The notes beneath the pieces were generated by a model that was not told where the DNA came from, searched no databases, and worked only from the letters and a program-made list of their open reading frames with translations. The position numbers and the translations under genes were made by a program. This document shows, piece after piece, positions 1 through 64,000 of a stretch of 64,000 bases of DNA (position 1 is the stretch's first letter; each line of letters begins with the position of its first letter). Source of the DNA: Oscillospiraceae bacterium. Its GTDB lineage: Bacteria > Bacillota > Clostridia > UBA1381 > UBA9506. Location of the stretch: the NCBI GenBank assembly GCA_015069045.1, contig SVJJ01000008.1, positions 1 through 64,000 on the forward strand, written 5' to 3'.

Positions 1-412
1 TGTTTTCTCCTTGTACATGGTTTCTCGTCAATTCCATTTTACAAGAATTTTTCAATATGCTCTACTATTTTTTATTCTATTTTGTAAAGCTCTATTGATT
101 GGTTACCCCAATAGATATTATAGAGCCTAAAATTGAACATATTACAACTACCAATTAAGAAATATTTAATACAAATGAATGAAATATTTAATAACCAAAG
201 TATAGTGTTATTTATGTTAATAATTTCACGAAAACCAGAGGGTCTTCCATGAGAAGCTTTTTATTGCATAATTGCGTGGTTTGATACATTGAGAGAGTTA
301 CACGATGAGAAAAAATGTTATAAGCTCTTTACAAAAACAATAAAAATGTGTATAATATAACAAAAGGTTATGTATAATAACTTATTTTAATTCATTATGG
401 AGCGTGATAAAC
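1..412. other. Intergenic region left of nagB
   Basis: AT-rich region with no convincing ORF. The first 15 bases read on the minus strand give an AAGGAG ribosome-binding site, so a divergent minus-strand gene probably starts just beyond the left edge. The nagB promoter lies at the right end. I see no riboswitch or repeat here. Confidence 0.5.
328..356 (+). promoter_or_regulatory. Sigma-A promoter of nagB
   Basis: TTTACA at 328-333 and TATAAT at 351-356 with a 17-bp spacer, about 57 bp before the nagB start. Confidence 0.7.
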
Positions 413-1198
413 ATGAAATTAATCATCAAGGAAAATTATGAGGAAATGAGTGCGTGGGCTGCTCAGCATATTGCTGATGCTATTAACAACCACAAGGAAA
501 ATCGTCCTTTTGTTCTTGGACTTCCTACAGGCTCATCGCCCCTTGGCGTTTACCGAAAGCTGATTGAAATGAACAAAGCCGGCAAGGTTACTTTTAAAAA
601 TGTGGTAACATTCAATATGGATGAATATGTTGGTCTTCCCAGAGAACATGACCAAAGCTATTGGTATTTCATGCATGATAATTTCTTTAACCATATCGAT
701 ATTCCTGCTGAAAATATAAATATTTTAAATGGCATGGCCGATGATTTAGAGGCAGAATGCCAGCGCTATGAAGATAAAATTGCATCTTATGGTGGTATTG
801 ATTTATTTATGGGTGGCAGCGGTGTTGATGGACACATTGCTTTCAATGAACCCTTCACATCCTTAGCTTCTCGTACCGGTGTTCGTGCTTTAACAGAGGA
901 TACATTAATTGTTAATTCCCGGTTTTTTGATAATGACCCGGATAAAGTGCCCAAAACAGCTCTTTCTGTTGGTGTTGGCACTGTATGTGATTCCAAGCAG
1001 GTTATGTTGTTGATTAATGGTCATAATAAAGCCCGTGCATTGCGTCATTGTGTTGAAGGCGGTGTTGACCATGCGTGGACCATCAGCGCTTTGCAAATGC
1101 ATTCTGATGGCATTGTTGCATGTGATGAAGCTGCATGTGGTGAATTAAAGGTTGATACATATAAGTATTTCAAGGAGATTTACAAAAACGAAAGATAA
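413..1198 (+). CDS. nagB: Glucosamine-6-phosphate deaminase
   Basis: Converts glucosamine-6-phosphate to fructose-6-phosphate and ammonia, feeding amino sugars into glycolysis. The 261-residue protein has the family's usual length. Visible hallmarks are the [13 protein letters not shown] phosphate-binding loop near residue 37, the NMDEYVGL motif near residue 67 and the [13 protein letters not shown] motif near residue 135. The ATG at 413 is preferred over the upstream in-frame GTG at 404 because GGAG at 399-402 is well spaced for it and the N-terminus then matches known NagB. No nagA is adjacent. It is monocistronic, with its own promoter and terminator. Confidence 0.95.
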
Positions 1199-1210
1199 AT
1201 ATTGTTAGTA

Positions 1211-1240
1211 AAGACCTCTGCCATGGCAGAGGTCTTTTAT
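1211..1240 (+). terminator. Rho-independent terminator after nagB
   Basis: Stem AAGACCTCTGCC / GGCAGAGGTCTT with a 2-nt centre, followed by a T-rich run. Confidence 0.85.
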
Positions 1241-1374
1241 TATATAAAAAATACAGAGCCTCTATTTTTTATCAAATCCTTAAAAATGTTTTTGCATGAT
1301 GCAAAGTATTCAACATAGGTATAAAGTTGGTTTGTGTATAGATATGATTATTTAAAAAAGTTTTATAAAACTGA

Positions 1375-1403
1375 TTGACACTTGCTCTCAGGGGCGGTAT
1401 AAT
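1375..1403 (+). promoter_or_regulatory. Consensus sigma-A promoter
   Basis: A perfect TTGACA (1375-1380), 17-bp spacer and TATAAT (1398-1403), just upstream of the transporter gene. It predicts strong constitutive transcription. Confidence 0.85.
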
Positions 1404-1436
1404 AAATCAGGTTAGTTTTTTTGTGGGGGAGTGCGT

Positions 1437-2546
1437 ATGTTTCTATCTTTTTTAAAGAAAAATATCGTGATGACAATAGCGTTGGTTGCAACGTTGATTA
1501 CCTGTTTTTTTGTACCTGTGGATAGGGTTTATTTTACTTATTTTGATATGAAGACATTAACCTGTCTTTTTTGTACCTTAGCTATTGTTTGTGCCCTGAA
1601 GAATATCCATTTTTTTCGTATTGCAGCTTATAATATTGTTTGTATGTTTAAAAATAGTCGAGCGGTTGTTTTGGCGTTGGTATGTATTACCTTTATTGGC
1701 TCTATGCTCATCGCTAACGATATGGCCCTATTAACCTTTTTGCCCTTGGGATACTTTGTTTTAAGCAGTACCCGCAAGATGGAACTGATGCGTTTTGTCT
1801 TTATTATGCAAACCATTGCGGCTAATTTAGGCGGCATGTTAACCCCCTTCGGTAATCCGCAAAATTTGTATTTGTATTCATTTTTTAATATTCCAACTAT
1901 GGAATTTATTCGCATTATGCTGTTGCCTTTTCTTATCTCCATTACATTGATTATTTTATGCTGTTTTTTTATTGTGCCTAAGGAACCCTTGGAGCTGGTA
2001 GAGGGATGTTACAAGAAAATGAACGGGAAAAGGGCAGTTGTGTATCTTATTTTGTTTGCTTTTTGTATTGCATTGGTTTTTCGAACGATTCCCTTTTATT
2101 GGGGGCTTGTTATCATACCCCCGGTTCTGCTTTTTATGGATAGATCGGCATTAAAAGCCGTTGACTATCCTCTGTTATTAACTTTTTGTGCCTTTTTTGT
2201 CTTTTCAGGCAATATGGCCAGAATTCCGTCAGTCTGTGACTTATTAGGGACTATAACGGATCGCCATCCACTTTTGACAGGGGTTCTTTCCTGCCAACTT
2301 ATCAGCAATGTACCTAGCGCTATCTTGCTCTCCAAGTTTACTATGGATTACTCGGCTCTTTTGGTTGCTGTTAATATTGGTGGCGCCGGTACACTGATTG
2401 CCTCCCTGGCAAGTTTAATTACTTTTAAGGAATATATGCGATATGAGCCAGGGCGGGGATTTATCTATATTTGGCAATATTCCTTCTACAATTTTGGCGT
2501 TTTATTAGTTTTGTTTATTATTATGGCGTTTGTACACGGCATATAA
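1437..2546 (+). CDS. SLC13/ArsB-type (ion transporter superfamily) membrane transporter
   Basis: A 369-residue, very hydrophobic protein with about ten predicted membrane helices. The segment ANLGGMLTPFGNPQNLYLYS near residue 132 is the substrate-binding hairpin type of the ion transporter superfamily (CitMHS, ArsB, SLC13), and a second pseudo-symmetric segment SNVPSAILLSKF lies near residue 285. Likely substrates are a carboxylate or another anion; the sequence does not decide. The ATG at 1437 follows GGGGGAG at a good distance; a GTG at 1431 is the alternative start. It is slightly short for the family but both halves are present. Confidence 0.75.
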   Translation: MFLSFLKKNIVMTIALVATLITCFFVPVDRVYFTYFDMKTLTCLFCTLAIVCALKNIHFFRIAAYNIVCMFKNSRAVVLALVCITFIGSMLIANDMALLTFLPLGYFVLSSTRKMELMRFVFIMQTIAANLGGMLTPFGNPQNLYLYSFFNIPTMEFIRIMLLPFLISITLIILCCFFIVPKEPLELVEGCYKKMNGKRAVVYLILFAFCIALVFRTIPFYWGLVIIPPVLLFMDRSALKAVDYPLLLTFCAFFVFSGNMARIPSVCDLLGTITDRHPLLTGVLSCQLISNVPSAILLSKFTMDYSALLVAVNIGGAGTLIASLASLITFKEYMRYEPGRGFIYIWQYSFYNFGVLLVLFIIMAFVHGI

Positions 2547-2615
2547 TGGATAAAAATACATATTTTATGTTTTTTAAGGAAAAAATAGAATGATTTTAGT
2601 TTTTTTTGGACAAGT

Positions 2616-2644
2616 TTGAAATTTAGATATATATATGTTATAAT
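2616..2644 (+). promoter_or_regulatory. Sigma-A promoter of nifJ
   Basis: TTGAAA (2616-2621), 17 bp, TATAAT (2639-2644), followed by a strong AAGGAGG ribosome-binding site before nifJ. Confidence 0.75.
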
Positions 2645-2701
2645 AGAAATGATAAATATATATACAAACTCGTTTGTATTAAACATAAGGAGGATTCCCA
2701 A

Positions 2702-5700
2702 ATGGCTAAAAAGATGAAAACCATGGATGGAAACTTTGCTGCAGCCTATTGTGCCTATGCATTTTCGGAAGTAGCATCAATCTATCCCATTACCCCTTCT
2801 TCCACTATGGCCGAATATGTGGATGAATGGAGCGCAAAAGGTCAAAAGAATATTTTTGGTCAAACTGTTGATGTTTGTGAAATGCAGTCAGAGGCTGGTG
2901 CAGCCGGTGCAGTTCACGGTTCGCTGCAGGGTGGTGCTTTAACATCAACCTTCACAGCTTCTCAGGGTTTGTTGCTTATGGTTCCCAATATGTATAAAAT
3001 TGCAGGTGAATTGCTCCCTGCGGTTTTCCATGTTAGTGCCAGAGCAATTGCGGCCCATGCTCTTTCTATTTTTGGTGACCATCAGGACGTTATGGCTTGC
3101 CGTCAAACAGGTTTTGCTATGCTGGCCAGCGGCAGCGTACAGGAAGTTATGGATTTGGGCGGTGTTGCTCATTTAGCAGCTATTCGTGGTCGTGTGCCAT
3201 TCCTTCACTTTTTTGATGGTTTCCGCACCTCTCATGAGGTACAAAAGGTAGAGGTCATGGATTATGAAGATTTAGCAAAATTGCTGGATCGCAAGGCTTT
3301 AAAAGAATTTAAAGACCGTGCTTTAAATCCTGAGCATCCCGTTCTTCGCGGTACGGCTCAAAACCCCGATATATACTTCCAGGGTAGAGAAGCAGCCAAT
3401 AAGTATTATGATGCGATTCCTGATATAGTAAATGATTACATGCAGGAAATTTCTAAGATTACCGGTCGTGAATATAAACCCTTTAATTACTATGGTGCAT
3501 CTGATGCTGAGGAAATTATTGTGGCAATGGGTTCTGCCTGTGAGGCAATTGAGGAGACCGTTGATTATTTAAATGCCCGTGGCAGAAAAGTTGGTGTAAT
3601 CAAAGTTCATCTTTATCGCCCATTCTCTGCAAAATATTTCTTTGATGTATTGCCAAAAACTGTTAAGAAAATTGCAGTTTTAGACAGAACAAAGGAACCG
3701 GGTTCATTGGGTGAACCCTTGTACTTGGATATCTGTAATCTGTTTTATGGTAAGGAGGATGCGCCGGTTATTGTTGGCGGTCGCTATGGATTGGGATCTA
3801 AGGACACAACACCGACCCATATTGCAGCTGTTTATGATAACCTAATGCAGGACAAGCCTAAGAACAACTTTACAATTGGTATTGTAGATGATGTTACCAA
3901 TTTATCTCTGCCTATTGGTGCCACTATTAATGCAGCACCTGAAGGTACAACTCGTTGTAAGTTCTGGGGCTTTGGTTCTGACGGTACGGTTGGTGCTAAC
4001 AAGGACGCCATTAAAATTATTGGTGACAACACCGATTTATATGCACAGGCTTATTTCGATTATGATTCTAAGAAATCCGGCGGTGTAACCATGTCCCACT
4101 TGCGGTTTGGTCACAAGCCCATTAAATCTACCTATTTGCTGGATGAAACAGATTATATCGCATGTCATAAACCCTCCTATATTTATCAATATGATATTTT
4201 AGAAGGATTAAAGCAAGGTGGTACCTTCCTCTTAAACTGTGTATGGTCACCGAAGGAACTGGAGGAAAAATTACCCGGCAGCATGAAACGATATATTGCT
4301 GAGAACAATATTGATTTCTATACCATTAATGCCGTTAAAATTGCCTCTGAAATTGGTTTGGGCGGCAGAATTAACATGGTTACCCAATCTGCCTTCTTTA
4401 AATTAGCTAATGTTATTCCTATTGACCAAGCTGTTCCCCTGCTTAAGGATGCCATTAACAGAACCTATGGTAAGAAAGGTCAAAAGATAGTTGACATGAA
4501 CTGCCAGGCTGTTGATTTAGCTCTGGATGCTTTAGTTAAAATTGATGTGCCCGCTGCATGGAAAAATGCTGCAGACGATGCGTTTACTGTTGATAGCAAT
4601 CGTCCTGATTTTGTTAAGAAAATTGCTGACCCTGTTAATGCACAAAAGGGTAATAAACTGCCTGTTAGTGCCTTTGTTGGTATAGAGGATGGTACCTTCG
4701 AACAAGGCACAGCCCAATATGAAAAGCGGACTATTGCAATTAATGTTCCCAACTGGATTCCTGAAAACTGTATTCAGTGTAATCAGTGTTCCTTGGTTTG
4801 CCCCCATGCAACCATTCGTCCCTTCTTGCTAACAGAAGAAGAAGCAGAAAAAGCACCGAAAGGCTTTACCACCTTGAATGCAACTGGTCCTCAGCTTAAG
4901 GGCCTTAAATTCCGTATTCAGGTTACGCCAAAGGATTGTACGGGTTGCGGTGTTTGTGCACAGACCTGTCCTTCTAAGGAAAAAGCTTTAGTTATGAAAC
5001 CAGTGGATGAAATGGTTGAACAAGAAGCTAATAACTGGGATTATGCAATGACCCTAGACCTTAAGGATAACTTGATGGATAAATCCACCATAAAGGGTTC
5101 TCAGTTTGCAAAGCCTCTCTTAGAGTTCTCTGGTGCCTGTGCAGGTTGTGGTGAAACCCCATATATTAAACTGATTACACAGTTGTTTGGTGACAGAATG
5201 ATGGTTGCCAATGCCACAGGTTGTACCTCTATTTGGGGTGGTTCAGCACCCACTACACCTTACACCGTAAACTACAAGGGTCAAGGTCCTGCCTGGGCAA
5301 ACTCTTTGTTTGAGGATAATGCAGAATTTGGTTTAGGTATGGTATTAGCATCTAAGAAAATTCGCAACACATTAAAAGATAAAATGGAAGAAGCTATTGC
5401 TACCGGTATTGACGCAGCTTTGGCCGATGCATTTCGTGAATGGATCGAGAACATGAACTGTGCGGAAGGTTCTAAAGTGGCTGCCGCTAAGGTTTGCGAA
5501 TTGCTAGCTAAGGTAGATACTTCAAAAGCTCCCTTGGCTGATATTGCCGAGAGAACAGATTACCTTGTTAAACGTTCCCACTGGGCATTTGGTGGCGACG
5601 GCTGGGCTTATGATATTGGTTACGGTGGTTTAGACCATGTTCTTGCATCCGGCGAAGATATTAATATTTTCGTTGTTGATACGGAAGTATATTCCAACAC

Positions 5701-6223
5701 CGGTGGCCAGTCCTCCAAAGCAACACCAACAGCTGCTATAGCTAAGTTTGCCGCTTCCGGTAAAAAGGTAAGGAAAAAAGACTTGGGCATGATTGCTACC
5801 ACCTATGGCTATGTATATGTAGCTCAAATTGCTCTGGGCGCCAACATGAATCAAGCTCTAAAGGCACTTCGCGAAGCAGAAGCTTATCCCGGTCCTTCTA
5901 TTGTTATTGCATATGCTCCTTGTATCAATCATGGTATTAAGGCGGGTATGAACAACACCATTAACGAAGAGAAAAAGGCCGTTGAGAGTGGTTATTGGCA
6001 TCTGTGGAGATACAATCCCTGCTTAAAAGACGAGGGCAAAAATCCCTTTGTTCTGGATTCTAAAGAGCCTACTGGCGACATTAAGGGCTTCTTAGAAGGT
6101 GAGAATCGTTATCTTAGACTGAAACAGGCATATCCCGACGTGGCAGATGAACTGTTCACTAAGGCGGAGAAGGACTTGATGGATCGTTACGAGGTTTATA
6201 AACAAATGGCCTCCTTAGGATAA
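2702..6223 (+). CDS. nifJ: Pyruvate:ferredoxin (flavodoxin) oxidoreductase
   Basis: Oxidatively decarboxylates pyruvate to acetyl-CoA and reduces ferredoxin, the central step of anaerobic energy metabolism. At 1173 residues it is the full-length single-chain homodimeric type. N-terminal pyruvate-binding domain with YPITPSSTMAEY near residue 27; transketolase C-like domain II; EKR linker; two 4Fe-4S ferredoxin motifs starting at Cys690 (CIQCNQC) and Cys746 (CTGCGVC); proximal cluster and TPP domain from Cys813 (CAGCGE) with GDGWAYDIG near 963 and NTGGQSSKATPT near 999. It is monocistronic, with a strong promoter and terminator, as expected for an abundant enzyme. Confidence 0.97.
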   Translation: MAKKMKTMDGNFAAAYCAYAFSEVASIYPITPSSTMAEYVDEWSAKGQKNIFGQTVDVCEMQSEAGAAGAVHGSLQGGALTSTFTASQGLLLMVPNMYKIAGELLPAVFHVSARAIAAHALSIFGDHQDVMACRQTGFAMLASGSVQEVMDLGGVAHLAAIRGRVPFLHFFDGFRTSHEVQKVEVMDYEDLAKLLDRKALKEFKDRALNPEHPVLRGTAQNPDIYFQGREAANKYYDAIPDIVNDYMQEISKITGREYKPFNYYGASDAEEIIVAMGSACEAIEETVDYLNARGRKVGVIKVHLYRPFSAKYFFDVLPKTVKKIAVLDRTKEPGSLGEPLYLDICNLFYGKEDAPVIVGGRYGLGSKDTTPTHIAAVYDNLMQDKPKNNFTIGIVDDVTNLSLPIGATINAAPEGTTRCKFWGFGSDGTVGANKDAIKIIGDNTDLYAQAYFDYDSKKSGGVTMSHLRFGHKPIKSTYLLDETDYIACHKPSYIYQYDILEGLKQGGTFLLNCVWSPKELEEKLPGSMKRYIAENNIDFYTINAVKIASEIGLGGRINMVTQSAFFKLANVIPIDQAVPLLKDAINRTYGKKGQKIVDMNCQAVDLALDALVKIDVPAAWKNAADDAFTVDSNRPDFVKKIADPVNAQKGNKLPVSAFVGIEDGTFEQGTAQYEKRTIAINVPNWIPENCIQCNQCSLVCPHATIRPFLLTEEEAEKAPKGFTTLNATGPQLKGLKFRIQVTPKDCTGCGVCAQTCPSKEKALVMKPVDEMVEQEANNWDYAMTLDLKDNLMDKSTIKGSQFAKPLLEFSGACAGCGETPYIKLITQLFGDRMMVANATGCTSIWGGSAPTTPYTVNYKGQGPAWANSLFEDNAEFGLGMVLASKKIRNTLKDKMEEAIATGIDAALADAFREWIENMNCAEGSKVAAAKVCELLAKVDTSKAPLADIAERTDYLVKRSHWAFGGDGWAYDIGYGGLDHVLASGEDINIFVVDTEVYSNTGGQSSKATPTAAIAKFAASGKKVRKKDLGMIATTYGYVYVAQIALGANMNQALKALREAEAYPGPSIVIAYAPCINHGIKAGMNNTINEEKKAVESGYWHLWRYNPCLKDEGKNPFVLDSKEPTGDIKGFLEGENRYLRLKQAYPDVADELFTKAEKDLMDRYEVYKQMASLG

Positions 6224-6241
6224 TATCATTCCTTTAACTGT

Positions 6242-6272
6242 AAAAGGCGACTGCATTTGCAGTCGCCTTTTT
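6242..6272 (+). terminator. Terminator after nifJ
   Basis: Stem AAAGGCGACTGCA / TGCAGTCGCCTTT followed by a T run. Confidence 0.9.
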
Positions 6273-6350
6273 TATATTGGATTAAATTGTCTATGCATGT
6301 TCTCAAAATTTCCTGAAAATGACCCTTGTAATTGATACATTCTATAGATG

Positions 6351-7082
6351 TTATATAACCAATCCGCCGTTGGGACTTACAACCTGCCCGGTAATAAATT
6401 GATTTTGACTCGATGTTAAATACACAATTAACTTAGCAATATCCATAGGTGTACCAATTTTACCCAGAGGTGTTTCATCCTTAAGAAGCATGATACTTTC
6501 TTCATCTAAATGTGCATTCATTTCTGTATCAATCACACCCGGTGCTACACAATTCACCAGAATGTTTGAGGGACCAAGCTCTTTGGCTAATGCCTTTGTA
6601 AACCCAATGACAGCGGACTTAGATGCTGAATATGCTACCTCGCAGGAACCACCTGTCATTCCCCAAATAGATGAAAGATTAATGATGTGTCCACTTTTTT
6701 GTCTGACCATATAGGGCAACACAGCACGGGTTACGTGTGCCATACCACCCATATTTACAGCGAATATCCGTTCCCATTCAGCAGGTGTTGTATCACAAAA
6801 CATTTTAGAAAGTGCAATGCCCGCATTATTAATTAAAATATCCACACCGCCCAGGTTTTGTTCCGTTATATGTACCAACTGTTCAGCCTGCATTGGGTCT
6901 GCAATGTCTGCCTTAGCAATAGAAGCATGTCCGCCGGTATTAACGATTTGGTTATATACAGCTTCTGCGGCGACTTTATTTTGATGATAATGTACCATAA
7001 CCGCCATGCCTGCTTCAGAGAAGGCTTTGGCACAAGCAGCACCAATACCACCGGATGCGCCGGTAATTAATACTGTTTTCAT
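6351..7082 (-). CDS. SDR-family NAD(P)H reductase, FabG/YmfI-like (possible EF-P 5-aminopentanone reductase)
   Basis: A 243-residue short-chain dehydrogenase/reductase. Visible: the Rossmann motif TGASGGIG at residues 7-14, the NNAG motif near 89, the catalytic Ser near 142 (LSSIWG) and YSASK near 155-159, and a C-terminal GGLVI. The length and the N-terminus resemble YmfI, which finishes the 5-aminopentanol modification of elongation factor P; a FabG-type ketoacyl reductase is the alternative. Neighbours do not help, as no efp or fatty-acid gene is adjacent. It lies downstream of the SLH gene on the same strand, separated by an intergenic hairpin. Confidence 0.7.
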   Translation of the reverse strand: MKTVLITGASGGIGAACAKAFSEAGMAVMVHYHQNKVAAEAVYNQIVNTGGHASIAKADIADPMQAEQLVHITEQNLGGVDILINNAGIALSKMFCDTTPAEWERIFAVNMGGMAHVTRAVLPYMVRQKSGHIINLSSIWGMTGGSCEVAYSASKSAVIGFTKALAKELGPSNILVNCVAPGVIDTEMNAHLDEESIMLLKDETPLGKIGTPMDIAKLIVYLTSSQNQFITGQVVSPNGGLVI

Positions 7083-7110
7083 AATAATTAATCTTCCTTT
7101 CGTCTGCCTT

Positions 7111-7140
7111 GGCAGGCCGACAGTGGATTATCGACCTGCC
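7111..7140 (-). other. Intergenic hairpin between the SLH gene and the SDR gene
   Basis: On the minus strand GGCAGGTCGA pairs with TCGGCCTGCC (10 bp with one G-U). No T run follows, so it is more likely an RNA processing or stability element, or a weak attenuator, than a full terminator. Confidence 0.4.
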
Positions 7141-7156
7141 ATTTTACATGTTGTTA

Positions 7157-8323
7157 TTATTCATCGTAAAAGAACATCTTAAATACGCCTTGTGTTTTGC
7201 GCATTTTTTCTCGATATTTATATACTTGATATAAAAGCTCTCCGGCCTGTGCTTTAACCACACTTGCATAGGGTCTAAAGGTGTTATCCTCATAGCCTTT
7301 CACAATACCATAGGCTTCCATGTTTCTGATGGCCTGGGTGGCCCATAAGGGAATGGCGTCGGCATCGGCAAAGGAAAGAGGACCTGATGCAGATTCTTTA
7401 ATATTTAAGCCGTTATTCAAAATTTGAATAGCCTGGGCACGGGTTAGGGTATCATAGGGGTTTAGGTATAACTGTCCGTTTTCCTCGGTGCCCGTAATAA
7501 TGCCGGCTTCATAGGCGGCAATGGCTTGGCGCAGCATATAAGAAGGGATATCTTTGTCAGAAAAAGGATTGTTAGCTAAACTATCCTTGGTTTTAATGTT
7601 CAAGACGCTGCAGGCTAACGTAATAAATTCTATACGGTTTAGCACCTTATTTGGATAAAAATAAAAGTGTCCGCCGATTTCCTCGCCTACGATAATTCCC
7701 TCAGCGCCTAACATACCTGCGCTGTATGCACCCCAATGCTCCAGCATATCTTCATATTGCAGAGGCTTTTGCCCGGGTTCAGGGGTCAAACTGGGATGTG
7801 GAGAAGGCGAGGGCGATTTTGTGGCATTGGGAGAAGGCGAGGGTGTATTTGTGGTGTTGGGAGAAGTGGTAGGTTCTTCCGACGGGCTTGATTCCGTGGA
7901 AATGTTGCCGATTTTAATGGTTACAGCCGAGGGATAAGGAGAGGTCAGGGTGCCGTAATGTGCATCCCATGTAAAAATAGCTTCGCCCTCGTAATCCTTG
8001 GCAGGCACAAAATTCAGCTTGTCCAAATCTTCTGTGGGAATGCCCGTATCCAAGGTTACCAACTCGGTTCCTAAACGCAGAGTGCCCGACTCTTTTGCCG
8101 TTAATTGTCGAAAAGTAATCGCTGAAAGACTACCACCAGCAGGTGGGTTAACACTTTCTGTAAAATCACGAATAGTAAAATTTAGTGTTGTATTTTTTGG
8201 GGTTTCTTTTATAAAATCATTTGCAACCAAAGGGTCATTAATACGTTCTGCCCCAACAGGAGCAACAGCAAGAGAAAAGACATATATAATGGTGCAAATG
8301 ATTGCTGTCCATATTTTGCTCAT
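7157..8323 (-). CDS. Secreted S-layer homology (SLH) domain protein with cadherin-like domain
   Basis: A 388-residue exported surface protein. The ATG at 8323 is chosen because GGAGG sits 5 nt upstream; earlier in-frame starts lack such a site. Residues 1-25 form a signal peptide ending near PVGA. Residues about 30-140 resemble a cadherin-like beta domain. A Pro/Ser/Thr-rich linker follows (about 146-185). The C-terminal half holds three SLH-type repeats, for example the segments FYFYPNKVLNRIEF, LYLNPYDTLTRAQA and NTFRPYASVVKAQA, which should bind secondary wall polymer. The repeat order and surface role are inferred; the ligand is unknown. Confidence 0.85.
   Translation of the reverse strand: MSKIWTAIICTIIYVFSLAVAPVGAERINDPLVANDFIKETPKNTTLNFTIRDFTESVNPPAGGSLSAITFRQLTAKESGTLRLGTELVTLDTGIPTEDLDKLNFVPAKDYEGEAIFTWDAHYGTLTSPYPSAVTIKIGNISTESSPSEEPTTSPNTTNTPSPSPNATKSPSPSPHPSLTPEPGQKPLQYEDMLEHWGAYSAGMLGAEGIIVGEEIGGHFYFYPNKVLNRIEFITLACSVLNIKTKDSLANNPFSDKDIPSYMLRQAIAAYEAGIITGTEENGQLYLNPYDTLTRAQAIQILNNGLNIKESASGPLSFADADAIPLWATQAIRNMEAYGIVKGYEDNTFRPYASVVKAQAGELLYQVYKYREKMRKTQGVFKMFFYDE
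7801..7866. repeat. 30-bp tandem repeat encoding the Pro/Ser linker
   Basis: Two 30-bp units (7801-7830 and 7831-7860) that differ at a few bases, plus a six-base start of a third. They encode the Ser-Pro-rich linker of the SLH protein, so linker length could vary by replication slippage in multiples of ten residues. Confidence 0.7.
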
Positions 8324-8500
8324 AACTACCTCCATATTATTTGCGTGATTACGGTTATATGGATAGTTTGTAAGCATTTTGACATTCTATGTATATCAGT
8401 TTTCTCCAACTCAAGACAATTCTGTGCAATATGTAAGAAATTAGATTTTTATCCTTTATTATCATAGAAGGAATAAAGTTACATTCAGCATACGTCTCCT

Positions 8501-8529
8501 ATTATAATGAATTTTTATGTTTTTGTAAA
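8501..8529 (-). promoter_or_regulatory. Sigma-A promoter of the SLH protein gene
   Basis: Minus strand TTTACA, 17 bp, TATAAT. It leaves an untranslated leader of roughly 165 nt before the start at 8323. The rest of the 8324-8660 gap holds only this promoter and the cysK promoter. Confidence 0.65.
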
Positions 8530-8599
8530 GATAATTAAATTAAGAATTAAAAATTACATATAATCTTTTTTAAATATTTTATAAAACGTCTAAAAAAGA

Positions 8600-8628
8600 T
8601 TGACAAATAATTCATTCAGTGACATACT
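8600..8628 (+). promoter_or_regulatory. Probable cysK promoter
   Basis: A perfect TTGACA at 8600-8605, 17 bp, then CATACT at 8623-8628. The -10 is weak. No T-box, SAM riboswitch or obvious operator is seen before cysK. Confidence 0.5.
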
Positions 8629-8660
8629 AATAGTATAAAACAAGTAGAGGATGAATGTAA

Positions 8661-9578
8661 ATGCGCGTGTATCAGAGTGTTACTGATTTAATTGGCAAAA
8701 CGCCACTGCTACAGCTTTCAGAGCCGGGGCAAGAAGGGGCATTGCTACTAGGTAAATTGGAATATAAAAATCCTGCCGGGAGCGTTAAAGACAGAGTTGC
8801 AAAAGCCATGATTGAAGAGGCGGAAAGACAAGGTTTATTAATGCCCGAATCGGTTATTATTGAGCCAACGAGCGGCAATACTGGCATTGGATTAGCTGCA
8901 GTGGCTGCTGCAAGGGGATATAGACTTATTTTAACAATGCCTGAAACCATGAGCGTAGAACGCCGTAAGCTACTCAAGGCCTATGGTGCAGAAGTGGTGC
9001 TTACCGAGGGTAGTTTAGGGATGAAAGGGGCCATTTCTAAGGCTAAGGAGCTCTCTGCAAGTATTCCGAATAGCTTTATACCGGGGCAGTTTACTAATTT
9101 AGCCAATCCAAGGGCTCATATGGAGACCACTGGGCCTGAAATATGGGAAGATACGGAGGGTAAAATAGATATTTTTGTTGCCGGCGTTGGTACAGGCGGT
9201 ACCTTATCCGGTGTTGGTGCCTACTTAAAAGCAAAAAATCCTTTTATTCAGGTTGTTGCTGTAGAACCGGCTAAATCCCCGGTTTTATCAGAAGGCAAGA
9301 CAGGTGCTCATGGATTACAAGGTATCGGTGCCGGATTTGTACCTGATACCCTTAATCAGGAAGTGTATGATGAGGTGATAACAGTTACGGAGGAGGAAGC
9401 CTATGCCGAAGGTAGAGGTTTAGCACAGAGAAAAGGCCTTTTAGTCGGGATTTCATCGGCGGCTGCCTTGTGTGCTGCTTGGCAATTGGCGAACAGACCG
9501 GAAAACAATCATAAAGTTATTGTTGTGCTCTTGCCGGATGGTGGAGACCGGTATTTATCAACGCCGATGTTTGCATAA
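8661..9578 (+). CDS. cysK: Cysteine synthase A (O-acetylserine sulfhydrylase)
   Basis: PLP enzyme joining O-acetylserine and sulfide to make cysteine. The 305 residues fit the family. PLP lysine Lys43 lies in NPAGSVKDR; the TSGNTGIG loop is at about 69-76; the GTGGT phosphate loop is near 176; the C-terminus has LLPDGGDRYLST. It is monocistronic. No serine acetyltransferase gene is adjacent. A second sulfhydrylase (metY) is encoded 20 kb away. Confidence 0.95.
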   Translation: MRVYQSVTDLIGKTPLLQLSEPGQEGALLLGKLEYKNPAGSVKDRVAKAMIEEAERQGLLMPESVIIEPTSGNTGIGLAAVAAARGYRLILTMPETMSVERRKLLKAYGAEVVLTEGSLGMKGAISKAKELSASIPNSFIPGQFTNLANPRAHMETTGPEIWEDTEGKIDIFVAGVGTGGTLSGVGAYLKAKNPFIQVVAVEPAKSPVLSEGKTGAHGLQGIGAGFVPDTLNQEVYDEVITVTEEEAYAEGRGLAQRKGLLVGISSAAALCAAWQLANRPENNHKVIVVLLPDGGDRYLSTPMFA

Positions 9579-9616
9579 AAACATACTAAAAAAATACGGT
9601 TAACTGTTAAAAAAGA

Positions 9617-9645
9617 TTGCAAAAGGTTTTTAGTTATGATATAAT
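9617..9645 (+). promoter_or_regulatory. Promoter of the cpsCD operon
   Basis: TTGCAA, 17 bp, TATAAT. Transcription from here gives a leader of about 225 nt before cpsC. Confidence 0.65.
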
Positions 9646-9878
9646 AAAAATATGTGGAAAATTTTATACATCCTAAGTGTGAATGGTCTTTTGTGCGCTA
9701 TTAAGCACTGCGTTCTCATATACAGCGTCGCAAAACGCCCTTGAGTACACGCATTTTTATCCCTGATAAAATGAATGTCCAGCATTTATATTATGTATAG
9801 GATCTACCGTTAAAATTAATTTATATATGATAATTAATTAGAAACAAAGGTAAAAACTTATAGTTAGGAGAGGTTATT
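9646..9878 (+). other. Long untranslated leader of cpsC
   Basis: About 230 nt without an ORF between the promoter and the TTG start of cpsC. It contains short stem-loops (GTGC..GCAC near 9695-9710 and GCGT..ACGC near 9725-9740) in a locally GC-richer stretch. I do not recognise a known riboswitch class. Confidence 0.4.
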
Positions 9879-10586
9879 TTGAAAGAACAAATTGACATTG
9901 TTAAAGTGGTTAGACTACTTTTATTTAATTGGTGGCGGATTGTATTGGTAGCAATCGCAGGTGCTATTGTTGCCTTTTGCTATACAACGTATTTTATTCC
10001 CCCATCCTATACAGCTCGTGGCTCATTATATGTCAGCAATAACCAAAATAGTACTCATACAAATGTTAATCTGGCAGACCTTGCTAGCTCCCAACAGTTA
10101 GCGTTTACTTGTATAGAACTTTTAACTTCTGATACCTTTTTAACCAAAGTGGTTGATGAAAGCGCATTGCCCTATGCTCCAGAAAAATTGAAAACAATGA
10201 TTAGCATTAAGCCAATGAATGAAACAGAGGTTATTGAAATTAAGGCGGTTTCTCATGTTCCTACACATTCTCAGGTCATTGTAAACACTATGTTAAAATA
10301 TGCATCTGATGAAATTATTCGTGTTGTTGGTGGCGGTAATATCAAGGTTGTTGATGAAGCAATCCGTCCTGAACAACAATCAAACCTTGATGTTTCTCGT
10401 AATGCTATTTTAGGTTTTCTTTTTGGTGCCATTCTTTGCATGGTCATTATTTTTATTATAGATGCATGCGATACGCAAATTAAATGCGCGGAAGACTTGA
10501 TAGAAGTCAGCAAGTTGCCTCTATTGGGCATGATACCAAATATCGAACCCGCAGCAGTGGAGGAGAAAAAAAATGAAAAAAAATAA
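9879..10586 (+). CDS. Polysaccharide co-polymerase / BY-kinase modulator (Wzz, CpsC, YveK family)
   Basis: A 235-residue membrane protein with a transmembrane helix near residues 18-38, an extracytoplasmic domain, and a second helix near 170-192. A cytoplasmic tail of about 40 residues follows, where the CpsD kinase is expected to dock. It sets chain length or export of an extracellular polysaccharide and activates the kinase. The TTG start is supported by GGAGAGG at 9867-9873. It overlaps the next gene by 14 nt, so the two are probably translationally coupled. Confidence 0.85.
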   Translation: MKEQIDIVKVVRLLLFNWWRIVLVAIAGAIVAFCYTTYFIPPSYTARGSLYVSNNQNSTHTNVNLADLASSQQLAFTCIELLTSDTFLTKVVDESALPYAPEKLKTMISIKPMNETEVIEIKAVSHVPTHSQVIVNTMLKYASDEIIRVVGGGNIKVVDEAIRPEQQSNLDVSRNAILGFLFGAILCMVIIFIIDACDTQIKCAEDLIEVSKLPLLGMIPNIEPAAVEEKKNEKK

Positions 10587-11349
10587 AATTTTTGATTCGA
10601 TTATAAATCGAAATAAAAAGAATCAGCATACCCACATAGCTTTAGGTTCTAATATATTAAGTGAAACATCCCCATTTCATGTTGTTGAAGCATATAAAAC
10701 AGCCAGAACAAACATTATGTACACCTTGAGTAATGTGCTGGGTTGCAAGAAAATTTTAATTACCAGCGCATCGGTTGCAGAGGGTAAAACAACAACTTCG
10801 ACAAATTTGGCAATTGCTTTTGCGCAAGCAGGGGCACGGGTACTTATTATTGATGCTGATATGCGTCGCCCTAAAGTCCATCGATATTTAAAACTGCGCA
10901 ATGATAAGGGTTTGACAGAATATCTTGGCGGTTTTAATACTTTAGATGAGGTTATTCAACATTCTGACTATTCAGGTGTGGATTGTGTGACGGCTGGTCG
11001 TATTCCGCCCAATCCTTCCGAACTATTAATGTCATATTCAATGCAAGTTCTGTTAGATACTTGCGCAGATTCTTATGATTATATTTTTGTAGACTCCCCA
11101 CCAGTCAACACGGTAGCAGATCCTATTTCTATTGCCAGATTGATGACAGGTGCAATCTTTGTGGTTAGAAACAATCAAACAAGGGCAGAGGAATTGCTTC
11201 AGGCGATGGAATCCTTAAAAATTAGTGAAATCAAGATTTTAGGATATATATTAAATGGTTATTCTATGCTAAATGATTATTCTAGCAAAAGACGGTATCT
11301 GTATAAGTATCATTATAAATACCAGTACACGCAGGATGGTGTAAAGTAA
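10573..11349 (+). CDS. Bacterial tyrosine kinase (CpsD/YwqD family)
   Basis: A 258-residue cytoplasmic BY-kinase. Walker A is in SASVAEGKTTTSTNLA near residue 65, Walker A' in VLIIDADMRRPK near 95, and Walker B in YIFVDSPPV near 175. The C-terminus is a tyrosine cluster (YLYKYHYKYQY), the autophosphorylation tail typical of these enzymes. The kinase works with the membrane partner encoded just upstream. No CpsB-type phosphatase and no glycosyltransferase or polymerase genes follow, so the polysaccharide cluster it serves must lie elsewhere. Confidence 0.9.
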   Translation: MKKNKIFDSIINRNKKNQHTHIALGSNILSETSPFHVVEAYKTARTNIMYTLSNVLGCKKILITSASVAEGKTTTSTNLAIAFAQAGARVLIIDADMRRPKVHRYLKLRNDKGLTEYLGGFNTLDEVIQHSDYSGVDCVTAGRIPPNPSELLMSYSMQVLLDTCADSYDYIFVDSPPVNTVADPISIARLMTGAIFVVRNNQTRAEELLQAMESLKISEIKILGYILNGYSMLNDYSSKRRYLYKYHYKYQYTQDGVK

Positions 11350-11373
11350 TAGTGGGGTAATGGAGGGTTTTGT

Positions 11374-11847
11374 GTGCGCCTTAAGGGTATTTTGTGGATA
11401 CTTACACTTGCCTGGGCAACGATTATTTTTAGTTTTTCTGCCCAAACGGCAGAGAACTCCTCGGCCCTAAGCAGTTCTTTTACCTATAAAATTATTGAGA
11501 AAATTCCTTGCGTGCGGTTATTGCCAAAAATTCAACAAGAAAAACTCGAGAGCTTTGTTCATAATATTGTCCGCAAAACAGCTCATTTTTGTCTGTATGC
11601 AGTACTGGGATTATTGGTTTTTTTGTTATGTAAAAGCTACGGGTATATATTTTTAAAAGCTATGTGGATCTCATTACTGTCTTGTGCTTTATATGCCTTT
11701 TCAGATGAGATCCATCAATTATTTTCAGATGGACGCAGTTGCCAAGTGACCGATGTACTGCTGGATACAACGGGGGCTTTTTGTGGTATTGTATGCGGGC
11801 GGGGTATTATAAGTTTGCTAAAAAAGTGGCATAAAAAGGCTTCGTGA
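11374..11847 (+). CDS. VanZ-like family membrane protein
   Basis: A 157-residue membrane protein with about four helices and the VanZ-like signature segment RKTAHFCLYAVLG near residue 66, plus SDEIHQLFSDGRSCQVTDVLLDTTG near 110. VanZ-like proteins can give low-level teicoplanin resistance, but most chromosomal copies have no tested role. The GTG start follows GGAGGG. It lies 24 nt after cpsD and is probably co-transcribed. Confidence 0.85.
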   Translation: MRLKGILWILTLAWATIIFSFSAQTAENSSALSSSFTYKIIEKIPCVRLLPKIQQEKLESFVHNIVRKTAHFCLYAVLGLLVFLLCKSYGYIFLKAMWISLLSCALYAFSDEIHQLFSDGRSCQVTDVLLDTTGAFCGIVCGRGIISLLKKWHKKAS

Positions 11848-11924
11848 ACCTTACATCCGGTGTAACATATCAAGCAAGTTTAACTGAATAGTTGCCGTTT
11901 AGTGTAAAGAAATGAGGGCTCTCT

Positions 11925-12776
11925 GTGAATCAAATTGTTCTTCCATCTCGTGCAAAAATTAACCTTTCCCTTTTGGTTTTGGGCAAGCGTAGTGATGGGT
12001 ATCATAATATTAAGAGTCTCATGCAAACAGTAGAATTTGGAGACGAAGTGACAATTCGTTTGCGTGATGATGACAGTATTTATATTGAAAGCAATCTGCC
12101 GGAACTACCTGTGGATGAGAGAAATATCGTCTATCGTGCTGCGGTTTTGATGAAGCAAACATTCCAAATTTCACAGGGGTTTTCCATTTATATAAACAAA
12201 AGGATTCCGGTGGCAGCTGGTTTAGCAGGTGGCAGCGGCAATGCTGCTGCAACTCTCCGCGGTATTGACCAATTGTGTGGATTAAATTTATCAGAAGATA
12301 AATTAGCTGCCTTAGGTCTTACTTTGGGTGCAGATGTTCCTTTTTGTTTATATGGTAAACCGGCCCTGGCCGAAGGAATCGGGGAGCGACTCACGCCGGC
12401 AGTTGGGCTAACAAATTGTTACATCGTTTTAGTTAACCCTGGGGTGGGTGTGAGCACCGGTATGATTTATCAAGCTTTAGATGATAAAAATGTGCCATTT
12501 GATGACAATACAGAGCAGCTTTTGTCAGCATTAAAAAATGGCGATATCAAAAAGGCAGTATATTCAATGAATAATATGATGGAAACAGTAGCCATTAATT
12601 ATTGTCCGGCTATTTCCAATTTGTTAACAAGGCTGCTGGAAGCCGGTGCCTTGCATGCCATGATGAGCGGTAGTGGGGCAACTTGTTTTGGTGTTTTTAC
12701 CGAACAACCGGATGCAGTAAAATTACAACAACTATTTGGTGATGAGCTAGTGGCTATTACGAGACCTGTTATTTAG
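11925..12776 (+). CDS. ispE: 4-diphosphocytidyl-2-C-methyl-D-erythritol kinase
   Basis: GHMP kinase that phosphorylates CDP-ME in the non-mevalonate (MEP) isoprenoid pathway. At 283 residues it fits the family. The N-terminus ends its first strand in AKINLSLLVLGKRSDGYH; the ATP loop is PVAAGLAGGSGNAAA near residue 93; the C-terminal GHMP motif is MSGSGATCFGVF near 245. The GTG start lies after a GAGGG site. Its presence means isoprenoids come from the MEP pathway, consistent with ispA at 35 kb. Confidence 0.95.
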   Translation: MNQIVLPSRAKINLSLLVLGKRSDGYHNIKSLMQTVEFGDEVTIRLRDDDSIYIESNLPELPVDERNIVYRAAVLMKQTFQISQGFSIYINKRIPVAAGLAGGSGNAAATLRGIDQLCGLNLSEDKLAALGLTLGADVPFCLYGKPALAEGIGERLTPAVGLTNCYIVLVNPGVGVSTGMIYQALDDKNVPFDDNTEQLLSALKNGDIKKAVYSMNNMMETVAINYCPAISNLLTRLLEAGALHAMMSGSGATCFGVFTEQPDAVKLQQLFGDELVAITRPVI

Positions 12777-12795
12777 AAAGAAAGGGAGAAAGAAC

Positions 12796-13389
12796 ATGAA
12801 AAAAACCATATATTTGTTGACGATCATTTTACTTATAGCAACATATATTTTGTGCGGATGTACCGGCCAAGGGGAGAGCAAAACAGAGCATTCTTTTGTA
12901 CGGCTGACTTTAGAAGAAGGAGAGTTTATTATTGAATTGTATCCGGAAATAGCTCCCAAATCTGTTGCTTTATTTTTGCACTGTGTTGAGTCCGGTTACT
13001 ATAACGATAAAGTTTTTCATCGTACCATTCCCGGCTTGATTCAAGGCGGCTCTGCAGATGGTTTTGGTGTTGGTGGTTGTGGTAAAACAGTGGAAGGAGA
13101 GTTTACAGAAAACGGCTTTACCAACGACTTAAAACACGAACGGGGTGTTATTTCCATGGCACGTACCAGCGACCCCAACTCAGCCAGTGGCCAGTTTTTT
13201 ATTATGACGGATACACAAAGTTATTTAGATGGTAAATATGCCACCTTTGGTAAGGTTGTGGAGGGGATAGAACTGGCAGATAAAATTGCGGCTATGCCCA
13301 CACGAGGTTTTAACATGGATGAACTCACTACAAAGCCTGTTATTCAAAAGGCTGAGGTATTACAGGATTATACACCGTCGGGTGTATAA
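12796..13389 (+). CDS. Peptidyl-prolyl cis-trans isomerase, cyclophilin type, lipoprotein
   Basis: A 197-residue exported foldase. A signal peptide ends in a lipobox-like LCGC near residue 21-24, so it is likely anchored outside the membrane. The cyclophilin core follows: FHRTIPGLIQGG near 75, GVISMARTSDPNSASGQFFI near 115, and FGKVVEGIELADKI near 150. It follows ispE by 19 nt with its own GGGAGAAAG site, so it is probably in the same operon. Likely helps fold secreted proteins together with HtrA-type quality control. Confidence 0.9.
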   Translation: MKKTIYLLTIILLIATYILCGCTGQGESKTEHSFVRLTLEEGEFIIELYPEIAPKSVALFLHCVESGYYNDKVFHRTIPGLIQGGSADGFGVGGCGKTVEGEFTENGFTNDLKHERGVISMARTSDPNSASGQFFIMTDTQSYLDGKYATFGKVVEGIELADKIAAMPTRGFNMDELTTKPVIQKAEVLQDYTPSGV

Positions 13390-13496
13390 TCAGCGTATGT
13401 GTTAAAAAAATAGCAGGCGATATGTTACATAATCTCAATTGTCGACAGAAAATTATTGATAAATTGAGAAATTTTTAAAAAAATACTAAATAATAC

Positions 13497-13525
13497 TTGC
13501 ATATTTTGTTACAATATTGTAAAAT
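13497..13525 (+). promoter_or_regulatory. gap promoter
   Basis: TTGCAT (13497-13502), 17 bp, TAAAAT (13520-13525). Confidence 0.65.
13509..13522. promoter_or_regulatory. Perfect 14-bp palindrome overlapping the gap -10 box
   Basis: TTACAATATTGTAA, an exact inverted repeat covering the spacer and start of the -10 element: a good place for a repressor. The half-site is not a clear Rex or CggR site, so the regulator is unknown. Confidence 0.5.
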
Positions 13526-13567
13526 AGATATGATAATTAAATAACAATATTTTAGGAGGTATTACTA

Positions 13568-14581
13568 ATGGCAGTAAAAGTTGGTATTAACGGTTTTGGC
13601 CGCATTGGTCGTCTGGCTTTCAGACAGATGTTCGGTGCAGAGGGATATGAGGTTGTAGCAATCAATGACCTGACAAGCCCTAAGATGTTAGCTCATCTGC
13701 TTAAGTATGATTCTGCTCAGGGTAAATATGCTCTGGCTGACACAGTTTCTGCCGGTGATGATTCTATCACAGTTGATGGCAAAACTATTAAAATTTATGC
13801 TGAAAAAGACGCTGTAAACATTCCCTGGGGTGCTTTAGATGTAGATGTTGTATTGGAATGCACAGGTTTCTACACCTCTAAGGAAAAGGCTTCTGCTCAT
13901 TTAACTGCTGGTGCTAAGAAGGTTGTTATTTCTGCTCCGGCTGGTAACGATCTGCCTACAGTTGTTTACAATGTAAACCACAAGATTTTAACTAAGGATG
14001 ACAAAGTTATTTCTGCTGCATCCTGCACAACAAACTGCTTAGCTCCTATGGCTAAGGCCTTGAATGATTATATGCCTGTTGAAAGTGGTATCATGTCCAC
14101 TATTCACGCTTACACTGGCGATCAGATGATTTTGGATGGCCCTCAGAGAAAGGGTGATTTAAGAAGATCCAGAGCAGGTGCTGTTAACATTGTTCCTAAC
14201 TCTACCGGTGCTGCTAAAGCTATCGGTCTTGTTATACCTGAATTGAACGGCAAGCTCATTGGTTCTGCACAGCGTGTTCCTACCCCCACAGGTTCTACCA
14301 CTATTTTGGTAGCTGTTGTTAAGGGTAAGGCTACGGTTGAAGGTATTAATGCTGCTATGAAGGCGGCTGCTAATGAATCCTTTGCATATAACGAAGATGA
14401 AATTGTTTCTTCTGATATCGTAGGTAGCCGCTATGGTTCTATCTTTGATGCAACTCAGACCATGGTAACCAACATGGACAATGGTTATTCTCAGGTACAG
14501 GTTGTATCCTGGTATGATAATGAGAATTCCTACACTAGCCAGATGGTTAGAACCATTAAGTATTTCGCTGAACTGGGCTAA
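13568..14581 (+). CDS. gap: Glyceraldehyde-3-phosphate dehydrogenase, type I
   Basis: Glycolytic enzyme making 1,3-bisphosphoglycerate and NADH. At 337 residues it is full length. NAD-binding motif INGFGRIGR at residues 8-16; catalytic Cys in [12 protein letters not shown] near 153-157; catalytic His in HAYTGDQ near 180; C-terminal [13 protein letters not shown]. Strong AGGAGG site and codon use of a highly expressed gene. No pgk or tpi follows; a terminator closes the unit, so it is monocistronic. Confidence 0.97.
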
Positions 14582-14607
14582 GATTTAAAGAAAAAAGTTA
14601 CTTTGTG

Positions 14608-14645
14608 ATAAACCCCTAAGGGATATACATCCTTTAGGGGTTTAT
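14608..14645 (+). terminator. Terminator after gap
   Basis: Long inverted repeat ATAAACCCCTAA..TTTAGGGGTTTAT with a central loop. The T run is short. Confidence 0.7.
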
Positions 14646-14729
14646 GCATAAAAAGAAATAGATGGCTGATTAGCATTTTGTTTCAATCAATTGTTGTTTA
14701 AGATATTATAAAATTATTTCGTACAAAAA

Positions 14730-14759
14730 ACGGGCAAAACAGATATCTGTTTTGCCCGT
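14730..14759 (-). terminator. Terminator of the second SLH gene
   Basis: A 30-bp perfect palindrome (arms ACGGGCAAAACAGAT and its complement) just after the minus-strand stop, followed on that strand by TTTTTT. Confidence 0.85.
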
Positions 14760-14774
14760 AAAATATATAGTTTA

Positions 14775-16406
14775 CTATGCAATAGCGATAATTTGCTCAA
14801 TATCGGCTTTTTCAGCTGTCAAATAAGGCGTTTTAACTTCCTGGCCGGTAGCAATGTCCAGATAGAGTAATGTGCCATTTTTCAAGCTAATCTCGCCGCC
14901 TTCAATATTGTCTTGCGTTGCGAATAACTGCTTTACGGTTTTTGCATCTGCCATATTTGTAATTTGGCAAGCAACGCGCAGTGTATAACCATTTCCGTTT
15001 TCCCATAACAAGGAGGGATAGTATATAAATTCAACATTTGCACCAGAACGTTCCCAAACGATTTCTTTCAAGGATTGCAGAAATCCGATGAAAACGGAGC
15101 TATATTCTCTCGCAAAATTATAACTGTTTGTCGGCTTTTTAGTTTGTGTTAGGGGCGCTTTGCTATATACAATGTTTGGCATATTTTCAAGCATAACCTG
15201 AAAATCACCATATGGTATTTCGGTATATAACAAAGAATGGTTCTGTGCAACGGATTTACCGGTATATGGATTAATTTGTGTTGTAATATCAGATTGAGAA
15301 CCAATAAGATTGTCAAGCATTAAGCAAACAGCTGTAAACTCCCGTAGGGTAATGGGTGCTGATAAATCTTCTTTTAAAGTAATAATGCCCTTATCTTTAG
15401 CAAAGGTTAAGCAAATATTCATCATATCGGAAATTGAGTCGGGAAGACCATCTGTTTTGGAACCGTAAACCACACCATTTTTTGAAATAGAGATAAAGTG
15501 GTAGGTGAGTGTAGCTACTGTATCTCCAAAATTAGCAGCCTTATCTGCATATTCCAGGGTTAAATTTTTCTCCATTCCTAATCTATCACAAATAATGGAT
15601 AAATCACGAGCATAGGTATGTTCAAAATCGGCACGGTTACCAATTAAACCGGCATAAAGTAAATTTGTTTCTTCGCAACCAATACGAAGTGCAGCGCGTG
15701 CCATTTCGCCATTTGTTATAGTATCATTTGGGGCGTATAATTTTGTTGTTCCGTTTGCGTAAAACAGATTAAGACCATTATGCACATTTTCTAAAATTTT
15801 TGGACTAACAGCATTTGCAAATACGGTTTTATCTGGTTTCGGATTACGAGCACGAACAATTAAAACAGCAGCCTCAGCACGGCTGAGGGTATCATTAAAT
15901 CGAAGATTAATGCCATCGTCTCCTAACATTAAACCACTTTCGTATGCCCATGCAGCTGCTTGCGTATTGGCACTATATTGCGAAGTAATGATGGAAGGAG
16001 CATAAGCATCATTTGGCTGACCGTTGCGATTCCACAGAAGTTCAGCCACAAGACCACGGGTAATAGCAAGGTCGGGTTTAAACATGTTTGAGCCATCCTC
16101 CGGGAAACCGGACTTCATTATGTAGGTGTATGCCCAATGTGTTTCGGCAACATCACTATAATTTTCTTTGCGTAATTCTGAACCTGCTCCTAACATTTTA
16201 ACAAACTCAGCCCGTGTAACTGTGCCGTTGGGACGAAAAGTTCCGTCTACATATCCAGCTACAGTTCCATCTGCCACTAAAGTTTGCACATCTTTATATG
16301 CCCAGTGTCTTTCAGTTATGTCGCTGAAAGTTATAGCAGAAGCGGGCACTACAACGACGGATAACACGAGTATAACGGATAGAGCCATAACCAAAATTTT
16401 TCTCAT
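14775..16406 (-). CDS. Secreted SLH-domain surface protein
   Basis: A 543-residue exported protein. The ATG at 16406 is chosen because GGGGAGG lies just upstream and the signal peptide (MRKILVMALSVILVLS, cleaved near PASA) then starts correctly. N-terminal SLH repeats: FSDITERHWAYKDVQTLVA near residue 25, YSDVAETHWAYTYIM near 88, and a third repeat near 150-190. Degenerate SLH-like blocks recur near 210-260 and 350-370. The C-terminal about 150 residues match no domain I recognise. Likely an S-layer or wall-associated protein anchored at its N-terminus, the opposite arrangement to the SLH protein at 7.2 kb. Confidence 0.8.
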   Translation of the reverse strand: MRKILVMALSVILVLSVVVVPASAITFSDITERHWAYKDVQTLVADGTVAGYVDGTFRPNGTVTRAEFVKMLGAGSELRKENYSDVAETHWAYTYIMKSGFPEDGSNMFKPDLAITRGLVAELLWNRNGQPNDAYAPSIITSQYSANTQAAAWAYESGLMLGDDGINLRFNDTLSRAEAAVLIVRARNPKPDKTVFANAVSPKILENVHNGLNLFYANGTTKLYAPNDTITNGEMARAALRIGCEETNLLYAGLIGNRADFEHTYARDLSIICDRLGMEKNLTLEYADKAANFGDTVATLTYHFISISKNGVVYGSKTDGLPDSISDMMNICLTFAKDKGIITLKEDLSAPITLREFTAVCLMLDNLIGSQSDITTQINPYTGKSVAQNHSLLYTEIPYGDFQVMLENMPNIVYSKAPLTQTKKPTNSYNFAREYSSVFIGFLQSLKEIVWERSGANVEFIYYPSLLWENGNGYTLRVACQITNMADAKTVKQLFATQDNIEGGEISLKNGTLLYLDIATGQEVKTPYLTAEKADIEQIIAIA

Positions 16407-16446
16407 TTTTTTACATCCTCCCCGGTTATTTATTGTTAACATTTAT

Positions 16447-16475
16447 ATTGTAACATATTATTTATCATTATGCAA
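16447..16475 (-). promoter_or_regulatory. Promoter of the second SLH gene
   Basis: Minus strand TTGCAT, 17 bp, TACAAT. Confidence 0.6.
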
Positions 16476-16549
16476 GTGTACAAAAATAATTTGTAATTTA
16501 ATGTAATAGGTATTTAATGGAATAAAATTAACGAATTCTAAAAAAAGCC

Positions 16550-16578
16550 TTGACAAATTTAAAAAAAGTTGGTATACT
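16550..16578 (+). promoter_or_regulatory. Promoter of the tRNA-Ser pair
   Basis: TTGACA, 17 bp, TATACT, 20 bp before the first tRNA. Confidence 0.8.
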
Positions 16579-16598
16579 AACATATGTCGCTGGTAAAT

Positions 16599-16685
16599 GG
16601 AGAGGTGTCCGAGCGGTTTAAGGAGCTGGTCTTGAAAACCAGTGATGCGAGAGCACCGTGAGTTCGAATCTCACCCTCTCCGCCA
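16599..16685 (+). tRNA. tRNA-Ser (anticodon UGA)
   Basis: Acceptor stem GGAGAGG / CCTCTCC, anticodon loop CTTGAAA in a CTGGT/ACCAG stem, a long class-II variable arm, T-loop GTTCGAATC, and encoded CCA at 16683-16685. Decodes UCA and related Ser codons. Confidence 0.95.
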
Positions 16686-16723
16686 TCATTTTTCTTAATT
16701 TAATATGTATCATAATTCGACAC

Positions 16724-16815
16724 GGAGAAGTACTCAAGTTGGCCGAAGAGGCGCCCCTGCTAAGGGTGTAGGTCGGGAAACCGGCGCGAGAGTTCAAATC
16801 TCTCCTTCTCCGCCA
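16724..16815 (+). tRNA. tRNA-Ser (anticodon GCU)
   Basis: Acceptor stem GGAGAAG / CTTCTCC, anticodon loop CTGCTAA, long variable arm, T-loop GTTCAAATC, encoded CCA. Lies 38 bp after the first tRNA-Ser and is probably co-transcribed. Decodes AGC/AGU. Confidence 0.95.
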
Positions 16816-16817
16816 AA

Positions 16818-16860
16818 ATAGCGAATATTCACTTTAGTGAGTATTCGTTATTTTTTTGTA
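16818..16860 (+). terminator. Terminator after the tRNA pair
   Basis: Imperfect stem AATAGCGAATATTCAC / GTGAGTATTCGTTATT followed by seven Ts. Confidence 0.85.
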
Positions 16861-16861
16861 A

Positions 16862-16980
16862 AATCTGGATGATTTGAACTCGAGCGCCGAAGGTGCGATG
16901 CGCTAAGACTCTGTGAAGCCGAGGTTAAAGGGATGGCTGAACAGTAGTCGCAGCCATGGATAGCGGAGCAGTATACTTAC
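16862..16980 (-). other. GC-richer spacer with an inverted tRNA-Ser-like 3' fragment
   Basis: Read on the minus strand, 16870-16890 gives GGCGCTCGAGTTCAAATC, close to GGCGCGAGAGTTCAAATC of the neighbouring tRNA-Ser(GCU). No complete tRNA can be folded. The remainder has no ORF. Confidence 0.35.
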
Positions 16981-16991
16981 ATAAATATATA

Positions 16992-17027
16992 ATGCGGATT
17001 GACAGAATGTCAATCCGCATCTTTATC
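16992..17027 (+). terminator. Strong intergenic hairpin, possible terminator
   Basis: ATGCGGATTGAC / GTCAATCCGCAT with a 5-nt loop, followed by a T-rich stretch. Nearly symmetric, so it may act in either direction and end transcripts before the candidate RNA downstream. Confidence 0.65.
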
Positions 17028-17029
17028 TT

Positions 17030-17215
17030 TTGTAGCCCCGCCATGCCGTGTATAGGATTAATTTTTACCTGCCTAAGCAGGTGGGTATTCTCCCACACGT
17101 TTTATATGTCCCCTGGCCGATAAACGGGGGGCGTATATGCTGCGCATGGAGCCGAATTCCCTATTAATAAGTGTTGGTAAAATAAAAATCACTAATCACG
17201 CACATCGCAGGAAAA
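17030..17215 (+). ncRNA. Candidate structured non-coding RNA upstream of fructokinase
   Basis: A GC-richer block in AT-rich DNA that folds as a branched structure. CCATGC (17041-17046) pairs with GCATGG (17144-17149). CGTGT (17047-17051) pairs with ACACG (17095-17099), enclosing a CCTGC/GCAGG hairpin. TATATG (17103-17108) plus CCCC pairs with GGGG plus CGTATA (17132-17137). ATAGG (17052-17056) can also pair with CCTAT (17160-17164), crossing the outer helix as a pseudoknot would. Ends are uncertain. A clostridial RNA such as the raiA motif is one possibility; I cannot confirm the family. The separate fructokinase promoter downstream argues for an independent RNA rather than a riboswitch. Confidence 0.5.
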
Positions 17216-17299
17216 TTTTCTATTGTTATTATAACACTAAATGGAGAAAATATCAAGAGATATTTAAATATTTTTTGTTAAACTGTGTACGGTTTTGTC

Positions 17300-17328
17300 T
17301 TGAATTAATTTTATATATATGATACAAT
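17300..17328 (+). promoter_or_regulatory. Promoter of the fructokinase gene
   Basis: TTGAAT, 17 bp, TACAAT, 36 bp before the start. Confidence 0.65.
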
Positions 17329-17363
17329 ACATAAATAAAACGCATTAAGAAGCAAGGAGAAAA

Positions 17364-18311
17364 ATGATGAAATATAATGTAATTTCTATTGGTGAGGCCT
17401 TGATTGATTTTACTGATATTGGCACGTCAGAGAACGGAATGAAAATTTTTGAACAAAATCCCGGCGGTGCACCGGCAAATGTGGCATGTGCATGTGCCAA
17501 GCTGGGGCTTTCAACAGCCTTTATCGGTAAAGTAGGGCAGGATATGCATGGTAATTTTTTAATTGATACTTTGCAGAACTGTGGTGTTGATACAAGTTAT
17601 ATGGTACAAGATGAAACGGTCTTTACAACTTTGGCATTTGTTAAACTAAGTGAAAACGGCGACAGAAGCTTTTCCTTTGCCAGAAAAGGCAGTGCCGATG
17701 TTATGCTTCGCGAGGATGAGTTGAATTATGAAACCTTGCAAAATACAGAGATTTTACATTTTGGGTCCCTTTCTTTAACGGATGAGCCTTCAAAAACAGC
17801 GGTGCTTACAGCTGTGAAGAAAGCAAAAGAGGCAGGGGTTGTTATTTCTTATGATCCTAATTACAGGCCGCTTTTATGGAAATCGGAGCAACAAGCTGTT
17901 GAGGCAATGCGCTCTGTTTTGCACATAGTAGACATGATTAAGCTATCTGACAATGAAACAGAGCTTGTTTGCGGCACAAAAGATATTTACGAAGCGACAG
18001 ATGTACTTCACCAGCAGGGGATTCAACTGGTATTGTTAACCTGTGGTGGTGATGGCGCCCTTATTTCCTGTCCGGAAGGGAAAATCATGGTTCCGGCAGC
18101 GCCTGCTAATGTTGTAGATACAACTGGTGCCGGGGATTCCTTTTTAGGTGGTTTTTTATACAAACTTTGTACGGAAAATCAAGGCTTATGCAATATTACA
18201 AAAGAGCAGGCGCAGTCTTATGCCACATTTGCCAATCGTGTGGCGGGGTATTGCGTATCCGGCCGTGGTGCCATTCCTGCATTGCCCTATTTAAAGGATA
18301 TTACAGAATAA
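17364..18311 (+). CDS. PfkB-family carbohydrate kinase, probable fructokinase
   Basis: A 315-residue ribokinase-family sugar kinase, most like ScrK-type fructokinases, which make fructose-6-phosphate. N-terminal ISIGEALIDF, the substrate-binding NPGGAPANVACACAKLG segment near residue 32, SYDPNYRPLLW near 165, and the catalytic DTTGAGDSFLGGF near 252 with the base Asp. AAGGAG lies just upstream; the second ATG (17367) is an equally good start. It is monocistronic, with its own promoter and terminator; no sugar transporter or sucrose hydrolase is adjacent, so the true sugar is an inference. Confidence 0.85.
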   Translation: MMKYNVISIGEALIDFTDIGTSENGMKIFEQNPGGAPANVACACAKLGLSTAFIGKVGQDMHGNFLIDTLQNCGVDTSYMVQDETVFTTLAFVKLSENGDRSFSFARKGSADVMLREDELNYETLQNTEILHFGSLSLTDEPSKTAVLTAVKKAKEAGVVISYDPNYRPLLWKSEQQAVEAMRSVLHIVDMIKLSDNETELVCGTKDIYEATDVLHQQGIQLVLLTCGGDGALISCPEGKIMVPAAPANVVDTTGAGDSFLGGFLYKLCTENQGLCNITKEQAQSYATFANRVAGYCVSGRGAIPALPYLKDITE

Positions 18312-18325
18312 GGATTAAAAGTTTT

Positions 18326-18362
18326 AAAAAGTGCCGTAGTCAAATTGACTATGGCACTTTTT
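18326..18362 (+). terminator. Bidirectional terminator between fructokinase and htrA
   Basis: AAAAAGTGCC..GGCACTTTTT, an A-flanked, T-flanked stem usable from both converging genes. Confidence 0.9.
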
Positions 18363-18375
18363 GGTAAGGAATATT

Positions 18376-19695
18376 TTAATTAAACCAACTGAAGAAGTCA
18401 GAGGGTATTTGTTGTTGGGTTCCCTCCGTTTCGCTTTGAGTTGAGCTCGGCTTTTCTTCTTGAAGAACCAGCTCTGTTTCGATGGTTTTTCCATCCCGCT
18501 TAATTTTTACCTGAATCGAGTCGCCAACCTTGTGTGTATCTCGAATGGCGTTAATATCGTCAATAGTTTCAATTTTTTCTCCGTCAAAAGCCACAATAAC
18601 ATCTCCGACTTTAATGCCGGCCCGTTCTGCAGCTCCAAAAGCTGTTACACTACGAACATATACACCAACAGGCAGGTCATTGGCGCGCCCAATGGCTTCT
18701 GTAATATTCTGAGCGGTTATGCCCACTAATGGCCTTCCGGTAACATATCCGTGTTCAATAATAGATTCTATGACGGGCTTTGCTTCGTTAATAGGAATGG
18801 CAAAGCCGAGACCTTCCACATCATATCCGGTGGATTTTGCTGTGTTAATACCAATGAGTTGGCCTTTTTTGTTTAGTAATGCTCCTCCTGAATTACCGGG
18901 ATTAATGGCGGCATCGGTCTGCAGCATAGTCATTTGTTTGCCATCAATCACCATGGACCGATTAATAGCACTTATATAACCAACAGTTAATGTTCCGGCT
19001 AATTCATCACGAAGGGGATTGCCAATTGCAAGGGCTATATCTCCCACGCGAATATTAGATGAATCGCCTAATTCTGCGCTGGGTAGGGACTGGTCGCTTT
19101 CAACTTTTAAAACTGCTAAATCAGTTCTTTCATCCGTGCCGACCACCTGCGCTTCAAAACTTTGCCCCGCAATGGTTTGCACTTGTATGGATGTAGCACC
19201 TTCTACGACATGGTTGTTTGTTACAATGTAGCCGTTATCCCGGATAATAACCCCGGAACCACTACTCATAGAGGTCTGGGACTGGAGATATCCACCGCCT
19301 TGTAGTGTACTTAAAATGCTGACGACAGTTGGTGATGTTTTATCATATACCTCAGGTAGAGAGAAAACATCTTCCGAGGTATTATGCGTAACTTGCTGCA
19401 GGGTATCATGACCTTCTGTAGTTGTTCCTATTTGTGTGATTTGCGGCATGTTAGGATTATTCGCCCCCAGGATTAAAGTGAATACACCTAAAAAAATACT
19501 GCAGGTCATGAGCGAACTGATAACCGAAACAAGGAGCGGATGTCGACTGAAATAGGAAAGTCGTTTAATACGGGGTTTATACACAGATATGGCTTTATCC
19601 TTCGGCACAGCATTTTTTACGGCTTGCTCAAAATCATCCTGATGCCATTCCCTGTTTTCTGTAGAATTTTGATTGTGTTCATAGTTATAATCCAT
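18376..19695 (-). CDS. htrA: HtrA/DegP-like serine protease with PDZ domain
   Basis: A 439-residue membrane-anchored trypsin-like protease for envelope protein quality control. The ATG at 19695 follows TAGGAGG. Cytoplasmic N-terminus of about 60 residues, one membrane helix near 58-82, then the protease domain with the triad His in VTNNHVVEG, Asp in RTDLAVLKV and Ser in NPGNSGGALLN. A single PDZ domain follows (about 310-405), then a short acidic tail. Transcribed alone, opposite to the fructokinase. Confidence 0.92.
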   Translation of the reverse strand: MDYNYEHNQNSTENREWHQDDFEQAVKNAVPKDKAISVYKPRIKRLSYFSRHPLLVSVISSLMTCSIFLGVFTLILGANNPNMPQITQIGTTTEGHDTLQQVTHNTSEDVFSLPEVYDKTSPTVVSILSTLQGGGYLQSQTSMSSGSGVIIRDNGYIVTNNHVVEGATSIQVQTIAGQSFEAQVVGTDERTDLAVLKVESDQSLPSAELGDSSNIRVGDIALAIGNPLRDELAGTLTVGYISAINRSMVIDGKQMTMLQTDAAINPGNSGGALLNKKGQLIGINTAKSTGYDVEGLGFAIPINEAKPVIESIIEHGYVTGRPLVGITAQNITEAIGRANDLPVGVYVRSVTAFGAAERAGIKVGDVIVAFDGEKIETIDDINAIRDTHKVGDSIQVKIKRDGKTIETELVLQEEKPSSTQSETEGTQQQIPSDFFSWFN

Positions 19696-19816
19696 ATGAT
19701 AGCCTCCTATCAAAAGTTTCAATAATTATATCATAAACTAAGATTATGACACTGTTGTGAATAAATTGTTAAATTAAACATTGTTCATAAAAGATTAAAT
19801 AAATTATATAAAAAAC

Positions 19817-19841
19817 AGCTATCTACATTTTGTAGATAGCT
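19817..19841 (-). terminator. Terminator of the rsmD-coaD operon
   Basis: AGCTATCTACA / TGTAGATAGCT palindrome followed on the minus strand by a run of Ts, immediately after the last gene. Confidence 0.85.
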
Positions 19842-19859
19842 ATTTTATAGTTTCCAATT

Positions 19860-20300
19860 TTAGCGTTTTAAATCTTTTCTGTTTTCACGAATCGTTTCAA
19901 CCGTATTAATCAAGCTTTCTTCGATTGTTTGTAAAACACCATCTGCATACTGGTTGGCGCCTAAACGAATCTCGCGAGCATGATCTTGCGCATTTTCAAC
20001 AATTTGATTGGCGTTGTCATAAGCTTGCTTTGTGATCTCATGTTCATCAATCATGGTAATGATTTTTTCTTCTGCGCCCTTGATAATTGCGGCTGCTTCT
20101 TTTTGCGCATCTGCAATAATACGTTGACGCTCATCTTTTACCCATTTGGCTTGTTTCATTTCGTCGGGATACCTGATTCTGGCTTCCTGTAAGAGATCCA
20201 ATAGCACATCCTTATCAATGATGCCGCGTCCCACAAAGGGAATTGTGAAGCTGTGCTCAATTTTATCTTCCAAAGCCTCAATAATTTCTAAAATTTCCAT
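19860..20300 (-). CDS. Coiled-coil protein related to ATP synthase subunit b / DivIVA-type helices
   Basis: A 146-residue, largely helical and charged protein with long heptad-like stretches (for example KDERQRIIADAQKEAAAIIKGAEEKI near residue 57). No transmembrane segment is seen. Small proteins of this kind commonly follow coaD in Clostridia and are annotated as ATPase-like; the function is unknown. It begins 2 nt after coaD ends, so it is part of the rsmD-coaD operon. Confidence 0.7.
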   Translation of the reverse strand: MEILEIIEALEDKIEHSFTIPFVGRGIIDKDVLLDLLQEARIRYPDEMKQAKWVKDERQRIIADAQKEAAAIIKGAEEKIITMIDEHEITKQAYDNANQIVENAQDHAREIRLGANQYADGVLQTIEESLINTVETIRENRKDLKR

Positions 20301-20302
20301 AC

Positions 20303-20788
20303 TTACCGCCCCTTTTCAATCTTTTGTTTAACATCTTTATAAATTTCCTTAGGCAAAAGTTCTGAGAAATCGCCGCCTAAGTTAGCGACTTCCTTTACAA
20401 TACTGGAACTAATGTATGAATACTTTGCATTTGTGACCATAAAAAAGGTCTCAATATTATGATTAAGTTGTTTATTTAATAAGGCCATTTGAAATTCATA
20501 TTCAAAATCAGAAATGGCACGTAAACCCTTAATAACAACCTGCGCTCCTTGCTGTTCAACAAAATCGACCAACAAACCATCAAAAAAAACAATGCGACAG
20601 TTTGGAATATCAGTTGTAGATTTTTTAATTAATTCAACTCGTTCCTTAGCAGAAAAAAGAGGATTTTTTGAGCTATTATTTAAAACAGCAACAATGACCT
20701 CATCAAACAATTTACTGCCTCGACGAATAATGTCTAAATGGCCACAAGTGATAGGGTCAAAACTGCCGGGATATACTGCAATACTCAT
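20303..20788 (-). CDS. coaD: Phosphopantetheine adenylyltransferase
   Basis: Fourth step of coenzyme A synthesis: adenylates 4'-phosphopantetheine. At 161 residues it has the usual length. [16 protein letters not shown] at residues 6-21 carries the nucleotidyltransferase TxGH motif, and [13 protein letters not shown] near 122 is the conserved C-terminal ISSS motif. Its ATG overlaps the rsmD stop (ATGA), so the two are translationally coupled, an order common in Firmicutes. Confidence 0.96.
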
Positions 20789-21330
20789 AGCGACAACTCT
20801 CTTAAAAGCAGAACCCTTGCTCTGCCGTATTTTTTATTACGCACGACTGAAAAGTTTTCCGGAATAGGAAAATCTAATTCGGTATCTGTTTCACAATAAA
20901 GTAGGCCGCCCGACTTCAATAAATGCCGTTTGGCAATCAGGGAAATAGCGGTTTGTAAATATCCTTCCCGATAGGGAGGATCTAAAAAAATGATATCAAA
21001 ACAACTGTCTGTATGGGTTAAAAAAGAGATATAATCACTTTTTAGCAGAGTCGCTTTATCGGTTAAGTGCGTTTTATGTAAGTTTTCTTTTACAACGGAC
21101 AAAGAGATTGGGGAAATATCCACAAAAACGCAAGAGGAAGCACCCCGACTTAATGACTCAATACCTAAGGAACCTGTTCCGGCAAATAAATCTAAAGCAT
21201 TTGCCCGGACAATTTCGTGACCAAGCATGCTAAAAACCGCTTCTTTTACTCGATCGTGGGTGGGGCGAACCGATAATCCATCGGGACAAAGTAACTTTGA
21301 ACCGCGAGCAGAACCCGAAATGACTCTCAA
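20785..21330 (-). CDS. rsmD: 16S rRNA (guanine(966)-N(2))-methyltransferase
   Basis: SAM-dependent methyltransferase of the small ribosomal subunit. 181 residues: [12 protein letters not shown] at the N-terminus, the SAM loop [20 protein letters not shown] near residue 46, and the catalytic motif [12 protein letters not shown] near 115 (DPPY). It is the first gene of the rsmD-coaD operon, with a promoter just upstream. Confidence 0.95.
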
Positions 21331-21377
21331 CTATAACCATCCTTAATTGCATAAATGCATACTATTATCCATATATT

Positions 21378-21405
21378 ATTTTACATTATTTCTTAAATTT
21401 GTCAA
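21378..21405 (-). promoter_or_regulatory. Promoter of the rsmD-coaD operon
   Basis: Minus strand TTGACA, 16 bp, TAAAAT, lying in the short gap after recG. Confidence 0.65.
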
Positions 21406-21422
21406 GCAATTTAATATTTTTT

Positions 21423-23465
21423 TTAATTAATTGTAACATGATTGTTAAACAAGTCCTCAATTTGCTTAGATAACAGAGTTTTTTCTTTAGCGCTTATAGA
21501 CAATTTGTTCTCTACATAATTTTGAGCGGCCTCAGTCGTTTGTTGTAAAAGCATCATATCCGTATAGAGTGATGCAAGACGAAATGGAGGTAATCCATGT
21601 TGACGGATGCCGAAAAAATCACCGGGTCCACGTTGTTTTAAATCTGCCTCTGCAATTTTAAATCCATTTTGTTCTTCCTTCATAACTTGCAAACGAGTTG
21701 AGGCGTCTTTGCCATTAGATTGCGATAAAAGGATGCAGTAGGATTTGGATGAACCACGGCCTACACGTCCGCGAAGCTGGTGAAGCTGCGATAATCCATA
21801 CCGTTCTGCATTTTCAATGAGCATAATGGTTGCATTGGGTACATCTACACCTACTTCAATTACACTGGTTGCGACCAAAACGGTATGAATCCCTTTTTGA
21901 AAATTATACATTACCGCATCCTTTTCTCCGGAGTTCATTTTTCCATGAAGAATACCAATGGATTCATTTGGAAAGACAGTTGTCTGTAATTTTTTTGCGT
22001 ATTCGGTAACAGAATGCAGCATTTTATCTTCAGAATCTTCTACAAGGGGACAAACAACATAGGCCTGATGGCCAGCGGTTATCTCTTTTTGTATAAAGGA
22101 ATAAATTCGATTACGATATTGTTCTCCTACAACAAATGTATCAATTTTTTGTCGGCCTGGCGGCAATTCATCAATAATAGATACATCTAAGTCACCATAC
22201 ATAACTAAGGCTAATGTGCGTGGAATAGGTGTGGCACTCATGACCAGTACATGTGGATTTTCCCCTTTCGCAGAAAGGGTTTGTCGCTGGCTAACACCAA
22301 AACGATGTTGCTCGTCGGTAATAGCTAAGCCTAAACGGCAGAATTGAACTTGGGTACTTAGTAATGCATGGGTGCCTACTATAATTTGTGCGGCACCGGA
22401 CTGTATGTTTGCTAGGGCTTTTCGACGAGCTGTAACCGGCATGGAACCGGTGAGGAACTCCACATTAATATGGTGCGGTGCAAACATTTTTTTCAGGTTT
22501 TGATAATGCTGCATGGCTAAAATTTCTGTAGGTGCCATAAAAGCTGCTTGGTAACCGCTTTCTACAGCCGTATACATAGAGGCAGCAGCAACGGCAGTTT
22601 TGCCGGAACCCACATCGCCACAGACAAGGCGATTCATCGTGATGCCGCTTGCCATGTCCTTCATTATTTCATGAAGAACCTGCGTTTGTGCATGGGTAAA
22701 AGTGAAGGGAAGTGTAGCTAAAAAGGGTTCGGGAGAAACTGATAAAATAGAGGCCCTAAAACTATGTTGCCTTTTTTTAATGGAAAATAGGGCAGACTGA
22801 AACAAAAATAATTCCTCAAAGGCTAAACGGCGGCGAGCTTTTTCGTAGGACGCCTTGTTACATGGGAAGTGCATGTTTGTTACAGCAAAATGATAGTCAC
22901 AAAGCATATAGGCTTTGCGAAGTGCCTCCGGCAATGTCTCTTGGAGTGTTCCGCATAATGAGAGGGCTTTTGCTACACAATTGGACACCAAAGTTTCGTT
23001 CAACCCACTTGTTAAGGGATATAAGGGTACAATTTTCCCCGTGTTTTTTTGTTTACCTGGTTGTTCAAAAATAGGTGTTAACATTTGTTTTTTTGGCGTC
23101 AATCGCACTTTTCCGTAAAATATGTATGAATCTCCCTTTTTAAAACGAGCATCTAAGAAAGGATTATTAAACCATACTAATTCTAAAAAACCGGTTCCAT
23201 CCGATACGCGCAATGTATGAATTTTCATATTTTTTCTAATTATTTTAGTTTGAAGTTCTCCTACAACTGTGGCATGGATACAGACGGATTCGTTGTGACT
23301 AAGCTCAATGATTTTTTTATAAATCTGTCTATTATCATAGCCACGGGGGTAATGAGCAAGCAAATCTTGGATTGTAAAAATACCCAACCTACCAAAAGCA
23401 TCGGCCCGTTTAGGACCGACGCCGGTAAGCTGGGTAATACTCATTTGTAAGGGATTTTCTTCCAT
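21423..23465 (-). CDS. recG: ATP-dependent DNA helicase RecG
   Basis: Branch-migration helicase that remodels stalled replication forks and Holliday junctions. 680 residues. N-terminal HhH-like segment LTGVGPKRADAFGRLGI, the OB-fold wedge domain (about 55-140), Walker A GDVGSGKTAVAA near 283, DEQH box near 387, SATPIPRTL near 410, and the helicase C motifs with QLRGRVGRG near 570. Follows fakA by about 40 nt and probably belongs to the asp23-fakA-recG operon, as in Bacillus (yloU-yloV..recG). Confidence 0.96.
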   Translation of the reverse strand: MEENPLQMSITQLTGVGPKRADAFGRLGIFTIQDLLAHYPRGYDNRQIYKKIIELSHNESVCIHATVVGELQTKIIRKNMKIHTLRVSDGTGFLELVWFNNPFLDARFKKGDSYIFYGKVRLTPKKQMLTPIFEQPGKQKNTGKIVPLYPLTSGLNETLVSNCVAKALSLCGTLQETLPEALRKAYMLCDYHFAVTNMHFPCNKASYEKARRRLAFEELFLFQSALFSIKKRQHSFRASILSVSPEPFLATLPFTFTHAQTQVLHEIMKDMASGITMNRLVCGDVGSGKTAVAAASMYTAVESGYQAAFMAPTEILAMQHYQNLKKMFAPHHINVEFLTGSMPVTARRKALANIQSGAAQIIVGTHALLSTQVQFCRLGLAITDEQHRFGVSQRQTLSAKGENPHVLVMSATPIPRTLALVMYGDLDVSIIDELPPGRQKIDTFVVGEQYRNRIYSFIQKEITAGHQAYVVCPLVEDSEDKMLHSVTEYAKKLQTTVFPNESIGILHGKMNSGEKDAVMYNFQKGIHTVLVATSVIEVGVDVPNATIMLIENAERYGLSQLHQLRGRVGRGSSKSYCILLSQSNGKDASTRLQVMKEEQNGFKIAEADLKQRGPGDFFGIRQHGLPPFRLASLYTDMMLLQQTTEAAQNYVENKLSISAKEKTLLSKQIEDLFNNHVTIN

Positions 23466-23508
23466 ACTAATGCCCCTTTAATGTTCTCACAAATTAAAAA
23501 GGAGTGAA

Positions 23509-25140
23509 TTATTCAACAGATATAATGTAATAATAAAGAGGTTGCTTGCCGTTGTGTACCAAAACATCGCAATCAGCATAGGTTTTTTCACAATAAGTAC
23601 GTAAAACATCAGCTTCTTCATCAGTAACATCCTCACCATAAAAGACGTTAATAACAGCGCTCTCTTCTGTTACCATATGGGCGAGCAGGTCTTTTGCGAC
23701 CTGAGCCGGTTCATCACCGGCAGCTGTGATGTTTTTACCCGTTAAACCAATAATTTTACCTTCTGGAAGCGTCTCATCACCAAACTTGAACTCGCGAACA
23801 GCATAAGTAACATTGCCGGTTTTTACAAAACCAGCGGCTTCGGTCATGGCGGAAGCATTATCTTCTCCTGATGCATCTTCAGAAAACGCTAATATAGCAG
23901 AAATACCTTCGGGAATGGAGCGAGTGGGAATAACAAAAATATTCTTGTCGGTTAAATCACGCACCTGCTCGGCAGCCATAATAATGTTTTTATTATTGGG
24001 TAGAATGTAAATTGTTTCAGCATTGATTTTATTAACGGCTTCTAAAATATCCTCTGTACTGGGATTCATTGTCTGACCGCCTAATATAACCTGGTTAACG
24101 CCCATATCTCGAAAAAGCTCTTCCATGCCTTCACCGGCAGCAACAGCGGCAAATCCGTAGGGAACAGCAGGTTCATTGTTGGCAACTGAATCCGATTCTG
24201 CTACCAAATTATTGTGCTGATATTTCATATTGTCAATTTTAATATTGATGAGAGCACCTAATTTTATAGCCTCCTCAATAACATAACCAGGATTATTGGT
24301 GTGAATGTGAACCTTGATAATGGTTTCATCATCTACCACTACCATGGAATCACCTTTTTTCTGAATGTTGGCAGCAAATAATTTGCTGGATGCTTTTGGA
24401 TTGTTTTTCTCAATAATAAATTCTGTACAATAGGCAAATTTAATATCGGCATCAGCAACCTGCGCTCCGGCACTTTTTTGAGTAGGTGCAGGGAGAACCT
24501 CGCCATCTTTGCGCTCAATTAACGTGCCGGTTTCTAAGTATGTCATAGCACCCTCTAATAAATAAAGGATACCTTGACCGCCTGAATCTACAACCCCGGC
24601 AGCTTTTAATGCCGGTAAAATTTCGGGCGTTCTATCCAGACTGTTTTGTGCTGCTGTAATGACTGCACCAAGCAGTGCTGTGATTTCATTATCTTTTTCC
24701 ATATAGGCAGTACCACCTGTGGCACCATCACGGGATACGGAAAGCATAGTTCCCTCAACGGGTTTCATTACAGCACGGTAAGCTGTTGCAACACCTTCTG
24801 TAAAAGCTTCGGCAATATCGTTTGCATCGGCTATTTCACAATTTTTCAGTCGCTTAGACATGCCACGAAACAACTGTGAAAGAATAACGCCGGAGTTACC
24901 TCTGGCACCCCGGAGAGAAGCGCTGGCCACAACATCCATAACTTGGCCTACGGAAGAAAAAGAACGATTTGCAAGCTCTGCGGTTGCAGCACTTACCGTC
25001 ATGGACATATTAGAACCGGTATCGCCATCGGGTACAGGAAATACATTTAAATCGTTCAATATATTTTTATTATTAACAAGTTTGTTAGCCGCAGAAAGAA
25101 AAGCCTTGGTGAGTCCTACGGCATCAATTGTATAAATCAA
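23509..25140 (-). CDS. DAK2-domain fatty acid kinase component (FakA / YloV family)
   Basis: A 543-residue cytoplasmic kinase. The N-terminal DhaL-like domain has VPDGDTGSNMSMTV near residue 37, the Mg-ATP binding loop, and SLRGARGNSGVILSQ near 75. The central and C-terminal parts match the FakA middle and DegV-like domain. In Staphylococcus FakA phosphorylates fatty acids delivered by FakB; this is the expected activity here, with FakB encoded elsewhere. It follows asp23 by 16 nt and precedes recG. Confidence 0.88.
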   Translation of the reverse strand: MIYTIDAVGLTKAFLSAANKLVNNKNILNDLNVFPVPDGDTGSNMSMTVSAATAELANRSFSSVGQVMDVVASASLRGARGNSGVILSQLFRGMSKRLKNCEIADANDIAEAFTEGVATAYRAVMKPVEGTMLSVSRDGATGGTAYMEKDNEITALLGAVITAAQNSLDRTPEILPALKAAGVVDSGGQGILYLLEGAMTYLETGTLIERKDGEVLPAPTQKSAGAQVADADIKFAYCTEFIIEKNNPKASSKLFAANIQKKGDSMVVVDDETIIKVHIHTNNPGYVIEEAIKLGALINIKIDNMKYQHNNLVAESDSVANNEPAVPYGFAAVAAGEGMEELFRDMGVNQVILGGQTMNPSTEDILEAVNKINAETIYILPNNKNIIMAAEQVRDLTDKNIFVIPTRSIPEGISAILAFSEDASGEDNASAMTEAAGFVKTGNVTYAVREFKFGDETLPEGKIIGLTGKNITAAGDEPAQVAKDLLAHMVTEESAVINVFYGEDVTDEEADVLRTYCEKTYADCDVLVHNGKQPLYYYIISVE

Positions 25141-25156
25141 AATTCACACCTCCGAA

Positions 25157-25510
25157 TTAATCCACGCGGATTCCTTCCACGTTAACTGTTACGCATCCAA
25201 CACGAAAACCGGTCATGTTCTCTACGCTATAGCGGACGCTGCTGATAATACTGTCAGAAATGACTTTGATGTTTACGCCATATTCCACAATAATATGCAA
25301 ATCTATACTAATTTTATCATTTTCTGTTGAGACTTTAATGCCTTTCGTAATGGTGTCCCATTTCAAAAGACTTGCAAAACTGTCAGTCGCGCTTTTATAA
25401 GCCATACCCACAACGCCATAGCAACCAGTGGCCACCATGCCGGCTATGTGTGCAATAACTGTATTGCTCATAATAATGGCGCCTCGTTCATTTTCTGTTT
25501 TAATAGCCAT
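25157..25510 (-). CDS. Asp23/Gls24 family envelope-stress protein (YloU-like)
   Basis: A 117-residue protein. The ATG at 25510 follows AAGGAGG; the longer in-frame N-terminus lacks a good site. Typical features are GAIIMSNTVIAHIAGMVATGCYGVVGMAY near residue 10 and the C-terminal VNVEGIRVD. Asp23 proteins are envelope-associated and of unclear biochemical role, and are regularly found before the fakA/yloV gene. First gene of the asp23-fakA-recG operon. Confidence 0.9.
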   Translation of the reverse strand: MAIKTENERGAIIMSNTVIAHIAGMVATGCYGVVGMAYKSATDSFASLLKWDTITKGIKVSTENDKISIDLHIIVEYGVNIKVISDSIISSVRYSVENMTGFRVGCVTVNVEGIRVD

Positions 25511-25540
25511 AATACAACCTCCTTGTGTAAACATTTTCCT

Positions 25541-25560
25541 ATGTTACAATAGTATAACAT
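25541..25560. promoter_or_regulatory. Inverted repeat upstream of asp23
   Basis: ATGTTA-N8-TAACAT with a minus-strand TATACT -10-like box inside. It could be the asp23 promoter with an operator. The rest of the 25511-25821 gap holds only the divergent yhaO promoter. Confidence 0.35.
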
Positions 25561-25693
25561 ATTTTTTCTCAAAATACTATAGTTATTTTTAAATTAAAAT
25601 TAATTTACAATCGTTTGGACGTTTAAAATATATATCACTTGAAGGGTGGCTGAAAGATTTATAGAAAATATTTTGTAAAAACAATGAAAAAAC

Positions 25694-25722
25694 TTGTAGA
25701 TGTGTAAATTATGTGATATAAT
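25694..25722 (+). promoter_or_regulatory. Promoter of the yhaO-yhaN pair
   Basis: TTGTAG, 17 bp, TATAAT. Confidence 0.55.
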
Positions 25723-25821
25723 TATTGTGTATATTTATCGTTTATTATTATCGATGGTCTTAACATGATTTACCAGTGTTTTACATTGGTGTTTGTATAT
25801 TATCTGAAAGGATGTGAAGGG

Positions 25822-26886
25822 ATGAAGTTTGTACATTGTGCAGATTTACATTTGGATACAGCGTTTTCTGGCTTGCAGGATGGAAAATGTGCAGCCATTC
25901 GTCAAGCTGAGCTTCGTCGCACCTTTCTTTCGGTTATCAATTTAGCAAAAGATGCCGATGTCCTTTTATTGGCCGGCGATTTATTTGACCAAGATTCCGT
26001 TGAGGCAGAAACAATTCGTGTCTTGCAACAAGGCTTTGCGTCCATTCCATCCACCAAAGTGCTGATTGTGGCAGGTAATCATGATCCGCTGACAAAAAAA
26101 TCTTATTATAATCTAACTTGCTTTTCAGAAAATGTACATATTTTTGGAACGGAGCTGGAATGTGTTACCATAGGCGATTGTAATGTGTATGGCGTATCCT
26201 TTGGGTCCGGTGTTCAAGATGAACCGATTTTAGAATGTCTGCCTGTAGATAAAAGTGGACCATCTGTTTTGTTAATGCATGGGGATTTGGGTGGTAATGC
26301 CTATAATCCCATTGGTCGTGAAATGATAGAAAAATCTGATTTTTCTTATTTGGCTTTGGGACATGTTCATAGTTATTATCACGAGAAAATCGGGCGTACA
26401 TTATGTGCCTATCCCGGTTGCCCGGAAGGGCGGGGATTTGATGAATTAGGGGAAAAAGGTGTGCTTGTAGGTGAGGTTACCGATGGGGGTGTAACTGTGA
26501 AGTTTGTTCCCGTTTGCAGTCGTCAATACCGTGAAGTATCTGTGGATGTAAGTGGTCTTGTAACACATGAGGATATCCTTCAGATTATGCAGGGGACGTG
26601 CTTAGATACGCAGGATTTATATAAAGTAATCTTAACGGGTGAAACAGAACTTATACCGGATGTAAATGTGTTAGCAGAAGGTATGTCCCAATGTTTTTTT
26701 CTTAAGGTTTATGATCATACTCGGCGACCTTTGGATATTGAGGCCTTAGCTGCCGCTGGTGGTGTGCGTGGAATGCTGGCTCAAAAACTGGCAAGTGGTC
26801 TCCTCGGCGAGAAGAGTACTGTTTATCGAAAGGCTTTAGAATATGGGCTTACCGCCTTAGATGGAAAGCGGGTGAAGCCTTTATGA
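25822..26886 (+). CDS. DNA repair exonuclease, metallophosphoesterase family (YhaO/SbcD-like)
   Basis: A 354-residue calcineurin-like nuclease. Metal-binding motifs are clear: HCADLHLD near residue 4, LAGDLFD near 51, VAGNHDP near 78, LMHGDLGG near 150, and GHVHSY near 178. The ATG at 25822 gives the canonical MKFVHCADLH start; the longer upstream reading lacks family similarity. It overlaps the ATPase partner gene by 4 nt. By analogy with SbcCD/Mre11-Rad50 the pair should process DNA ends. Confidence 0.88.
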   Translation: MKFVHCADLHLDTAFSGLQDGKCAAIRQAELRRTFLSVINLAKDADVLLLAGDLFDQDSVEAETIRVLQQGFASIPSTKVLIVAGNHDPLTKKSYYNLTCFSENVHIFGTELECVTIGDCNVYGVSFGSGVQDEPILECLPVDKSGPSVLLMHGDLGGNAYNPIGREMIEKSDFSYLALGHVHSYYHEKIGRTLCAYPGCPEGRGFDELGEKGVLVGEVTDGGVTVKFVPVCSRQYREVSVDVSGLVTHEDILQIMQGTCLDTQDLYKVILTGETELIPDVNVLAEGMSQCFFLKVYDHTRRPLDIEALAAAGGVRGMLAQKLASGLLGEKSTVYRKALEYGLTALDGKRVKPL

Positions 26887-29024
26887 TTATTCAAAAAATA
26901 GAAATTGAGCAGTTTGGAGGCTTACAGAATTATACGTTACAATTAACCCCTGGCTTTCAATATATATATGGGCACAATGAGGCGGGGAAGAGTACCTTAT
27001 GTGCCTTTATATCTGCTATGTTCTACGGAATGCCGGCAAAAGTTCGTGGGGTTGGCCTGCGGGGAGATAGCCGCCAGCTCTATATGCCATGGGGCGAAAG
27101 CTACATGGCCGGTTCAATTCATTTTGCACATGATGGTTATGAATATGTTTTAAAACGGCGTTTTGGTCGCAGCAGTCGCGGTGATCGTGCCAATTTGTAT
27201 CGTGCATCAGACTGGCAAGAGATTGCCGTGGATATGGAATCTATAGGGCAACAATTTTTTGGCATAGGGGAAGAAGCCTTTAACAAGACGCTGTTTATTT
27301 CTCAGTCCGGTGCAGCTTTTTCCAAAGGGCGGGAAGATGAGTTAATGGTTCGCCTTTCTAATCTTGAACGCACCGGTGAGGAAGATGCCTCGCTTCAAAA
27401 AGCCATAACGGAACTTCAAAAAGCGGAGTATGAGTTAATTAGTAAAACTGGTCGTGGTGGTGCTGTGGCACAGTTAGATTCCGACATTGAGGTCTTACGT
27501 GCAGAACTCTTTTCTGCGAAGCAAACCCACACAGCCTTTCAAAGTGTTCTGGAGGAAATTCAAAATTTAACAGAAGAGAAGGAAAAAGGGGAGCTAGACA
27601 TTGCAGTCCTAAATCAGCAACATGCTGATGCTTTGGCATTTGAGCAATATGAATTACGGGAAAAAGATAGAGAGAATCAAAAAAAATTACTAAATTGTTT
27701 GACCATGGAGCGCAATTCGCTTAAACAAGCAGAACAAGCACTATCTGCCATAGAGAAAGAAGAAAAAAATCTTGCATTTGTTCAAACCCTTTCGCCGGAT
27801 ATTGTTTTGACAATTGCTGAAAAAGAAGCTGCATGTTCGGTGCTTGAAGAAAAGGAGCGAATGCGTCAGGCCCTTGTGGAGGAAATAGAGGAGCTTAACG
27901 AGATTACTAAAAAAATGCCGGCAAAATCGGTAAAACCAATTTCAATTCGTATGTTTATAGCCATGCTTTTAGTTGTGTTAGCTATTGCAGGAGGCTTGCT
28001 TATATATCCACTTTTTTTCCTGTTGTTCATTCCGGCTGTTTTTCTTATGTACCCTATTATTTTACATGGGATACAGCATAAACAAAAGGAAAATCAAAAT
28101 AATCTTATAATAAATTTAGAAGAGAAAAGAAAACAGTTGAGCGCCTTAGAGGCGACCCATGTGACTGAACAAATATCCCATTTGCGTGGAGAAATACAAG
28201 AAGTGTTGTCAGCTGCAGGGGTTGATACCTTGGCAGCTTTATCAGAAAAAAAAGAGAAGGCACAGACAGTTTCTCATCAAGCGGAGAGTCTGCGCAAAGA
28301 TGTTAAACGAATTGCAGATAATATTCAAAACTACGAAGCAATGCTGGATAGTCTTTTTGTTCCTCAAAACGAGGAACCCCTGTCCTATACGGGGCCAAAT
28401 GCAGAGACTATAGAAAAACAACTCAATGTCATCAAAGAAAAACAACTGGACAGAGAACGCACTTTAGCACATCTGCAAGCACGGGTTGAACAAGGGTATG
28501 TTTCCGGTCGGAGTGTAAGCGTTATAGAAACAGAGTTAAGGGCAGCAGAACAACGAAAGGAAGAATTGCTGCAAATTCATCAAGAGATTGTTCTGGCGCG
28601 GGAGGCTTTAGAAGCCTGTAATGAAGAATTAAAAAGTAGCTTTGCGCCTGTGCTTAATGAAAAATCCGGAGATATCATTAAACAATTGACCAAGGGTCGT
28701 TACCATGAAATAAAAATAACGGATACATATAGTATGATGTTAAAAACCCCCTCCGGCCATGATATTGTAGAGGCTGATTTTGTAAGTGCCGGTACCTGCG
28801 ATTTGTTGTATTTTGCTTTACGATTGGCGGTTTTACAGACCTTATATGATGCTATTCCTTTGCTGGTTATGGATGATACATTTATTCAAATGGACGAAGA
28901 ACGACAGCAAGAAGCCTTTTCTCTTTTGGCAGAAAAACCGGCAGAACAAATCTTGTATTTTTCTTGCCATAGACCAAAGACGGATTGGTCAATTGAAACA
29001 GTTGTTGAATTGCCTAATGCGTAA
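26883..29024 (+). CDS. SMC-like AAA ATPase (YhaN family), partner of the YhaO-like nuclease
   Basis: A 713-residue ATPase. N-terminal Walker A GHNEAGKST near residue 31, long coiled coils (about 175-330 and 395-600), two adjacent hydrophobic helices near 357-392 typical of YhaN rather than SbcC, and a C-terminal ABC region with Walker B VMDDTFIQMDEERQ near 662. The membrane-spanning hairpin suggests membrane-tethered DNA end processing, which is inference. Coupled to the nuclease gene through an ATGA overlap. Confidence 0.87.
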   Translation: MIIQKIEIEQFGGLQNYTLQLTPGFQYIYGHNEAGKSTLCAFISAMFYGMPAKVRGVGLRGDSRQLYMPWGESYMAGSIHFAHDGYEYVLKRRFGRSSRGDRANLYRASDWQEIAVDMESIGQQFFGIGEEAFNKTLFISQSGAAFSKGREDELMVRLSNLERTGEEDASLQKAITELQKAEYELISKTGRGGAVAQLDSDIEVLRAELFSAKQTHTAFQSVLEEIQNLTEEKEKGELDIAVLNQQHADALAFEQYELREKDRENQKKLLNCLTMERNSLKQAEQALSAIEKEEKNLAFVQTLSPDIVLTIAEKEAACSVLEEKERMRQALVEEIEELNEITKKMPAKSVKPISIRMFIAMLLVVLAIAGGLLIYPLFFLLFIPAVFLMYPIILHGIQHKQKENQNNLIINLEEKRKQLSALEATHVTEQISHLRGEIQEVLSAAGVDTLAALSEKKEKAQTVSHQAESLRKDVKRIADNIQNYEAMLDSLFVPQNEEPLSYTGPNAETIEKQLNVIKEKQLDRERTLAHLQARVEQGYVSGRSVSVIETELRAAEQRKEELLQIHQEIVLAREALEACNEELKSSFAPVLNEKSGDIIKQLTKGRYHEIKITDTYSMMLKTPSGHDIVEADFVSAGTCDLLYFALRLAVLQTLYDAIPLLVMDDTFIQMDEERQQEAFSLLAEKPAEQILYFSCHRPKTDWSIETVVELPNA

Positions 29025-29063
29025 CTATATACATTTATTTTAATGGAGTAAGGAGATATGACC

Positions 29064-30344
29064 ATGAATCATTACAAAACGGAAACAGTTTGCATACAAG
29101 GTGGCTATCAACCCAAAAATGGGGAGCCACGCGTATTGCCCATTTATCAAAGCACAACCTATAAGTACGACTCAGCAGAACATTTGGGAAAATTGTTTGA
29201 TTTGCAGGCCCCAGGCCATATGTATACAAGAATATCCAATCCAACAGTGGAGGCTGTTGAAAGCAAAATTGCTGACTTAGAGGGCGGTGTTGGTGCCCTG
29301 TGTCTTTCTTCGGGACAAGCGGCTAACCTGTTTGCTATTTTAAATATCGCAAAAAGTGGGGATAATTTTATAAGTATTTCCTCTATTTATGGTGGCACCG
29401 TTAATTTATTTGCCGTAACCATGAAAAAAATGGGGATTGAGGTCCGTTTTGTTCGTCCCGGTTCCACGGATGAGGAGTTAGATGCCCTCTTTGATGACAG
29501 GACACGGGCGGTTTTTGGTGAATCTGTTGCCAACCCGGCATTAGACGTTCTTGATATTGAACGATATGCAAGCCTGGCACATAAACATGGGGTACCCCTT
29601 ATTGTTGACAATACCTTCCCGACGCCTATTTTATGTCGACCCTTTGAATTTGGTGCTGATATTGTGACTCATTCTACTACTAAGTATATGGATGGTCATG
29701 CCCAGGTTGTTGGTGGCGTTATTATAGATAGCGGGCGTTTTGATTGGAGTGCAGGTAATAAATATCCAGAATTGACAGAACCAGATGAGTCCTACCATGG
29801 TGTTGTGTATACCCGAGATTTTGGGACAGCTGCATATATTACCAAGGCTCGTGTTCAACTTTTACGGGATGTGGGTGCATCTCCCAGTCCTATGGGCGCA
29901 TATTTATTGAACTTAGGCTTAGAAACCTTACATTTGCGGATGGAGCGCCACTGCGATAATGCGCAGAAGGTAGCAGAATTTTTGGAAAAACACGAGAAAA
30001 TTAGTTGGGTTAACTATCCCTCATTACCGGGGAACAGCCAATACGAGCTGGCAAGAAAATACCTACCTAATGGTGTTTGCGGCGTTATTTCATTTGGCGT
30101 GGTTGGCGGTCGTGAAGCGGCGGTACGCTTTATGGATAGTTTAAAAATGGCTGCCGTTGTTGTTCACGTAGCCGATGCTCGTACTTGTGTTTTACATCCT
30201 GCCAGCACAACCCATCGTCAATTAACAGATCGGCAGCTTATAGATGCAGGAATTGGTGCTGATTTAATTAGAATGAGTGTGGGAATTGAGCATATAGAGG
30301 ATATTATTGCCGATATTGCACAAGCCTTGGAACAGGTATCATAA
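29064..30344 (+). CDS. O-acetylhomoserine sulfhydrylase (Cys/Met metabolism PLP enzyme)
   Basis: A 426-residue PLP enzyme of the Cys/Met family, longest-matching to MetY-type O-acetylhomoserine (thiol)-lyases, which make homocysteine from O-acetylhomoserine and sulfide. Visible: YQSTTYKYDS near residue 30, LSSGQAANLFA near 80, VDNTFPTPILCRPFEFGADIV near 183, and the PLP lysine in HSTTKYMDGHAQ near 207. ATG 29064 has the better spacing to AAGGAG; ATG 29058 is the alternative. No riboswitch is seen in the short gap upstream. Confidence 0.9.
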   Translation: MNHYKTETVCIQGGYQPKNGEPRVLPIYQSTTYKYDSAEHLGKLFDLQAPGHMYTRISNPTVEAVESKIADLEGGVGALCLSSGQAANLFAILNIAKSGDNFISISSIYGGTVNLFAVTMKKMGIEVRFVRPGSTDEELDALFDDRTRAVFGESVANPALDVLDIERYASLAHKHGVPLIVDNTFPTPILCRPFEFGADIVTHSTTKYMDGHAQVVGGVIIDSGRFDWSAGNKYPELTEPDESYHGVVYTRDFGTAAYITKARVQLLRDVGASPSPMGAYLLNLGLETLHLRMERHCDNAQKVAEFLEKHEKISWVNYPSLPGNSQYELARKYLPNGVCGVISFGVVGGREAAVRFMDSLKMAAVVVHVADARTCVLHPASTTHRQLTDRQLIDAGIGADLIRMSVGIEHIEDIIADIAQALEQVS

Positions 30345-30374
30345 TTGAAAATGACTTGTCTCAAATGAAAATAA

Positions 30375-30403
30375 TTGAATTTTTTTGAATCATTTGATAT
30401 AAT
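30375..30403 (+). promoter_or_regulatory. lon promoter
   Basis: TTGAAT, 17 bp, TATAAT. No CIRCE or CtsR box is visible nearby. Confidence 0.7.
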
Positions 30404-30478
30404 AATAAGATACAGTAAATATTAAATGGTATGTTGCGTGTTACCAATATTGTTGACACCCGATTCACGGAGGTATAT

Positions 30479-32815
30479 ATGGACCAAATTACAATGAAGA
30501 AAACGGTCAGTCTGCCTATGATTGTTACGCGTGGGCTGGTTGTGTTTCCTAAAACTTTGACTCATTTTGATATGGCGCGAGAAAAGTCAATTTTAGCACT
30601 GGAGCAGGCCATGGTAGATAATCAGTTGGTTTTTCTCTCCATGCAACAAGATATGTTGGTAGAGGAGCCGGCTGTTGAGGAAATTGAACGAGTTGGTACT
30701 GTTTGTCGCGTTAAGCAGGTTGTGAAGATGCCGGGATCTATGATTCGCGTGTTGGTAGAAGGCATTTATCGGGCAAAAATCTGTGATTATGTGAGCGAAA
30801 ATCCCTATATGTCTGTTTTGGTAGAGGAGTTGATCTCTCCGGAAGATGACAGGATAGATGAAATGCGCTACGAGGCCATGCAACGCCGTTTAATAGAAGA
30901 ATTTCAAAATTATTGCGCAAGCAATCATAAAATTAAACCGGAAATTTTAGCTTCATTAGAAAATTTAAATAATCCTGCTGAGTTGACAGATGCAATTGCA
31001 AGTAATATGCAGTTAAAGCTGTCAGATAAGCAAATGCTGTTATCTACAGCCAGCTTGCCTGAGAGAATGGAAAAGCTTATTGTTCTTTTAATCCGCGAAA
31101 CAAGAATTATGAATTTTGATAATGAAATTAGTCATAAGGTTAAGCGACAGATAGATCAAAATCAAAAGGAATACTTTTTGCGGGAGCAAATAAAGGTCAT
31201 TCAGGAAGAGTTAGGCGATAAAGATGGTGTTGGCCTTGAAATTAAGGAATTTACGGAGCGATTGAACAAGCTTAATGTACCGGAAGAGGTTATGAAGAAG
31301 TGCAAAACCGAGCTTGACAGGCTTGCAAAAATGCAGTTTGGCAATCCGGAGGCCAATGTGATTCGTAACTATGTTAGCTGGATTTGTGATCTGCCCTGGA
31401 ACAACAGGGAGAAGGAAAATATTCATTTGGGTCGGGCCACCAGGATTTTAAACCGAGACCATTATGGTCTTGAAAAAGTAAAGGAACGAATTTTAGAATA
31501 TTTAGCTGTTAAGAAAATTACGGGCACAATGGCGGGACCTATTTTATGTTTAGTGGGCCCACCGGGTGTAGGTAAGACTTCTATTGCCCGTAGCATTGCA
31601 GAAAGTTTGGGTCGACGGTATGTCCGAATTTCTCTAGGTGGTATTCGAGATGAAGCAGATATTCGCGGACATCGCAAGACTTATATTGGTGCCATGCCGG
31701 GGCGAATTATGCAGGCCATTAAGCAGGCCGGTTCTGCAAATCCCTTAATGCTTTTTGATGAAATTGATAAAATGGGCAGTGATTATAGAGGGGATCCATC
31801 AGCAGCTTTGCTTGAGGTGCTAGATAGTGAACAAAACTGTAAATTTCGTGACCATTATTTAGAGGTTGAGTTTGATTTATCTGATGTATTGTTTATTGCA
31901 ACGGCAAATACGCTGGAAACAGTTCCCAGACCTCTTCTTGATCGTATGGAGATTATTGAATTAACAGGCTATACATCTGAGGAAAAGCTGCAGATTGCCA
32001 AACGCCATTTGCTGCCCAAACAACGAGAACAGCATGGGCTAACGGCACAAAATTTCAAGGTAAGTGTTGGCGCTATTTCGGATATGATTGAATTTTATAC
32101 AAGAGAATCCGGTGTGAGAAGCTTAGAACGCACCATTGCTAAGCTTTGCCGTAAGGCAGATTTGGTTTTAGCTAAAGATAGTGAAGATACGGTTCGAGTT
32201 ACGGTAAGTAACTTATCGGAATTTTTAGGAAAGCCTAAATATCATTATGATACCATAGGAAAACAAGATGAGGTTGGTGTTGTAACCGGCCTTGCGTGGA
32301 CCCAGGTTGGTGGAGACACCTTATCGGTAGAGGTTAATGTTATGCCCGGTAGTGGTAAAACAGAGCTTACGGGGCAATTAGGCGATGTTATGAAAGAATC
32401 AGCGCGTGCGGCGGTTAGTTATGTGCGTGCCAATGCTGAGCAATTAGGGATTAAAGATGATTTTTATGAAAATAAGGATATTCACATTCATGTTCCGGAA
32501 GGCGCGACTCCCAAAGATGGTCCTTCTGCCGGTATTACCATTGCTACGGCTTTGACATCTGCCTTATCCGGTTGTCCTGTGCATCGCGAGGTAGCGATGA
32601 CAGGCGAAATTACCTTACGTGGTCGTGTACTGCCTATTGGCGGCTTGAAAGAAAAAACTTTGGCCGCTTTTCGAGCCGGTATTAAAACAGTTGTTATTCC
32701 TGCTGATAATGAAAAGGATATGGATGAGTTAGAGGCCGTTGTTAAGGAAAATCTTACCATTATTCCTGTGCGGAGTATGGATGAAGTACTGGGAATAGCC
32801 TTGCATAAATCATGA
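30479..32815 (+). CDS. lon: ATP-dependent endopeptidase La (Lon)
   Basis: A 778-residue LonA protease for regulatory and misfolded proteins. The ATG at 30479 follows CACGGAGG; the earlier in-frame ATG at 30431 lacks a site. LON substrate domain (about 10-200), coiled linker, AAA module with Walker [10 protein letters not shown] near 359 and [13 protein letters not shown] near 420, and the protease domain with catalytic Ser near 682 (DGPSAGI) and Lys near 724 (GGLKEKTL). Followed by engB, the classical lonA-ysxC pair. Confidence 0.97.
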
Positions 32816-32828
32816 ATTGAGGCAAATT

Positions 32829-33443
32829 ATGAGAGTGAATGTAAACAACGTAAATTTAATGATTTCAGCAGTACGACGAGTCCAATATCCTAATACCCGT
32901 ATGCCGGAAATTGCCTTGGCAGGACGTTCTAACGTGGGAAAATCTTCTATGATTAACAAGGTATTAAACAGAAAAAAATTAGCTCGTGTTAGTGGCACAC
33001 CCGGTAAAACAATTACCATTAACTTTTATAATGTAGATAATAAACTTATGCTGGTTGATTTGCCGGGTTATGGATATGCAGCTCGTTCTAAAAAGGAAGT
33101 CGAGGCATGGGGCAATATGATTAACGAGTATTTGGAGAGTCGACCCCAACTTTGTCAAGTGGTGCAGTTGGTGGATTCCAGGCACATACCAAGTCAAGAG
33201 GACATTGCTATGCAGGCCTGGATTCAGGAATGTTGCGCCTATTCTGTTGTGTTTGCTACAAAATGTGATAAATTAAGTAAGACACAGTTGCAAAAGAATT
33301 TAGATATGATTATAGAAACTCTTTCACTACGGGAAGGGGATATTTTAATTCCCTTTTCCGTTAAGCAGAACGAAAGCGTGAATAGTTTTTGGGAATATGT
33401 AGAAGGTTGTGTGTTAGAGGAAGAATTGCCTGAAAAGGAGTAG
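32829..33443 (+). CDS. engB: Ribosome biogenesis GTP-binding protein EngB/YsxC
   Basis: A 204-residue GTPase needed for 50S subunit assembly. G1 AGRSNVGKSSMIN near residue 28, G2/G3 with VDLPGYGYA near 70, G4 ATKCDK near 137. The ATG at 32829 with TTGAGG upstream is preferred over a TTG at 32817. It starts 13 nt after lon and is in the same operon. Confidence 0.95.
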   Translation: MRVNVNNVNLMISAVRRVQYPNTRMPEIALAGRSNVGKSSMINKVLNRKKLARVSGTPGKTITINFYNVDNKLMLVDLPGYGYAARSKKEVEAWGNMINEYLESRPQLCQVVQLVDSRHIPSQEDIAMQAWIQECCAYSVVFATKCDKLSKTQLQKNLDMIIETLSLREGDILIPFSVKQNESVNSFWEYVEGCVLEEELPEKE

Positions 33444-33447
33444 TGTC

Positions 33448-34200
33448 ATGAAGTTCTTACGGTATACATATAATCAAGAAACTGCTTATGGTGTTCTGTG
33501 TGATAATAAAATTTATTCTATAAGCGGCAATCTATTTGGTTACCATACCGTAGCAAAACATTCCATTTCCTTGGCTGAGGTGACTTTACTGGCTCCTTGT
33601 GAACCAACCAAAATTGTTGCTGTTGGACTTAACTATCGTGACCATGCAAAAGAATTGAAAGAAACGCAACGGCAGGATCCGGTTTTGTTTATGAAACCGA
33701 CAACAGCTATTTTACCACCTTATGGTAAAATTGTGCGGCCAACTATGTCAAAGCAAGTGGATTATGAAGCAGAACTGGCGATTGTTATCGGTAAAAAGGC
33801 GTGTCACATTTCAGTTGAAGAGGCTAAGGAATATATTTTTGGTTATACCTGTTTTAACGATGTTACGGCACGTGATTTGCAAAAGATTGATGGTCAGTGG
33901 ACGCGCGCCAAAGGTTTTGATACCTTTGCACCCATGGGTCCCGTTATAGAAACGGAGCTCGACCCTACATCCCTTTCTATCTCTTTAGAGGTTAATGGGG
34001 TTGTTAAGCAAAAGGGGAACACCAATATGATGATGTTTTCTTGTGAAGAATTAGTCAGCTATATTTCTCATGTTATGACACTGTTACCGGGGGATGTGAT
34101 TACCACCGGTACACCGGCTGGTATTGGGCCAATGTCTGCCGGAGATACAGTTTGTGTAACAATTGAACAAATTGGAACGCTACTTAACTACATGTCTTAA
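33448..34200 (+). CDS. Fumarylacetoacetate hydrolase (FAH) family protein
   Basis: A 250-residue FAH-fold enzyme. Conserved elements: VGLNYRDHAKEL near residue 68, DYEAELAIVIGKKA near 108 with the metal-binding acidic residues, FNDVTARDLQ near 135, and ITTGTPAGIGPMSAGD near 217. Members act as acylpyruvate or oxaloacetate hydrolases, decarboxylases or isomerases; the substrate cannot be chosen from sequence. It begins 5 nt after engB with an AAGGAG site, so it belongs to the lon operon. Confidence 0.85.
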   Translation: MKFLRYTYNQETAYGVLCDNKIYSISGNLFGYHTVAKHSISLAEVTLLAPCEPTKIVAVGLNYRDHAKELKETQRQDPVLFMKPTTAILPPYGKIVRPTMSKQVDYEAELAIVIGKKACHISVEEAKEYIFGYTCFNDVTARDLQKIDGQWTRAKGFDTFAPMGPVIETELDPTSLSISLEVNGVVKQKGNTNMMMFSCEELVSYISHVMTLLPGDVITTGTPAGIGPMSAGDTVCVTIEQIGTLLNYMS

Positions 34201-34256
34201 ATCCTGGTTTTAGAATCTATCAATTATTTATTAACGAGAAAGGGGCCTAATACATT

Positions 34257-34751
34257 ATGGCCATGAATATTGTGCTGGTGGAGCCGGAGATTCCGCAAAA
34301 TACGGGGAATATTGCTCGCACCTGCCGCGCAACAGGAAGTGTGTTACATATTGTAAAGCCGATGGGTTTTACAGTTGATGATAAAAAATTGAAACGTGCC
34401 GGATTAGATTATTGGCACGAGTTGGACATTCGCTACTATGAAAATTTGCAGTCCTTTTTGAATGTTTGCAAAGGTCCGTTTCATTTTTGTTCCACTAAGG
34501 CAAAAAAACGACATTCCGATGCTCAATATCGTGATGGAGATTACTTAGTTTTTGGTAAAGAGACCAAGGGGTTGCCCGAACGTTTGCTTCATGATCATTA
34601 TGATGAATGTGTACGGATTCCTATGCTACCCGATATCCGCTCTTTAAATTTATCTAATGCTGTGGCGATTGTGCTTTACGAAGCCTTGCGGCAGCTTGAT
34701 TATGATAAAATGGAATCACAGGGACATTTGACACAATATAATGATGAATAA
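34257..34751 (+). CDS. trmL: tRNA (cytidine(34)-2'-O)-methyltransferase
   Basis: SPOUT-class methyltransferase that 2'-O-methylates the wobble base of tRNA-Leu. 164 residues. Conserved VEPEIPQNTGNIARTCRATG near residue 7, FGKETKGLPE near 100, and the trefoil-knot motif MLPDIRSLNLSNAVAIVLYEALRQ near 125. Possible ATG starts at 34257 and 34263; the AAAGGGG site fits either. Followed by xseB. Confidence 0.94.
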   Translation: MAMNIVLVEPEIPQNTGNIARTCRATGSVLHIVKPMGFTVDDKKLKRAGLDYWHELDIRYYENLQSFLNVCKGPFHFCSTKAKKRHSDAQYRDGDYLVFGKETKGLPERLLHDHYDECVRIPMLPDIRSLNLSNAVAIVLYEALRQLDYDKMESQGHLTQYNDE

Positions 34752-34768
34752 ACCATAGGGAGGTTTAT

Positions 34769-34993
34769 ATGGCTGAGAAGAAAAGTTTTGAAAAAAACAT
34801 GGCTGAATTAGAACAAATTGTTGCGGCGTTGGAAGCCGGACAAATTGAATTGGATGAATCCCTTATGTTATTTGAAAAAGGCATTAAACTTTCTAAAACC
34901 TGTCAGAGGCTTTTAGATCAAGCCGAACAAAAGGTGGTTCGACTTACACAAACAGAAAACGGAGAAATAACAGAAGAACCCTTTGAAGAATAA
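34769..34993 (+). CDS. xseB: Exodeoxyribonuclease VII small subunit
   Basis: A 74-residue helical protein with the family core FEKNMAELEQIVAALEAG at residues 6-23, then ELDESLMLFEKGIKLSKTCQ. It pairs with XseA to degrade single-stranded DNA. Unusually, xseA is not next to it: trmL stands where xseA is expected, so the large subunit gene must be elsewhere. Confidence 0.93.
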   Translation: MAEKKSFEKNMAELEQIVAALEAGQIELDESLMLFEKGIKLSKTCQRLLDQAEQKVVRLTQTENGEITEEPFEE

Positions 34994-35029
34994 ATTTTTT
35001 TTTAATTTACCCCACATAAGGAGGCTATT

Positions 35030-35908
35030 ATGGATTTTTTAGCTGAATTTGAAGAAAAAATTAATCAGGTTAATCAGTCTTTGCAAAAATATTTTATGAA
35101 AAACGAAAATTACCAAATGTCCATATACGATGCTATGGAGTATAGTCTGTTTTCCGGCGGCAAACGCATTCGACCTGTGCTTTGTGTTGCATGTGCGGAA
35201 CTGTTCGGAAATGCAGAGGATGCTATGCCATTTGCTTGTGCCATTGAAATGATACACACATATTCATTAATTCATGACGATTTGCCTTGTATGGATGATG
35301 ATGATTTACGACGTGGGAAACCCACGAATCATATTATATATGGTGAAGCTATGGCTGTGCTGGCAGGAGATGCTCTTTTAAATTTAGCTTTTGAAACGGC
35401 TCTTCAGCACTCCAAGGCAACCCCGGCACAAACATTAGAGGCTGTTAAAATTATTGCTGAATCTGCCGGGACAGAGGGTATGATTGGTGGCCAGGTAATT
35501 GATTTGGAATCAGAAGGTAAGGACGTTGATGCAGTCACATTAATGGCCATGCATGTACATAAAACCGGTGCGCTTATGATGGCACCTGCCAAGGTTGGTG
35601 CATTAATTGGTGGCGGTACAAAAGAAGATATTCTAAACATGGAAAAGTTTGCGCGTTATTTAGGAGTTGCTTTTCAAATTAAAGATGATATTTTAGATGT
35701 AGAAAGCACTACAGAGATTTTAGGTAAGCCAATTGGTAGTGATAAATTAAACGAAAAAACAACATTTGTAACATTATATGGCATGGAACAATCTCGCAAG
35801 ATGTTAGAGGATTATACACAAAATGCCATAGCAACTTTGGAAGAATATGGTGATCGAGCAGCCTTTTTAAAGGAATTATCTTTGTTCTTGTTGCGTAGGG
35901 ACAGATAG
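35030..35908 (+). CDS. ispA: Farnesyl/geranyl diphosphate synthase
   Basis: Makes C15 (or C10) prenyl diphosphate from IPP and DMAPP. 292 residues. First aspartate-rich motif DDLPCMDDDDLRRGK near residue 84, GGKRIRPVL near 43, GGQVIDLESEG near 155, and second motif FQIKDDILDVES near 218. The xseB-ispA order is typical of Firmicutes. Its position before DUF212 and a large RNA is the classical neighbourhood of OLE RNA. Confidence 0.95.
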   Translation: MDFLAEFEEKINQVNQSLQKYFMKNENYQMSIYDAMEYSLFSGGKRIRPVLCVACAELFGNAEDAMPFACAIEMIHTYSLIHDDLPCMDDDDLRRGKPTNHIIYGEAMAVLAGDALLNLAFETALQHSKATPAQTLEAVKIIAESAGTEGMIGGQVIDLESEGKDVDAVTLMAMHVHKTGALMMAPAKVGALIGGGTKEDILNMEKFARYLGVAFQIKDDILDVESTTEILGKPIGSDKLNEKTTFVTLYGMEQSRKMLEDYTQNAIATLEEYGDRAAFLKELSLFLLRRDR

Positions 35909-35952
35909 GGAGAGTCATACTATAATTCCCAACGTTGATTGGGTAATGAAAA

Positions 35953-36414
35953 ATGGTGATCATTTTGAACTTTTTTAATGAACTTTGTCAAAATAAAATA
36001 TTGATTGCGGCAATATTAGGCTGGCTTATTGCGCAAGTACTTAAAGTGATATTTGTGCGGATAAAGGAAAAGCGGTTTGATTTACGACGCATGATTGGCT
36101 CAGGAGGAATGCCCAGTTCTCACTCTGCTTTTGTAATAGCCATGACAACCGCTGTGGCCTTTGAATGTGGTTTGTCATCACCTATTTTTGCGGTATGTGT
36201 CGTGGTTGCATTTGTCGTTATGTATGATGCATCCGGTGTTAGACGAGAAACAGGTCGACAGGCTGAAATCCTTAATGATATTATTGAAAACATAGGTAAG
36301 GATACACCGGAGGTTATGGGTAAAAGATTAAAAGAATTAATCGGCCATAGTCCCTTTGAGGTGGCTGTTGGTGCTATCTTAGGTTTTATTATTGGATTTC
36401 TATTTTATATTTAA
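35953..36414 (+). CDS. Divergent PAP2 family membrane protein (DUF212), candidate OLE-associated protein OapA
   Basis: A 153-residue membrane protein with three to four helices and the family signature GSGGMPSSHSAFVIAMTTAVA near residue 49, plus YDASGVRRETGRQAE near 91. As I recall, the OLE RNA-associated protein OapA belongs to this DUF212 family and is encoded next to OLE RNA. The gene lies 44 nt after ispA and about 140 nt before the large RNA here, which fits that pairing. The start codon is uncertain because no strong ribosome-binding site precedes 35953. Confidence 0.8.
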   Translation: MVIILNFFNELCQNKILIAAILGWLIAQVLKVIFVRIKEKRFDLRRMIGSGGMPSSHSAFVIAMTTAVAFECGLSSPIFAVCVVVAFVVMYDASGVRRETGRQAEILNDIIENIGKDTPEVMGKRLKELIGHSPFEVAVGAILGFIIGFLFYI

Positions 36415-36516
36415 GATTTCCTTTGATAATTGATGTGGAATTGTGCAACATAATGCTATGGTGAAAAGGTAGTTATTAATCCTTCTTTTTGTTACTTTTA
36501 AGAGATTAATTTCTAT

Positions 36517-36545
36517 TTGACGAATTGTGGAATTTATGTTACAAT
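36517..36545 (+). promoter_or_regulatory. Promoter of the large non-coding RNA
   Basis: TTGACG, 17 bp, TACAAT with an upstream TG. Initiation is expected at about 36552, right at the 5' arm of the RNA's closing helix. Confidence 0.75.
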
Positions 36546-36554
36546 GAATGTCAT

Positions 36555-37187
36555 AAGAGTGGTGCAGTATCCTTAGTCAGATCTTCTCATTCCCAGGACG
36601 GGCCTAAAAATCCGTTGAAGGGCACATCGATGAAGTTTCTGGTGCTTGCTTTCGACGCCCAGTCGGGGGTTGGTGCTGGGAGTTAAGGCTTAGGGGCGGC
36701 TTGCAATGGCATGTGAGATTCGACCCCTTTGCCGTGGAGACCTGCTCTTGTGTTCCAAAGTGCGCCGGCAGGGCTTGCCTTGTGGACGCGGCGGGATACG
36801 AAGCAGGATTAAACCTGTCAGGCGGTGTGATTTTGCCTATGGTAAAGGAGCGCTGCGGACAGCGTAGCCTGCCTTGAGTGGTATTGGCGGATAGCGGATC
36901 AAACATAAGGCCTTCGGCCAAAGGCTTTGTGTTATTGCTGCTTGAAACTTCTATTGCAAAAGAGGCTAAGAATGAGCTTGACTGTTTGGGAAAACCTCTA
37001 GGCTGTTCCAAATGGAGATGCACTGAGGATTGCAGTGCGGACTTAAGTGGTGATTCGGTTCCGCGATGGGTAACCGCGCGGGTAGAGTATGAAAGGGAAA
37101 CCGCTGATTTGGCGACATTTCAGTTGCTCTACGGGAAAGCCTACCGGACCTAAACCGCAAAATTTACTCAGGGGCATTACCACTCTT
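36555..37187 (+). ncRNA. OLE-type large structured RNA
   Basis: About 633 nt with no plausible ORF, markedly more GC-rich than its surroundings. The two ends pair: AAGAGTGGT (36555-36563) with ACCACTCTT (37179-37187). Many internal hairpins are visible, for example GGCC-TTC-GGCC (36908-36918), GCACTG/CAGTGC (37018-37036) and a CGCG/CGCG stem near 37073. It has its own sigma-A promoter. Size (OLE is about 600-650 nt), the ispA-DUF212 context and presence in anaerobic Firmicutes all match OLE (ornate, large, extremophilic) RNA, a membrane-associated ribonucleoprotein linked to stress tolerance. The identification is by context and architecture, not by alignment. Confidence 0.8.
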
Positions 37188-37213
37188 TTACACTGTGTCA
37201 TTAAAATTAATTA

Positions 37214-37242
37214 AGGACTTTGCAATGCTATTGCAAAGTCCT
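37214..37242 (+). terminator. Terminator after the large RNA
   Basis: AGGACTTTGCAAT / ATTGCAAAGTCCT with a 3-nt loop. The following T content is modest. Confidence 0.7.
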
Positions 37243-37307
37243 ATTCGGTTGTAATTTAGAAAATGCCAAGTACATTTTTTGTCAATAACATAATGAGGTA
37301 GTGAATT

Positions 37308-38255
37308 ATGGGGGATAAAATTATTTCAATTGTTGTATCGGTTTATAATGAAGAAGAATCATTAGACAAGTTTTACAAGGAAACCTTGTTGGTTTTGGAG
37401 GGGTTAACTTGGGACTACGAATTGGTTTTTGTTAATGATGGTAGTGTGGATAAGAGCAGAACGATGCTTGATGCCTTTGCCCATGAAAACAAAAAGGTAA
37501 AAGTTATTAATTTTTCAAGAAATTTTGGTCACGAGGCGGCAATGATAGCCGGCATTGATTATGCTAAGGGCGATTGCATTGTTTGCATGGATGCAGATTT
37601 ACAACATCCACCCCAAAGCATTCCCCAAATCATTAAAAAGTTTGAGGAAGGTTATGAAATCGTTTCTATGGTCAGAAGTTCAAGAGCTGATGGTGGCTAT
37701 ATTAAAAAAATAACCTCTGCATTTTTTTATAAAATCTTAAATATGTTATCTCCGATTAAATTTGAACGCAATGCCTCTGATTTCTTTGCTATATCCAATA
37801 AGGTAGCCCATGTTTTACGAACAAACTATCGAGAGCAAGTTCGATATTTACGGGGATTTGTACAAAGCGTTGGTTTTAAAAAGGCAACACTTGCTTATGA
37901 TGCCCAAAGCAGAGTGGCAGGCGAAAGTAAATATAACATCCGCAAACTCATTCAATTTTCCGTTACGACGATATGCAGTTTCTCTGATATGCCTTTAAAA
38001 CTTGGTATTTATTCGGGACTTTTTGTTGCACTTTTTGGTGTTGTACTGATGATATATACTATTATACAGAAATTTGTTCATGATGCACCGGGAGGCTATT
38101 CAACCATTATTGTTGCAATGTGCTTTATGTTTGCCATTTTACTCGGTGTTATCGGTATTATTGGGCAATATATCTCTGTTTTATTTATCGAAATTAAAAA
38201 ACGCCCTATGTATATTATTGACGAAACAAAAAATATGAATGATTCATTGAATTAA
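37308..38255 (+). CDS. Family 2 glycosyltransferase (polyprenyl-phosphate sugar transferase type)
   Basis: A 315-residue GT2 enzyme. SIVVSVYNEEESLDKFY near residue 6, VFVNDGSVDKS near 42, DADLQHPP near 96 (DxD metal site), and QVRYLRGFVQSVGF near 178. Two C-terminal membrane helices (about 230-255 and 265-290). It resembles GtrB/DPM1-type enzymes that load a sugar onto undecaprenyl phosphate. The GtrA-like protein encoded 22 nt downstream is the expected flippase partner, so the pair probably glycosylates a surface polymer. Confidence 0.88.
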   Translation: MGDKIISIVVSVYNEEESLDKFYKETLLVLEGLTWDYELVFVNDGSVDKSRTMLDAFAHENKKVKVINFSRNFGHEAAMIAGIDYAKGDCIVCMDADLQHPPQSIPQIIKKFEEGYEIVSMVRSSRADGGYIKKITSAFFYKILNMLSPIKFERNASDFFAISNKVAHVLRTNYREQVRYLRGFVQSVGFKKATLAYDAQSRVAGESKYNIRKLIQFSVTTICSFSDMPLKLGIYSGLFVALFGVVLMIYTIIQKFVHDAPGGYSTIIVAMCFMFAILLGVIGIIGQYISVLFIEIKKRPMYIIDETKNMNDSLN

Positions 38256-38277
38256 TTTAGATAAAGGATGGATTTGT

Positions 38278-38685
38278 ATGACACAAGTATTGGATAAAAC
38301 AGCCATTAAATTTGTTTTAGTTGGTATGATTAATACATTAGTGGGAACAGGCGTTATGTTCTTGCTTTATAATGTAGTTCACGTAAATTATTGGATTTCA
38401 TCTGCAGCCAATTACATAGTCGGAAGCATTGTCAGTTATGTGTTAAATAAATATTTTACCTTTCAAAACAAAGAAAAGTCATGGAAGCAGCTTGTAAAAT
38501 TTATTGTTAATATATCCATTTGCTATTTGTTAGCCTATGGTATAGCAAAGCCCTTGGTGTCGTACATTTTATCATCCTTTTCTACAATAATTAAAGAAAA
38601 TATCGCCATGCTTGTTGGTATGGGATTCTTTGTTATTTTTAATTACATAGGCCAAAGATTCGTTGTATTTAAGCATGAAAATTAA
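38278..38685 (+). CDS. GtrA-like membrane protein
   Basis: A 135-residue protein with four predicted helices and the family pattern FVLVGMINTLVGTGVMFLLY near residue 11 and IVGSIVSYVLNKYFTF near 46. GtrA proteins are thought to flip undecaprenyl-phosphate-linked sugars. Same operon as the GT2 gene. Confidence 0.88.
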   Translation: MTQVLDKTAIKFVLVGMINTLVGTGVMFLLYNVVHVNYWISSAANYIVGSIVSYVLNKYFTFQNKEKSWKQLVKFIVNISICYLLAYGIAKPLVSYILSSFSTIIKENIAMLVGMGFFVIFNYIGQRFVVFKHEN

Positions 38686-38734
38686 TTTAATATAAATTGT
38701 ATAAAATACCTCTGGTTTATCTAAACTACTTATT

Positions 38735-38765
38735 AAAAAGAATGCAGGATTGCATTCTTTTTTTA
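38735..38765 (+). terminator. Terminator after the GT2-gtrA operon
   Basis: AAAAAGAATGCA / TGCATTCTTTTT, 4-nt loop, then Ts. Confidence 0.88.
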
Positions 38766-38807
38766 TGTCGCACATAATAACAATAGGTATGGCCATAAGG
38801 AGGCGTT

Positions 38808-39998
38808 ATGATGATAGATTCAAAAATGATACTTCAGTTTGCCGAAAATATTAAAGAGGATATGATTCGTGATCGACGGATTTTGCATAAAAATCCAGAG
38901 GTAGGACAATCATTGCCACAAACAACAGCCTATGTCATGGGACGATTATCCGCTATGGATTATGAACCGGTAGAAATTTGTGAAAGCGGGATTGTTGCTA
39001 CAATAGAAGGAAAAACACCTGGCCGGTGTATACTGCTTCGAGCTGATATGGACGCTCTTCCAATGCAAGAAAAAACGAACCTTTCTTTTCAATCGAATCA
39101 GGGATCAATGCATGCTTGCGGTCATGATATGCATACATCTATGTTATTGGGGGCAGCCAGACTGTTTAAGGAATTTCAACAAGAGTTAAAAGGCACAATA
39201 AAATTGGTGTTTCAACCCAATGAGGAAGGGCTAACGGGAGCCAAAGAGATGATTCATGCCGGTGTATTGCAAAGTCCTAAGGTTGATGGTGCTATGTCTA
39301 TTCATGTCCATGCAGGCACGCCGTCAGGACATGTTGTATGTGGTAGGGGCACTTTTATGGCGGGTTGCACCCGTTTTCGTATCCATATCAGCGGTAAGGC
39401 TTGTCATGGTTCCATGCCGGAAACGGGACGGGATCCTATATATGTTGCGGCCCATATTGAATTGGCCCTGCAAGAAATTGTTACAAAGGAATTAGCTGCT
39501 CAAAATCCGGTTGTGATCAGTGTTGGTAAGCTTTCCGGAGGTTCATCACCTAATCAAATTCCAGATGAAGCTATACTGGAGGGAACCATACGTTCCTTTG
39601 ATGAATCGATCTCTGCCTTTGTTCTAAAACGTATAACAGAAATCAGCCATTGCATGGCAGAAGGTTTTCGCGTCAAAGCTTCAGTAAAAACCCTTTCCTT
39701 TGCACCACCAATGGTGAATGATACAACTGTGACAGAGAAAATGTCAAGAACTGTTTCTCAACTTTTAGGTCAAAACAAAATAACTCTTCTTGATCAAGGC
39801 GGAATGGGTTCGGATGACTTTTCCTTTTATTCTCGTTATGTTCCTTGCACCTATTTCCTTTTAGGGGCGGGGGTACAAGAGGAAAATCCGCAATTTGGAG
39901 GAGTGATGCATAGCGAAACAGTTATTTTTAATGAGGACATTTTGCCTCTTGGTGCAGCACTTTACACTTTTTGTTCACTCATGTGGTTAATACAGTAG
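38808..39998 (+). CDS. M20 family amidohydrolase / peptidase
   Basis: A 396-residue metal-dependent amidohydrolase (HipO/AmaA/YkuR-like). Metal ligands appear in MHACGHDMHTSMLLGAARL near residue 101 and in the LLRADMDALPM segment near 66; EEGLTG near 144 carries the catalytic Glu pair; GMGSDDFSFY near 330 holds a late ligand. Removes N-acyl groups from amino acids or peptides; the substrate is not predictable. It is monocistronic with an AAGGAGG site. Confidence 0.88.
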   Translation: MMIDSKMILQFAENIKEDMIRDRRILHKNPEVGQSLPQTTAYVMGRLSAMDYEPVEICESGIVATIEGKTPGRCILLRADMDALPMQEKTNLSFQSNQGSMHACGHDMHTSMLLGAARLFKEFQQELKGTIKLVFQPNEEGLTGAKEMIHAGVLQSPKVDGAMSIHVHAGTPSGHVVCGRGTFMAGCTRFRIHISGKACHGSMPETGRDPIYVAAHIELALQEIVTKELAAQNPVVISVGKLSGGSSPNQIPDEAILEGTIRSFDESISAFVLKRITEISHCMAEGFRVKASVKTLSFAPPMVNDTTVTEKMSRTVSQLLGQNKITLLDQGGMGSDDFSFYSRYVPCTYFLLGAGVQEENPQFGGVMHSETVIFNEDILPLGAALYTFCSLMWLIQ

Positions 39999-40033
39999 GT
40001 TCTTTGATGACAATATATAAAGTTATAATCATG

Positions 40034-40062
40034 CGGGCTGTGAAAATTTGATTCACAGTCCG
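40034..40062. terminator. Hairpin between the M20 gene and dpaB
   Basis: CGGGCTGTGAA / TTCACAGTCCG (one G-U). It lies between converging genes but lacks a clear T run, so termination is only probable. Confidence 0.45.
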
Positions 40063-40101
40063 GATGATTATTGTGTTCACATTGTTAATATAAAATTTTG
40101 T

Positions 40102-40677
40102 TTATCCTAATAAAATCGGTTGAATTTGCGTGTTTTTAAGAGCCAATTCAATGGTTTCCGTGATTTTTGACATATCTGCAACCAAGGAATTGGTTTTATG
40201 AATGGGATCATCTTGCTCATATGGTACAAAATAATAGTTTTGTGTATTTAATAGTTGACCAATGTTTTTTCCGCTGCCGCCTAATCCATCGTTGGTGGAA
40301 ACGGCGATGATAACGGGTTTTTGATTTCGTAGCGTCGCCTTAGCGGCCATGGTAACCGCCGTATCTGTAATACCATTTGCAAGCTTTGCTAATGTATTGC
40401 CCGTACATGGGGCAATTACCAGGGCATCTAATAAATTTTTAGGACCAATCGGTTCTGCTTCAGCTATAGTATGAATAATTTTATTTCCCGTAATAGATTC
40501 AATTGTTTGAATAAAATCTTGTGCTTTTCCAAAACGAGTATCCGTTGTATATGCATTTTGTGACATGATTGGCATAACAGATGCACCGGTGGAGGCGAGT
40601 ACCTCCAGTTCTTTAACAACACGGCTAAAGGTACAAAATGAACCGGTTAAAGCAAAACCAAGGGTTTTATTTTTCAT
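40102..40677 (-). CDS. dpaB: Dipicolinate synthase subunit B
   Basis: Flavoprotein-fold subunit (SpoVFB) of the enzyme that makes dipicolinic acid, the calcium-binding small molecule of the spore core, in the mother cell. 191 residues. N-terminal LGFALTGSFCTFSRVVKELE with the flavin-loop TGS, LVIAPCTGNTLAKLANGITDTAVTMA near 90, and STNDGLGGSGKNIGQLL near 130. Its ATG overlaps the TGA that ends the downstream dpaA fragment (ATGA at 40677-40674), the normal coupled dpaA-dpaB arrangement. The complete dpaA is interrupted just upstream. Confidence 0.93.
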   Translation of the reverse strand: MKNKTLGFALTGSFCTFSRVVKELEVLASTGASVMPIMSQNAYTTDTRFGKAQDFIQTIESITGNKIIHTIAEAEPIGPKNLLDALVIAPCTGNTLAKLANGITDTAVTMAAKATLRNQKPVIIAVSTNDGLGGSGKNIGQLLNTQNYYFVPYEQDDPIHKTNSLVADMSKITETIELALKNTQIQPILLG

Positions 40678-40817
40678 TCCTTCACCTCCGTTTCACTGAT
40701 AATATTTAGAATGGTATCACCAATAATGGTGCCTGCTGTGAGTGGTGCAACCTTTCCCGGCAAGGATAAGGCGTGAATGACCTTTAAATCTAATTTTTTG
40801 GCTGCATCAAAATCCAC
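40674..40817 (-). CDS. dpaA: dpaA C-terminal segment (separated from the rest of dpaA by the 6.4-kb element)
   Basis: An open frame of 47 codons plus TGA that reads VDFDAAKKLDLKVIHALSL, then PGKVAPLTAGTIIGDTI and a short tail, which is the C-terminal end of dipicolinate synthase subunit A. It has no start codon of its own and no ribosome-binding site; the frame is closed by a TAA six codons upstream, inside the element. It ends in an ATGA overlap with dpaB. Joining it to codon 254 of the fragment at 47995-47168 restores a 299-residue protein. The preserved frame and coupling argue against decay. Confidence 0.9.
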   Translation of the reverse strand: MDFDAAKKLDLKVIHALSLPGKVAPLTAGTIIGDTILNIISETEVKE

Positions 40818-40841
40818 CCCGGCGATGTTTTTATTAGAGAA
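40804..40841. other. Left recombination site (attL-like) of the dpaA element
   Basis: Host arm GCATCAAA (40804-40811), core ATCCACCCCG (40812-40821), element arm GATGTTTTTATTAGAGAA (40824-40841). The same core recurs at 47234-47243. Each arm is the inverted partner of the corresponding arm at the right site. Confidence 0.8.
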
Positions 40842-40857
40842 TTTTATTCTTTCTCCT

Positions 40858-40886
40858 ACATATGGCTGATGTATACATCATACAGT
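40858..40886 (+). promoter_or_regulatory. Sigma-E-like (mother-cell) promoter of the recombinase unit
   Basis: -35 ACATATG at 40858-40864 (core ATAT), 14 bp, -10 CATACAGT at 40879-40886, matching the sigma-E pattern of an ATA-type -35 and CATACA-T -10. No good sigma-A box is present. Initiation near 40892 would give a very short leader before the ribosome-binding site GGAGGTG at 40894-40900. Confidence 0.6.
40867..40880. promoter_or_regulatory. Perfect 14-bp palindrome within the recombinase promoter
   Basis: TGATGTATACATCA lies between and partly over the -35 and -10 elements. It could be an operator for autoregulation or for a sporulation regulator. Confidence 0.5.
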
Positions 40887-40905
40887 GTATTATGGAGGTG
40901 TTCTT

Positions 40906-41028
40906 ATGGAGGAAGATTATATAACGATCCATTTTACTTCAAATGGGCAGAGTTTAGAAGAAATCATTGCACAACTTGTAAAGAGTCAGGAGCAAGAAAA
41001 TGAAAAACAAAACAGCTTTATATCTTAG
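40906..41028 (+). CDS. Small 40-residue protein overlapping the recombinase gene
   Basis: Starts MEEDYITIHFTSNGQSLEE and ends in a charged, Gln/Glu/Lys-rich tail. A strong GGAGGTG site lies 5 nt before the ATG. It overlaps the recombinase start by 29 nt in another frame, so the two are translationally linked. I do not recognise a family. Its size, acidity and position suggest a regulator or recombination directionality factor for the recombinase, by analogy with the small SprB protein of SP-beta. This is inference. Confidence 0.6.
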   Translation: MEEDYITIHFTSNGQSLEEIIAQLVKSQEQENEKQNSFIS

Positions 41029-42301
41029 ACTGTCTCGTGACGATGAAAGGGCATCCGAGTCTGAAAGCATCAGTAATCAACGTGATTTTTTAATGCGCTA
41101 TGCACAAACAGAGGGGTTATATGTTGTTGACGTTTTTGTTGATGATGGTTATTCCGGCACGAGTTTTGATCGTCCGGACTTTAACAGACTTATTGCAATG
41201 ATAGAAGAAAAAAAGATTAATACGGTGCTTACCAAGGATTTATCCAGATTGGGTCGTGATTATATACAAACAGGATATTATTTAGAACAATATTTTCCTT
41301 TACATAATGTTCGCTATATTGCAGTAAATGATGGCATAGATACTGCCTTGCCCGGTGCCGGAAATGATATGTCGCCTTTTCGTGCTGTGTTTAATGATAT
41401 GTATGCCCGTGATATCAGTCAAAAGGTTCGTACAGCTCTTTACACCAAAAAAATAAATGGACAATTTATTGGCAGTCGGCCACCCTATGGTTATCAAAAA
41501 GAGATAAACAATAAAAACCGCTTATGTCCGCACGAAGAAACGGCTTTAGTAGTTAAAAAAATATTTAAGTGGTTTACATCAGGTCGTAACATTCGAGATA
41601 TTGTTTCTCTTTTAAATCAAAACAATGTTCCTCCTCCTTCGGCGCGATATCAAGAAAAAGGGGAGCAAAGATGCCGCGGTTGGAATGATACGATGGTAAA
41701 ACGCATTTTGTCTAACCCAACCTATGTGGGAGACTTAACACAAAATCGGGTGCGAAAAATTAATTATAAAGTGAATCGTAAAATTTCTCTACCTAAAGAT
41801 GAATGGATTACGGTATCGGCTACTCATATGCCACTCATATCCCGAGAACAGTTTATGGTTGCAGAACGGCTTTTGGAAGTTGGCAGTTATGACACAAGAG
41901 GACGAGGAAAGCGCAATCATCTTTTGTCCGGTCTTGTTTTTTGCAGGGATTGTGGCCAAAAAATGAGTTTTATGAATGAAAATAGGTTTGAAAGTTATTT
42001 GGTTTGCAGTAATTGGAGAAAGACAGGGAAGGATGGTGTGTGCACACCTCATTCTGTTAAGGAAAGGGAGTTAGAACGATTGGTTTTTTGCCAATTAACA
42101 CAGATAGCTATGGAATCAAACAGTACATTATTTAATAAATTCAATTTAATAAAACCAACTCGTGAGCTGCTTGTTATGCTTGTTGATAGAATTTATATTA
42201 ATCATCAAAAAAAAGTCGAGATTTACTTTCGATTTAAAAATCCTGAATTATTTAAAGAAAATAGACAAAAAAATGACCATGGAAGCAGGGGAAATCAGTA
42301 G
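41000..42301 (+). CDS. Serine recombinase (site-specific, large serine integrase type)
   Basis: A 433-residue recombinase. N-terminal resolvase domain with catalytic Ser12 in YLRLSRDD, DDGYSGTSFDRPDFNRL near 48 and TKDLSRLGRDY near 70. A Recombinase domain follows (about 155-270, with PPYGYQK and the IRDIVSLLNQNNVPPP segment). The zinc ribbon begins with FCRDCGQKMSF (Cys314, Cys317) and continues with two more Cys near 335-347. The C-terminal coiled region is short, so it is on the small side for the class (SpoIVCA is about 500). It lies beside the left junction and is the obvious candidate for excising the dpaA element. Confidence 0.93.
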   Translation: MKNKTALYLRLSRDDERASESESISNQRDFLMRYAQTEGLYVVDVFVDDGYSGTSFDRPDFNRLIAMIEEKKINTVLTKDLSRLGRDYIQTGYYLEQYFPLHNVRYIAVNDGIDTALPGAGNDMSPFRAVFNDMYARDISQKVRTALYTKKINGQFIGSRPPYGYQKEINNKNRLCPHEETALVVKKIFKWFTSGRNIRDIVSLLNQNNVPPPSARYQEKGEQRCRGWNDTMVKRILSNPTYVGDLTQNRVRKINYKVNRKISLPKDEWITVSATHMPLISREQFMVAERLLEVGSYDTRGRGKRNHLLSGLVFCRDCGQKMSFMNENRFESYLVCSNWRKTGKDGVCTPHSVKERELERLVFCQLTQIAMESNSTLFNKFNLIKPTRELLVMLVDRIYINHQKKVEIYFRFKNPELFKENRQKNDHGSRGNQ

Positions 42302-42331
42302 AAGTTAATATAAAAAAATGGTAGAATTTTG

Positions 42332-42360
42332 TTGAATGTATCATTAAAGCGTGGTATAAT
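42332..42360 (+). promoter_or_regulatory. Sigma-A promoter of the AEC-SulP pair
   Basis: TTGAAT, 17 bp, TATAAT, indicating vegetative expression of the cargo independent of the recombinase. Confidence 0.7.
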
Positions 42361-42372
42361 GATTGTATAATA

Positions 42373-42422
42373 AATTTTTCTTTTCAAAATTTATAAAAGC
42401 CTTACGGCTTTCAAGAAAAATT
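42373..42422 (+). other. Leader stem-loop upstream of the AEC permease
   Basis: AATTTTTCTT pairs with AAGAAAAATT (10 bp), and inside it AAAGCC pairs with GGCTTT around a TTAC loop, leaving an asymmetric internal loop. It sits in the 5' leader. The known small riboswitches I can recall do not match. Confidence 0.4.
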
Positions 42423-42488
42423 AACATTGAGAATAATGTATTAATCATTTGTTGTTAAAAGAGATTGCATCATGCGGAGGGAAAAAAG

Positions 42489-43456
42489 ATGGAAATTTTT
42501 TATCTTACACTTAAACAAATGCTGACGATGTTTACGCTTATTCTTGTATGTTTTTTATTACGCAAGGCAAGTAAACTGCCAGAAAATTCTGCTAATGTAA
42601 TGTCAAAAATGGAAATGTATATTTTTCTTCCTGCACTTTCATTGTATACACAAATGACCAAATGCACGGTTCAAACCTTTGCGGAAAATGCATCTCTTAT
42701 ATTATACGGACTGCTTATTGTTTTATCTGCCATTCTTCTTTCGTACCCCTTATCGAGACTTTTTGTGAAAAACAGTAACAGTTCACCGGCACTTTCCTAT
42801 CAAAAAAAATATTTCAATATGCATTGACATTTGGAAATTATGGATATATGGGCAACTATATAATTCTTGGTATATGGGGAAACGATGTTTATTATAAATA
42901 TTCGTTGTTTGTCTTATTGATAAGCATTCTGTGTAACTGTTGGGGATTATACATATTGATGCCAAAAGAGATGAACACAAGTTTATGGTATAATATTAGA
43001 AAAAGTTTTATACAGCCCCCAATGCTCGCTTTGATTGTCGGTATGGTATGTGGGCTTTTAAATTTGGCGCAATATGTGCCTGACTTCCTGATTAATGCAT
43101 TTAAAAATGCAGGGGACTGTCAGGGGCCGGTTGCAATGATTTTAGCCGGTTTTGTAATTGGTGGCTATAATTTTAAAAGGTTGTTAGTAAACAAAAAGGT
43201 GTATGTGATTTCTTTCTTGAGGCTGTTGGTTATTCCTTCGGCTATGATGATTGTATTAAAGCTTTTGGGTATACATAAGGAGATCATGATATTAGCATTG
43301 ATTGCTTTTGCCACACCCATTGGGCTGAATACAATTGTGTATCCGACAGCTTACGGCGGCGATACAAAAATAGGTGCATCCATGTCTATGATTTCTCACG
43401 TTCTATCGGTGGTCACAATTCCGCTTATGTATTATATTTTCATTGTATGGTTGTAG
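42489..43456 (+). pseudogene. AEC-family auxin efflux carrier-like permease, interrupted by a frameshift
   Basis: The first frame (from ATG 42489, GGAGG upstream) encodes the N-terminal helices and stops at 42827. The remainder continues in the -1 frame from about 42809, with ALTFGNYGYMGNYIILGIWG and six further helices to 43456. The shift falls on a run of eight As at 42802-42809. One extra A, or -1 ribosomal slippage on that run, would give one protein of about 322 residues, the normal AEC length. It may be a pseudogene, a phase-variable gene or a sequencing error. AEC permeases export or import small organic anions. Confidence 0.75.
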
Positions 43457-43515
43457 AAATAAATTTACTTTGTATGTTCCGCAAAACATATAAGAAAATG
43501 AAAGGATGACATTTT

Positions 43516-45156
43516 GTGACAAATTTTAAACCAATGCTTATATCAGATTTGCGGCATTACAGCACGAAGCAGCTGGTGCAGGATATTATTGCCGGGATTA
43601 TAGTGGCTATTATAGCACTGCCTCTTTCTATCGCATTGGCAATTGCTTCTGGCGTTGGGCCGGAAGCGGGTATTTATACAGCTGTTATTGCTGGTATTGC
43701 TACAGCCCTTTTAGGTGGCAGCAATGTGCAAATTTCAGGTCCAACGGCTGCATTTGCTACTATTGTGGCCGGTATTGTGTCTCGTAGCGGGTTAGATGGT
43801 TTGGCAATGGCAACCATAATAGCCGGCATATTGCTTATGGTTATGGGTCTTTTAAAGTTAGGGAATTTGATTAAATTTATTCCTTATACGATTACTACAG
43901 GATTCACAGCCGGTATTGCGGTTACTTTGGTGATAGGACAGTTAAAGGACTTTTTTGGCGTTACCTATAGTGCAGGTGAAGCTCCCATTGAAACAATGGA
44001 AAAAGCTTTGGCCTTTTTTTCAAGTATCGGTACGGTTAACTGGCAAGCGGTGCTTGTAGGTTTGGTTTGCTTGGTTATTTTAATTCTATGGCCTAAAATA
44101 TATGAAAAAATACCCGCATCACTTTTAGCTGTTGCAGCCGGTATTATAATGGTTAAAGGCTTTGGTATGGAGGTTAATACAATCGGGGATTTATATAATG
44201 TAAGTCGCGGGTTACCTGCATTTCAGATGCCGAAGTTCAGCATATCCGGCGTTATGGTTGTGTTTCCTGACGCAATTACGATTGCTCTTTTGGCAGGTAT
44301 TGAATCTTTGCTGTCTTGCGTTGTGGCTGACGGTATGATTCAAAAGCAGCATCGTTCCAACACGGAGCTTATGGCGCAGGGCGTGGGCAATATTGCCTCG
44401 GCACTGTTTGGCGGTATTCCGGCAACAGGTGCCATTGCCAGAACAGCAGCCAATATTAAAAACGGTGGCAGAACCCCAATAGCCGGACTTGTGCATTCCT
44501 TGGTGCTTGTCTTTATTTTGGTTGTGCTCATGCCATATGCGGCTTGGATTCCCATGCCTGCTATTGCAGCTATTTTGCTCAGCGTAGCATACAATATGTG
44601 TCAATGGCGTCAATTTGTTTATTTAGTAAAAACCTCGCCCAAAAGTGACATTTTAGTGCTTGTGCTCACCTTTGTTTTAACAGTTATTTTTGATTTGGTT
44701 ATTGCTATTGAGATTGGGTTGGTTGTGGCCTGTATACTCTTTATGCGTCGTATGAGTGATGAAACAAAAATTGAAAGCTGGAAATATATTGAAGCAGAAA
44801 ATGATCCGGACAGTCTTGCCCTTCGCCATGTAGAAAAGCATATTAGTGTATATGAATTATCCGGTCCTTTATTTTTTGCGGTAGCAGACCAAATTTCCCG
44901 AATTAAAACAAAAAGCTATACAAAATGTGTAATTTTACGTATGCGGTCTGTTCCCTCTGTGGATATAGACGCGCTGCGCATGCTGGAGCAGTTTGTAAAA
45001 CAGTGCAACAAAAAGGGCATTACAGTTGTTTTCTCTCATGTAAATGCGCAACCTCTTCGTGCTATGCATAAATCCGGCTTATATGATTTGGTGAAAAAAG
45101 AAAACTTTTGCTTAAATATTGATGCAGCCCTTGTAAGAGGCAAAGAGTTGCAATGA
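43516..45156 (+). CDS. SulP family inorganic anion transporter with STAS domain
   Basis: A 546-residue membrane protein. About 11-14 helices cover residues 20-410, with the family motifs IAGIIVAIIALPLSIALAIASG near 27 and SGPTAAFATIVAGIV near 75. The C-terminal STAS domain (about 440-540) includes CVILRMRSVPSVDIDALRMLEQ. SulP carriers move sulfate, bicarbonate or dicarboxylates; the substrate is not decidable. GTG start after AAAGGATG. It follows the AEC gene by 59 nt and is probably co-transcribed. Complete and apparently functional cargo of the element. Confidence 0.9.
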   Translation: MTNFKPMLISDLRHYSTKQLVQDIIAGIIVAIIALPLSIALAIASGVGPEAGIYTAVIAGIATALLGGSNVQISGPTAAFATIVAGIVSRSGLDGLAMATIIAGILLMVMGLLKLGNLIKFIPYTITTGFTAGIAVTLVIGQLKDFFGVTYSAGEAPIETMEKALAFFSSIGTVNWQAVLVGLVCLVILILWPKIYEKIPASLLAVAAGIIMVKGFGMEVNTIGDLYNVSRGLPAFQMPKFSISGVMVVFPDAITIALLAGIESLLSCVVADGMIQKQHRSNTELMAQGVGNIASALFGGIPATGAIARTAANIKNGGRTPIAGLVHSLVLVFILVVLMPYAAWIPMPAIAAILLSVAYNMCQWRQFVYLVKTSPKSDILVLVLTFVLTVIFDLVIAIEIGLVVACILFMRRMSDETKIESWKYIEAENDPDSLALRHVEKHISVYELSGPLFFAVADQISRIKTKSYTKCVILRMRSVPSVDIDALRMLEQFVKQCNKKGITVVFSHVNAQPLRAMHKSGLYDLVKKENFCLNIDAALVRGKELQ

Positions 45157-45169
45157 AAATTGTTACATT

Positions 45170-45206
45170 AAAAAGCACAGAGCAAATTTTTGCTCTGTGC
45201 TTTTTT
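45170..45206. terminator. Bidirectional terminator between sulP and nadE
   Basis: AAAAAGCACAGAGCA / TGCTCTGTGCTTTTT. T runs on both strands serve the two converging genes. Confidence 0.92.
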
Positions 45207-45223
45207 GTTGACTATTTCCTTTA

Positions 45224-47128
45224 TTATTTTAACCATAAATCCGAACAGGCATCAGATGGCATTTGAAAATCGGAACGAGGGGAGAGTGATACAGAACCGA
45301 TTTTTGGTCCGTCAGGCAGACAAGAACGTTTAAATTGATTTTGGAAAAAACGACGCATAAATAGGTTCAGTACACGATTAATTTCTTCCTTATCATACAT
45401 ATTACCAAAAGCCAAGGTGGCTAAGTATAGTATTTTTTCCTTTGTAAAGCCATAACGGAGGAAATAATACAAGAAAAAGTCATGCAAAATATATTCGCCT
45501 AAAATTTCCTCAGTTTTTTGTGCGATTGAACCTGTATCATCCATAGGTAAAAGCTCCGGAGACACAGGCGTTTCCAACACATCTGCCAATACAGATTGAA
45601 TTTGGCTGTTGTTTAATGTATAACCAATCCAATCTACCAGGTGGCGAATTAATGTTTTTGGTACACCGGCATTTACACCATACATTGAAATATGGTCACC
45701 GGCATAGGTAGCCCAACCTAAGGCTAACTCAGATAAATCACCTGTACCGATAACAAGACCGCCGGATTGGTTGGCAATATCCATTAAAATTTGAGTTCTT
45801 TCTCGGGCTTGGGTGTTCTCGTAGGTTACATCTGTGTTATTTGGGTCATGGCCAATATCTTTAAAATGCTGTATACATGCTTCGCGAATGGAAATTTCAC
45901 GGGTGGTTGTTCCTAAAAGATTCATCAGTTTTTTTGCATTTTGCAATGTGCGACCTGTTGTGCCAAAACCGGGCATCGTAACAGCAATAATGTCGGTAGA
46001 CGGTCTTTCTAAAATTTCCATGGCACGGGAGGTAATTAACAAAGCCAGAGTGGAATCTAATCCGCCGGAGATGCCGATAACAGCAGTTTTGGCATGGGCG
46101 TGCATTAATCGTTTAGCTAACGCAATGGAAAGGGTTTGATATATTTCTGCAAAACGCTGATTTCGTTCTTCTTTGTCTTTTGGTACAAAGGGTTGAGGAG
46201 AAATTTTGCGGTTTACAGGCATATCGCTAACTGAGAAAGGCTCAATAGAAACAGTAGGAACATTTTTAGCAGGGGACTGTGACATGTATGTGTTCATGCG
46301 CTTTCTATCAGCCTGCAAACGCTCTATGTCAATATCCGTATAATACAAAGCGCTTTCAAATTTCATCTCTTGTTCATCTAATAAAACGATACCGTTCTCA
46401 GCAACTACTGTATGACCGGCATACACTGTATCCGTGGTGCTTTCCCCCGGGCCTGAGGAGGTAAAAACATAGGCACAATGGGACACAAAAGAACGATTTT
46501 GCACCAACATTCGCCGATAATTGCGCTTGCCGATTACAGCATTTGTAGCTGATAAATTCAACATTATTTCTGCGCCTTGGAGAGTCAAACTGGAAGAAGG
46601 TGCATCAGATGCCCATAAATCTTCACAAATTTCCACACTAAAAGCGGTTTGATTGTTTGTGAAAATCATTTGTCCAAAGGGTACGGAGGTGCCACACAAG
46701 GTAATGTTTGAACTTGTTGATGCCGACGCAGGTTGAAACCATCGACCTTCGCTAAATTCACTATAATTTGCAATGCAGCTTTTGGGCACTATCCCACAAA
46801 TTTTTCCCTTTTGCAATACGGCGGCAGCATTAAAAAGGTGAAGATCTGTACTGACGGGTAAGCCAATAATAATGACCAGATTGAAATTTTTTGTTTCTGT
46901 AAGCAGGGTGGAGAGTGCTTGTTCACTGCCTTCCAATAAGGTTTTTTGCAAAAATAAATCAGCACAAGAATAGGCAGTAAGAGAAAGCTCGGGAAACAAA
47001 ATAATGTCGGCTCCCTGGCTTTCGGCTTCCTTCACCAATGCAAGGCATTCCTTTGCGTTGAATTCAGTATTGGCCACCTGTACCTGTGGTACGGCTGTGG
47101 CAATTTTAATAAAACCATATTGATTCAT
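45224..47128 (-). CDS. nadE: Glutamine-dependent NAD(+) synthetase
   Basis: Last step of NAD synthesis: amidates nicotinic acid adenine dinucleotide using ammonia released from glutamine. 634 residues in two domains: an N-terminal nitrilase-type glutaminase (Glu in FPELSLTAYS near 47, Lys in PKSCIANYSEF near 119, Cys in VEICEDLW near 174) and a C-terminal synthetase with the PP-loop ISGGLDSTLALL near 355. The ATG at 47128 fits GGAG upstream. It is complete, has its own promoter and lies within the excisable element, at its right end. Confidence 0.93.
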   Translation of the reverse strand: MNQYGFIKIATAVPQVQVANTEFNAKECLALVKEAESQGADIILFPELSLTAYSCADLFLQKTLLEGSEQALSTLLTETKNFNLVIIIGLPVSTDLHLFNAAAVLQKGKICGIVPKSCIANYSEFSEGRWFQPASASTSSNITLCGTSVPFGQMIFTNNQTAFSVEICEDLWASDAPSSSLTLQGAEIMLNLSATNAVIGKRNYRRMLVQNRSFVSHCAYVFTSSGPGESTTDTVYAGHTVVAENGIVLLDEQEMKFESALYYTDIDIERLQADRKRMNTYMSQSPAKNVPTVSIEPFSVSDMPVNRKISPQPFVPKDKEERNQRFAEIYQTLSIALAKRLMHAHAKTAVIGISGGLDSTLALLITSRAMEILERPSTDIIAVTMPGFGTTGRTLQNAKKLMNLLGTTTREISIREACIQHFKDIGHDPNNTDVTYENTQARERTQILMDIANQSGGLVIGTGDLSELALGWATYAGDHISMYGVNAGVPKTLIRHLVDWIGYTLNNSQIQSVLADVLETPVSPELLPMDDTGSIAQKTEEILGEYILHDFFLYYFLRYGFTKEKILYLATLAFGNMYDKEEINRVLNLFMRRFFQNQFKRSCLPDGPKIGSVSLSPRSDFQMPSDACSDLWLK

Positions 47129-47164
47129 AATCATCACTCCATTACATGATGGGTACTATTTTTA

Positions 47165-47193
47165 ATTTTACCACAAATTTAAAAAAAAGTGAA
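47165..47193 (-). promoter_or_regulatory. Probable nadE promoter
   Basis: Minus strand TTCACT, 17 bp, TAAAAT, overlapping the tail codons of the dpaA fragment but entirely within the element. Confidence 0.5.
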
Positions 47194-47995
47194 TATTTTT
47201 TCTAAAAAATATGGAATTTTCTCTAAAATAATCATCCACCCCGCCGGGCTTTGATGCTAAGTCAATAATCAGACAGTCTTTTGCAACATTTTGTAAAGTT
47301 TTTCTGTCTAAAATTTGAAAAGGAATGGTATTAAAAATAACTTGAAATTGATTGATAGAGTGTGGCAGGTGATAAATATTTAGTGAAGAATACCCAAAGG
47401 TCTTTGTGGAAGCAATATGGCTTTGGCGTCGAGCGGCAACTGTAACATGTGAACCTAAGCCATTCAAATAGTGGCTGAGCGCCTTGGCGATGCGGCCAAA
47501 GCCTAACACCAGGCATTGGGCACCGTTTAAAGTGATGGGTAGTTCACGCAGGGCAATTTCAATGGCCCCTTCTGCTGTGGGGATTGCATTTAAAACAGCA
47601 AATTCATCTCGTTTTGTATAGTCGAAATATGGAATATTACGTATTTCAAGTTCTGCGGCCATTAGCTTATTCATTTTACCTGCAAAAACAATTTGATTTT
47701 CCTTAACCATCTCAATTAAGTCATGTAGGAGAACGATTTCGTTATACAATGGTGTGTTTACTTTATCATTATCTATGTCACATGGGAGAGGGAGTATAAT
47801 ATAATTTGCATCTGTAAGAGCTTCTTGTAAAGAAGAGGCTCTTTCTATCCCATTATTTACCACAATATCTGGATTAAATCCAAAAACGGAAACAGAATAT
47901 CCCAAAGTTTCCAATTGGTTAGCTGTAGCAATGCTTCTTTTATCACCGCCTATCACGGCAAAATGGTCATTAATTATTTGTTTTTTTTGGTTCAT
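47168..47995 (-). CDS. dpaA: dpaA N-terminal segment (dipicolinate synthase subunit A, truncated by the element)
   Basis: Encodes 275 residues. The first 254 are DpaA/SpoVFA: VIGGDKRSIATANQLETLGY near residue 12, CLVLGFGRIAKALSHYLNGLG near 166 (dinucleotide-binding loop GFGRIA), and IIDLASKPGGVD at the break. The final 21 residues come from element DNA and are unlike the family. Full-length SpoVFA is about 297 residues, so the C-terminal 45 residues are missing here and are found at 40674-40817. The gene starts after AAGGAG and has a mother-cell promoter. Only excision of the element would make it whole. Confidence 0.92.
   Translation of the reverse strand: MNQKKQIINDHFAVIGGDKRSIATANQLETLGYSVSVFGFNPDIVVNNGIERASSLQEALTDANYIILPLPCDIDNDKVNTPLYNEIVLLHDLIEMVKENQIVFAGKMNKLMAAELEIRNIPYFDYTKRDEFAVLNAIPTAEGAIEIALRELPITLNGAQCLVLGFGRIAKALSHYLNGLGSHVTVAARRQSHIASTKTFGYSSLNIYHLPHSINQFQVIFNTIPFQILDRKTLQNVAKDCLIIDLASKPGGVDDYFRENSIFFRKNIHFFLNLW
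47219..47257. other. Right recombination site (attR-like) of the dpaA element
   Basis: Element arm TTCTCTAAAATAATCATC (47219-47236), core ATCCACCCCG (47234-47243), host arm TTTGATGC (47250-47257). The element arm is a 15-of-18 inverted match to the one at 40824-40841, and the host arm is an exact inverted match to GCATCAAA at 40804-40811. Confidence 0.8.
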
Positions 47996-48055
47996 ATTAA
48001 TCTCCTTATAAAGCAGACAAAGGTTGGGTCCTATGGTCTGTCAGACTTCATAGTA

Positions 48056-48084
48056 TATTGTATGAGAAAAAAGAAATAAGGGTG
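48056..48084 (-). promoter_or_regulatory. Sigma-K/sigma-E-like (mother-cell) promoter of dpaA
   Basis: On the minus strand CACC (-35, 48081-48084), 16 bp, CATACAATA (-10, 48056-48064). This fits the sigma-K pattern AC / CATANNNTA, and the -10 also fits sigma-E. B. subtilis spoVFAB is sigma-K dependent. It lies 60 bp before the dpaA start. Confidence 0.65.
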
Positions 48085-48162
48085 ACAATGGACTTGTACG
48101 CAACATTTAGTGTTAATTAAAATATAATTAACCGCATTTTGGGGTTTATAATTATTTTTTAC

Positions 48163-48191
48163 TTGCCAAAAATCATAGATTATGTTACAAT
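48163..48191 (+). promoter_or_regulatory. recJ promoter
   Basis: TTGCCA, 17 bp, TACAAT, divergent from the dpaA promoter. Confidence 0.6.
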
Positions 48192-48253
48192 ATGTATAAT
48201 TACAATATTAAATTATAATCGTAGAACTAACCGTCAGCGGATGGGAGCGAATT

Positions 48254-49966
48254 ATGCAAAACAAAAAATGGAAATTTCGTGTTGCTGTGAGCAGACAGGA
48301 GGAAGTGTTGCGTGTTAGCCGCGTTTACAGTATACCGCCTATAGTAGCAACGATTTTATTAAAAAGAGGAATAGAGAACTTAGATGAATTTCTTATTCCA
48401 ACAGTTGATAAACTGCATGATCCCTTTTTAATGCGGGATATGGATAAGGCTGTTACACGCATTGTACAAGCAATTTCTCAAGGAGAAAGAATTGTTGTTT
48501 ATGGAGATTATGATGTAGATGGCATTACCTCCACAGCTATTATTACCCGATTTTTAAGAGCTCGTGGAGCAGAGGTTGTATATCATATCCCCGACCGTTT
48601 GCAGGAAGGTTATGGTGTCAACATACAGGCGCTGGATAAGCTTTCGGCAGAAGGTGCTACATTAATGATTACGGTGGATTGTGGCATTACGGCCGTTGGC
48701 GAGGTTGCACATGCTAAAGAGCTTGGCATGGATGTTATTGTTACTGATCATCACGAATGTAAGGATGAGCTTCCTGATGCGGTTGCTGTTATTAATCCAA
48801 AAAGACCGGATTGTTCTTATCCTTTTAAGCAATTAGCAGGTGTTGGTGTTGCATTTAAATTGTTGCAAGCTCTTTCTGTTAGTATGAGAATACATAATCG
48901 TGTCTTGTTAGAAGAATATTTGGATATAACGGCCATTGGAACGGTTGCCGATGTTATGCCCCTGGTTGGCGAAAATAGAATTTTAGCAAAAAACGGTTTG
49001 GAACAAATAGCCTATACGGGGAACAAGGGCATTTGTGCCCTGGCTCGTCGGGCCGAACTTGATTTACGGCATATCACCGCCAGCACGATAGGCTTTATGT
49101 TGGCTCCTCGCATTAATGCAGCAGGACGTGTGGGAGATCCGAAATGTGCGGTAGAACTATTGTTAGCTGATACGGAAAAAGCGGCAGATGCCTATGCAGA
49201 ACAATTGGATAACATTAATCGTTTTCGTCAAACAGAAGAACATCGAATTTTTGAGGAAGCCATGACTATGTTGACGGAAGACCCCTCATATGCAGAGGAT
49301 TCTGTTTTAGTTTTATCAAAAAAAGGATGGCAACATGGGATCATTGGTATAGTGGCTTCCAAAATTACAGAGAGATTTTATAAGCCTTGCATTTTAATTA
49401 GTTTAGATGGTGAAGATGGCAAAGGTTCCGGCCGTAGTATTAAGCAGTTTAATTTGTTTGTTGCTCTTTCTGCATGTGATCATGAGTTAGTTAAGTTTGG
49501 TGGCCATGAGTTGGCGGCTGGTCTAACAGTGGAAGCGGATAAAATTCCAAGTTTTCGACGTGCTATTAATGCCTATGCGAAGTCCGTTTTAGATCAGGTT
49601 GACTGTGTTCCGGAAATTACAATTGATGCTGAACTGCCCCTTGCTTACATGAATTTACATACGGTAGATAAGCTATCAATTATGGAACCCTATGGTATGG
49701 AAAATGGTAGTCCGATTTTTATTTGTCAAAAACTTTGTGTTGTTGGTATTAGATCATTAAGCGAAGGACGACATGTTCGATTACAACTTTCTGATGGTGT
49801 TTATTTTATTAATGCGATTGGATTTTCCATGGGGGATTTAGCGGAGAAAGTGCATCTTCATGATTATATTGATATTGTGTTTACATTAGACACTAATATT
49901 TACCGTGGGGAACGGCAAATACAGGTTATTTTAAAGGATGTTAAACCTTCGTCTATGGATGTTTAA
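48254..49966 (+). CDS. recJ: Single-stranded-DNA-specific exonuclease RecJ
   Basis: 5'-3' single-strand exonuclease of recombination and mismatch repair. 570 residues. DHH-family motifs: GDYDVDGITST near residue 83, VDCGI near 140, VTDHHE near 161, and ISLDGEDGKGSGRS near 383; the DHHA1 segment contains GGHELAAGL near 417; a C-terminal OB-like domain follows. First gene of a recJ-rel-MBL unit. Confidence 0.95.
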   Translation: MQNKKWKFRVAVSRQEEVLRVSRVYSIPPIVATILLKRGIENLDEFLIPTVDKLHDPFLMRDMDKAVTRIVQAISQGERIVVYGDYDVDGITSTAIITRFLRARGAEVVYHIPDRLQEGYGVNIQALDKLSAEGATLMITVDCGITAVGEVAHAKELGMDVIVTDHHECKDELPDAVAVINPKRPDCSYPFKQLAGVGVAFKLLQALSVSMRIHNRVLLEEYLDITAIGTVADVMPLVGENRILAKNGLEQIAYTGNKGICALARRAELDLRHITASTIGFMLAPRINAAGRVGDPKCAVELLLADTEKAADAYAEQLDNINRFRQTEEHRIFEEAMTMLTEDPSYAEDSVLVLSKKGWQHGIIGIVASKITERFYKPCILISLDGEDGKGSGRSIKQFNLFVALSACDHELVKFGGHELAAGLTVEADKIPSFRRAINAYAKSVLDQVDCVPEITIDAELPLAYMNLHTVDKLSIMEPYGMENGSPIFICQKLCVVGIRSLSEGRHVRLQLSDGVYFINAIGFSMGDLAEKVHLHDYIDIVFTLDTNIYRGERQIQVILKDVKPSSMDV

Positions 49967-50002
49967 AATTTATGTTAATTCTTGGTTGGGAGGGATATTG
50001 TT

Positions 50003-52171
50003 ATGGATCAAATGTACGCAAAACTTATAGAAACCATTCAGGGCTATAATCCCGGTATGGATTTTGATACATTACAAAAAGCCTATGATCTGGCTAAATC
50101 TGCTCATGCCGACCAAGTGAGAAATACGGGGGAGCCCTATATTATTCATCCCTTATCTGTTGCACAAATTCTAGCAGAACTTGAGTTGGATTGCGAAAGT
50201 CTTGTTGGCGCTCTTTTGCATGATGTAGTAGAGGATACAGACTATACAATAGCCGATGTGGCACGGGAATTTGGCGATGATGTTTCTATTATTGTTAATG
50301 GCGTTACAAAATTGAGTAAAATTCAATATACGACTCAAGAAGAGCAACAAATTGAAAATTTACGTAAAATGTTTTTAGCCATGGCTAAGGATATTCGCGT
50401 TATTTTAATTAAACTTGCAGACCGCTTGCATAACATGCGAACACTGAAATTCATGTCGGAGGATAAGCAACGAGAAAAGGCCAGGGAAACCTTGGAGGTT
50501 TATGCCGCCCTTGCCCATAGACTTGGTATGTCTAAAATTAAGTGGGAATTAGAAGACCTATCCCTGCGCTATTTAGACCCGGTGGCCTATCGGGAAATAT
50601 CAGAATCAATTTCCCAAAAACGCAAGGAACGGGAGCAATATATTGCGGATATTATTGAAACCTTTCGTCAAAAATTGAATGAATTAGGAATTCGCGCTCA
50701 GTTGAATGGACGCGCCAAGCATTTCTATAGTATATTTCGTAAAATGTATACTCAAAACAAAAATATTGATGAAATATATGATTTATTTGCTGTACGCGCC
50801 ATTGTGGATAGTGTAAAGGATTGCTATGCTGTTTTGGGCATGGTTCATGAATTATATTATCCCATTCCCGGTCGATTTAAGGATTATATTGCTATGCCTA
50901 AGCCCAACATGTATCAATCCTTGCACACAACAGTTATGGGGCCTAGTGGCATTCCCTTTGAAGTTCAAATTCGCACCCAGGAGATGCATAAGGTGGCAGA
51001 ATTTGGTATCGCGGCCCATTGGAAATATAAAGAAGGCGTGTCCGGTACATCAGATATGGATGAAAAGCTGGCATGGATTGGAAAAATATTGGAGATTCAG
51101 AATGAAACTGTGGATTCTGATGATTTTATGCGAACCTTAAAAATTGATTTGTTTGCTGATGAGGTTTTCGTTTTCACTCCGAAAGGTGATGTTATTAATT
51201 TACCCGCCGGTTCTACGTCCATTGATTTTGCTTTTGCAATTCATAGTGCGGTTGGTTGTCGCATGGCCGGTGTTCGAGTGAATGGAAAAATTGCTACCCT
51301 TGACTATATTTTACAAAATGGTGATATTGTAGAGGTATTAACATCCTCGGCGGTTCATGGTCCCAGCCGTGATTGGTTGAAAATATGTAAGACATCACAG
51401 GCACGAACAAAAATTAATCAATGGTTTAAAAAGGAACGCCGTGAAGAGAATATTCTTCGGGGCAAGGACATGATTGATAAGGAAATGAAGCGCCTTGGCT
51501 TTACCCATAGTCAACTTTTTAAACCAGAATGGACAGAAGTTATTTTAAAAAAATACGGCATGCATACACAGGATGACATATATGCCGCCGTGGGCTATGG
51601 TGCCCTAACTGTTAATAAGGTTTTATCACGACTTAAAGAGGAATATCGGCTTGCCCATAAAAATGAGTTGCAAGCCATGCCAATTGCAACACAAAAGTTA
51701 AAGAGAAAATCTTCTAACGGTATTATTGTTGAAGGAATTGATAACTGCCTGGTTAGGCTTTCCCGTTGTTGCAATCCTGTGCCGGGAGACCCTGTTATCG
51801 GTTACATTACAAGAGGAAGAGGTGTATCTGTCCATCGGACAGATTGCCCCAATATTCAGGCAGAACAACAAATTAAAAACGGATCCGGAAGGCTCATTCA
51901 GGTCCATTGGGAGGATAAACAGGCAGATTCGGCTTTCTTGACAGACTTGCAGATTGCAGCTTATGACCGTCAAGGCCTTTTAGCAGAGATTACCGGTGTC
52001 TTATTTGACATGAAAATTTTGATTAACGCCGTGCATACCAAAACAACAAAGGAACAAATTGCTATTATCAATATAACTCTTGAAATTTCCAGCAAGGAAC
52101 AGTTAGATATGGTAGCTAAAAAATTATCCGGCCTGGGCGGTGTTTTTGAAGTTACAAGACATAACGTATAA
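50003..52171 (+). CDS. rel: Bifunctional (p)ppGpp synthetase/hydrolase (RelA/SpoT homologue)
   Basis: Stringent-response enzyme of 722 residues. HD hydrolase domain with LVGALLHDVVEDTDYT near residue 64; synthetase domain with YHSIFRKM-type GRAKHFYSIFRKM near 234 and YQSLHTTVMGP near 305; TGS domain near 395-455; zinc-finger-like CC segment (LVRLSRCCNPVPGD) near 587; C-terminal ACT domain. The ATG at 50003 follows GGGAGGG; the upstream TTG is not needed. Order recJ-rel-MBL is typical for Firmicutes. Confidence 0.96.
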   Translation: MDQMYAKLIETIQGYNPGMDFDTLQKAYDLAKSAHADQVRNTGEPYIIHPLSVAQILAELELDCESLVGALLHDVVEDTDYTIADVAREFGDDVSIIVNGVTKLSKIQYTTQEEQQIENLRKMFLAMAKDIRVILIKLADRLHNMRTLKFMSEDKQREKARETLEVYAALAHRLGMSKIKWELEDLSLRYLDPVAYREISESISQKRKEREQYIADIIETFRQKLNELGIRAQLNGRAKHFYSIFRKMYTQNKNIDEIYDLFAVRAIVDSVKDCYAVLGMVHELYYPIPGRFKDYIAMPKPNMYQSLHTTVMGPSGIPFEVQIRTQEMHKVAEFGIAAHWKYKEGVSGTSDMDEKLAWIGKILEIQNETVDSDDFMRTLKIDLFADEVFVFTPKGDVINLPAGSTSIDFAFAIHSAVGCRMAGVRVNGKIATLDYILQNGDIVEVLTSSAVHGPSRDWLKICKTSQARTKINQWFKKERREENILRGKDMIDKEMKRLGFTHSQLFKPEWTEVILKKYGMHTQDDIYAAVGYGALTVNKVLSRLKEEYRLAHKNELQAMPIATQKLKRKSSNGIIVEGIDNCLVRLSRCCNPVPGDPVIGYITRGRGVSVHRTDCPNIQAEQQIKNGSGRLIQVHWEDKQADSAFLTDLQIAAYDRQGLLAEITGVLFDMKILINAVHTKTTKEQIAIINITLEISSKEQLDMVAKKLSGLGGVFEVTRHNV

Positions 52172-52203
52172 ATGCTACAACATTATGTTAAAGAGGAAAT
52201 GGT

Positions 52204-52833
52204 ATGATTATTGAAAAGATTACACTAGGTTCTATTGGAGAAAATTGCTACTTCGTTGGCGATCCGCAGTGTATGGTGGTTATCGATCCGGGGGATGAGG
52301 GAGAGAAAATTTTAACTCATATACAGGAAAAGGATTATCGGGTGCAGTACGTGGTGTTGACACATTGCCATTATGACCACATTGGTGCTGCAGCTGCCAT
52401 TGTGGAGGCAACGGGGGCATCCCTGTTAATAGGCGCAAAGGAACGGAGTAATTATTTTGACAGACATGTATCCTTCTGTGGCTATTTCGCTAAAATGCCA
52501 ACTTTGTTGGAACCGGATGTTCTGCTTAATGACGGGGATGTGATTACGGTTGGTCCCTATACTTTTCAGGTTATACATACCCCCGGCCATACCAGTGGCT
52601 CTTTGTGCCTTTTATGCGAAAATGACTTGTTTTCCGGTGATACAATTTTTTATAGAACCATTGGCAGGGCAGATTTTCCAACAGGCAGTTTGCGTGACTT
52701 GGTAAAAAGCATAAAAGAAAAACTGTTTATATTATCGGATTCGGTCCGTATTCATCCCGGCCACGGTGAAGATAGCACCATAGGGTTTGAAAAACAATAT
52801 AATGAAGTATATAAGTGGGAAAAACAGTGTTAA
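52204..52833 (+). CDS. MBL-fold metallo-hydrolase (YqgX/GloB-like)
   Basis: A 209-residue metallo-beta-lactamase fold hydrolase. The metal motif THCHYDHIGA is near residue 58, HTPGHTSGSL near 129, LFSGDTIFYRTIGRADFP near 147, and the late His in RIHPGHGEDST near 187. Similar small proteins are called hydroxyacylglutathione hydrolase-like; in organisms without glutathione the true thioester substrate is unknown. It follows rel by 32 nt. Confidence 0.88.
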   Translation: MIIEKITLGSIGENCYFVGDPQCMVVIDPGDEGEKILTHIQEKDYRVQYVVLTHCHYDHIGAAAAIVEATGASLLIGAKERSNYFDRHVSFCGYFAKMPTLLEPDVLLNDGDVITVGPYTFQVIHTPGHTSGSLCLLCENDLFSGDTIFYRTIGRADFPTGSLRDLVKSIKEKLFILSDSVRIHPGHGEDSTIGFEKQYNEVYKWEKQC

Positions 52834-52862
52834 TTGACAAAATAATAAATTTGTTATATAAT
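52834..52862 (+). promoter_or_regulatory. Consensus promoter of the nrdR-ung unit
   Basis: Perfect TTGACA and TATAAT with a 17-bp spacer. Confidence 0.85.
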
Positions 52863-52912
52863 CAAAGCGCTTTAGCGTTTTTGGTGCAATATGACGGGGA
52901 GGGTGAATTTAT

Positions 52913-53365
52913 ATGAAATGTCCCTATTGTGAATATGCAGAAAGCAAGGTAATTGATTCCCGACCTACCGACGAGCACGAGGCGATTCGTCGTCGCAGAG
53001 AGTGCTTAAACTGCGGTAAACGGTTCACTACCTATGAAAAGGTGGAAAGTATTCCGTTAGTAGTTATTAAAAAAGATGGTTCGCGTCAAATGTTTGACAG
53101 CCAAAAGCTGCTTAACGGCATTATGCGTGCCTGTGAGAAAAGGCCGGTTTCAACGGATGAAATGGAGCGTGTTGTTGTTGAAATTGAGGCCGCAGCACAA
53201 AACCTTCTTGAACGGGAAATCAGCAGCGACCGTTTGGGTGAAATGGTTATGGACAAGCTACGGGATTTAGATGGTGTGGCTTATGTGCGCTTTGCCTCTG
53301 TTTACCGTGAATTCCGCGACCTTAATACCTTTGTTGAAGAAGTGAATAAGTTATTAAAGAGGTAA
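52913..53365 (+). CDS. nrdR: Transcriptional repressor NrdR
   Basis: Senses (d)ATP and represses ribonucleotide reductase genes. 150 residues, the usual length. N-terminal zinc ribbon with CPYC at residues 3-6 and CLNCGKRF at 31-38; ATP-cone domain from [18 protein letters not shown] near 50, ending with [15 protein letters not shown] near 120. No nrd gene is nearby. Confidence 0.96.
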
Positions 53366-53369
53366 AACT

Positions 53370-54035
53370 ATGTTTGGTATTAGCGAGGATTGGATGCAGG
53401 TATTAGAACCAGAATTTTCAAATCCCTACTTTACTGAACTTTGGAGACAAGTAGAAGAGGCATATGATAAGGGACCTGTGTATCCGGAAAAAAGTAATAT
53501 TTTTAATGCACTTCATTATACGCCTTATGAGAATGTTAAAATTCTGTTGCTAGGTCAAGACCCATATCATGGATTTGGTCAAGCTCATGGCCTTGCTTTT
53601 TCTGTGCAGCCTGGTGTACAGATTCCACCATCATTACAAAATATGTTTAAGGAACTTTCTCAAGATGTTGGCATTACAATACCCCAAAACGGATGTTTAA
53701 CACCTTGGGCAGAGCAGGGCGTTATGCTTTTAAATACAGTACTCACTGTGCGTGAGGGAGAACCGAATTCACACAAAAAATTAGGCTGGACTCGTTTTAC
53801 GGATGCGGTGATTTCGGCTTTAAATGCTCGCAAGGACCCGGTGATTTTTTTGCTTTGGGGTGCCAACGCTAAAGAAAAACTGCCTCTCATTACCAATAGT
53901 CACCACTTTGTTCTTTCAGCGGCTCATCCCAGTCCGCTATCTGCCAGCCGAGGATTTTTTGGTTGCCGTCATTTCAGCAAGGCTAACACCATTTTAGAAG
54001 GATTACATAAAACACCCATTCAGTGGCAGTTGTAA
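53370..54035 (+). CDS. ung: Uracil-DNA glycosylase, family 1
   Basis: Removes uracil from DNA. 221 residues. Catalytic GQDPYHGFGQAHGLAFSV near residue 62 (the general-base Asp), NTVLTVREGEPNSHKKLGW near 125, and HPSPLSASRGFFGCRHFSKAN near 187 (catalytic His). Begins 5 nt after nrdR, same operon. Confidence 0.96.
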   Translation: MFGISEDWMQVLEPEFSNPYFTELWRQVEEAYDKGPVYPEKSNIFNALHYTPYENVKILLLGQDPYHGFGQAHGLAFSVQPGVQIPPSLQNMFKELSQDVGITIPQNGCLTPWAEQGVMLLNTVLTVREGEPNSHKKLGWTRFTDAVISALNARKDPVIFLLWGANAKEKLPLITNSHHFVLSAAHPSPLSASRGFFGCRHFSKANTILEGLHKTPIQWQL

Positions 54036-54061
54036 TATTCAAGGTGAAAGGTTTTAATTAC

Positions 54062-54910
54062 ATGGACTACATTATTTTTGATTTGGAATGGTCTCGAAAC
54101 GTGCGACACGTTATTCCTGCTTGCCCCGATGAAATCATTCAAATCGGTGCAGTAAAATATGATAAAAATTTAAATTATAAGGGAAGCTTTAATCGATTTA
54201 TCAAAACTGGTGTATATGACAAAGTAGATAATAGAGTGGCACATATTACCGGTATTACTAAGGAACATTTAATGCGATTTGGCATACCTTTTATGCAGGC
54301 ATTTCGTGAGTTTAAGGCCTTTATGGGTCGTGATTGTGTTCTTATGTCTTGGGGGCCTCAGGATATTCAGGTTTTACGGATTAATGCTCAATATTATAAT
54401 AAGGATATTAAACTTAATTTTATGCAAAAATTTGCAGATTTACAGCGATATGCAGCTCGTCAGCTACATGCGGATGAGAAACAACAACTTGGTCTTAAAA
54501 CAGCGGCCGATTTGTGTGAAATTCCCTATGAGGAAGAAACCCTTCATGATGCTCATGTGGATGCAGAGATTTCAGGGGAGGTTTTTGTTCGCATTTTTGA
54601 TAAGAAGAACTTTTCGGAAATCATTTATAATGCAGCAGATTCCTTTAAAGAAAAAGGAAAAACCATGAAACCGGATGGTGCTCAGTTTATTTTAACCTGC
54701 CCGGATTGTGCTGTGCCTCTTAAAAATAAAAGTAGCTGGTTTCGCCATGCGGGTGCCCACCAATTTTTTTCTTTTCTGCGTTGTAATCGATGCAAACGAG
54801 ATGTTTTTGCCGTGATAGAAATGTTTCCAGGTAAGGGTAAACGGATTCATTATAAGCGTCGGCTGCGCTTTGTTGATAAAATTAAAAATATAAATAAGAT
54901 TTGTGAATAA
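54062..54910 (+). CDS. DEDDh 3'-5' exonuclease with C-terminal zinc ribbon
   Basis: A 282-residue nuclease of the RNase T/DnaQ fold, closest in layout to KapD/ERI-1-type enzymes. Catalytic residues are in FDLEWSRN near residue 6, in SWGPQDIQVLR near 98, and in HDAHVDAEIS near 165. A C-terminal CPDC...CNRC ribbon (about 215-250) is added, probably for nucleic-acid binding. The ATG at 54062 is preferred over a GTG inside ung. Substrate (RNA or DNA) unknown. Confidence 0.82.
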   Translation: MDYIIFDLEWSRNVRHVIPACPDEIIQIGAVKYDKNLNYKGSFNRFIKTGVYDKVDNRVAHITGITKEHLMRFGIPFMQAFREFKAFMGRDCVLMSWGPQDIQVLRINAQYYNKDIKLNFMQKFADLQRYAARQLHADEKQQLGLKTAADLCEIPYEEETLHDAHVDAEISGEVFVRIFDKKNFSEIIYNAADSFKEKGKTMKPDGAQFILTCPDCAVPLKNKSSWFRHAGAHQFFSFLRCNRCKRDVFAVIEMFPGKGKRIHYKRRLRFVDKIKNINKICE

Positions 54911-54933
54911 ATCTTGTGATGGGAGCGATTGCT

Positions 54934-56211
54934 ATGTCTAAGTACTTAAGTTTATTAAATGATAAGGATAAAAACCTGCGTTTATATATCCTTTCTAAGT
55001 TGGTAGAGCATGGAGAAATCCAGCCGCAGGAGGGAAAGAATGAAGTAAACAACCACATTCATACCACCTATTCTTTTTCACCCTATACGCCGACTATGGC
55101 GGCGACTAGGGCATATATGGCTGGCTTATCTACAGCCGGCATTATGGACCATGATTCTATTAGTGGTGCCAGAGAGTTTTTAGAAGCCGGAAAGATTTTA
55201 GGCCTAACAACCACTATTGGTGCAGAATGTCGTGTGAGCATGGCAGATACGCCCTTGAGTGATAAACGAATTAATAATCCGGACCAAAACGGGATTGCAT
55301 ATATGGCATTGCATGGTGTTCCTCATACCCAAATTGATAAATTAGAAGCTTATTTTAAGCCATATTTAGAAGCGAGAAATCGTCGTAACAGAAAAATGGT
55401 GGAAAATATCAATGACATGTTTAAACAATATGGCATCACCTTGGATTTTGATATGGATGTATTGTCGCTTTCTCAATTTGTCAATGGGGGTTCCATTACA
55501 GAACGACATATTTTATACGCTCTAAGTCTAAAAGTTGTGTCTGTGTTTGGTAAGGGGGCAGGTTGTATTGGCTTTTTAAAGAATACCTTAGGGGTTCCCC
55601 TTTCTGATAAAACCGAAAGCATTTTGCTTGATGAGAACAATGAGCATTATGCTTATGACTTATTAGGTGTGATGAAAAGTGATTTAATCAGCAAAATTTA
55701 TGTGGATGCTGCTGAGGAATGCCCGCCTGTTCGGGAGATGATTGCTTTTGCTAAGGAAATAGGCGCTATTTCAGCCTATGCATATTTAGGTGATGTAGGG
55801 CAGAGCGTAACTGGGGACAAAAAAGCACAAACCTTTGAAGACAGTTACCTGGATTTATTATTTAAAACGATCAGCGAATTAGGATTTGATGCGGTTACCT
55901 ACATGCCTTCCCGCAATACTCCAGAACAATTGGAAATGGTAATGGGTTTATGCGACCAATATAACTTATTCCAAATTAGCGGAGAAGATATTAATAGTCC
56001 CCGTCAAAGTTTTATCTGCGAAAAATTGCAGGAGCCACGGTTTAGTCATTTGATTGATTCCACTTGGGCCTTAATTGGTCATGAAAAAATGGCAACAAAG
56101 GATTTATCTTTGGGCATGTTTGCGGAAGCTGCCCGAATTCAGTATCCAAATATACGTGAGCGTGTATCTGCTTATAAGGGATATGGTTTGGAAATAATCG
56201 ACAAAAAATGA
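54934..56211 (+). CDS. PHP-domain protein (putative metal-dependent phosphoesterase)
   Basis: A 425-residue PHP-fold protein. NNHIHTTYSFSPYTP near residue 41 (HxH), GIMDHDSISGAREF near 67, and TTIGAECRV near 93 supply metal ligands. The long C-terminal part carries VTYMPSRNTPEQLEMVM near 322 and ISGEDINSPRQ near 350. PHP proteins include histidinol phosphatase, polymerase exonuclease domains and small-molecule phosphatases; this longer type has no assigned substrate that I know. The ATG at 54934 follows GGGAG. Confidence 0.75.
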   Translation: MSKYLSLLNDKDKNLRLYILSKLVEHGEIQPQEGKNEVNNHIHTTYSFSPYTPTMAATRAYMAGLSTAGIMDHDSISGAREFLEAGKILGLTTTIGAECRVSMADTPLSDKRINNPDQNGIAYMALHGVPHTQIDKLEAYFKPYLEARNRRNRKMVENINDMFKQYGITLDFDMDVLSLSQFVNGGSITERHILYALSLKVVSVFGKGAGCIGFLKNTLGVPLSDKTESILLDENNEHYAYDLLGVMKSDLISKIYVDAAEECPPVREMIAFAKEIGAISAYAYLGDVGQSVTGDKKAQTFEDSYLDLLFKTISELGFDAVTYMPSRNTPEQLEMVMGLCDQYNLFQISGEDINSPRQSFICEKLQEPRFSHLIDSTWALIGHEKMATKDLSLGMFAEAARIQYPNIRERVSAYKGYGLEIIDKK

Positions 56212-56241
56212 CTTCTTTTTTTAAAAAAATATACTTTTGTA

Positions 56242-56271
56242 TTGACAAGAACAATCGTTATACGATACAAT
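56242..56271 (+). promoter_or_regulatory. xpt promoter
   Basis: TTGACA (56242-56247), 18 bp, TACAAT (56266-56271). The leader is only about 45 nt, too short for a purine riboswitch. Confidence 0.7.
56254..56266. promoter_or_regulatory. Inverted repeat in the xpt promoter spacer
   Basis: ATCGT-TAT-ACGAT lies between the -35 and -10 boxes, a typical repressor position. The regulator is unknown. Confidence 0.5.
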
Positions 56272-56322
56272 ATACCTAAGCATTTTTTTTGATGTATTTT
56301 ACGAAAAGAGGACGGCCTGTTC

Positions 56323-56892
56323 ATGCAGCTACTGATGGATCGTATATGTCGCGATGGGAAAATTCGCGAGGGTAATGTTTTAAAAGTCGACAGCTTTTTA
56401 AACCATCAAATGGATATTGAGTTGTTTGCTGCTATTGGGCAGGAGTTTAAGCAACGTTTTTCTGATGCAGAGATTACAAAAATTTTAACTATTGAAGCAT
56501 CAGGTATTGGCATTGCATGTATTACAGCGCAATATTTTGGCGTACCCGTTGTGTTTGCAAAGAAAAATAAAACAAAAAATATAGCCGGTGATGTATACAC
56601 CAGCCAAGTTGAGTCCTTTACTCATGCTCGTTCCTATGATATTTTAGTGGCAAAAGAATTTTTAACCCAAGAGGATAAGGTTTTAATTATTGATGATTTT
56701 TTGGCAAATGGAAGTGCTTTGTTAGGCCTTTCCGCTTTGATTCGTCATGCTGGTGCTACTTTGGTTGGGGCAGGCATTGTGATTGAAAAGGGATTTCAGC
56801 CGGGAGGCACTATGTTGCGCAAGCAAGGCGTCCGTATTGAGTCTTTAGCTATTATTGAGTCCATGGATCAGAACGAGATTGTGTTTCGCTAA
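56323..56892 (+). CDS. xpt: Xanthine phosphoribosyltransferase
   Basis: Salvages xanthine to XMP using PRPP. 189 residues, the family length. Conserved LKVDSFLNHQMD near residue 22, TIEASGIGIA near 59, and the PRPP loop VLIIDDFLANGSALLGL near 122. The N-terminus MQLLMDRICRDGKIREGNVLKV is characteristic. The nucleoside transporter genes follow, so the locus imports and salvages purines. Confidence 0.95.
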   Translation: MQLLMDRICRDGKIREGNVLKVDSFLNHQMDIELFAAIGQEFKQRFSDAEITKILTIEASGIGIACITAQYFGVPVVFAKKNKTKNIAGDVYTSQVESFTHARSYDILVAKEFLTQEDKVLIIDDFLANGSALLGLSALIRHAGATLVGAGIVIEKGFQPGGTMLRKQGVRIESLAIIESMDQNEIVFR

Positions 56893-56973
56893 ACTGTATT
56901 TAAGGGATTTTTCCCTTTAATAAGAACAGGCCAAAGGCTTGTATCTAAAATTTTTTTAGGAGGAATCATACTC

Positions 56974-58098
56974 ATGAAACATTTTGCAAAGATTGCTGCA
57001 CTGTTACTTACAGTAGCTATGTTGGTTACAATGGCTGGCTGCAGCAATGAGACAGCTGGTAGTGGCGAAGGTGCCGCAAATGGCGACTTTAAAGTCGGTG
57101 TTATTCACATTGGTGATCCTGCTGACGGTTCCGGTTATTCCTATGCGCATGATCTAGGTATTGTTGCTATGCAAGAAAACCTGAAGTTAGATGACAGCCA
57201 GGTTATCCGCAAAATTAATGTAAACGATGGTGATGCTGCTGCAACCAGAACTGCAATTGAGGAATGTATTGAAGAAGGTTGTAAATTGATTTTTGGTACA
57301 AGCTGGGGTTACATGGATACCATGGAGCAGTTAGCAGCTGAATATCCCGATGTTATGTTCTCTCATGGTACCGGTTATAAATCTAACGGTACAAACTTTA
57401 ACAACTATTTCGGTCGTATTTACCAGGCTCGCTATCTATCCGGTATTGCAGCAGGCTTAAAAACCGCTAGCAACAAAATTGGTTATGTAGCTGCAATGGA
57501 TATTCAAAACTCTGAAGTTACCGGCGGTATCAATGCATTTGCTATGGGTGTTGAATCCGTTAATCCTGAGGCTCAGGTATTTGTAAAGGTTACAAACAGC
57601 TGGTTTAGTCCTGATTTAGAGAAGCAAGCTGCAGAAGCATTGCTTGACATGGGTTGTGATGTTATCGCACAGCACTGTGATACAACAGCTCCTCAGTTAG
57701 CAGCTCAGAGCCGTGGCGCATTTGGTTGTGGTTACAACTCTGATATGACAAAAGATGCACCGCAAGCACATTTAACAGCTCCTATCTGGAACTGGGGTGT
57801 TTATTATACCAAGGCTGCTCAGGCAGTTATGGAAGGTACTTGGGATGCAGCTAACTATTTCGGTGGCATGGATGATGGCCTGGTTGATATTTCTCCATTA
57901 TCTGAAAATTGTGCTGAGGGCACAGAGGAAGCCATTGAAGCAGCAAAAGCTAAAATTAAGGATGGTACTTTCAAAGTATTTGAAGGTGAACTGTTTGATA
58001 ATAAGGGCAATCAGGTTTGCGCTGCTGGCGAAGTTATTTCTGATGCTGACATCACAGGCGCTATGAACTGGTACTACAGAAACGTTGTAGCTGAATAA
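56974..58098 (+). CDS. BMP-family substrate-binding lipoprotein of a nucleoside ABC transporter
   Basis: A 374-residue lipoprotein. Signal peptide with lipobox MAGC (Cys23) and a Gly/Ser-rich linker, then the BmpA-type periplasmic-binding fold: VGVIHIGDPADGSGYSYAHDLGI near residue 42, IFGTSWGYMD near 108, and YFGRIYQARYLSGIAAG near 145. BMP proteins bind purine nucleosides, which fits the xpt gene upstream and the NupOPQ-like components downstream. Confidence 0.9.
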   Translation: MKHFAKIAALLLTVAMLVTMAGCSNETAGSGEGAANGDFKVGVIHIGDPADGSGYSYAHDLGIVAMQENLKLDDSQVIRKINVNDGDAAATRTAIEECIEEGCKLIFGTSWGYMDTMEQLAAEYPDVMFSHGTGYKSNGTNFNNYFGRIYQARYLSGIAAGLKTASNKIGYVAAMDIQNSEVTGGINAFAMGVESVNPEAQVFVKVTNSWFSPDLEKQAAEALLDMGCDVIAQHCDTTAPQLAAQSRGAFGCGYNSDMTKDAPQAHLTAPIWNWGVYYTKAAQAVMEGTWDAANYFGGMDDGLVDISPLSENCAEGTEEAIEAAKAKIKDGTFKVFEGELFDNKGNQVCAAGEVISDADITGAMNWYYRNVVAE

Positions 58099-58111
58099 GA
58101 AATGGTTTTTA

Positions 58112-58136
58112 GGGGCGGTGCCGAGCGTGCCGCCCC
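58112..58136 (+). other. GC-rich intercistronic hairpin
   Basis: GGGGCGG / CCGCCCC stem after the binding-protein gene and before the ATPase gene. It probably protects or partially terminates the message so that the binding protein is made in excess. Confidence 0.6.
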
Positions 58137-58191
58137 ATTTTAAAATTATGCGGCAAAATGGCTGCAAGAATAGGCGAGGTGACAAATTTAC

Positions 58192-59727
58192 ATGGATAGA
58201 GCAAGACAAAATTCGCCGGCTATTGAATTGCGCGGAATTACCAAAACCTTTGAATCAGTTGTAGCCAATCACAATATTAATTTATCACTCAATCGTGGTG
58301 AAATTCTAGCACTTTTAGGAGAAAACGGCTCAGGCAAAACGACGCTTATGAATATTTTGGCTGGCATTTATAAACCGGATTGTGGCTCAATTTTTATAGA
58401 TGGCGAGCCTGTTGTTATTCATTCACCCGAGGATGCAAACAAACATGGAATTGGTATGATTCATCAGCATTTTAAGCTGGTAGATGTTCATACTGCTACG
58501 GATAATATTATTTTAGGTAATAAAGGGACGGGGCTATGGCTAAAACCATCACGCCGTCAACGAATTAAGGAACTTTCTGAACGGTATCATTTACATATTG
58601 ACCCTGATAAAAAAGTCTATAACATGTCTGTTAGCGAAAAACAGACAGTTGAAATATTAAAGGTTTTGTATCGCGGGGCAGATATTTTAATATTAGATGA
58701 GCCCACAGCGGTGCTGACGCCTCAAGAAATTACTAAATTATTTGAGATTTTACGGCACATGCGTGATCATGGATGTGCCATTATTATCATTACTCACAAA
58801 TTAGGTGAGGTTATGGAAATTAGTGACCGTGTTACCATTTTACGCAAAGGGGAAAGTGTGGCCACAGTCAACACCGCAGAAACTGATATCCATGCGTTAA
58901 CAGAACTTATGGTAGGCAAAACGGTGGAATTATCCATTGAATGCCCCGAACGAAAGCACAAAGGTAATTTGTTAGAAATTCATCATTTGACTGTGAGCAA
59001 CGAGGAAGGCGTTGATGCCATTCAGGACGTTAGCTTTGATTTGAATAAGGGTGAAATTTTAGGTGTTGCTGGTTTGGCAGGTAGCGGCCAGAAAGAGCTT
59101 TGTGAAACTATTGCCGGTCTAATAAGGCCCAGAGAAGGTGCCATTCTCTATAAAAATGAAAATATTGTTGGTAAAAGTCCTGCTGACATTATTAAAATTG
59201 GTATTAGTATGAGTTTTATTCCTGAAGACCGTTTAGGCATGGGTCTTGCCGCTTCTCTCAGCATGGTAGATAATATGTTATTAAAAAGCTATCATAAGGG
59301 GAGAGGGCCTATTTTACAAAGAAAAGATGCTAGAGTATTAGCGGAGTCCTTAGTAGAGAGACTCGAAATCGTGACACCTAGTGTGGAGACCCCGGTGCGT
59401 CGTCTTTCCGGCGGCAATGTACAAAAGGTACTTTTAGGTAGAGAGATTGAGTCTAACCCAAATGTTTTGATTACCGCTTATCCCGTTCGTGGTTTAGATA
59501 TTAATTCATCCTATACGATTTATGAGGCTATTAATCAGCAAAAGGAAAAAGGTGTTGGCGTTTTATTTATTGGCGAGGATTTGGATGTTATGCTTGAGCT
59601 ATGCGATCGGATTATGGTTTTATGCCATGGTCGTGTAACGGGCATTGTTAATGCGCATGAAACCACTAAGGAAGCTCTAGGTCTGTTGATGACCGATGCA
59701 GCCAACAAAAAGGAGGATGCAGAATGA
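58192..59727 (+). CDS. Nucleoside ABC transporter ATP-binding protein (NupO-like)
   Basis: A 511-residue protein with two fused ABC domains. First Walker A GENGSGKTTLMN near residue 43, signature-like VSEKQTVEILK near 144, and Walker B LILDEPTAVL near 163. The second domain has the degenerate loop GLAGSGQKELCE near 293, signature LSGGNVQKV near 405, and the altered Walker B segment LITAYPVRGLD near 425. An asymmetric second site is usual for this family. Its stop overlaps the next start (ATGA). Confidence 0.92.
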   Translation: MDRARQNSPAIELRGITKTFESVVANHNINLSLNRGEILALLGENGSGKTTLMNILAGIYKPDCGSIFIDGEPVVIHSPEDANKHGIGMIHQHFKLVDVHTATDNIILGNKGTGLWLKPSRRQRIKELSERYHLHIDPDKKVYNMSVSEKQTVEILKVLYRGADILILDEPTAVLTPQEITKLFEILRHMRDHGCAIIIITHKLGEVMEISDRVTILRKGESVATVNTAETDIHALTELMVGKTVELSIECPERKHKGNLLEIHHLTVSNEEGVDAIQDVSFDLNKGEILGVAGLAGSGQKELCETIAGLIRPREGAILYKNENIVGKSPADIIKIGISMSFIPEDRLGMGLAASLSMVDNMLLKSYHKGRGPILQRKDARVLAESLVERLEIVTPSVETPVRRLSGGNVQKVLLGREIESNPNVLITAYPVRGLDINSSYTIYEAINQQKEKGVGVLFIGEDLDVMLELCDRIMVLCHGRVTGIVNAHETTKEALGLLMTDAANKKEDAE

Positions 59728-60806
59728 AGCATACAAATGAGCCCTTTGTACGCGTTGTGAAAAAAACGGAGCTTACAGGCGGTAAACTGGCGCTGTTTTC
59801 TTTAGGTGCTTTGTTACTTGCTATTATAGCAGGCGGGTTATTTATTCTTAGCTTGGGTCAGAATCCCTTTGCTGTATATAAAACCATTTTCTTTGGTGCG
59901 TTTCGCAGCAAAATGGCAATTCAAGGTACTATTAAAATTGCCATTCCGTTGTTGATAAGTGCATTGGCTATTACGCTGGCTTTTAAAATGAAATTTTGGA
60001 ATATTGGTGCCGAGGGGCAAATTATTATGGGTGCTATTTTTGCCACATATTTTGCACTGTTTCATAATAATTTACCTCATTTTCTATTGATCATTGTTAT
60101 GCTTGTGGCAGGTATGGTGGGCGGCGGTCTGTGGGGATTAATCCCGGCCTTTTTTAAAAGCAAATTTGGCACAAACGAAACGTTATTTACTTTGATGCTA
60201 AATTATATTGCCTTGTATTTAATCAAGTATTTTACAGAGGGACCATGGCGTGATCCAAGTTCCTCCGGGTTTCCTAAAATTGCAACTTTTGTGCCTAATG
60301 CACAGCTTGATAAACTTTTTGGCGTACATATAGGATGGGTTATTGCTCTTGTTTTGGTTTTTGTTGTTTTTATTTATCTACGATATACCAAGCAGGGATA
60401 TGAAATTACCGTTGTTGGTGAAAGTGAAAATACAGCTCGGTATGCAGGTATGAATGTCAGCAAAATCGTCATGCGTACCATGTTCTTAAGCGGTGCGATT
60501 TGTGGTATTGCCGGTATGACACAGGCAACCGGCGCAGCGTATACATTAGGAGAGAGTATTACGGGCGGAGTTGGGTTTACAGCCATTATTGTGGCATGGC
60601 TTGCGCGTTTAAATCCCTTTTTCTCTCTGTTTTTCACTTTGTTCCTGAGTGCCTTACAAAAAGGCAGTAGTGTTATGCAAAGCTCTTTTGGTTTATCCAC
60701 TTATGTATCTGATGTATTACAAGGGATAATTTTATTTGTTATTTTAGGTATGGATTTCTTTGTTCAATATAAACTCATATTTAGGGGGCGTGTCAACCAT
60801 GATTAA
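59724..60806 (+). CDS. Nucleoside ABC transporter permease (NupP-like)
   Basis: A 360-residue membrane protein with about nine to ten helices and the BPD_transp_2 family pattern, including KFWNIGAEGQIIMGAIFATYFAL near residue 90 and the EAA-like GYEITVVGESENTARYAGMNV near 225. First of two permeases. Coupled to the ATPase gene by a 4-nt overlap and to the second permease by an 8-nt overlap. Confidence 0.9.
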   Translation: MKHTNEPFVRVVKKTELTGGKLALFSLGALLLAIIAGGLFILSLGQNPFAVYKTIFFGAFRSKMAIQGTIKIAIPLLISALAITLAFKMKFWNIGAEGQIIMGAIFATYFALFHNNLPHFLLIIVMLVAGMVGGGLWGLIPAFFKSKFGTNETLFTLMLNYIALYLIKYFTEGPWRDPSSSGFPKIATFVPNAQLDKLFGVHIGWVIALVLVFVVFIYLRYTKQGYEITVVGESENTARYAGMNVSKIVMRTMFLSGAICGIAGMTQATGAAYTLGESITGGVGFTAIIVAWLARLNPFFSLFFTLFLSALQKGSSVMQSSFGLSTYVSDVLQGIILFVILGMDFFVQYKLIFRGRVNHD

Positions 60807-61746
60807 TTTTTTGTTTGCAGCCATTAAAGCGGGCACACCCTTGCTTTTAGGTACAACCGGTGAAATTGTAACAGAGAAAACTGGCAACCTGAATTTAGGT
60901 GTGGAAGGTATGATGTTTTTAGGTGCTTTTGCTGGTTTTTATATGGGTTATCGTACCGGCAGTGTAATTTTAGCACTTTTGGCAGCTTTTATCTTGGGTG
61001 CTATGGGTGCACTTGTGTATGCTTTTCTAACTGTAACCCTTAAGGCAAATCAAACAGTGGCCGGCTTAGCGTTGACGATTTTCGGTGCGGGATTTGCTAA
61101 CTTTTTTGGACAAATTTTAATTGCAGAATCAGTGGGTGGCGTACCGAAACTGCCGGACTCTTTTATTAGTCGTGTGGCGGAAGGCCCTTTGCCAATTTTA
61201 GGTGATATTCCCTATATTGGTAAATTGATTTTTTCTCATAATCCTTTTGTTTATGGGGCTGTTATTGTTTCGATTTTTTGTTGGTTATACATCAGTAAAA
61301 CCCGACCCGGCCTGAGTATGCGTTCGGTGGGTGAAAATCCTGCCGCTGCTGATGCAGCGGGGATTAATGTAGCGTTAGTGAAATATGTAAATATTTTACT
61401 GGGCGGCGGCATTTGCGGTTTGGGCGGTGCCTATATCTCCCTCATCAATGGTGGTGGGGTTTGGAATAATAACTGTGTTAATGGTCAAGGCTGGATTGCT
61501 GTTGCTTTGGTTATTTTTGCCAATTGGAGTCCCCTTAAATCAATTTTGGGTTCTTTGGTATTCGGTGCCTTTACCGTGTTGCAATTTTATGTACCCAAGG
61601 ATATAATTTCTATTCCGAATGCTTTTTATGTAATGTTACCTTATTTGATTACTGCCATTGTTTTGATCTTTAGCTCTATTAAAAAATCAAAGGAGCATGC
61701 CCAACCGGCGGGGTGCAGTATAAACTATTTCCGCGAAGAGCGTTAA
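60799..61746 (+). CDS. Nucleoside ABC transporter permease (NupQ-like)
   Basis: A 315-residue membrane permease with about eight to nine helices. TEKTGNLNLGVEGMMFLGAFAG near residue 27 and GLSMRSVGENPAAADAAGINV near 173 are characteristic. The ATG at 60799 follows AGGGGG; an earlier in-frame ATG lies within the upstream permease gene and is less likely. Completes the BMP-NupOPQ import system and is followed by a strong terminator. Confidence 0.9.
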   Translation: MINFLFAAIKAGTPLLLGTTGEIVTEKTGNLNLGVEGMMFLGAFAGFYMGYRTGSVILALLAAFILGAMGALVYAFLTVTLKANQTVAGLALTIFGAGFANFFGQILIAESVGGVPKLPDSFISRVAEGPLPILGDIPYIGKLIFSHNPFVYGAVIVSIFCWLYISKTRPGLSMRSVGENPAAADAAGINVALVKYVNILLGGGICGLGGAYISLINGGGVWNNNCVNGQGWIAVALVIFANWSPLKSILGSLVFGAFTVLQFYVPKDIISIPNAFYVMLPYLITAIVLIFSSIKKSKEHAQPAGCSINYFREER

Positions 61747-61763
61747 GATTTATTTCTATTTAC

Positions 61764-61803
61764 AAACAGGGATACAGCATAAGCTGTATCCCTGTTTGTT
61801 TTT
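61764..61803 (+). terminator. Terminator of the nucleoside transporter operon
   Basis: A 15-bp perfect stem AAACAGGGATACAGC / GCTGTATCCCTGTTT, ATAA loop, then GTTTTT. It may also serve the converging DUF1540 gene. Confidence 0.93.
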
Positions 61804-61966
61804 AGGCTTTTTTCTTAAATGATTTACAGTCAGTACATTGGTCCATAGTGGGATTTGCTTCATGGGTACCCACCATAATAGAATCCAAGGTGCAATACTG
61901 TTCGGAACCGTCATTGTAGGTGCATTGCTGAACAGTACATTTAATAGTTTGTTTACCAGCATTCAT
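61802..61966 (-). CDS. DUF1540 cysteine-rich mini-protein
   Basis: A 54-residue protein with Cys at 10, 15, 25, 44 and 47 in the DUF1540 pattern (IKCTVQQCTYNDGSEQYC, later DQCTDCKSF). The ATG at 61966 follows AAAGGAGT; longer readings lack a site. DUF1540 proteins are common in spore-forming Firmicutes, often in two-repeat forms; this is a single repeat. The function is unknown, and metal binding is plausible. Confidence 0.8.
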   Translation of the reverse strand: MNAGKQTIKCTVQQCTYNDGSEQYCTLDSIMVGTHEANPTMDQCTDCKSFKKKA

Positions 61967-62053
61967 AGGAAATGTACTCCTTTCACATCTGTTTTTTATT
62001 CTATTATACGATTTTATTATTTGCAAAAATCAGCATTATATACTTAAAAATTT

Positions 62054-63184
62054 TTATTTTTGTTTGCTAATTTGATGTAGAGCATGAATAGCTGTGTCGA
62101 TTTGTTTTTTGTTTGTGAAATAACCAATGCTGAACCGAACAGAACCGGACGAAAGTGTTCCTAAGGATTTGTGGGCTGTTGCAGCACAGTGTAATCCGCT
62201 TCTTACAGCAATGTCATAATCTGTATTCAATTTTTCAGCCACCTGTACACAATCCATTCCCTCAATATTGATTGCAGCTGTATTGATACTGCTTCCATCT
62301 CCATATAAGGTTATACCATTTATATTTTGTATTTCTTGTATAAAATAATGTAATAAATTTTTTTCATGTTGCCGAATGGTTTCTATACCTTCTGTAAGAA
62401 TAAAGTCTGCTGCGGCGCCTAATCCTGCAATTGCCGGCACATTTAAAGTGCCGCTTTCTAATCTATCCGGCATTTCATTCGGTTGTGTTAAAAGCTCAGA
62501 TTGACTTCCTGTACCTCCTTCTGTTATGGTTTTTAAGTGTATATCATCACCCACAAATAATCCGCCACTACCTTGAGGCCCATATAAGCCCTTGTGGCCA
62601 GGAAAGGCTAATAAATCAAAATCTTCGGCACAAATTGGTAATGTACCGGCACCTTGGGCGGCATCAATCATGCTATATGCCCCTTTTTTATGCGCAATAC
62701 GGGAAATTTCCTTAATATCATATACATTGCCGCAAACATTTGAGGCGTGTGTACAAATGACAAGCCGTGTTCGGTTGTTAACTGCTTTGTCAAAATCATG
62801 AGGATTTAAACGGCCATTTGAATCTGCCTGCACCAGCGTGTAGGTTATGAACCCTTGTCGTTTAAGGGTTTCTAAGGGTCTTAATACAGAGTTATGCTCC
62901 ATAGAACTGACTACCACATGGTCGCCAGGACCGACCACACCTTTAATGCCCGCATTTAGTGCAGCAGTTGTATTTGGGTAAAAGGCCAACCGTTCAGGCC
63001 TGTTTATTCCAAATAACTGACATAACTTTTCTCGTGTTTCATAAACAAGTGATGCTGCCTGAACGGATGGTGTATGTCCGCCACGACCCGGATTCGCACT
63101 GTGCAATACCATGGCATTATATACGGCTTGATATACGGCAGTTGGTTTTTTAAAGGAGGTGGCGGCATAGTCAAGATATATCAT
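62054..63184 (-). CDS. Cysteine desulfurase / class V aminotransferase family
   Basis: A 376-residue PLP enzyme. N-terminal YLDYAATSFKKP, PLP lysine in AFPGHKGLYGPQGSGG near residue 200, THASNVCGNVYDI near 147, and the C-terminal loop RSGLHCAATAHKSLGT near 325, whose Cys is the candidate persulfide carrier. It fits the stand-alone SufS/CsdB-like desulfurases that clostridia encode without suf genes. Monocistronic, minus strand. Confidence 0.88.
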   Translation of the reverse strand: MIYLDYAATSFKKPTAVYQAVYNAMVLHSANPGRGGHTPSVQAASLVYETREKLCQLFGINRPERLAFYPNTTAALNAGIKGVVGPGDHVVVSSMEHNSVLRPLETLKRQGFITYTLVQADSNGRLNPHDFDKAVNNRTRLVICTHASNVCGNVYDIKEISRIAHKKGAYSMIDAAQGAGTLPICAEDFDLLAFPGHKGLYGPQGSGGLFVGDDIHLKTITEGGTGSQSELLTQPNEMPDRLESGTLNVPAIAGLGAAADFILTEGIETIRQHEKNLLHYFIQEIQNINGITLYGDGSSINTAAINIEGMDCVQVAEKLNTDYDIAVRSGLHCAATAHKSLGTLSSGSVRFSIGYFTNKKQIDTAIHALHQISKQK

Positions 63185-63309
63185 ATAAAAACCTCCATTT
63201 CATTTTTTTATTACAGTATATGATATTCACCCATAAAGGTTATTGTCATTATTTTCATTGCAATACATATATTGATAATAGATAATGGATTGATTCAGGA
63301 GGCTTATAT

Positions 63310-63567
63310 ATGTTAAATAAACAAATCATGAGTAAATTAGAAGGTTTATTTAAACAAATGAATCCGGAACAAAAAGAAAAATTAAATACAATTTTGCAGG
63401 ATGAGGATAGTTTAAAAAAAGCAATTGACGGTATTACGCCACAAAAAGCGAGACAGGTTGCTCAAAAATTAAAATTAGATGAAAATATGACGATAGATGC
63501 AGGAGATTTAGTAAAGGAACTGCAGCAAAATCCGGAAAAAATAAAAGAAATTAATAAAAAATTGTAG
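63310..63567 (+). CDS. Small helical protein of unknown function
   Basis: An 85-residue, highly charged helical protein (Lys/Glu/Gln-rich) beginning MLNKQIMSKLEGLFKQMNPEQ. GGAGG lies 6 nt upstream of the ATG. No domain recognised. It is 18 nt before the next small gene, and both share leucine-rich helical character, so they form an operon of unknown role. Confidence 0.7.
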   Translation: MLNKQIMSKLEGLFKQMNPEQKEKLNTILQDEDSLKKAIDGITPQKARQVAQKLKLDENMTIDAGDLVKELQQNPEKIKEINKKL

Positions 63568-63585
63568 GAAAGGGTCGATACGCAA

Positions 63586-63966
63586 ATGAGTGAGGATAGC
63601 AATAAACTTTTAGAAAGCCTCATGCAGATGTTGGGGGATAACCCTGCAGAAAAACTGGGAGACATGCTTTCCTCTTTATCCCGAGCGGAACATAGCGAAG
63701 AGGAGTCACACACAAAAGATGAAAAGACAGAGAATAATCAAACTGCTGTTGGTGAAATAGACCCTTCTCTTTTGCTTACAATACAAGGTTTAATGGGACA
63801 AATAAATCAAAAGGATCAAGATGATAGAGCAGTATTATTATCTGCTATTCGTCCCTTTTTAAGCGAAGATCGTCGCCCCCAGATTGATCAGGCGCTTAAA
63901 CTTTTAAAGCTGTCTAAACTTGCCAAAACAGCTCAGGATTTAAATTTGTTTAAAGAACTGTTATAG
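63586..63966 (+). CDS. Conserved-looking hypothetical helical protein
   Basis: A 126-residue acidic protein: an N-terminal helix (NKLLESLMQMLGDNPAEKLG), a charged low-complexity middle (about 33-52), and a C-terminal helical module with LLSAIRPFLSEDRRPQIDQ and LKLLKLSKLAKTAQDLN. I recognise no family. Same operon as the preceding gene. Confidence 0.7.
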   Translation: MSEDSNKLLESLMQMLGDNPAEKLGDMLSSLSRAEHSEEESHTKDEKTENNQTAVGEIDPSLLLTIQGLMGQINQKDQDDRAVLLSAIRPFLSEDRRPQIDQALKLLKLSKLAKTAQDLNLFKELL

Positions 63967-63983
63967 AGAAAGGGTAACAAACA

Positions 63984-64000
63984 ATGGAAATGAAATATTA
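63984..64000 (+). CDS. Start of a further gene, cut by the window edge
   Basis: ATG GAA ATG AAA TAT after GAAAGGGTAAC, 17 nt past the previous stop. Probably the third gene of this operon; the product is unknown. Confidence 0.45.

Follow-up and report, generated by a model that had tools for sequence, protein, structure and literature searches.

6S RNAs, among them 6S-1 of Bacillus subtilis, are described in extracts of two papers (PMC8876501, PMC12005410) as mimics of an open promoter that bind the housekeeping holoenzyme. According to the same extracts, the polymerase then copies the 5' bubble strand into pRNAs of about 8-14 nt; this synthesis unwinds helix P2, and the 6S RNA is released. 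Among clostridia, the 6S RNA of Clostridium acetobutylicum (sCAC1377) has a conserved bubble and a short extra stem-loop and is strongly expressed on Northern blots, as reported in an extract of PMC3879012, and a predicted 6S RNA is listed for C. phytofermentans in an extract of PMC5171806.

The block analysed here lies in a window of 64,000 nucleotides, by which the whole stretch of DNA is meant. A covariance-model scan against Rfam gives a match to RF00013 (6S RNA, SsrS) at 17031-17216 on the minus strand with 88.1 bits and an E-value of 4.5e-16, where the gathering score is 46.4, and the match spans the complete model. A permissive scan of 16400-17400 returned the identical score; of its 17 matches with an E-value up to 10, only 6S and two tRNAs are above the cut-off of their own family. 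The raiA RNA has an Rfam model, and it is absent among these 17 matches. The original prediction had placed a structured non-coding RNA block at 17030-17215, which is borne out, and the Rfam scan that it proposed for raiA, 6S and others thus found 6S and not raiA. Its suggestion of an independent small RNA of a known class was right in that 6S was named in its checks, but the strand was wrong, and neither raiA as the preferred example nor the pseudoknot is supported. The genome itself (1.48 Mb, 26 contigs, 97.5% complete) has a single RF00013 match, and on this ground a second 6S copy is rejected. The features of the locus are as follows, where A1 is an alignment of 17 6S sequences from the same family and percentages are pair cells of its consensus fold.

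17031-17216, minus strand: 6S RNA (SsrS) body, RF00013 model positions 1-187
17228-17256, minus strand: promoter TTGATA-17-TATAAT with TG before the -10 box (extended -10), 11 of 12 consensus positions
16991-17021, minus strand: terminator-like hairpin directly 3' of the 6S RNA, 14 pairs, 3-nt loop and T-rich tail
17197-17212, minus strand: closing stem, 5' strand (partner 17036-17050), consensus fold
17036-17050, minus strand: closing stem, 3' strand (partner 17197-17212), helix 1, 98.3% paired
17179-17190, minus strand: helix P2, 5' strand (partner 17056-17065), consensus helices 2 and 3, 97.1% and 95.3% paired
17056-17065, minus strand: helix P2, 3' strand (partner 17179-17190), consensus fold
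17173-17186, minus strand: likely template of a pRNA 14-mer on the 5' side of the bubble, with ACCAA in 53 of 53 sequences and the start placed by the GG spacing
17067-17082, minus strand: 3'-bubble hairpin, six pairs in 17 of 17 A1 sequences
17083-17161, minus strand: apical arm, a long irregular stem-loop, helices 4-8, 95.4-100% paired
17364-18311, plus strand: ORF of 315 amino acids in the ORF list, named fructokinase in the original prediction and divergent from the 6S RNA

The block is almost certainly the single 6S RNA gene of this genome, encoded on the minus strand with its own housekeeping-type promoter and a hairpin terminator, and an open-promoter mimic by homology. This identity rests on the full-length family match, the promoter on the sense side, and a conserved rod whose bubble has invariant ACCAA on one side (5') and a hairpin on the other (3'). 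Genes of this class are independent units of about 160-200 nt, each under its own promoter; in keeping with this, the gene has a predicted promoter and a terminator-like hairpin of its own. The molecule is already known, an ordinary, textbook 6S RNA that is recognised by the standard family model.

Exactly one RF00013 match, always above the cut-off, is carried by 53 of the 61 genomes searched, the own genome included. It is missing in eight, five of which are among the 32 genomes of good quality, and the strict filters of this search lose weak matches. The A1 consensus has 56 pairs, with standard pairs in 97.8% of 946 cells, and forms a rod whose two helical arms are separated by a large central bubble. 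The original prediction proposed covariation in relatives as a check, and such changes are abundant: 18 of the 56 pairs have changes in both partners, and on each of five measures all 500 shuffles fall short of the observed value. Most covarying pairs are found in the apical arm, and the closing stem has two-sided changes in 3 of 14 pairs. When partners are slid in A1, pairing falls to 34-48%. The alignment of all 53 sequences (A2, 50 distinct) gives 36 pairs, of which 96.9% of the cells are paired and 17 pairs show two-sided change, again with none of 500 shuffles as good, and the hairpin on the 3' side of the bubble is unbroken in all 50 distinct sequences. The shuffles keep the relatedness of the sequences and the structures were derived from the same alignments that were tested; these concerns are answered in part by the slid partners and by the Rfam model, which is independent of the alignments.

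Two of the helices originally predicted belong to this conserved fold, i.e. CCTGC/GCAGG (within 17067-17082) and TATATG-CCCC/GGGG-CGTATA (within 17104-17138). Two others, CCATGC/GCATGG (17041 with 17144) and CGTGT/ACACG (17047 with 17095), are outside it and reflect chance complementarity of arms that have other partners, since 17041-17050 pairs with 17197-17207 in the closing stem and 17144-17148 pairs with 17094-17098. The crossing ATAGG/CCTAT helix, which was the basis for a pseudoknot, has 54.1% of its cells paired compared with 50.8% in shuffles, and 63 of 500 shuffles are at least as high. By eye, similar-looking pairings at a shifted register can be seen in a few relatives. The pseudoknot is rejected because the named pairs are no better than shuffles and almost no collapse helix is predicted. 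The block was also said to be much richer in GC than its flanks. With 45.7% GC it is so relative to the downstream flank (21.6%) but not to the upstream flank (42.0%); the window has 39.5% GC, and 13.8% of sampled 186-nt blocks from it are as GC-rich.

Transcription would be expected to start at about 17221. Of the 53 6S loci, 52 were compared for a strict promoter pattern (TTG-17-TGn--10 within 70 nt upstream of the RNA start), one being omitted for its short flank. The pattern is found on the sense side in 44 of them and on the antisense side in none. A looser scan with a score of at least 9 gives 39 of 53 on the sense side and 7 of 53 on the antisense side; with a score of at least 10 the counts are 20 and 2, and shuffled sense flanks would give 3.2 by chance. 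The terminator-like hairpin scores on the plus strand too, as 16992-17020, and may terminate in both directions.

One alternative is that the plus strand, the one folded originally, encodes an RNA of another class such as raiA or of a new class, possibly with a pseudoknot. In its favour, dinucleotide shuffles of the plus strand fold less well than the strand itself (z -2.57). The minus strand is at z -2.73, so single-sequence folding does not tell the strand. The alignments do. The sense-strand pair cells of A1 consist of 823 Watson-Crick, 102 G-U, 4 A-C and 17 other combinations, and in the opposite reading the 102 G-U cells turn into mismatches. The consensus fold has an energy of -60.67 in the sense reading and of -40.2 in the antisense reading. 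The minus strand is fixed by this excess of G-U over A-C together with the one-sided distribution of the promoter. A plus-strand RNA is rejected on the G-U pairs, the side of the promoter and the family match on the minus strand, with the absence of raiA among the matches with an E-value up to 10 and the lack of conservation of the crossing helix also against it, and it is given hardly any probability.

Even less probable is that the block serves the putative fructokinase gene as a riboswitch or other 5' leader, which its position upstream of the ORF might suggest. The 6S RNA is divergent from that gene, and a fructokinase homologue adjoins 6S in none of the 52 loci of relatives, looked for in flanks of about 1.5 kb of which some are cut by contig ends; on these two grounds the leader is rejected. 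A tRNA-Ser gene was likewise found beside 6S in none of these 52 loci within the same, partly cut flanks, and the neighbourhood is therefore particular to the own genome. The separate promoter predicted for fructokinase is compatible with the divergent anatomy of a minus-strand 6S RNA. On the plus strand, promoter-like sites lie at 17295 and 17300, both weak with 9 of 12 consensus positions.

Directly behind the tRNA-Ser(GCT) gene, the stretch 16823-16902 (plus strand) contains a hairpin followed by TTTGAACTCGAGCGCCG. Three relatives (G006, G014 and G018) have it after their tRNA-Ser(GCT) gene as well, which with the own genome makes 4 of 31, and Rfam scans gave no hit to it above the cut-off. 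A part is similar (76%) to the 3' end of tRNA-Ser in reverse complement. Elsewhere in the window, a full-length OLE RNA (RF01071) was found at 36543-37199 on the plus strand with 498.3 bits, adjoined by ORFs of 153 and 315 amino acids. OLE is by name a large RNA of extremophiles; here it is in an apparent gut clostridium, and it was matched in 37 of the 61 genomes of the relatives search. The host is taken as a gut-type clostridial MAG because a scan with its GAPDH had its best match, at 95% identity, in an uncultured Clostridia MAG from water buffalo colon (RGIG7507); a fructokinase scan gave no match.

ACCAA has the same place on the 5' side of the bubble in all 53 sequences, and the pRNA would therefore read (GU)GUUGGUAAAA, the plus-strand sequence. 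A start at G17173 would be favoured by the resulting GG at position 4/5, which is where the pRNAs of E. coli and A. aeolicus have GG in an extract of PMC8414754. The alternative start, G17171, has a conserved upstream A in 42 of 53 sequences, but GG then falls at 6/7, so that the exact start is uncertain by about 2 nt. By analogy with its homologues, the RNA would mimic an open promoter and occupy the housekeeping RNA polymerase holoenzyme as growth slows. On outgrowth the polymerase would use the bubble as template for a short pRNA, about GUUGGUAAAA..., and this synthesis would unwind helix P2 and release the 6S RNA.

In nearly all 53 sequences, GGU of the predicted pRNA is directly followed by an A tract (17171-17190, plus sense). 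The four positions after GGU are A in 51, 53, 53 and 49 of the 53 sequences, and the uninterrupted tract has 3 to 8 A across the order, with 8 A in many members of one family. An extract of PMC12005410 suggests that homonucleotide stretches determine how long the pRNA is when its synthesis pauses and the 6S RNA comes off, and an A tract after GGU would fit that suggestion. It is conceivable, if rather unlikely, that the tract sets the pause length and the release here, and might even allow slippage; the RNA would still be an ordinary 6S RNA.

The analysis correctly annotates, with name, strand, promoter and terminator, a regulator of global transcription in the genome of an uncultured clostridium. 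What might have been followed up as a new RNA class was a false lead, and the order-wide alignment yields a clean pRNA prediction.

Constrained folding with only the 14 template bases blocked predicted almost none of the collapse helix of B. subtilis 6S-1: a mean of 0.08 expected pairs, compared with 0.14 when the distal bubble was shuffled, and real above shuffled in 18 of 53 sequences, while part of P2 stayed closed in the model. The RNA resembles B. subtilis 6S-1 (BsrA) in its bubbled rod and the hairpin on the 3' side of the bubble, and RF00013 is matched in full length here. The predicted pRNA is similar too: its template is on the 5' side of the bubble, and it has a G start, GG and then a run of A. 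The pRNA of B. subtilis 6S-1 is GUUCGGUCAAAACU in an extract of PMC8876501, with GG at 5/6, whereas the predicted GUUGGUAAAAUAAA has GG at 4/5. The own genome has one 6S copy, whereas B. subtilis has two 6S RNAs according to an extract of PMC8414754. C. acetobutylicum sCAC1377 is a clostridial 6S RNA that is alike in its bubble and short extra stem-loop, as far as the extract describes it.

Follow-up and report, generated by a model that had tools for sequence, protein, structure and literature searches.

The window analysed here, a stretch of 64,000 nucleotides from an Oscillospiraceae bacterium, carries on its forward strand xseB (exonuclease VII small subunit; PF02609) at 34769–34993, ispA (polyprenyl, or farnesyl diphosphate, synthase; PF00348, 210 bits) at 35030–35908, and a gene for a membrane protein at 35953–36414 that belongs to the DUF212 family (PF02681, divergent PAP2; 173 bits), as an earlier note made from the sequence alone had correctly stated. 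A 633-nt element follows, which as read from the sequence starts with AAGAGTGGT at 36555 and ends with ACCACTCTT at 37187. Beyond it, 109 nt after ole and in the place usually held by oapA, begins a pair of genes on the same strand, one for a GtrB-type glycosyltransferase (37308–38255; PF00535, PHROG 841) and one for the GtrA-family membrane protein paired with it (38278–38685; PF04138). The earlier note had described a 633-nt, GC-richer, gene-free RNA located after xseB-ispA and the DUF212 gene, and the coordinates, base composition and open reading frames bear this description out. The G+C content is 0.51 in the OLE match compared to 0.38–0.40 in the flanks, the element folds 3.2 s.d. better than shuffled sequences, and the open reading frames that overlap it seem to have arisen by chance within a conserved RNA, with no credible protein apparent inside.

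The earlier note had proposed that this element is OLE RNA and had named a covariance search with RF01071 as the check. The cmscan result showed that the window from 36543 to 37199 (forward strand) matches RF01071 over its full length (model positions 1–616 of 616) with 498.3 bits and an E value of 3.3e-143, the curated gathering cut-off being 50 bits, and the proposal is thus fully supported. The same model gave no match in any of 14 well-known control genomes. When the whole window was compared with Rfam at gathering thresholds, the only matches other than OLE were a 6S RNA (17031–17216, reverse strand; 88 bits, threshold 46) and two tRNA genes (16599–16812, forward strand), and the better match to another large RNA family against which the note had cautioned was not among them. 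Judged by its sequence, the region 36543–37199 is a genuine full-length OLE RNA, of a kind already known from many Gram-positive bacteria.

To examine the structure, the Rfam structure was placed on an alignment of ten relatives together with a closing helix that Rfam leaves unpaired, formed by 36555–36563 with 37179–37187. Of the nine pairs of this helix, five change on both sides among the 10 relatives and four never vary. The pairing ends reported in the earlier note are therefore real, with compensatory changes in 5/9 pairs, and this evidence is independent of the Rfam model. Over the whole structure of 167 pairs, 71 showed changes on both sides compared to 40 in shuffles, and none of 500 shuffles reached so high a number. 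The proportion of paired cells was 89.8% and fell to 38–48% when the partners were slid by 1–3 columns, a control that leans towards the Rfam structure, since related sequences went into building the Rfam part. The P4 A-rich loop, P5.1 and P6.1 and the P9 GGCC palindrome have been published as dimer contacts (PMC12265935, PMC12286853); in the alignment, all of these loops have the same letters as in the sister genomes. Compared to the Rfam OLE model, the stem tips in the P7 and P8 region are longer here, as they are in the sister genomes. The bit score of 498 lies inside the sister-genome range of 494–514, and the RNA has three unique departures in the 320 columns where nine relatives agree, the range in the genus being 0–5. 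Since both the score and the substitution load are like those of the sisters, the RNA is without sign of decay.

A promoter of its own had also been claimed for the RNA. A site of the form TTGACG-17-TACAAT with TG before the −10 element is predicted at 36517–36545 (forward strand) by a promoter scan, a kind of scan that finds equally many sites in shuffled sequence. The extended −10 element (TATGnTAyAAT type) is found at the same place upstream of ole in 8 family members, while the other upstream sequence has diverged, and this conservation supports the claim more tellingly than the scan. Just 3′ of ole lies a hairpin of 13 pairs (37214–37242, forward strand), listed as a terminator only on the reverse strand; it is a poor intrinsic terminator for ole because it is without a T run on the forward strand.

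OapA is a CNNM/DUF21-like protein with a DxxxD motif that co-occurs with ole almost completely (PMC11332333), and its gene is 'almost always' in tandem with ole (PMC9723947). A search of the genome with the CNNM model PF01595 was empty, but a proper OapA alignment later located the gene, so that the reading of OapA as absent was given up. PF01595 is insensitive to OapA because true OapAs score below its cut-off; the protein found here matches Pfam CNNM weakly (E 0.0024). The profile, built from 22 OapAs, hit a single place in the genome, positions 82566–83135 of another contig (C21), with 260 bits and an E value of 6.7e-78. The protein encoded there is intact, is 75% identical to the OapA of a sister genome over 175 aa and keeps the DxxxD motif (CNDVIGDI), as expected of the OapA family, but its gene is unlinked from ole in the assembly. 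It starts about 50 nt after an MFS transporter gene that has a good promoter-like sequence. With oapA on another contig behind the MFS gene, the RNA and its anchor would come from separate transcription units.

The other known partners were also found. A small KOW-type protein of 91 aa encoded between map and infA matches the solved OapB structure 7k9b over residues 6–88 (E 6.7e-11), and a YbxF/L7Ae-type k-turn-binding protein of 80 aa encoded between rpoC and rpsL matches PF01248 (45 bits) and YbxF 4lck (E 5e-9) and corresponds to OapC. The KOW Pfam model was discarded as an OapB finder, as it hit two places only (on contigs C11 and C9) and did not detect OapB; the protein was recognised from its position and the PDB match. 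The operon positions of OapB (map/infA) and OapC (rpoC/rpsL) are the known ones for these genes. No CNNM/MpfA protein, that is, no Mg2+ transporter MpfA, was found in the genome by the PF01595 search. OLE is reported to anticorrelate with MpfA (PMC11332333), and genomes with OLE usually show what is seen here, OapB and OapC present and MpfA not found.

The earlier note had taken the DUF212 protein upstream of ole for the membrane partner OapA. This assignment is refuted: the OapA profile left the DUF212 gene unmatched at E values up to 10, profiles of the DUF212 and OapA families could not be aligned (hhalign probability 0.2%), and the true OapA, which is CNNM/DUF21-like, lies on contig C21. 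Probably DUF21 had been confused with DUF212. The gene belongs to PF02681, a family not named as an OLE partner in the literature searched and with no detectable kinship with OapA. It is nevertheless a recurrent neighbour: in 14 of 42 loci, spread over at least five families, it separates ispA from ole. Distant families with 46–53% identity are among them, and besides the window the loci include L016, L019, L020, L027, L030, L032, L038 and L042. Its position directly upstream of ole and this recurrence could suggest that the DUF212 protein has taken over from OapA as the membrane anchor of OLE RNA. However, the two families share no similarity, an intact OapA is still present in the genome, and the other lineages with DUF212 by ole also have OapA directly downstream, which leaves such a replacement barely credible. 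A speculative and rather improbable idea is that the DUF212 protein instead works with the OLE particle as a companion not yet recognised, perhaps as a lipid- or prenyl-phosphate phosphatase that connects the particle with isoprenoid and cell-wall metabolism; linkage to ispA could explain the association just as well. In the literature search, OLE RNA and DUF212 were never mentioned together, although a 2023 neighbourhood survey (cited in PMC12265935) may record the association.

Among the 166 genomes in which both ole and oapA could be placed from listed positions, oapA shares contig and strand with ole in 165, at a distance of −11 to 497 nt downstream, and the present genome is the sole exception. 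Counted by loci, an OapA-like gene follows ole in 41 of 42, the window being the exception. In two further genomes (G016 and G019) ole was found without a detected oapA, and in both ole lies less than 80 nt from a contig end. The tandem order is a usual trait and no requirement for membership, and here the two genes are on different contigs. Compared to the OLE RNAs of Halalkalibacterium halodurans and clostridia (RF01071), the locus has the same model match, closing helix, dimer-contact loops, ispA neighbourhood and OapA/OapB/OapC, whereas oapA is not adjacent and the glycosyltransferase and GtrA pair follows ole. The genes that follow oapA on C21 (LPG synthase, regulator, dehydrogenase, acyltransferase) have the same order as in the sister genome G004, and the order upstream of ole in the window is the same as in the sisters, indicating that ole and oapA were once part of an unbroken region that has since been split between them. 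The genes that now stand at the two junctions, the glycosyltransferase (best match 41%) and the MFS gene before oapA, have no close counterpart in the sister genomes, and the ancestral adjacency on that side is therefore untraceable.

The host assembly is a draft of 26 contigs and probably metagenomic, since its named relatives are MAGs (from water buffalo colon and goat cecum, among other sources), so that misassembly could account for the joins between ole and the glycosyltransferase gene and between the MFS gene and oapA. By this explanation the separation is an artefact of assembly or binning, and ole and oapA are adjacent in the living cell as in the relatives; the tandem order in 165 of 166 genomes and the species-specific genes at both junctions speak in its favour. 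However, both junctions are far from contig ends (at 37 kb of an 81-kb contig and at 82 kb of a 121-kb contig), so that two independent misjoins would be needed. A repeat search at the ole junction found only its own hairpin and chance-level matches, and no repeat likely to cause a misjoin. Tetranucleotide composition is alike across both junctions (correlations 0.955–0.98), and no second copy or remnant of ole or oapA was found in the genome. An artefact thus has an appreciable but minor chance of being the explanation, and the separation of ole and oapA is likely to be a real rearrangement. Acquired DNA at the ole breakpoint is a possible cause of it. The GtrB/GtrA pair begins next to this breakpoint, and a serine recombinase (Resolvase, Recombinase and zinc-ribbon domains; PHROG 95, phage integrase) is encoded at 41000–42301 (forward strand), about 3.8 kb beyond the broken ole neighbourhood. 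At 42465–43456 (forward strand), two open reading frames in different frames match the start and the end of a membrane transport family (PF03547), which suggests that this gene is frameshifted or broken.

As the only genome of the 166 with a broken ole-oapA pair, this one could hold a decaying remnant of OLE RNA, left behind after the rearrangement split the two genes. Against this, the score and substitution load are like those of the sisters, the promoter is kept, and OapA, OapB and OapC are all intact; decay is accordingly very improbable. With high confidence, the element is a functional OLE RNA gene of full length, served by a sigma-70-type promoter of its own; its RNA would contribute to a membrane-bound stress particle, and oapA is no longer its neighbour in this genome.

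OLE was found in 37 of 61 relatives and in 188 of the 249 genomes sampled from the phylum, and published work has already surveyed OLE RNAs across GTDB (PMC11332333). The statement that only a minority of species carry the RNA, and that this occurrence adds a lineage, is not supported by these counts; since OLE is common in the phylum, the locus does not add a lineage. Within the genus, three genomes (G002, G007 and G009) contain neither ole nor oapA, which is consistent with joint loss; two of these genomes are less than 90% complete.

OLE RNA is among the largest structured bacterial RNAs whose biochemical function is unknown. In H. halodurans, OLE is localised to the membrane via OapA and helps the cells to tolerate cold, alcohols, Mg2+ and poor carbon sources (PMC11332333, PMC12265935). 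From this homology we infer that the RNA is expressed, forms a complex, is located at the membrane and has a stress role here too. The transcript of about 630 nt would dimerise and bind OapA, which it would anchor at the membrane, as well as OapB and OapC, and the resulting membrane-bound particle would act in the response to the same stresses. In this organism ole and oapA would be transcribed as separate units, and the upstream DUF212 gene would be a recurrent neighbour rather than the anchor. The locus adds little to the distribution of OLE, and its gene order is a rare exception of modest interest. It does correct a wrong partner assignment, DUF212 not being DUF21/OapA, and it points to DUF212 as a recurrent ole neighbour that is worth testing. 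A real separation would show that cotranscription of ole and oapA is dispensable, as both are intact in separate transcription units.
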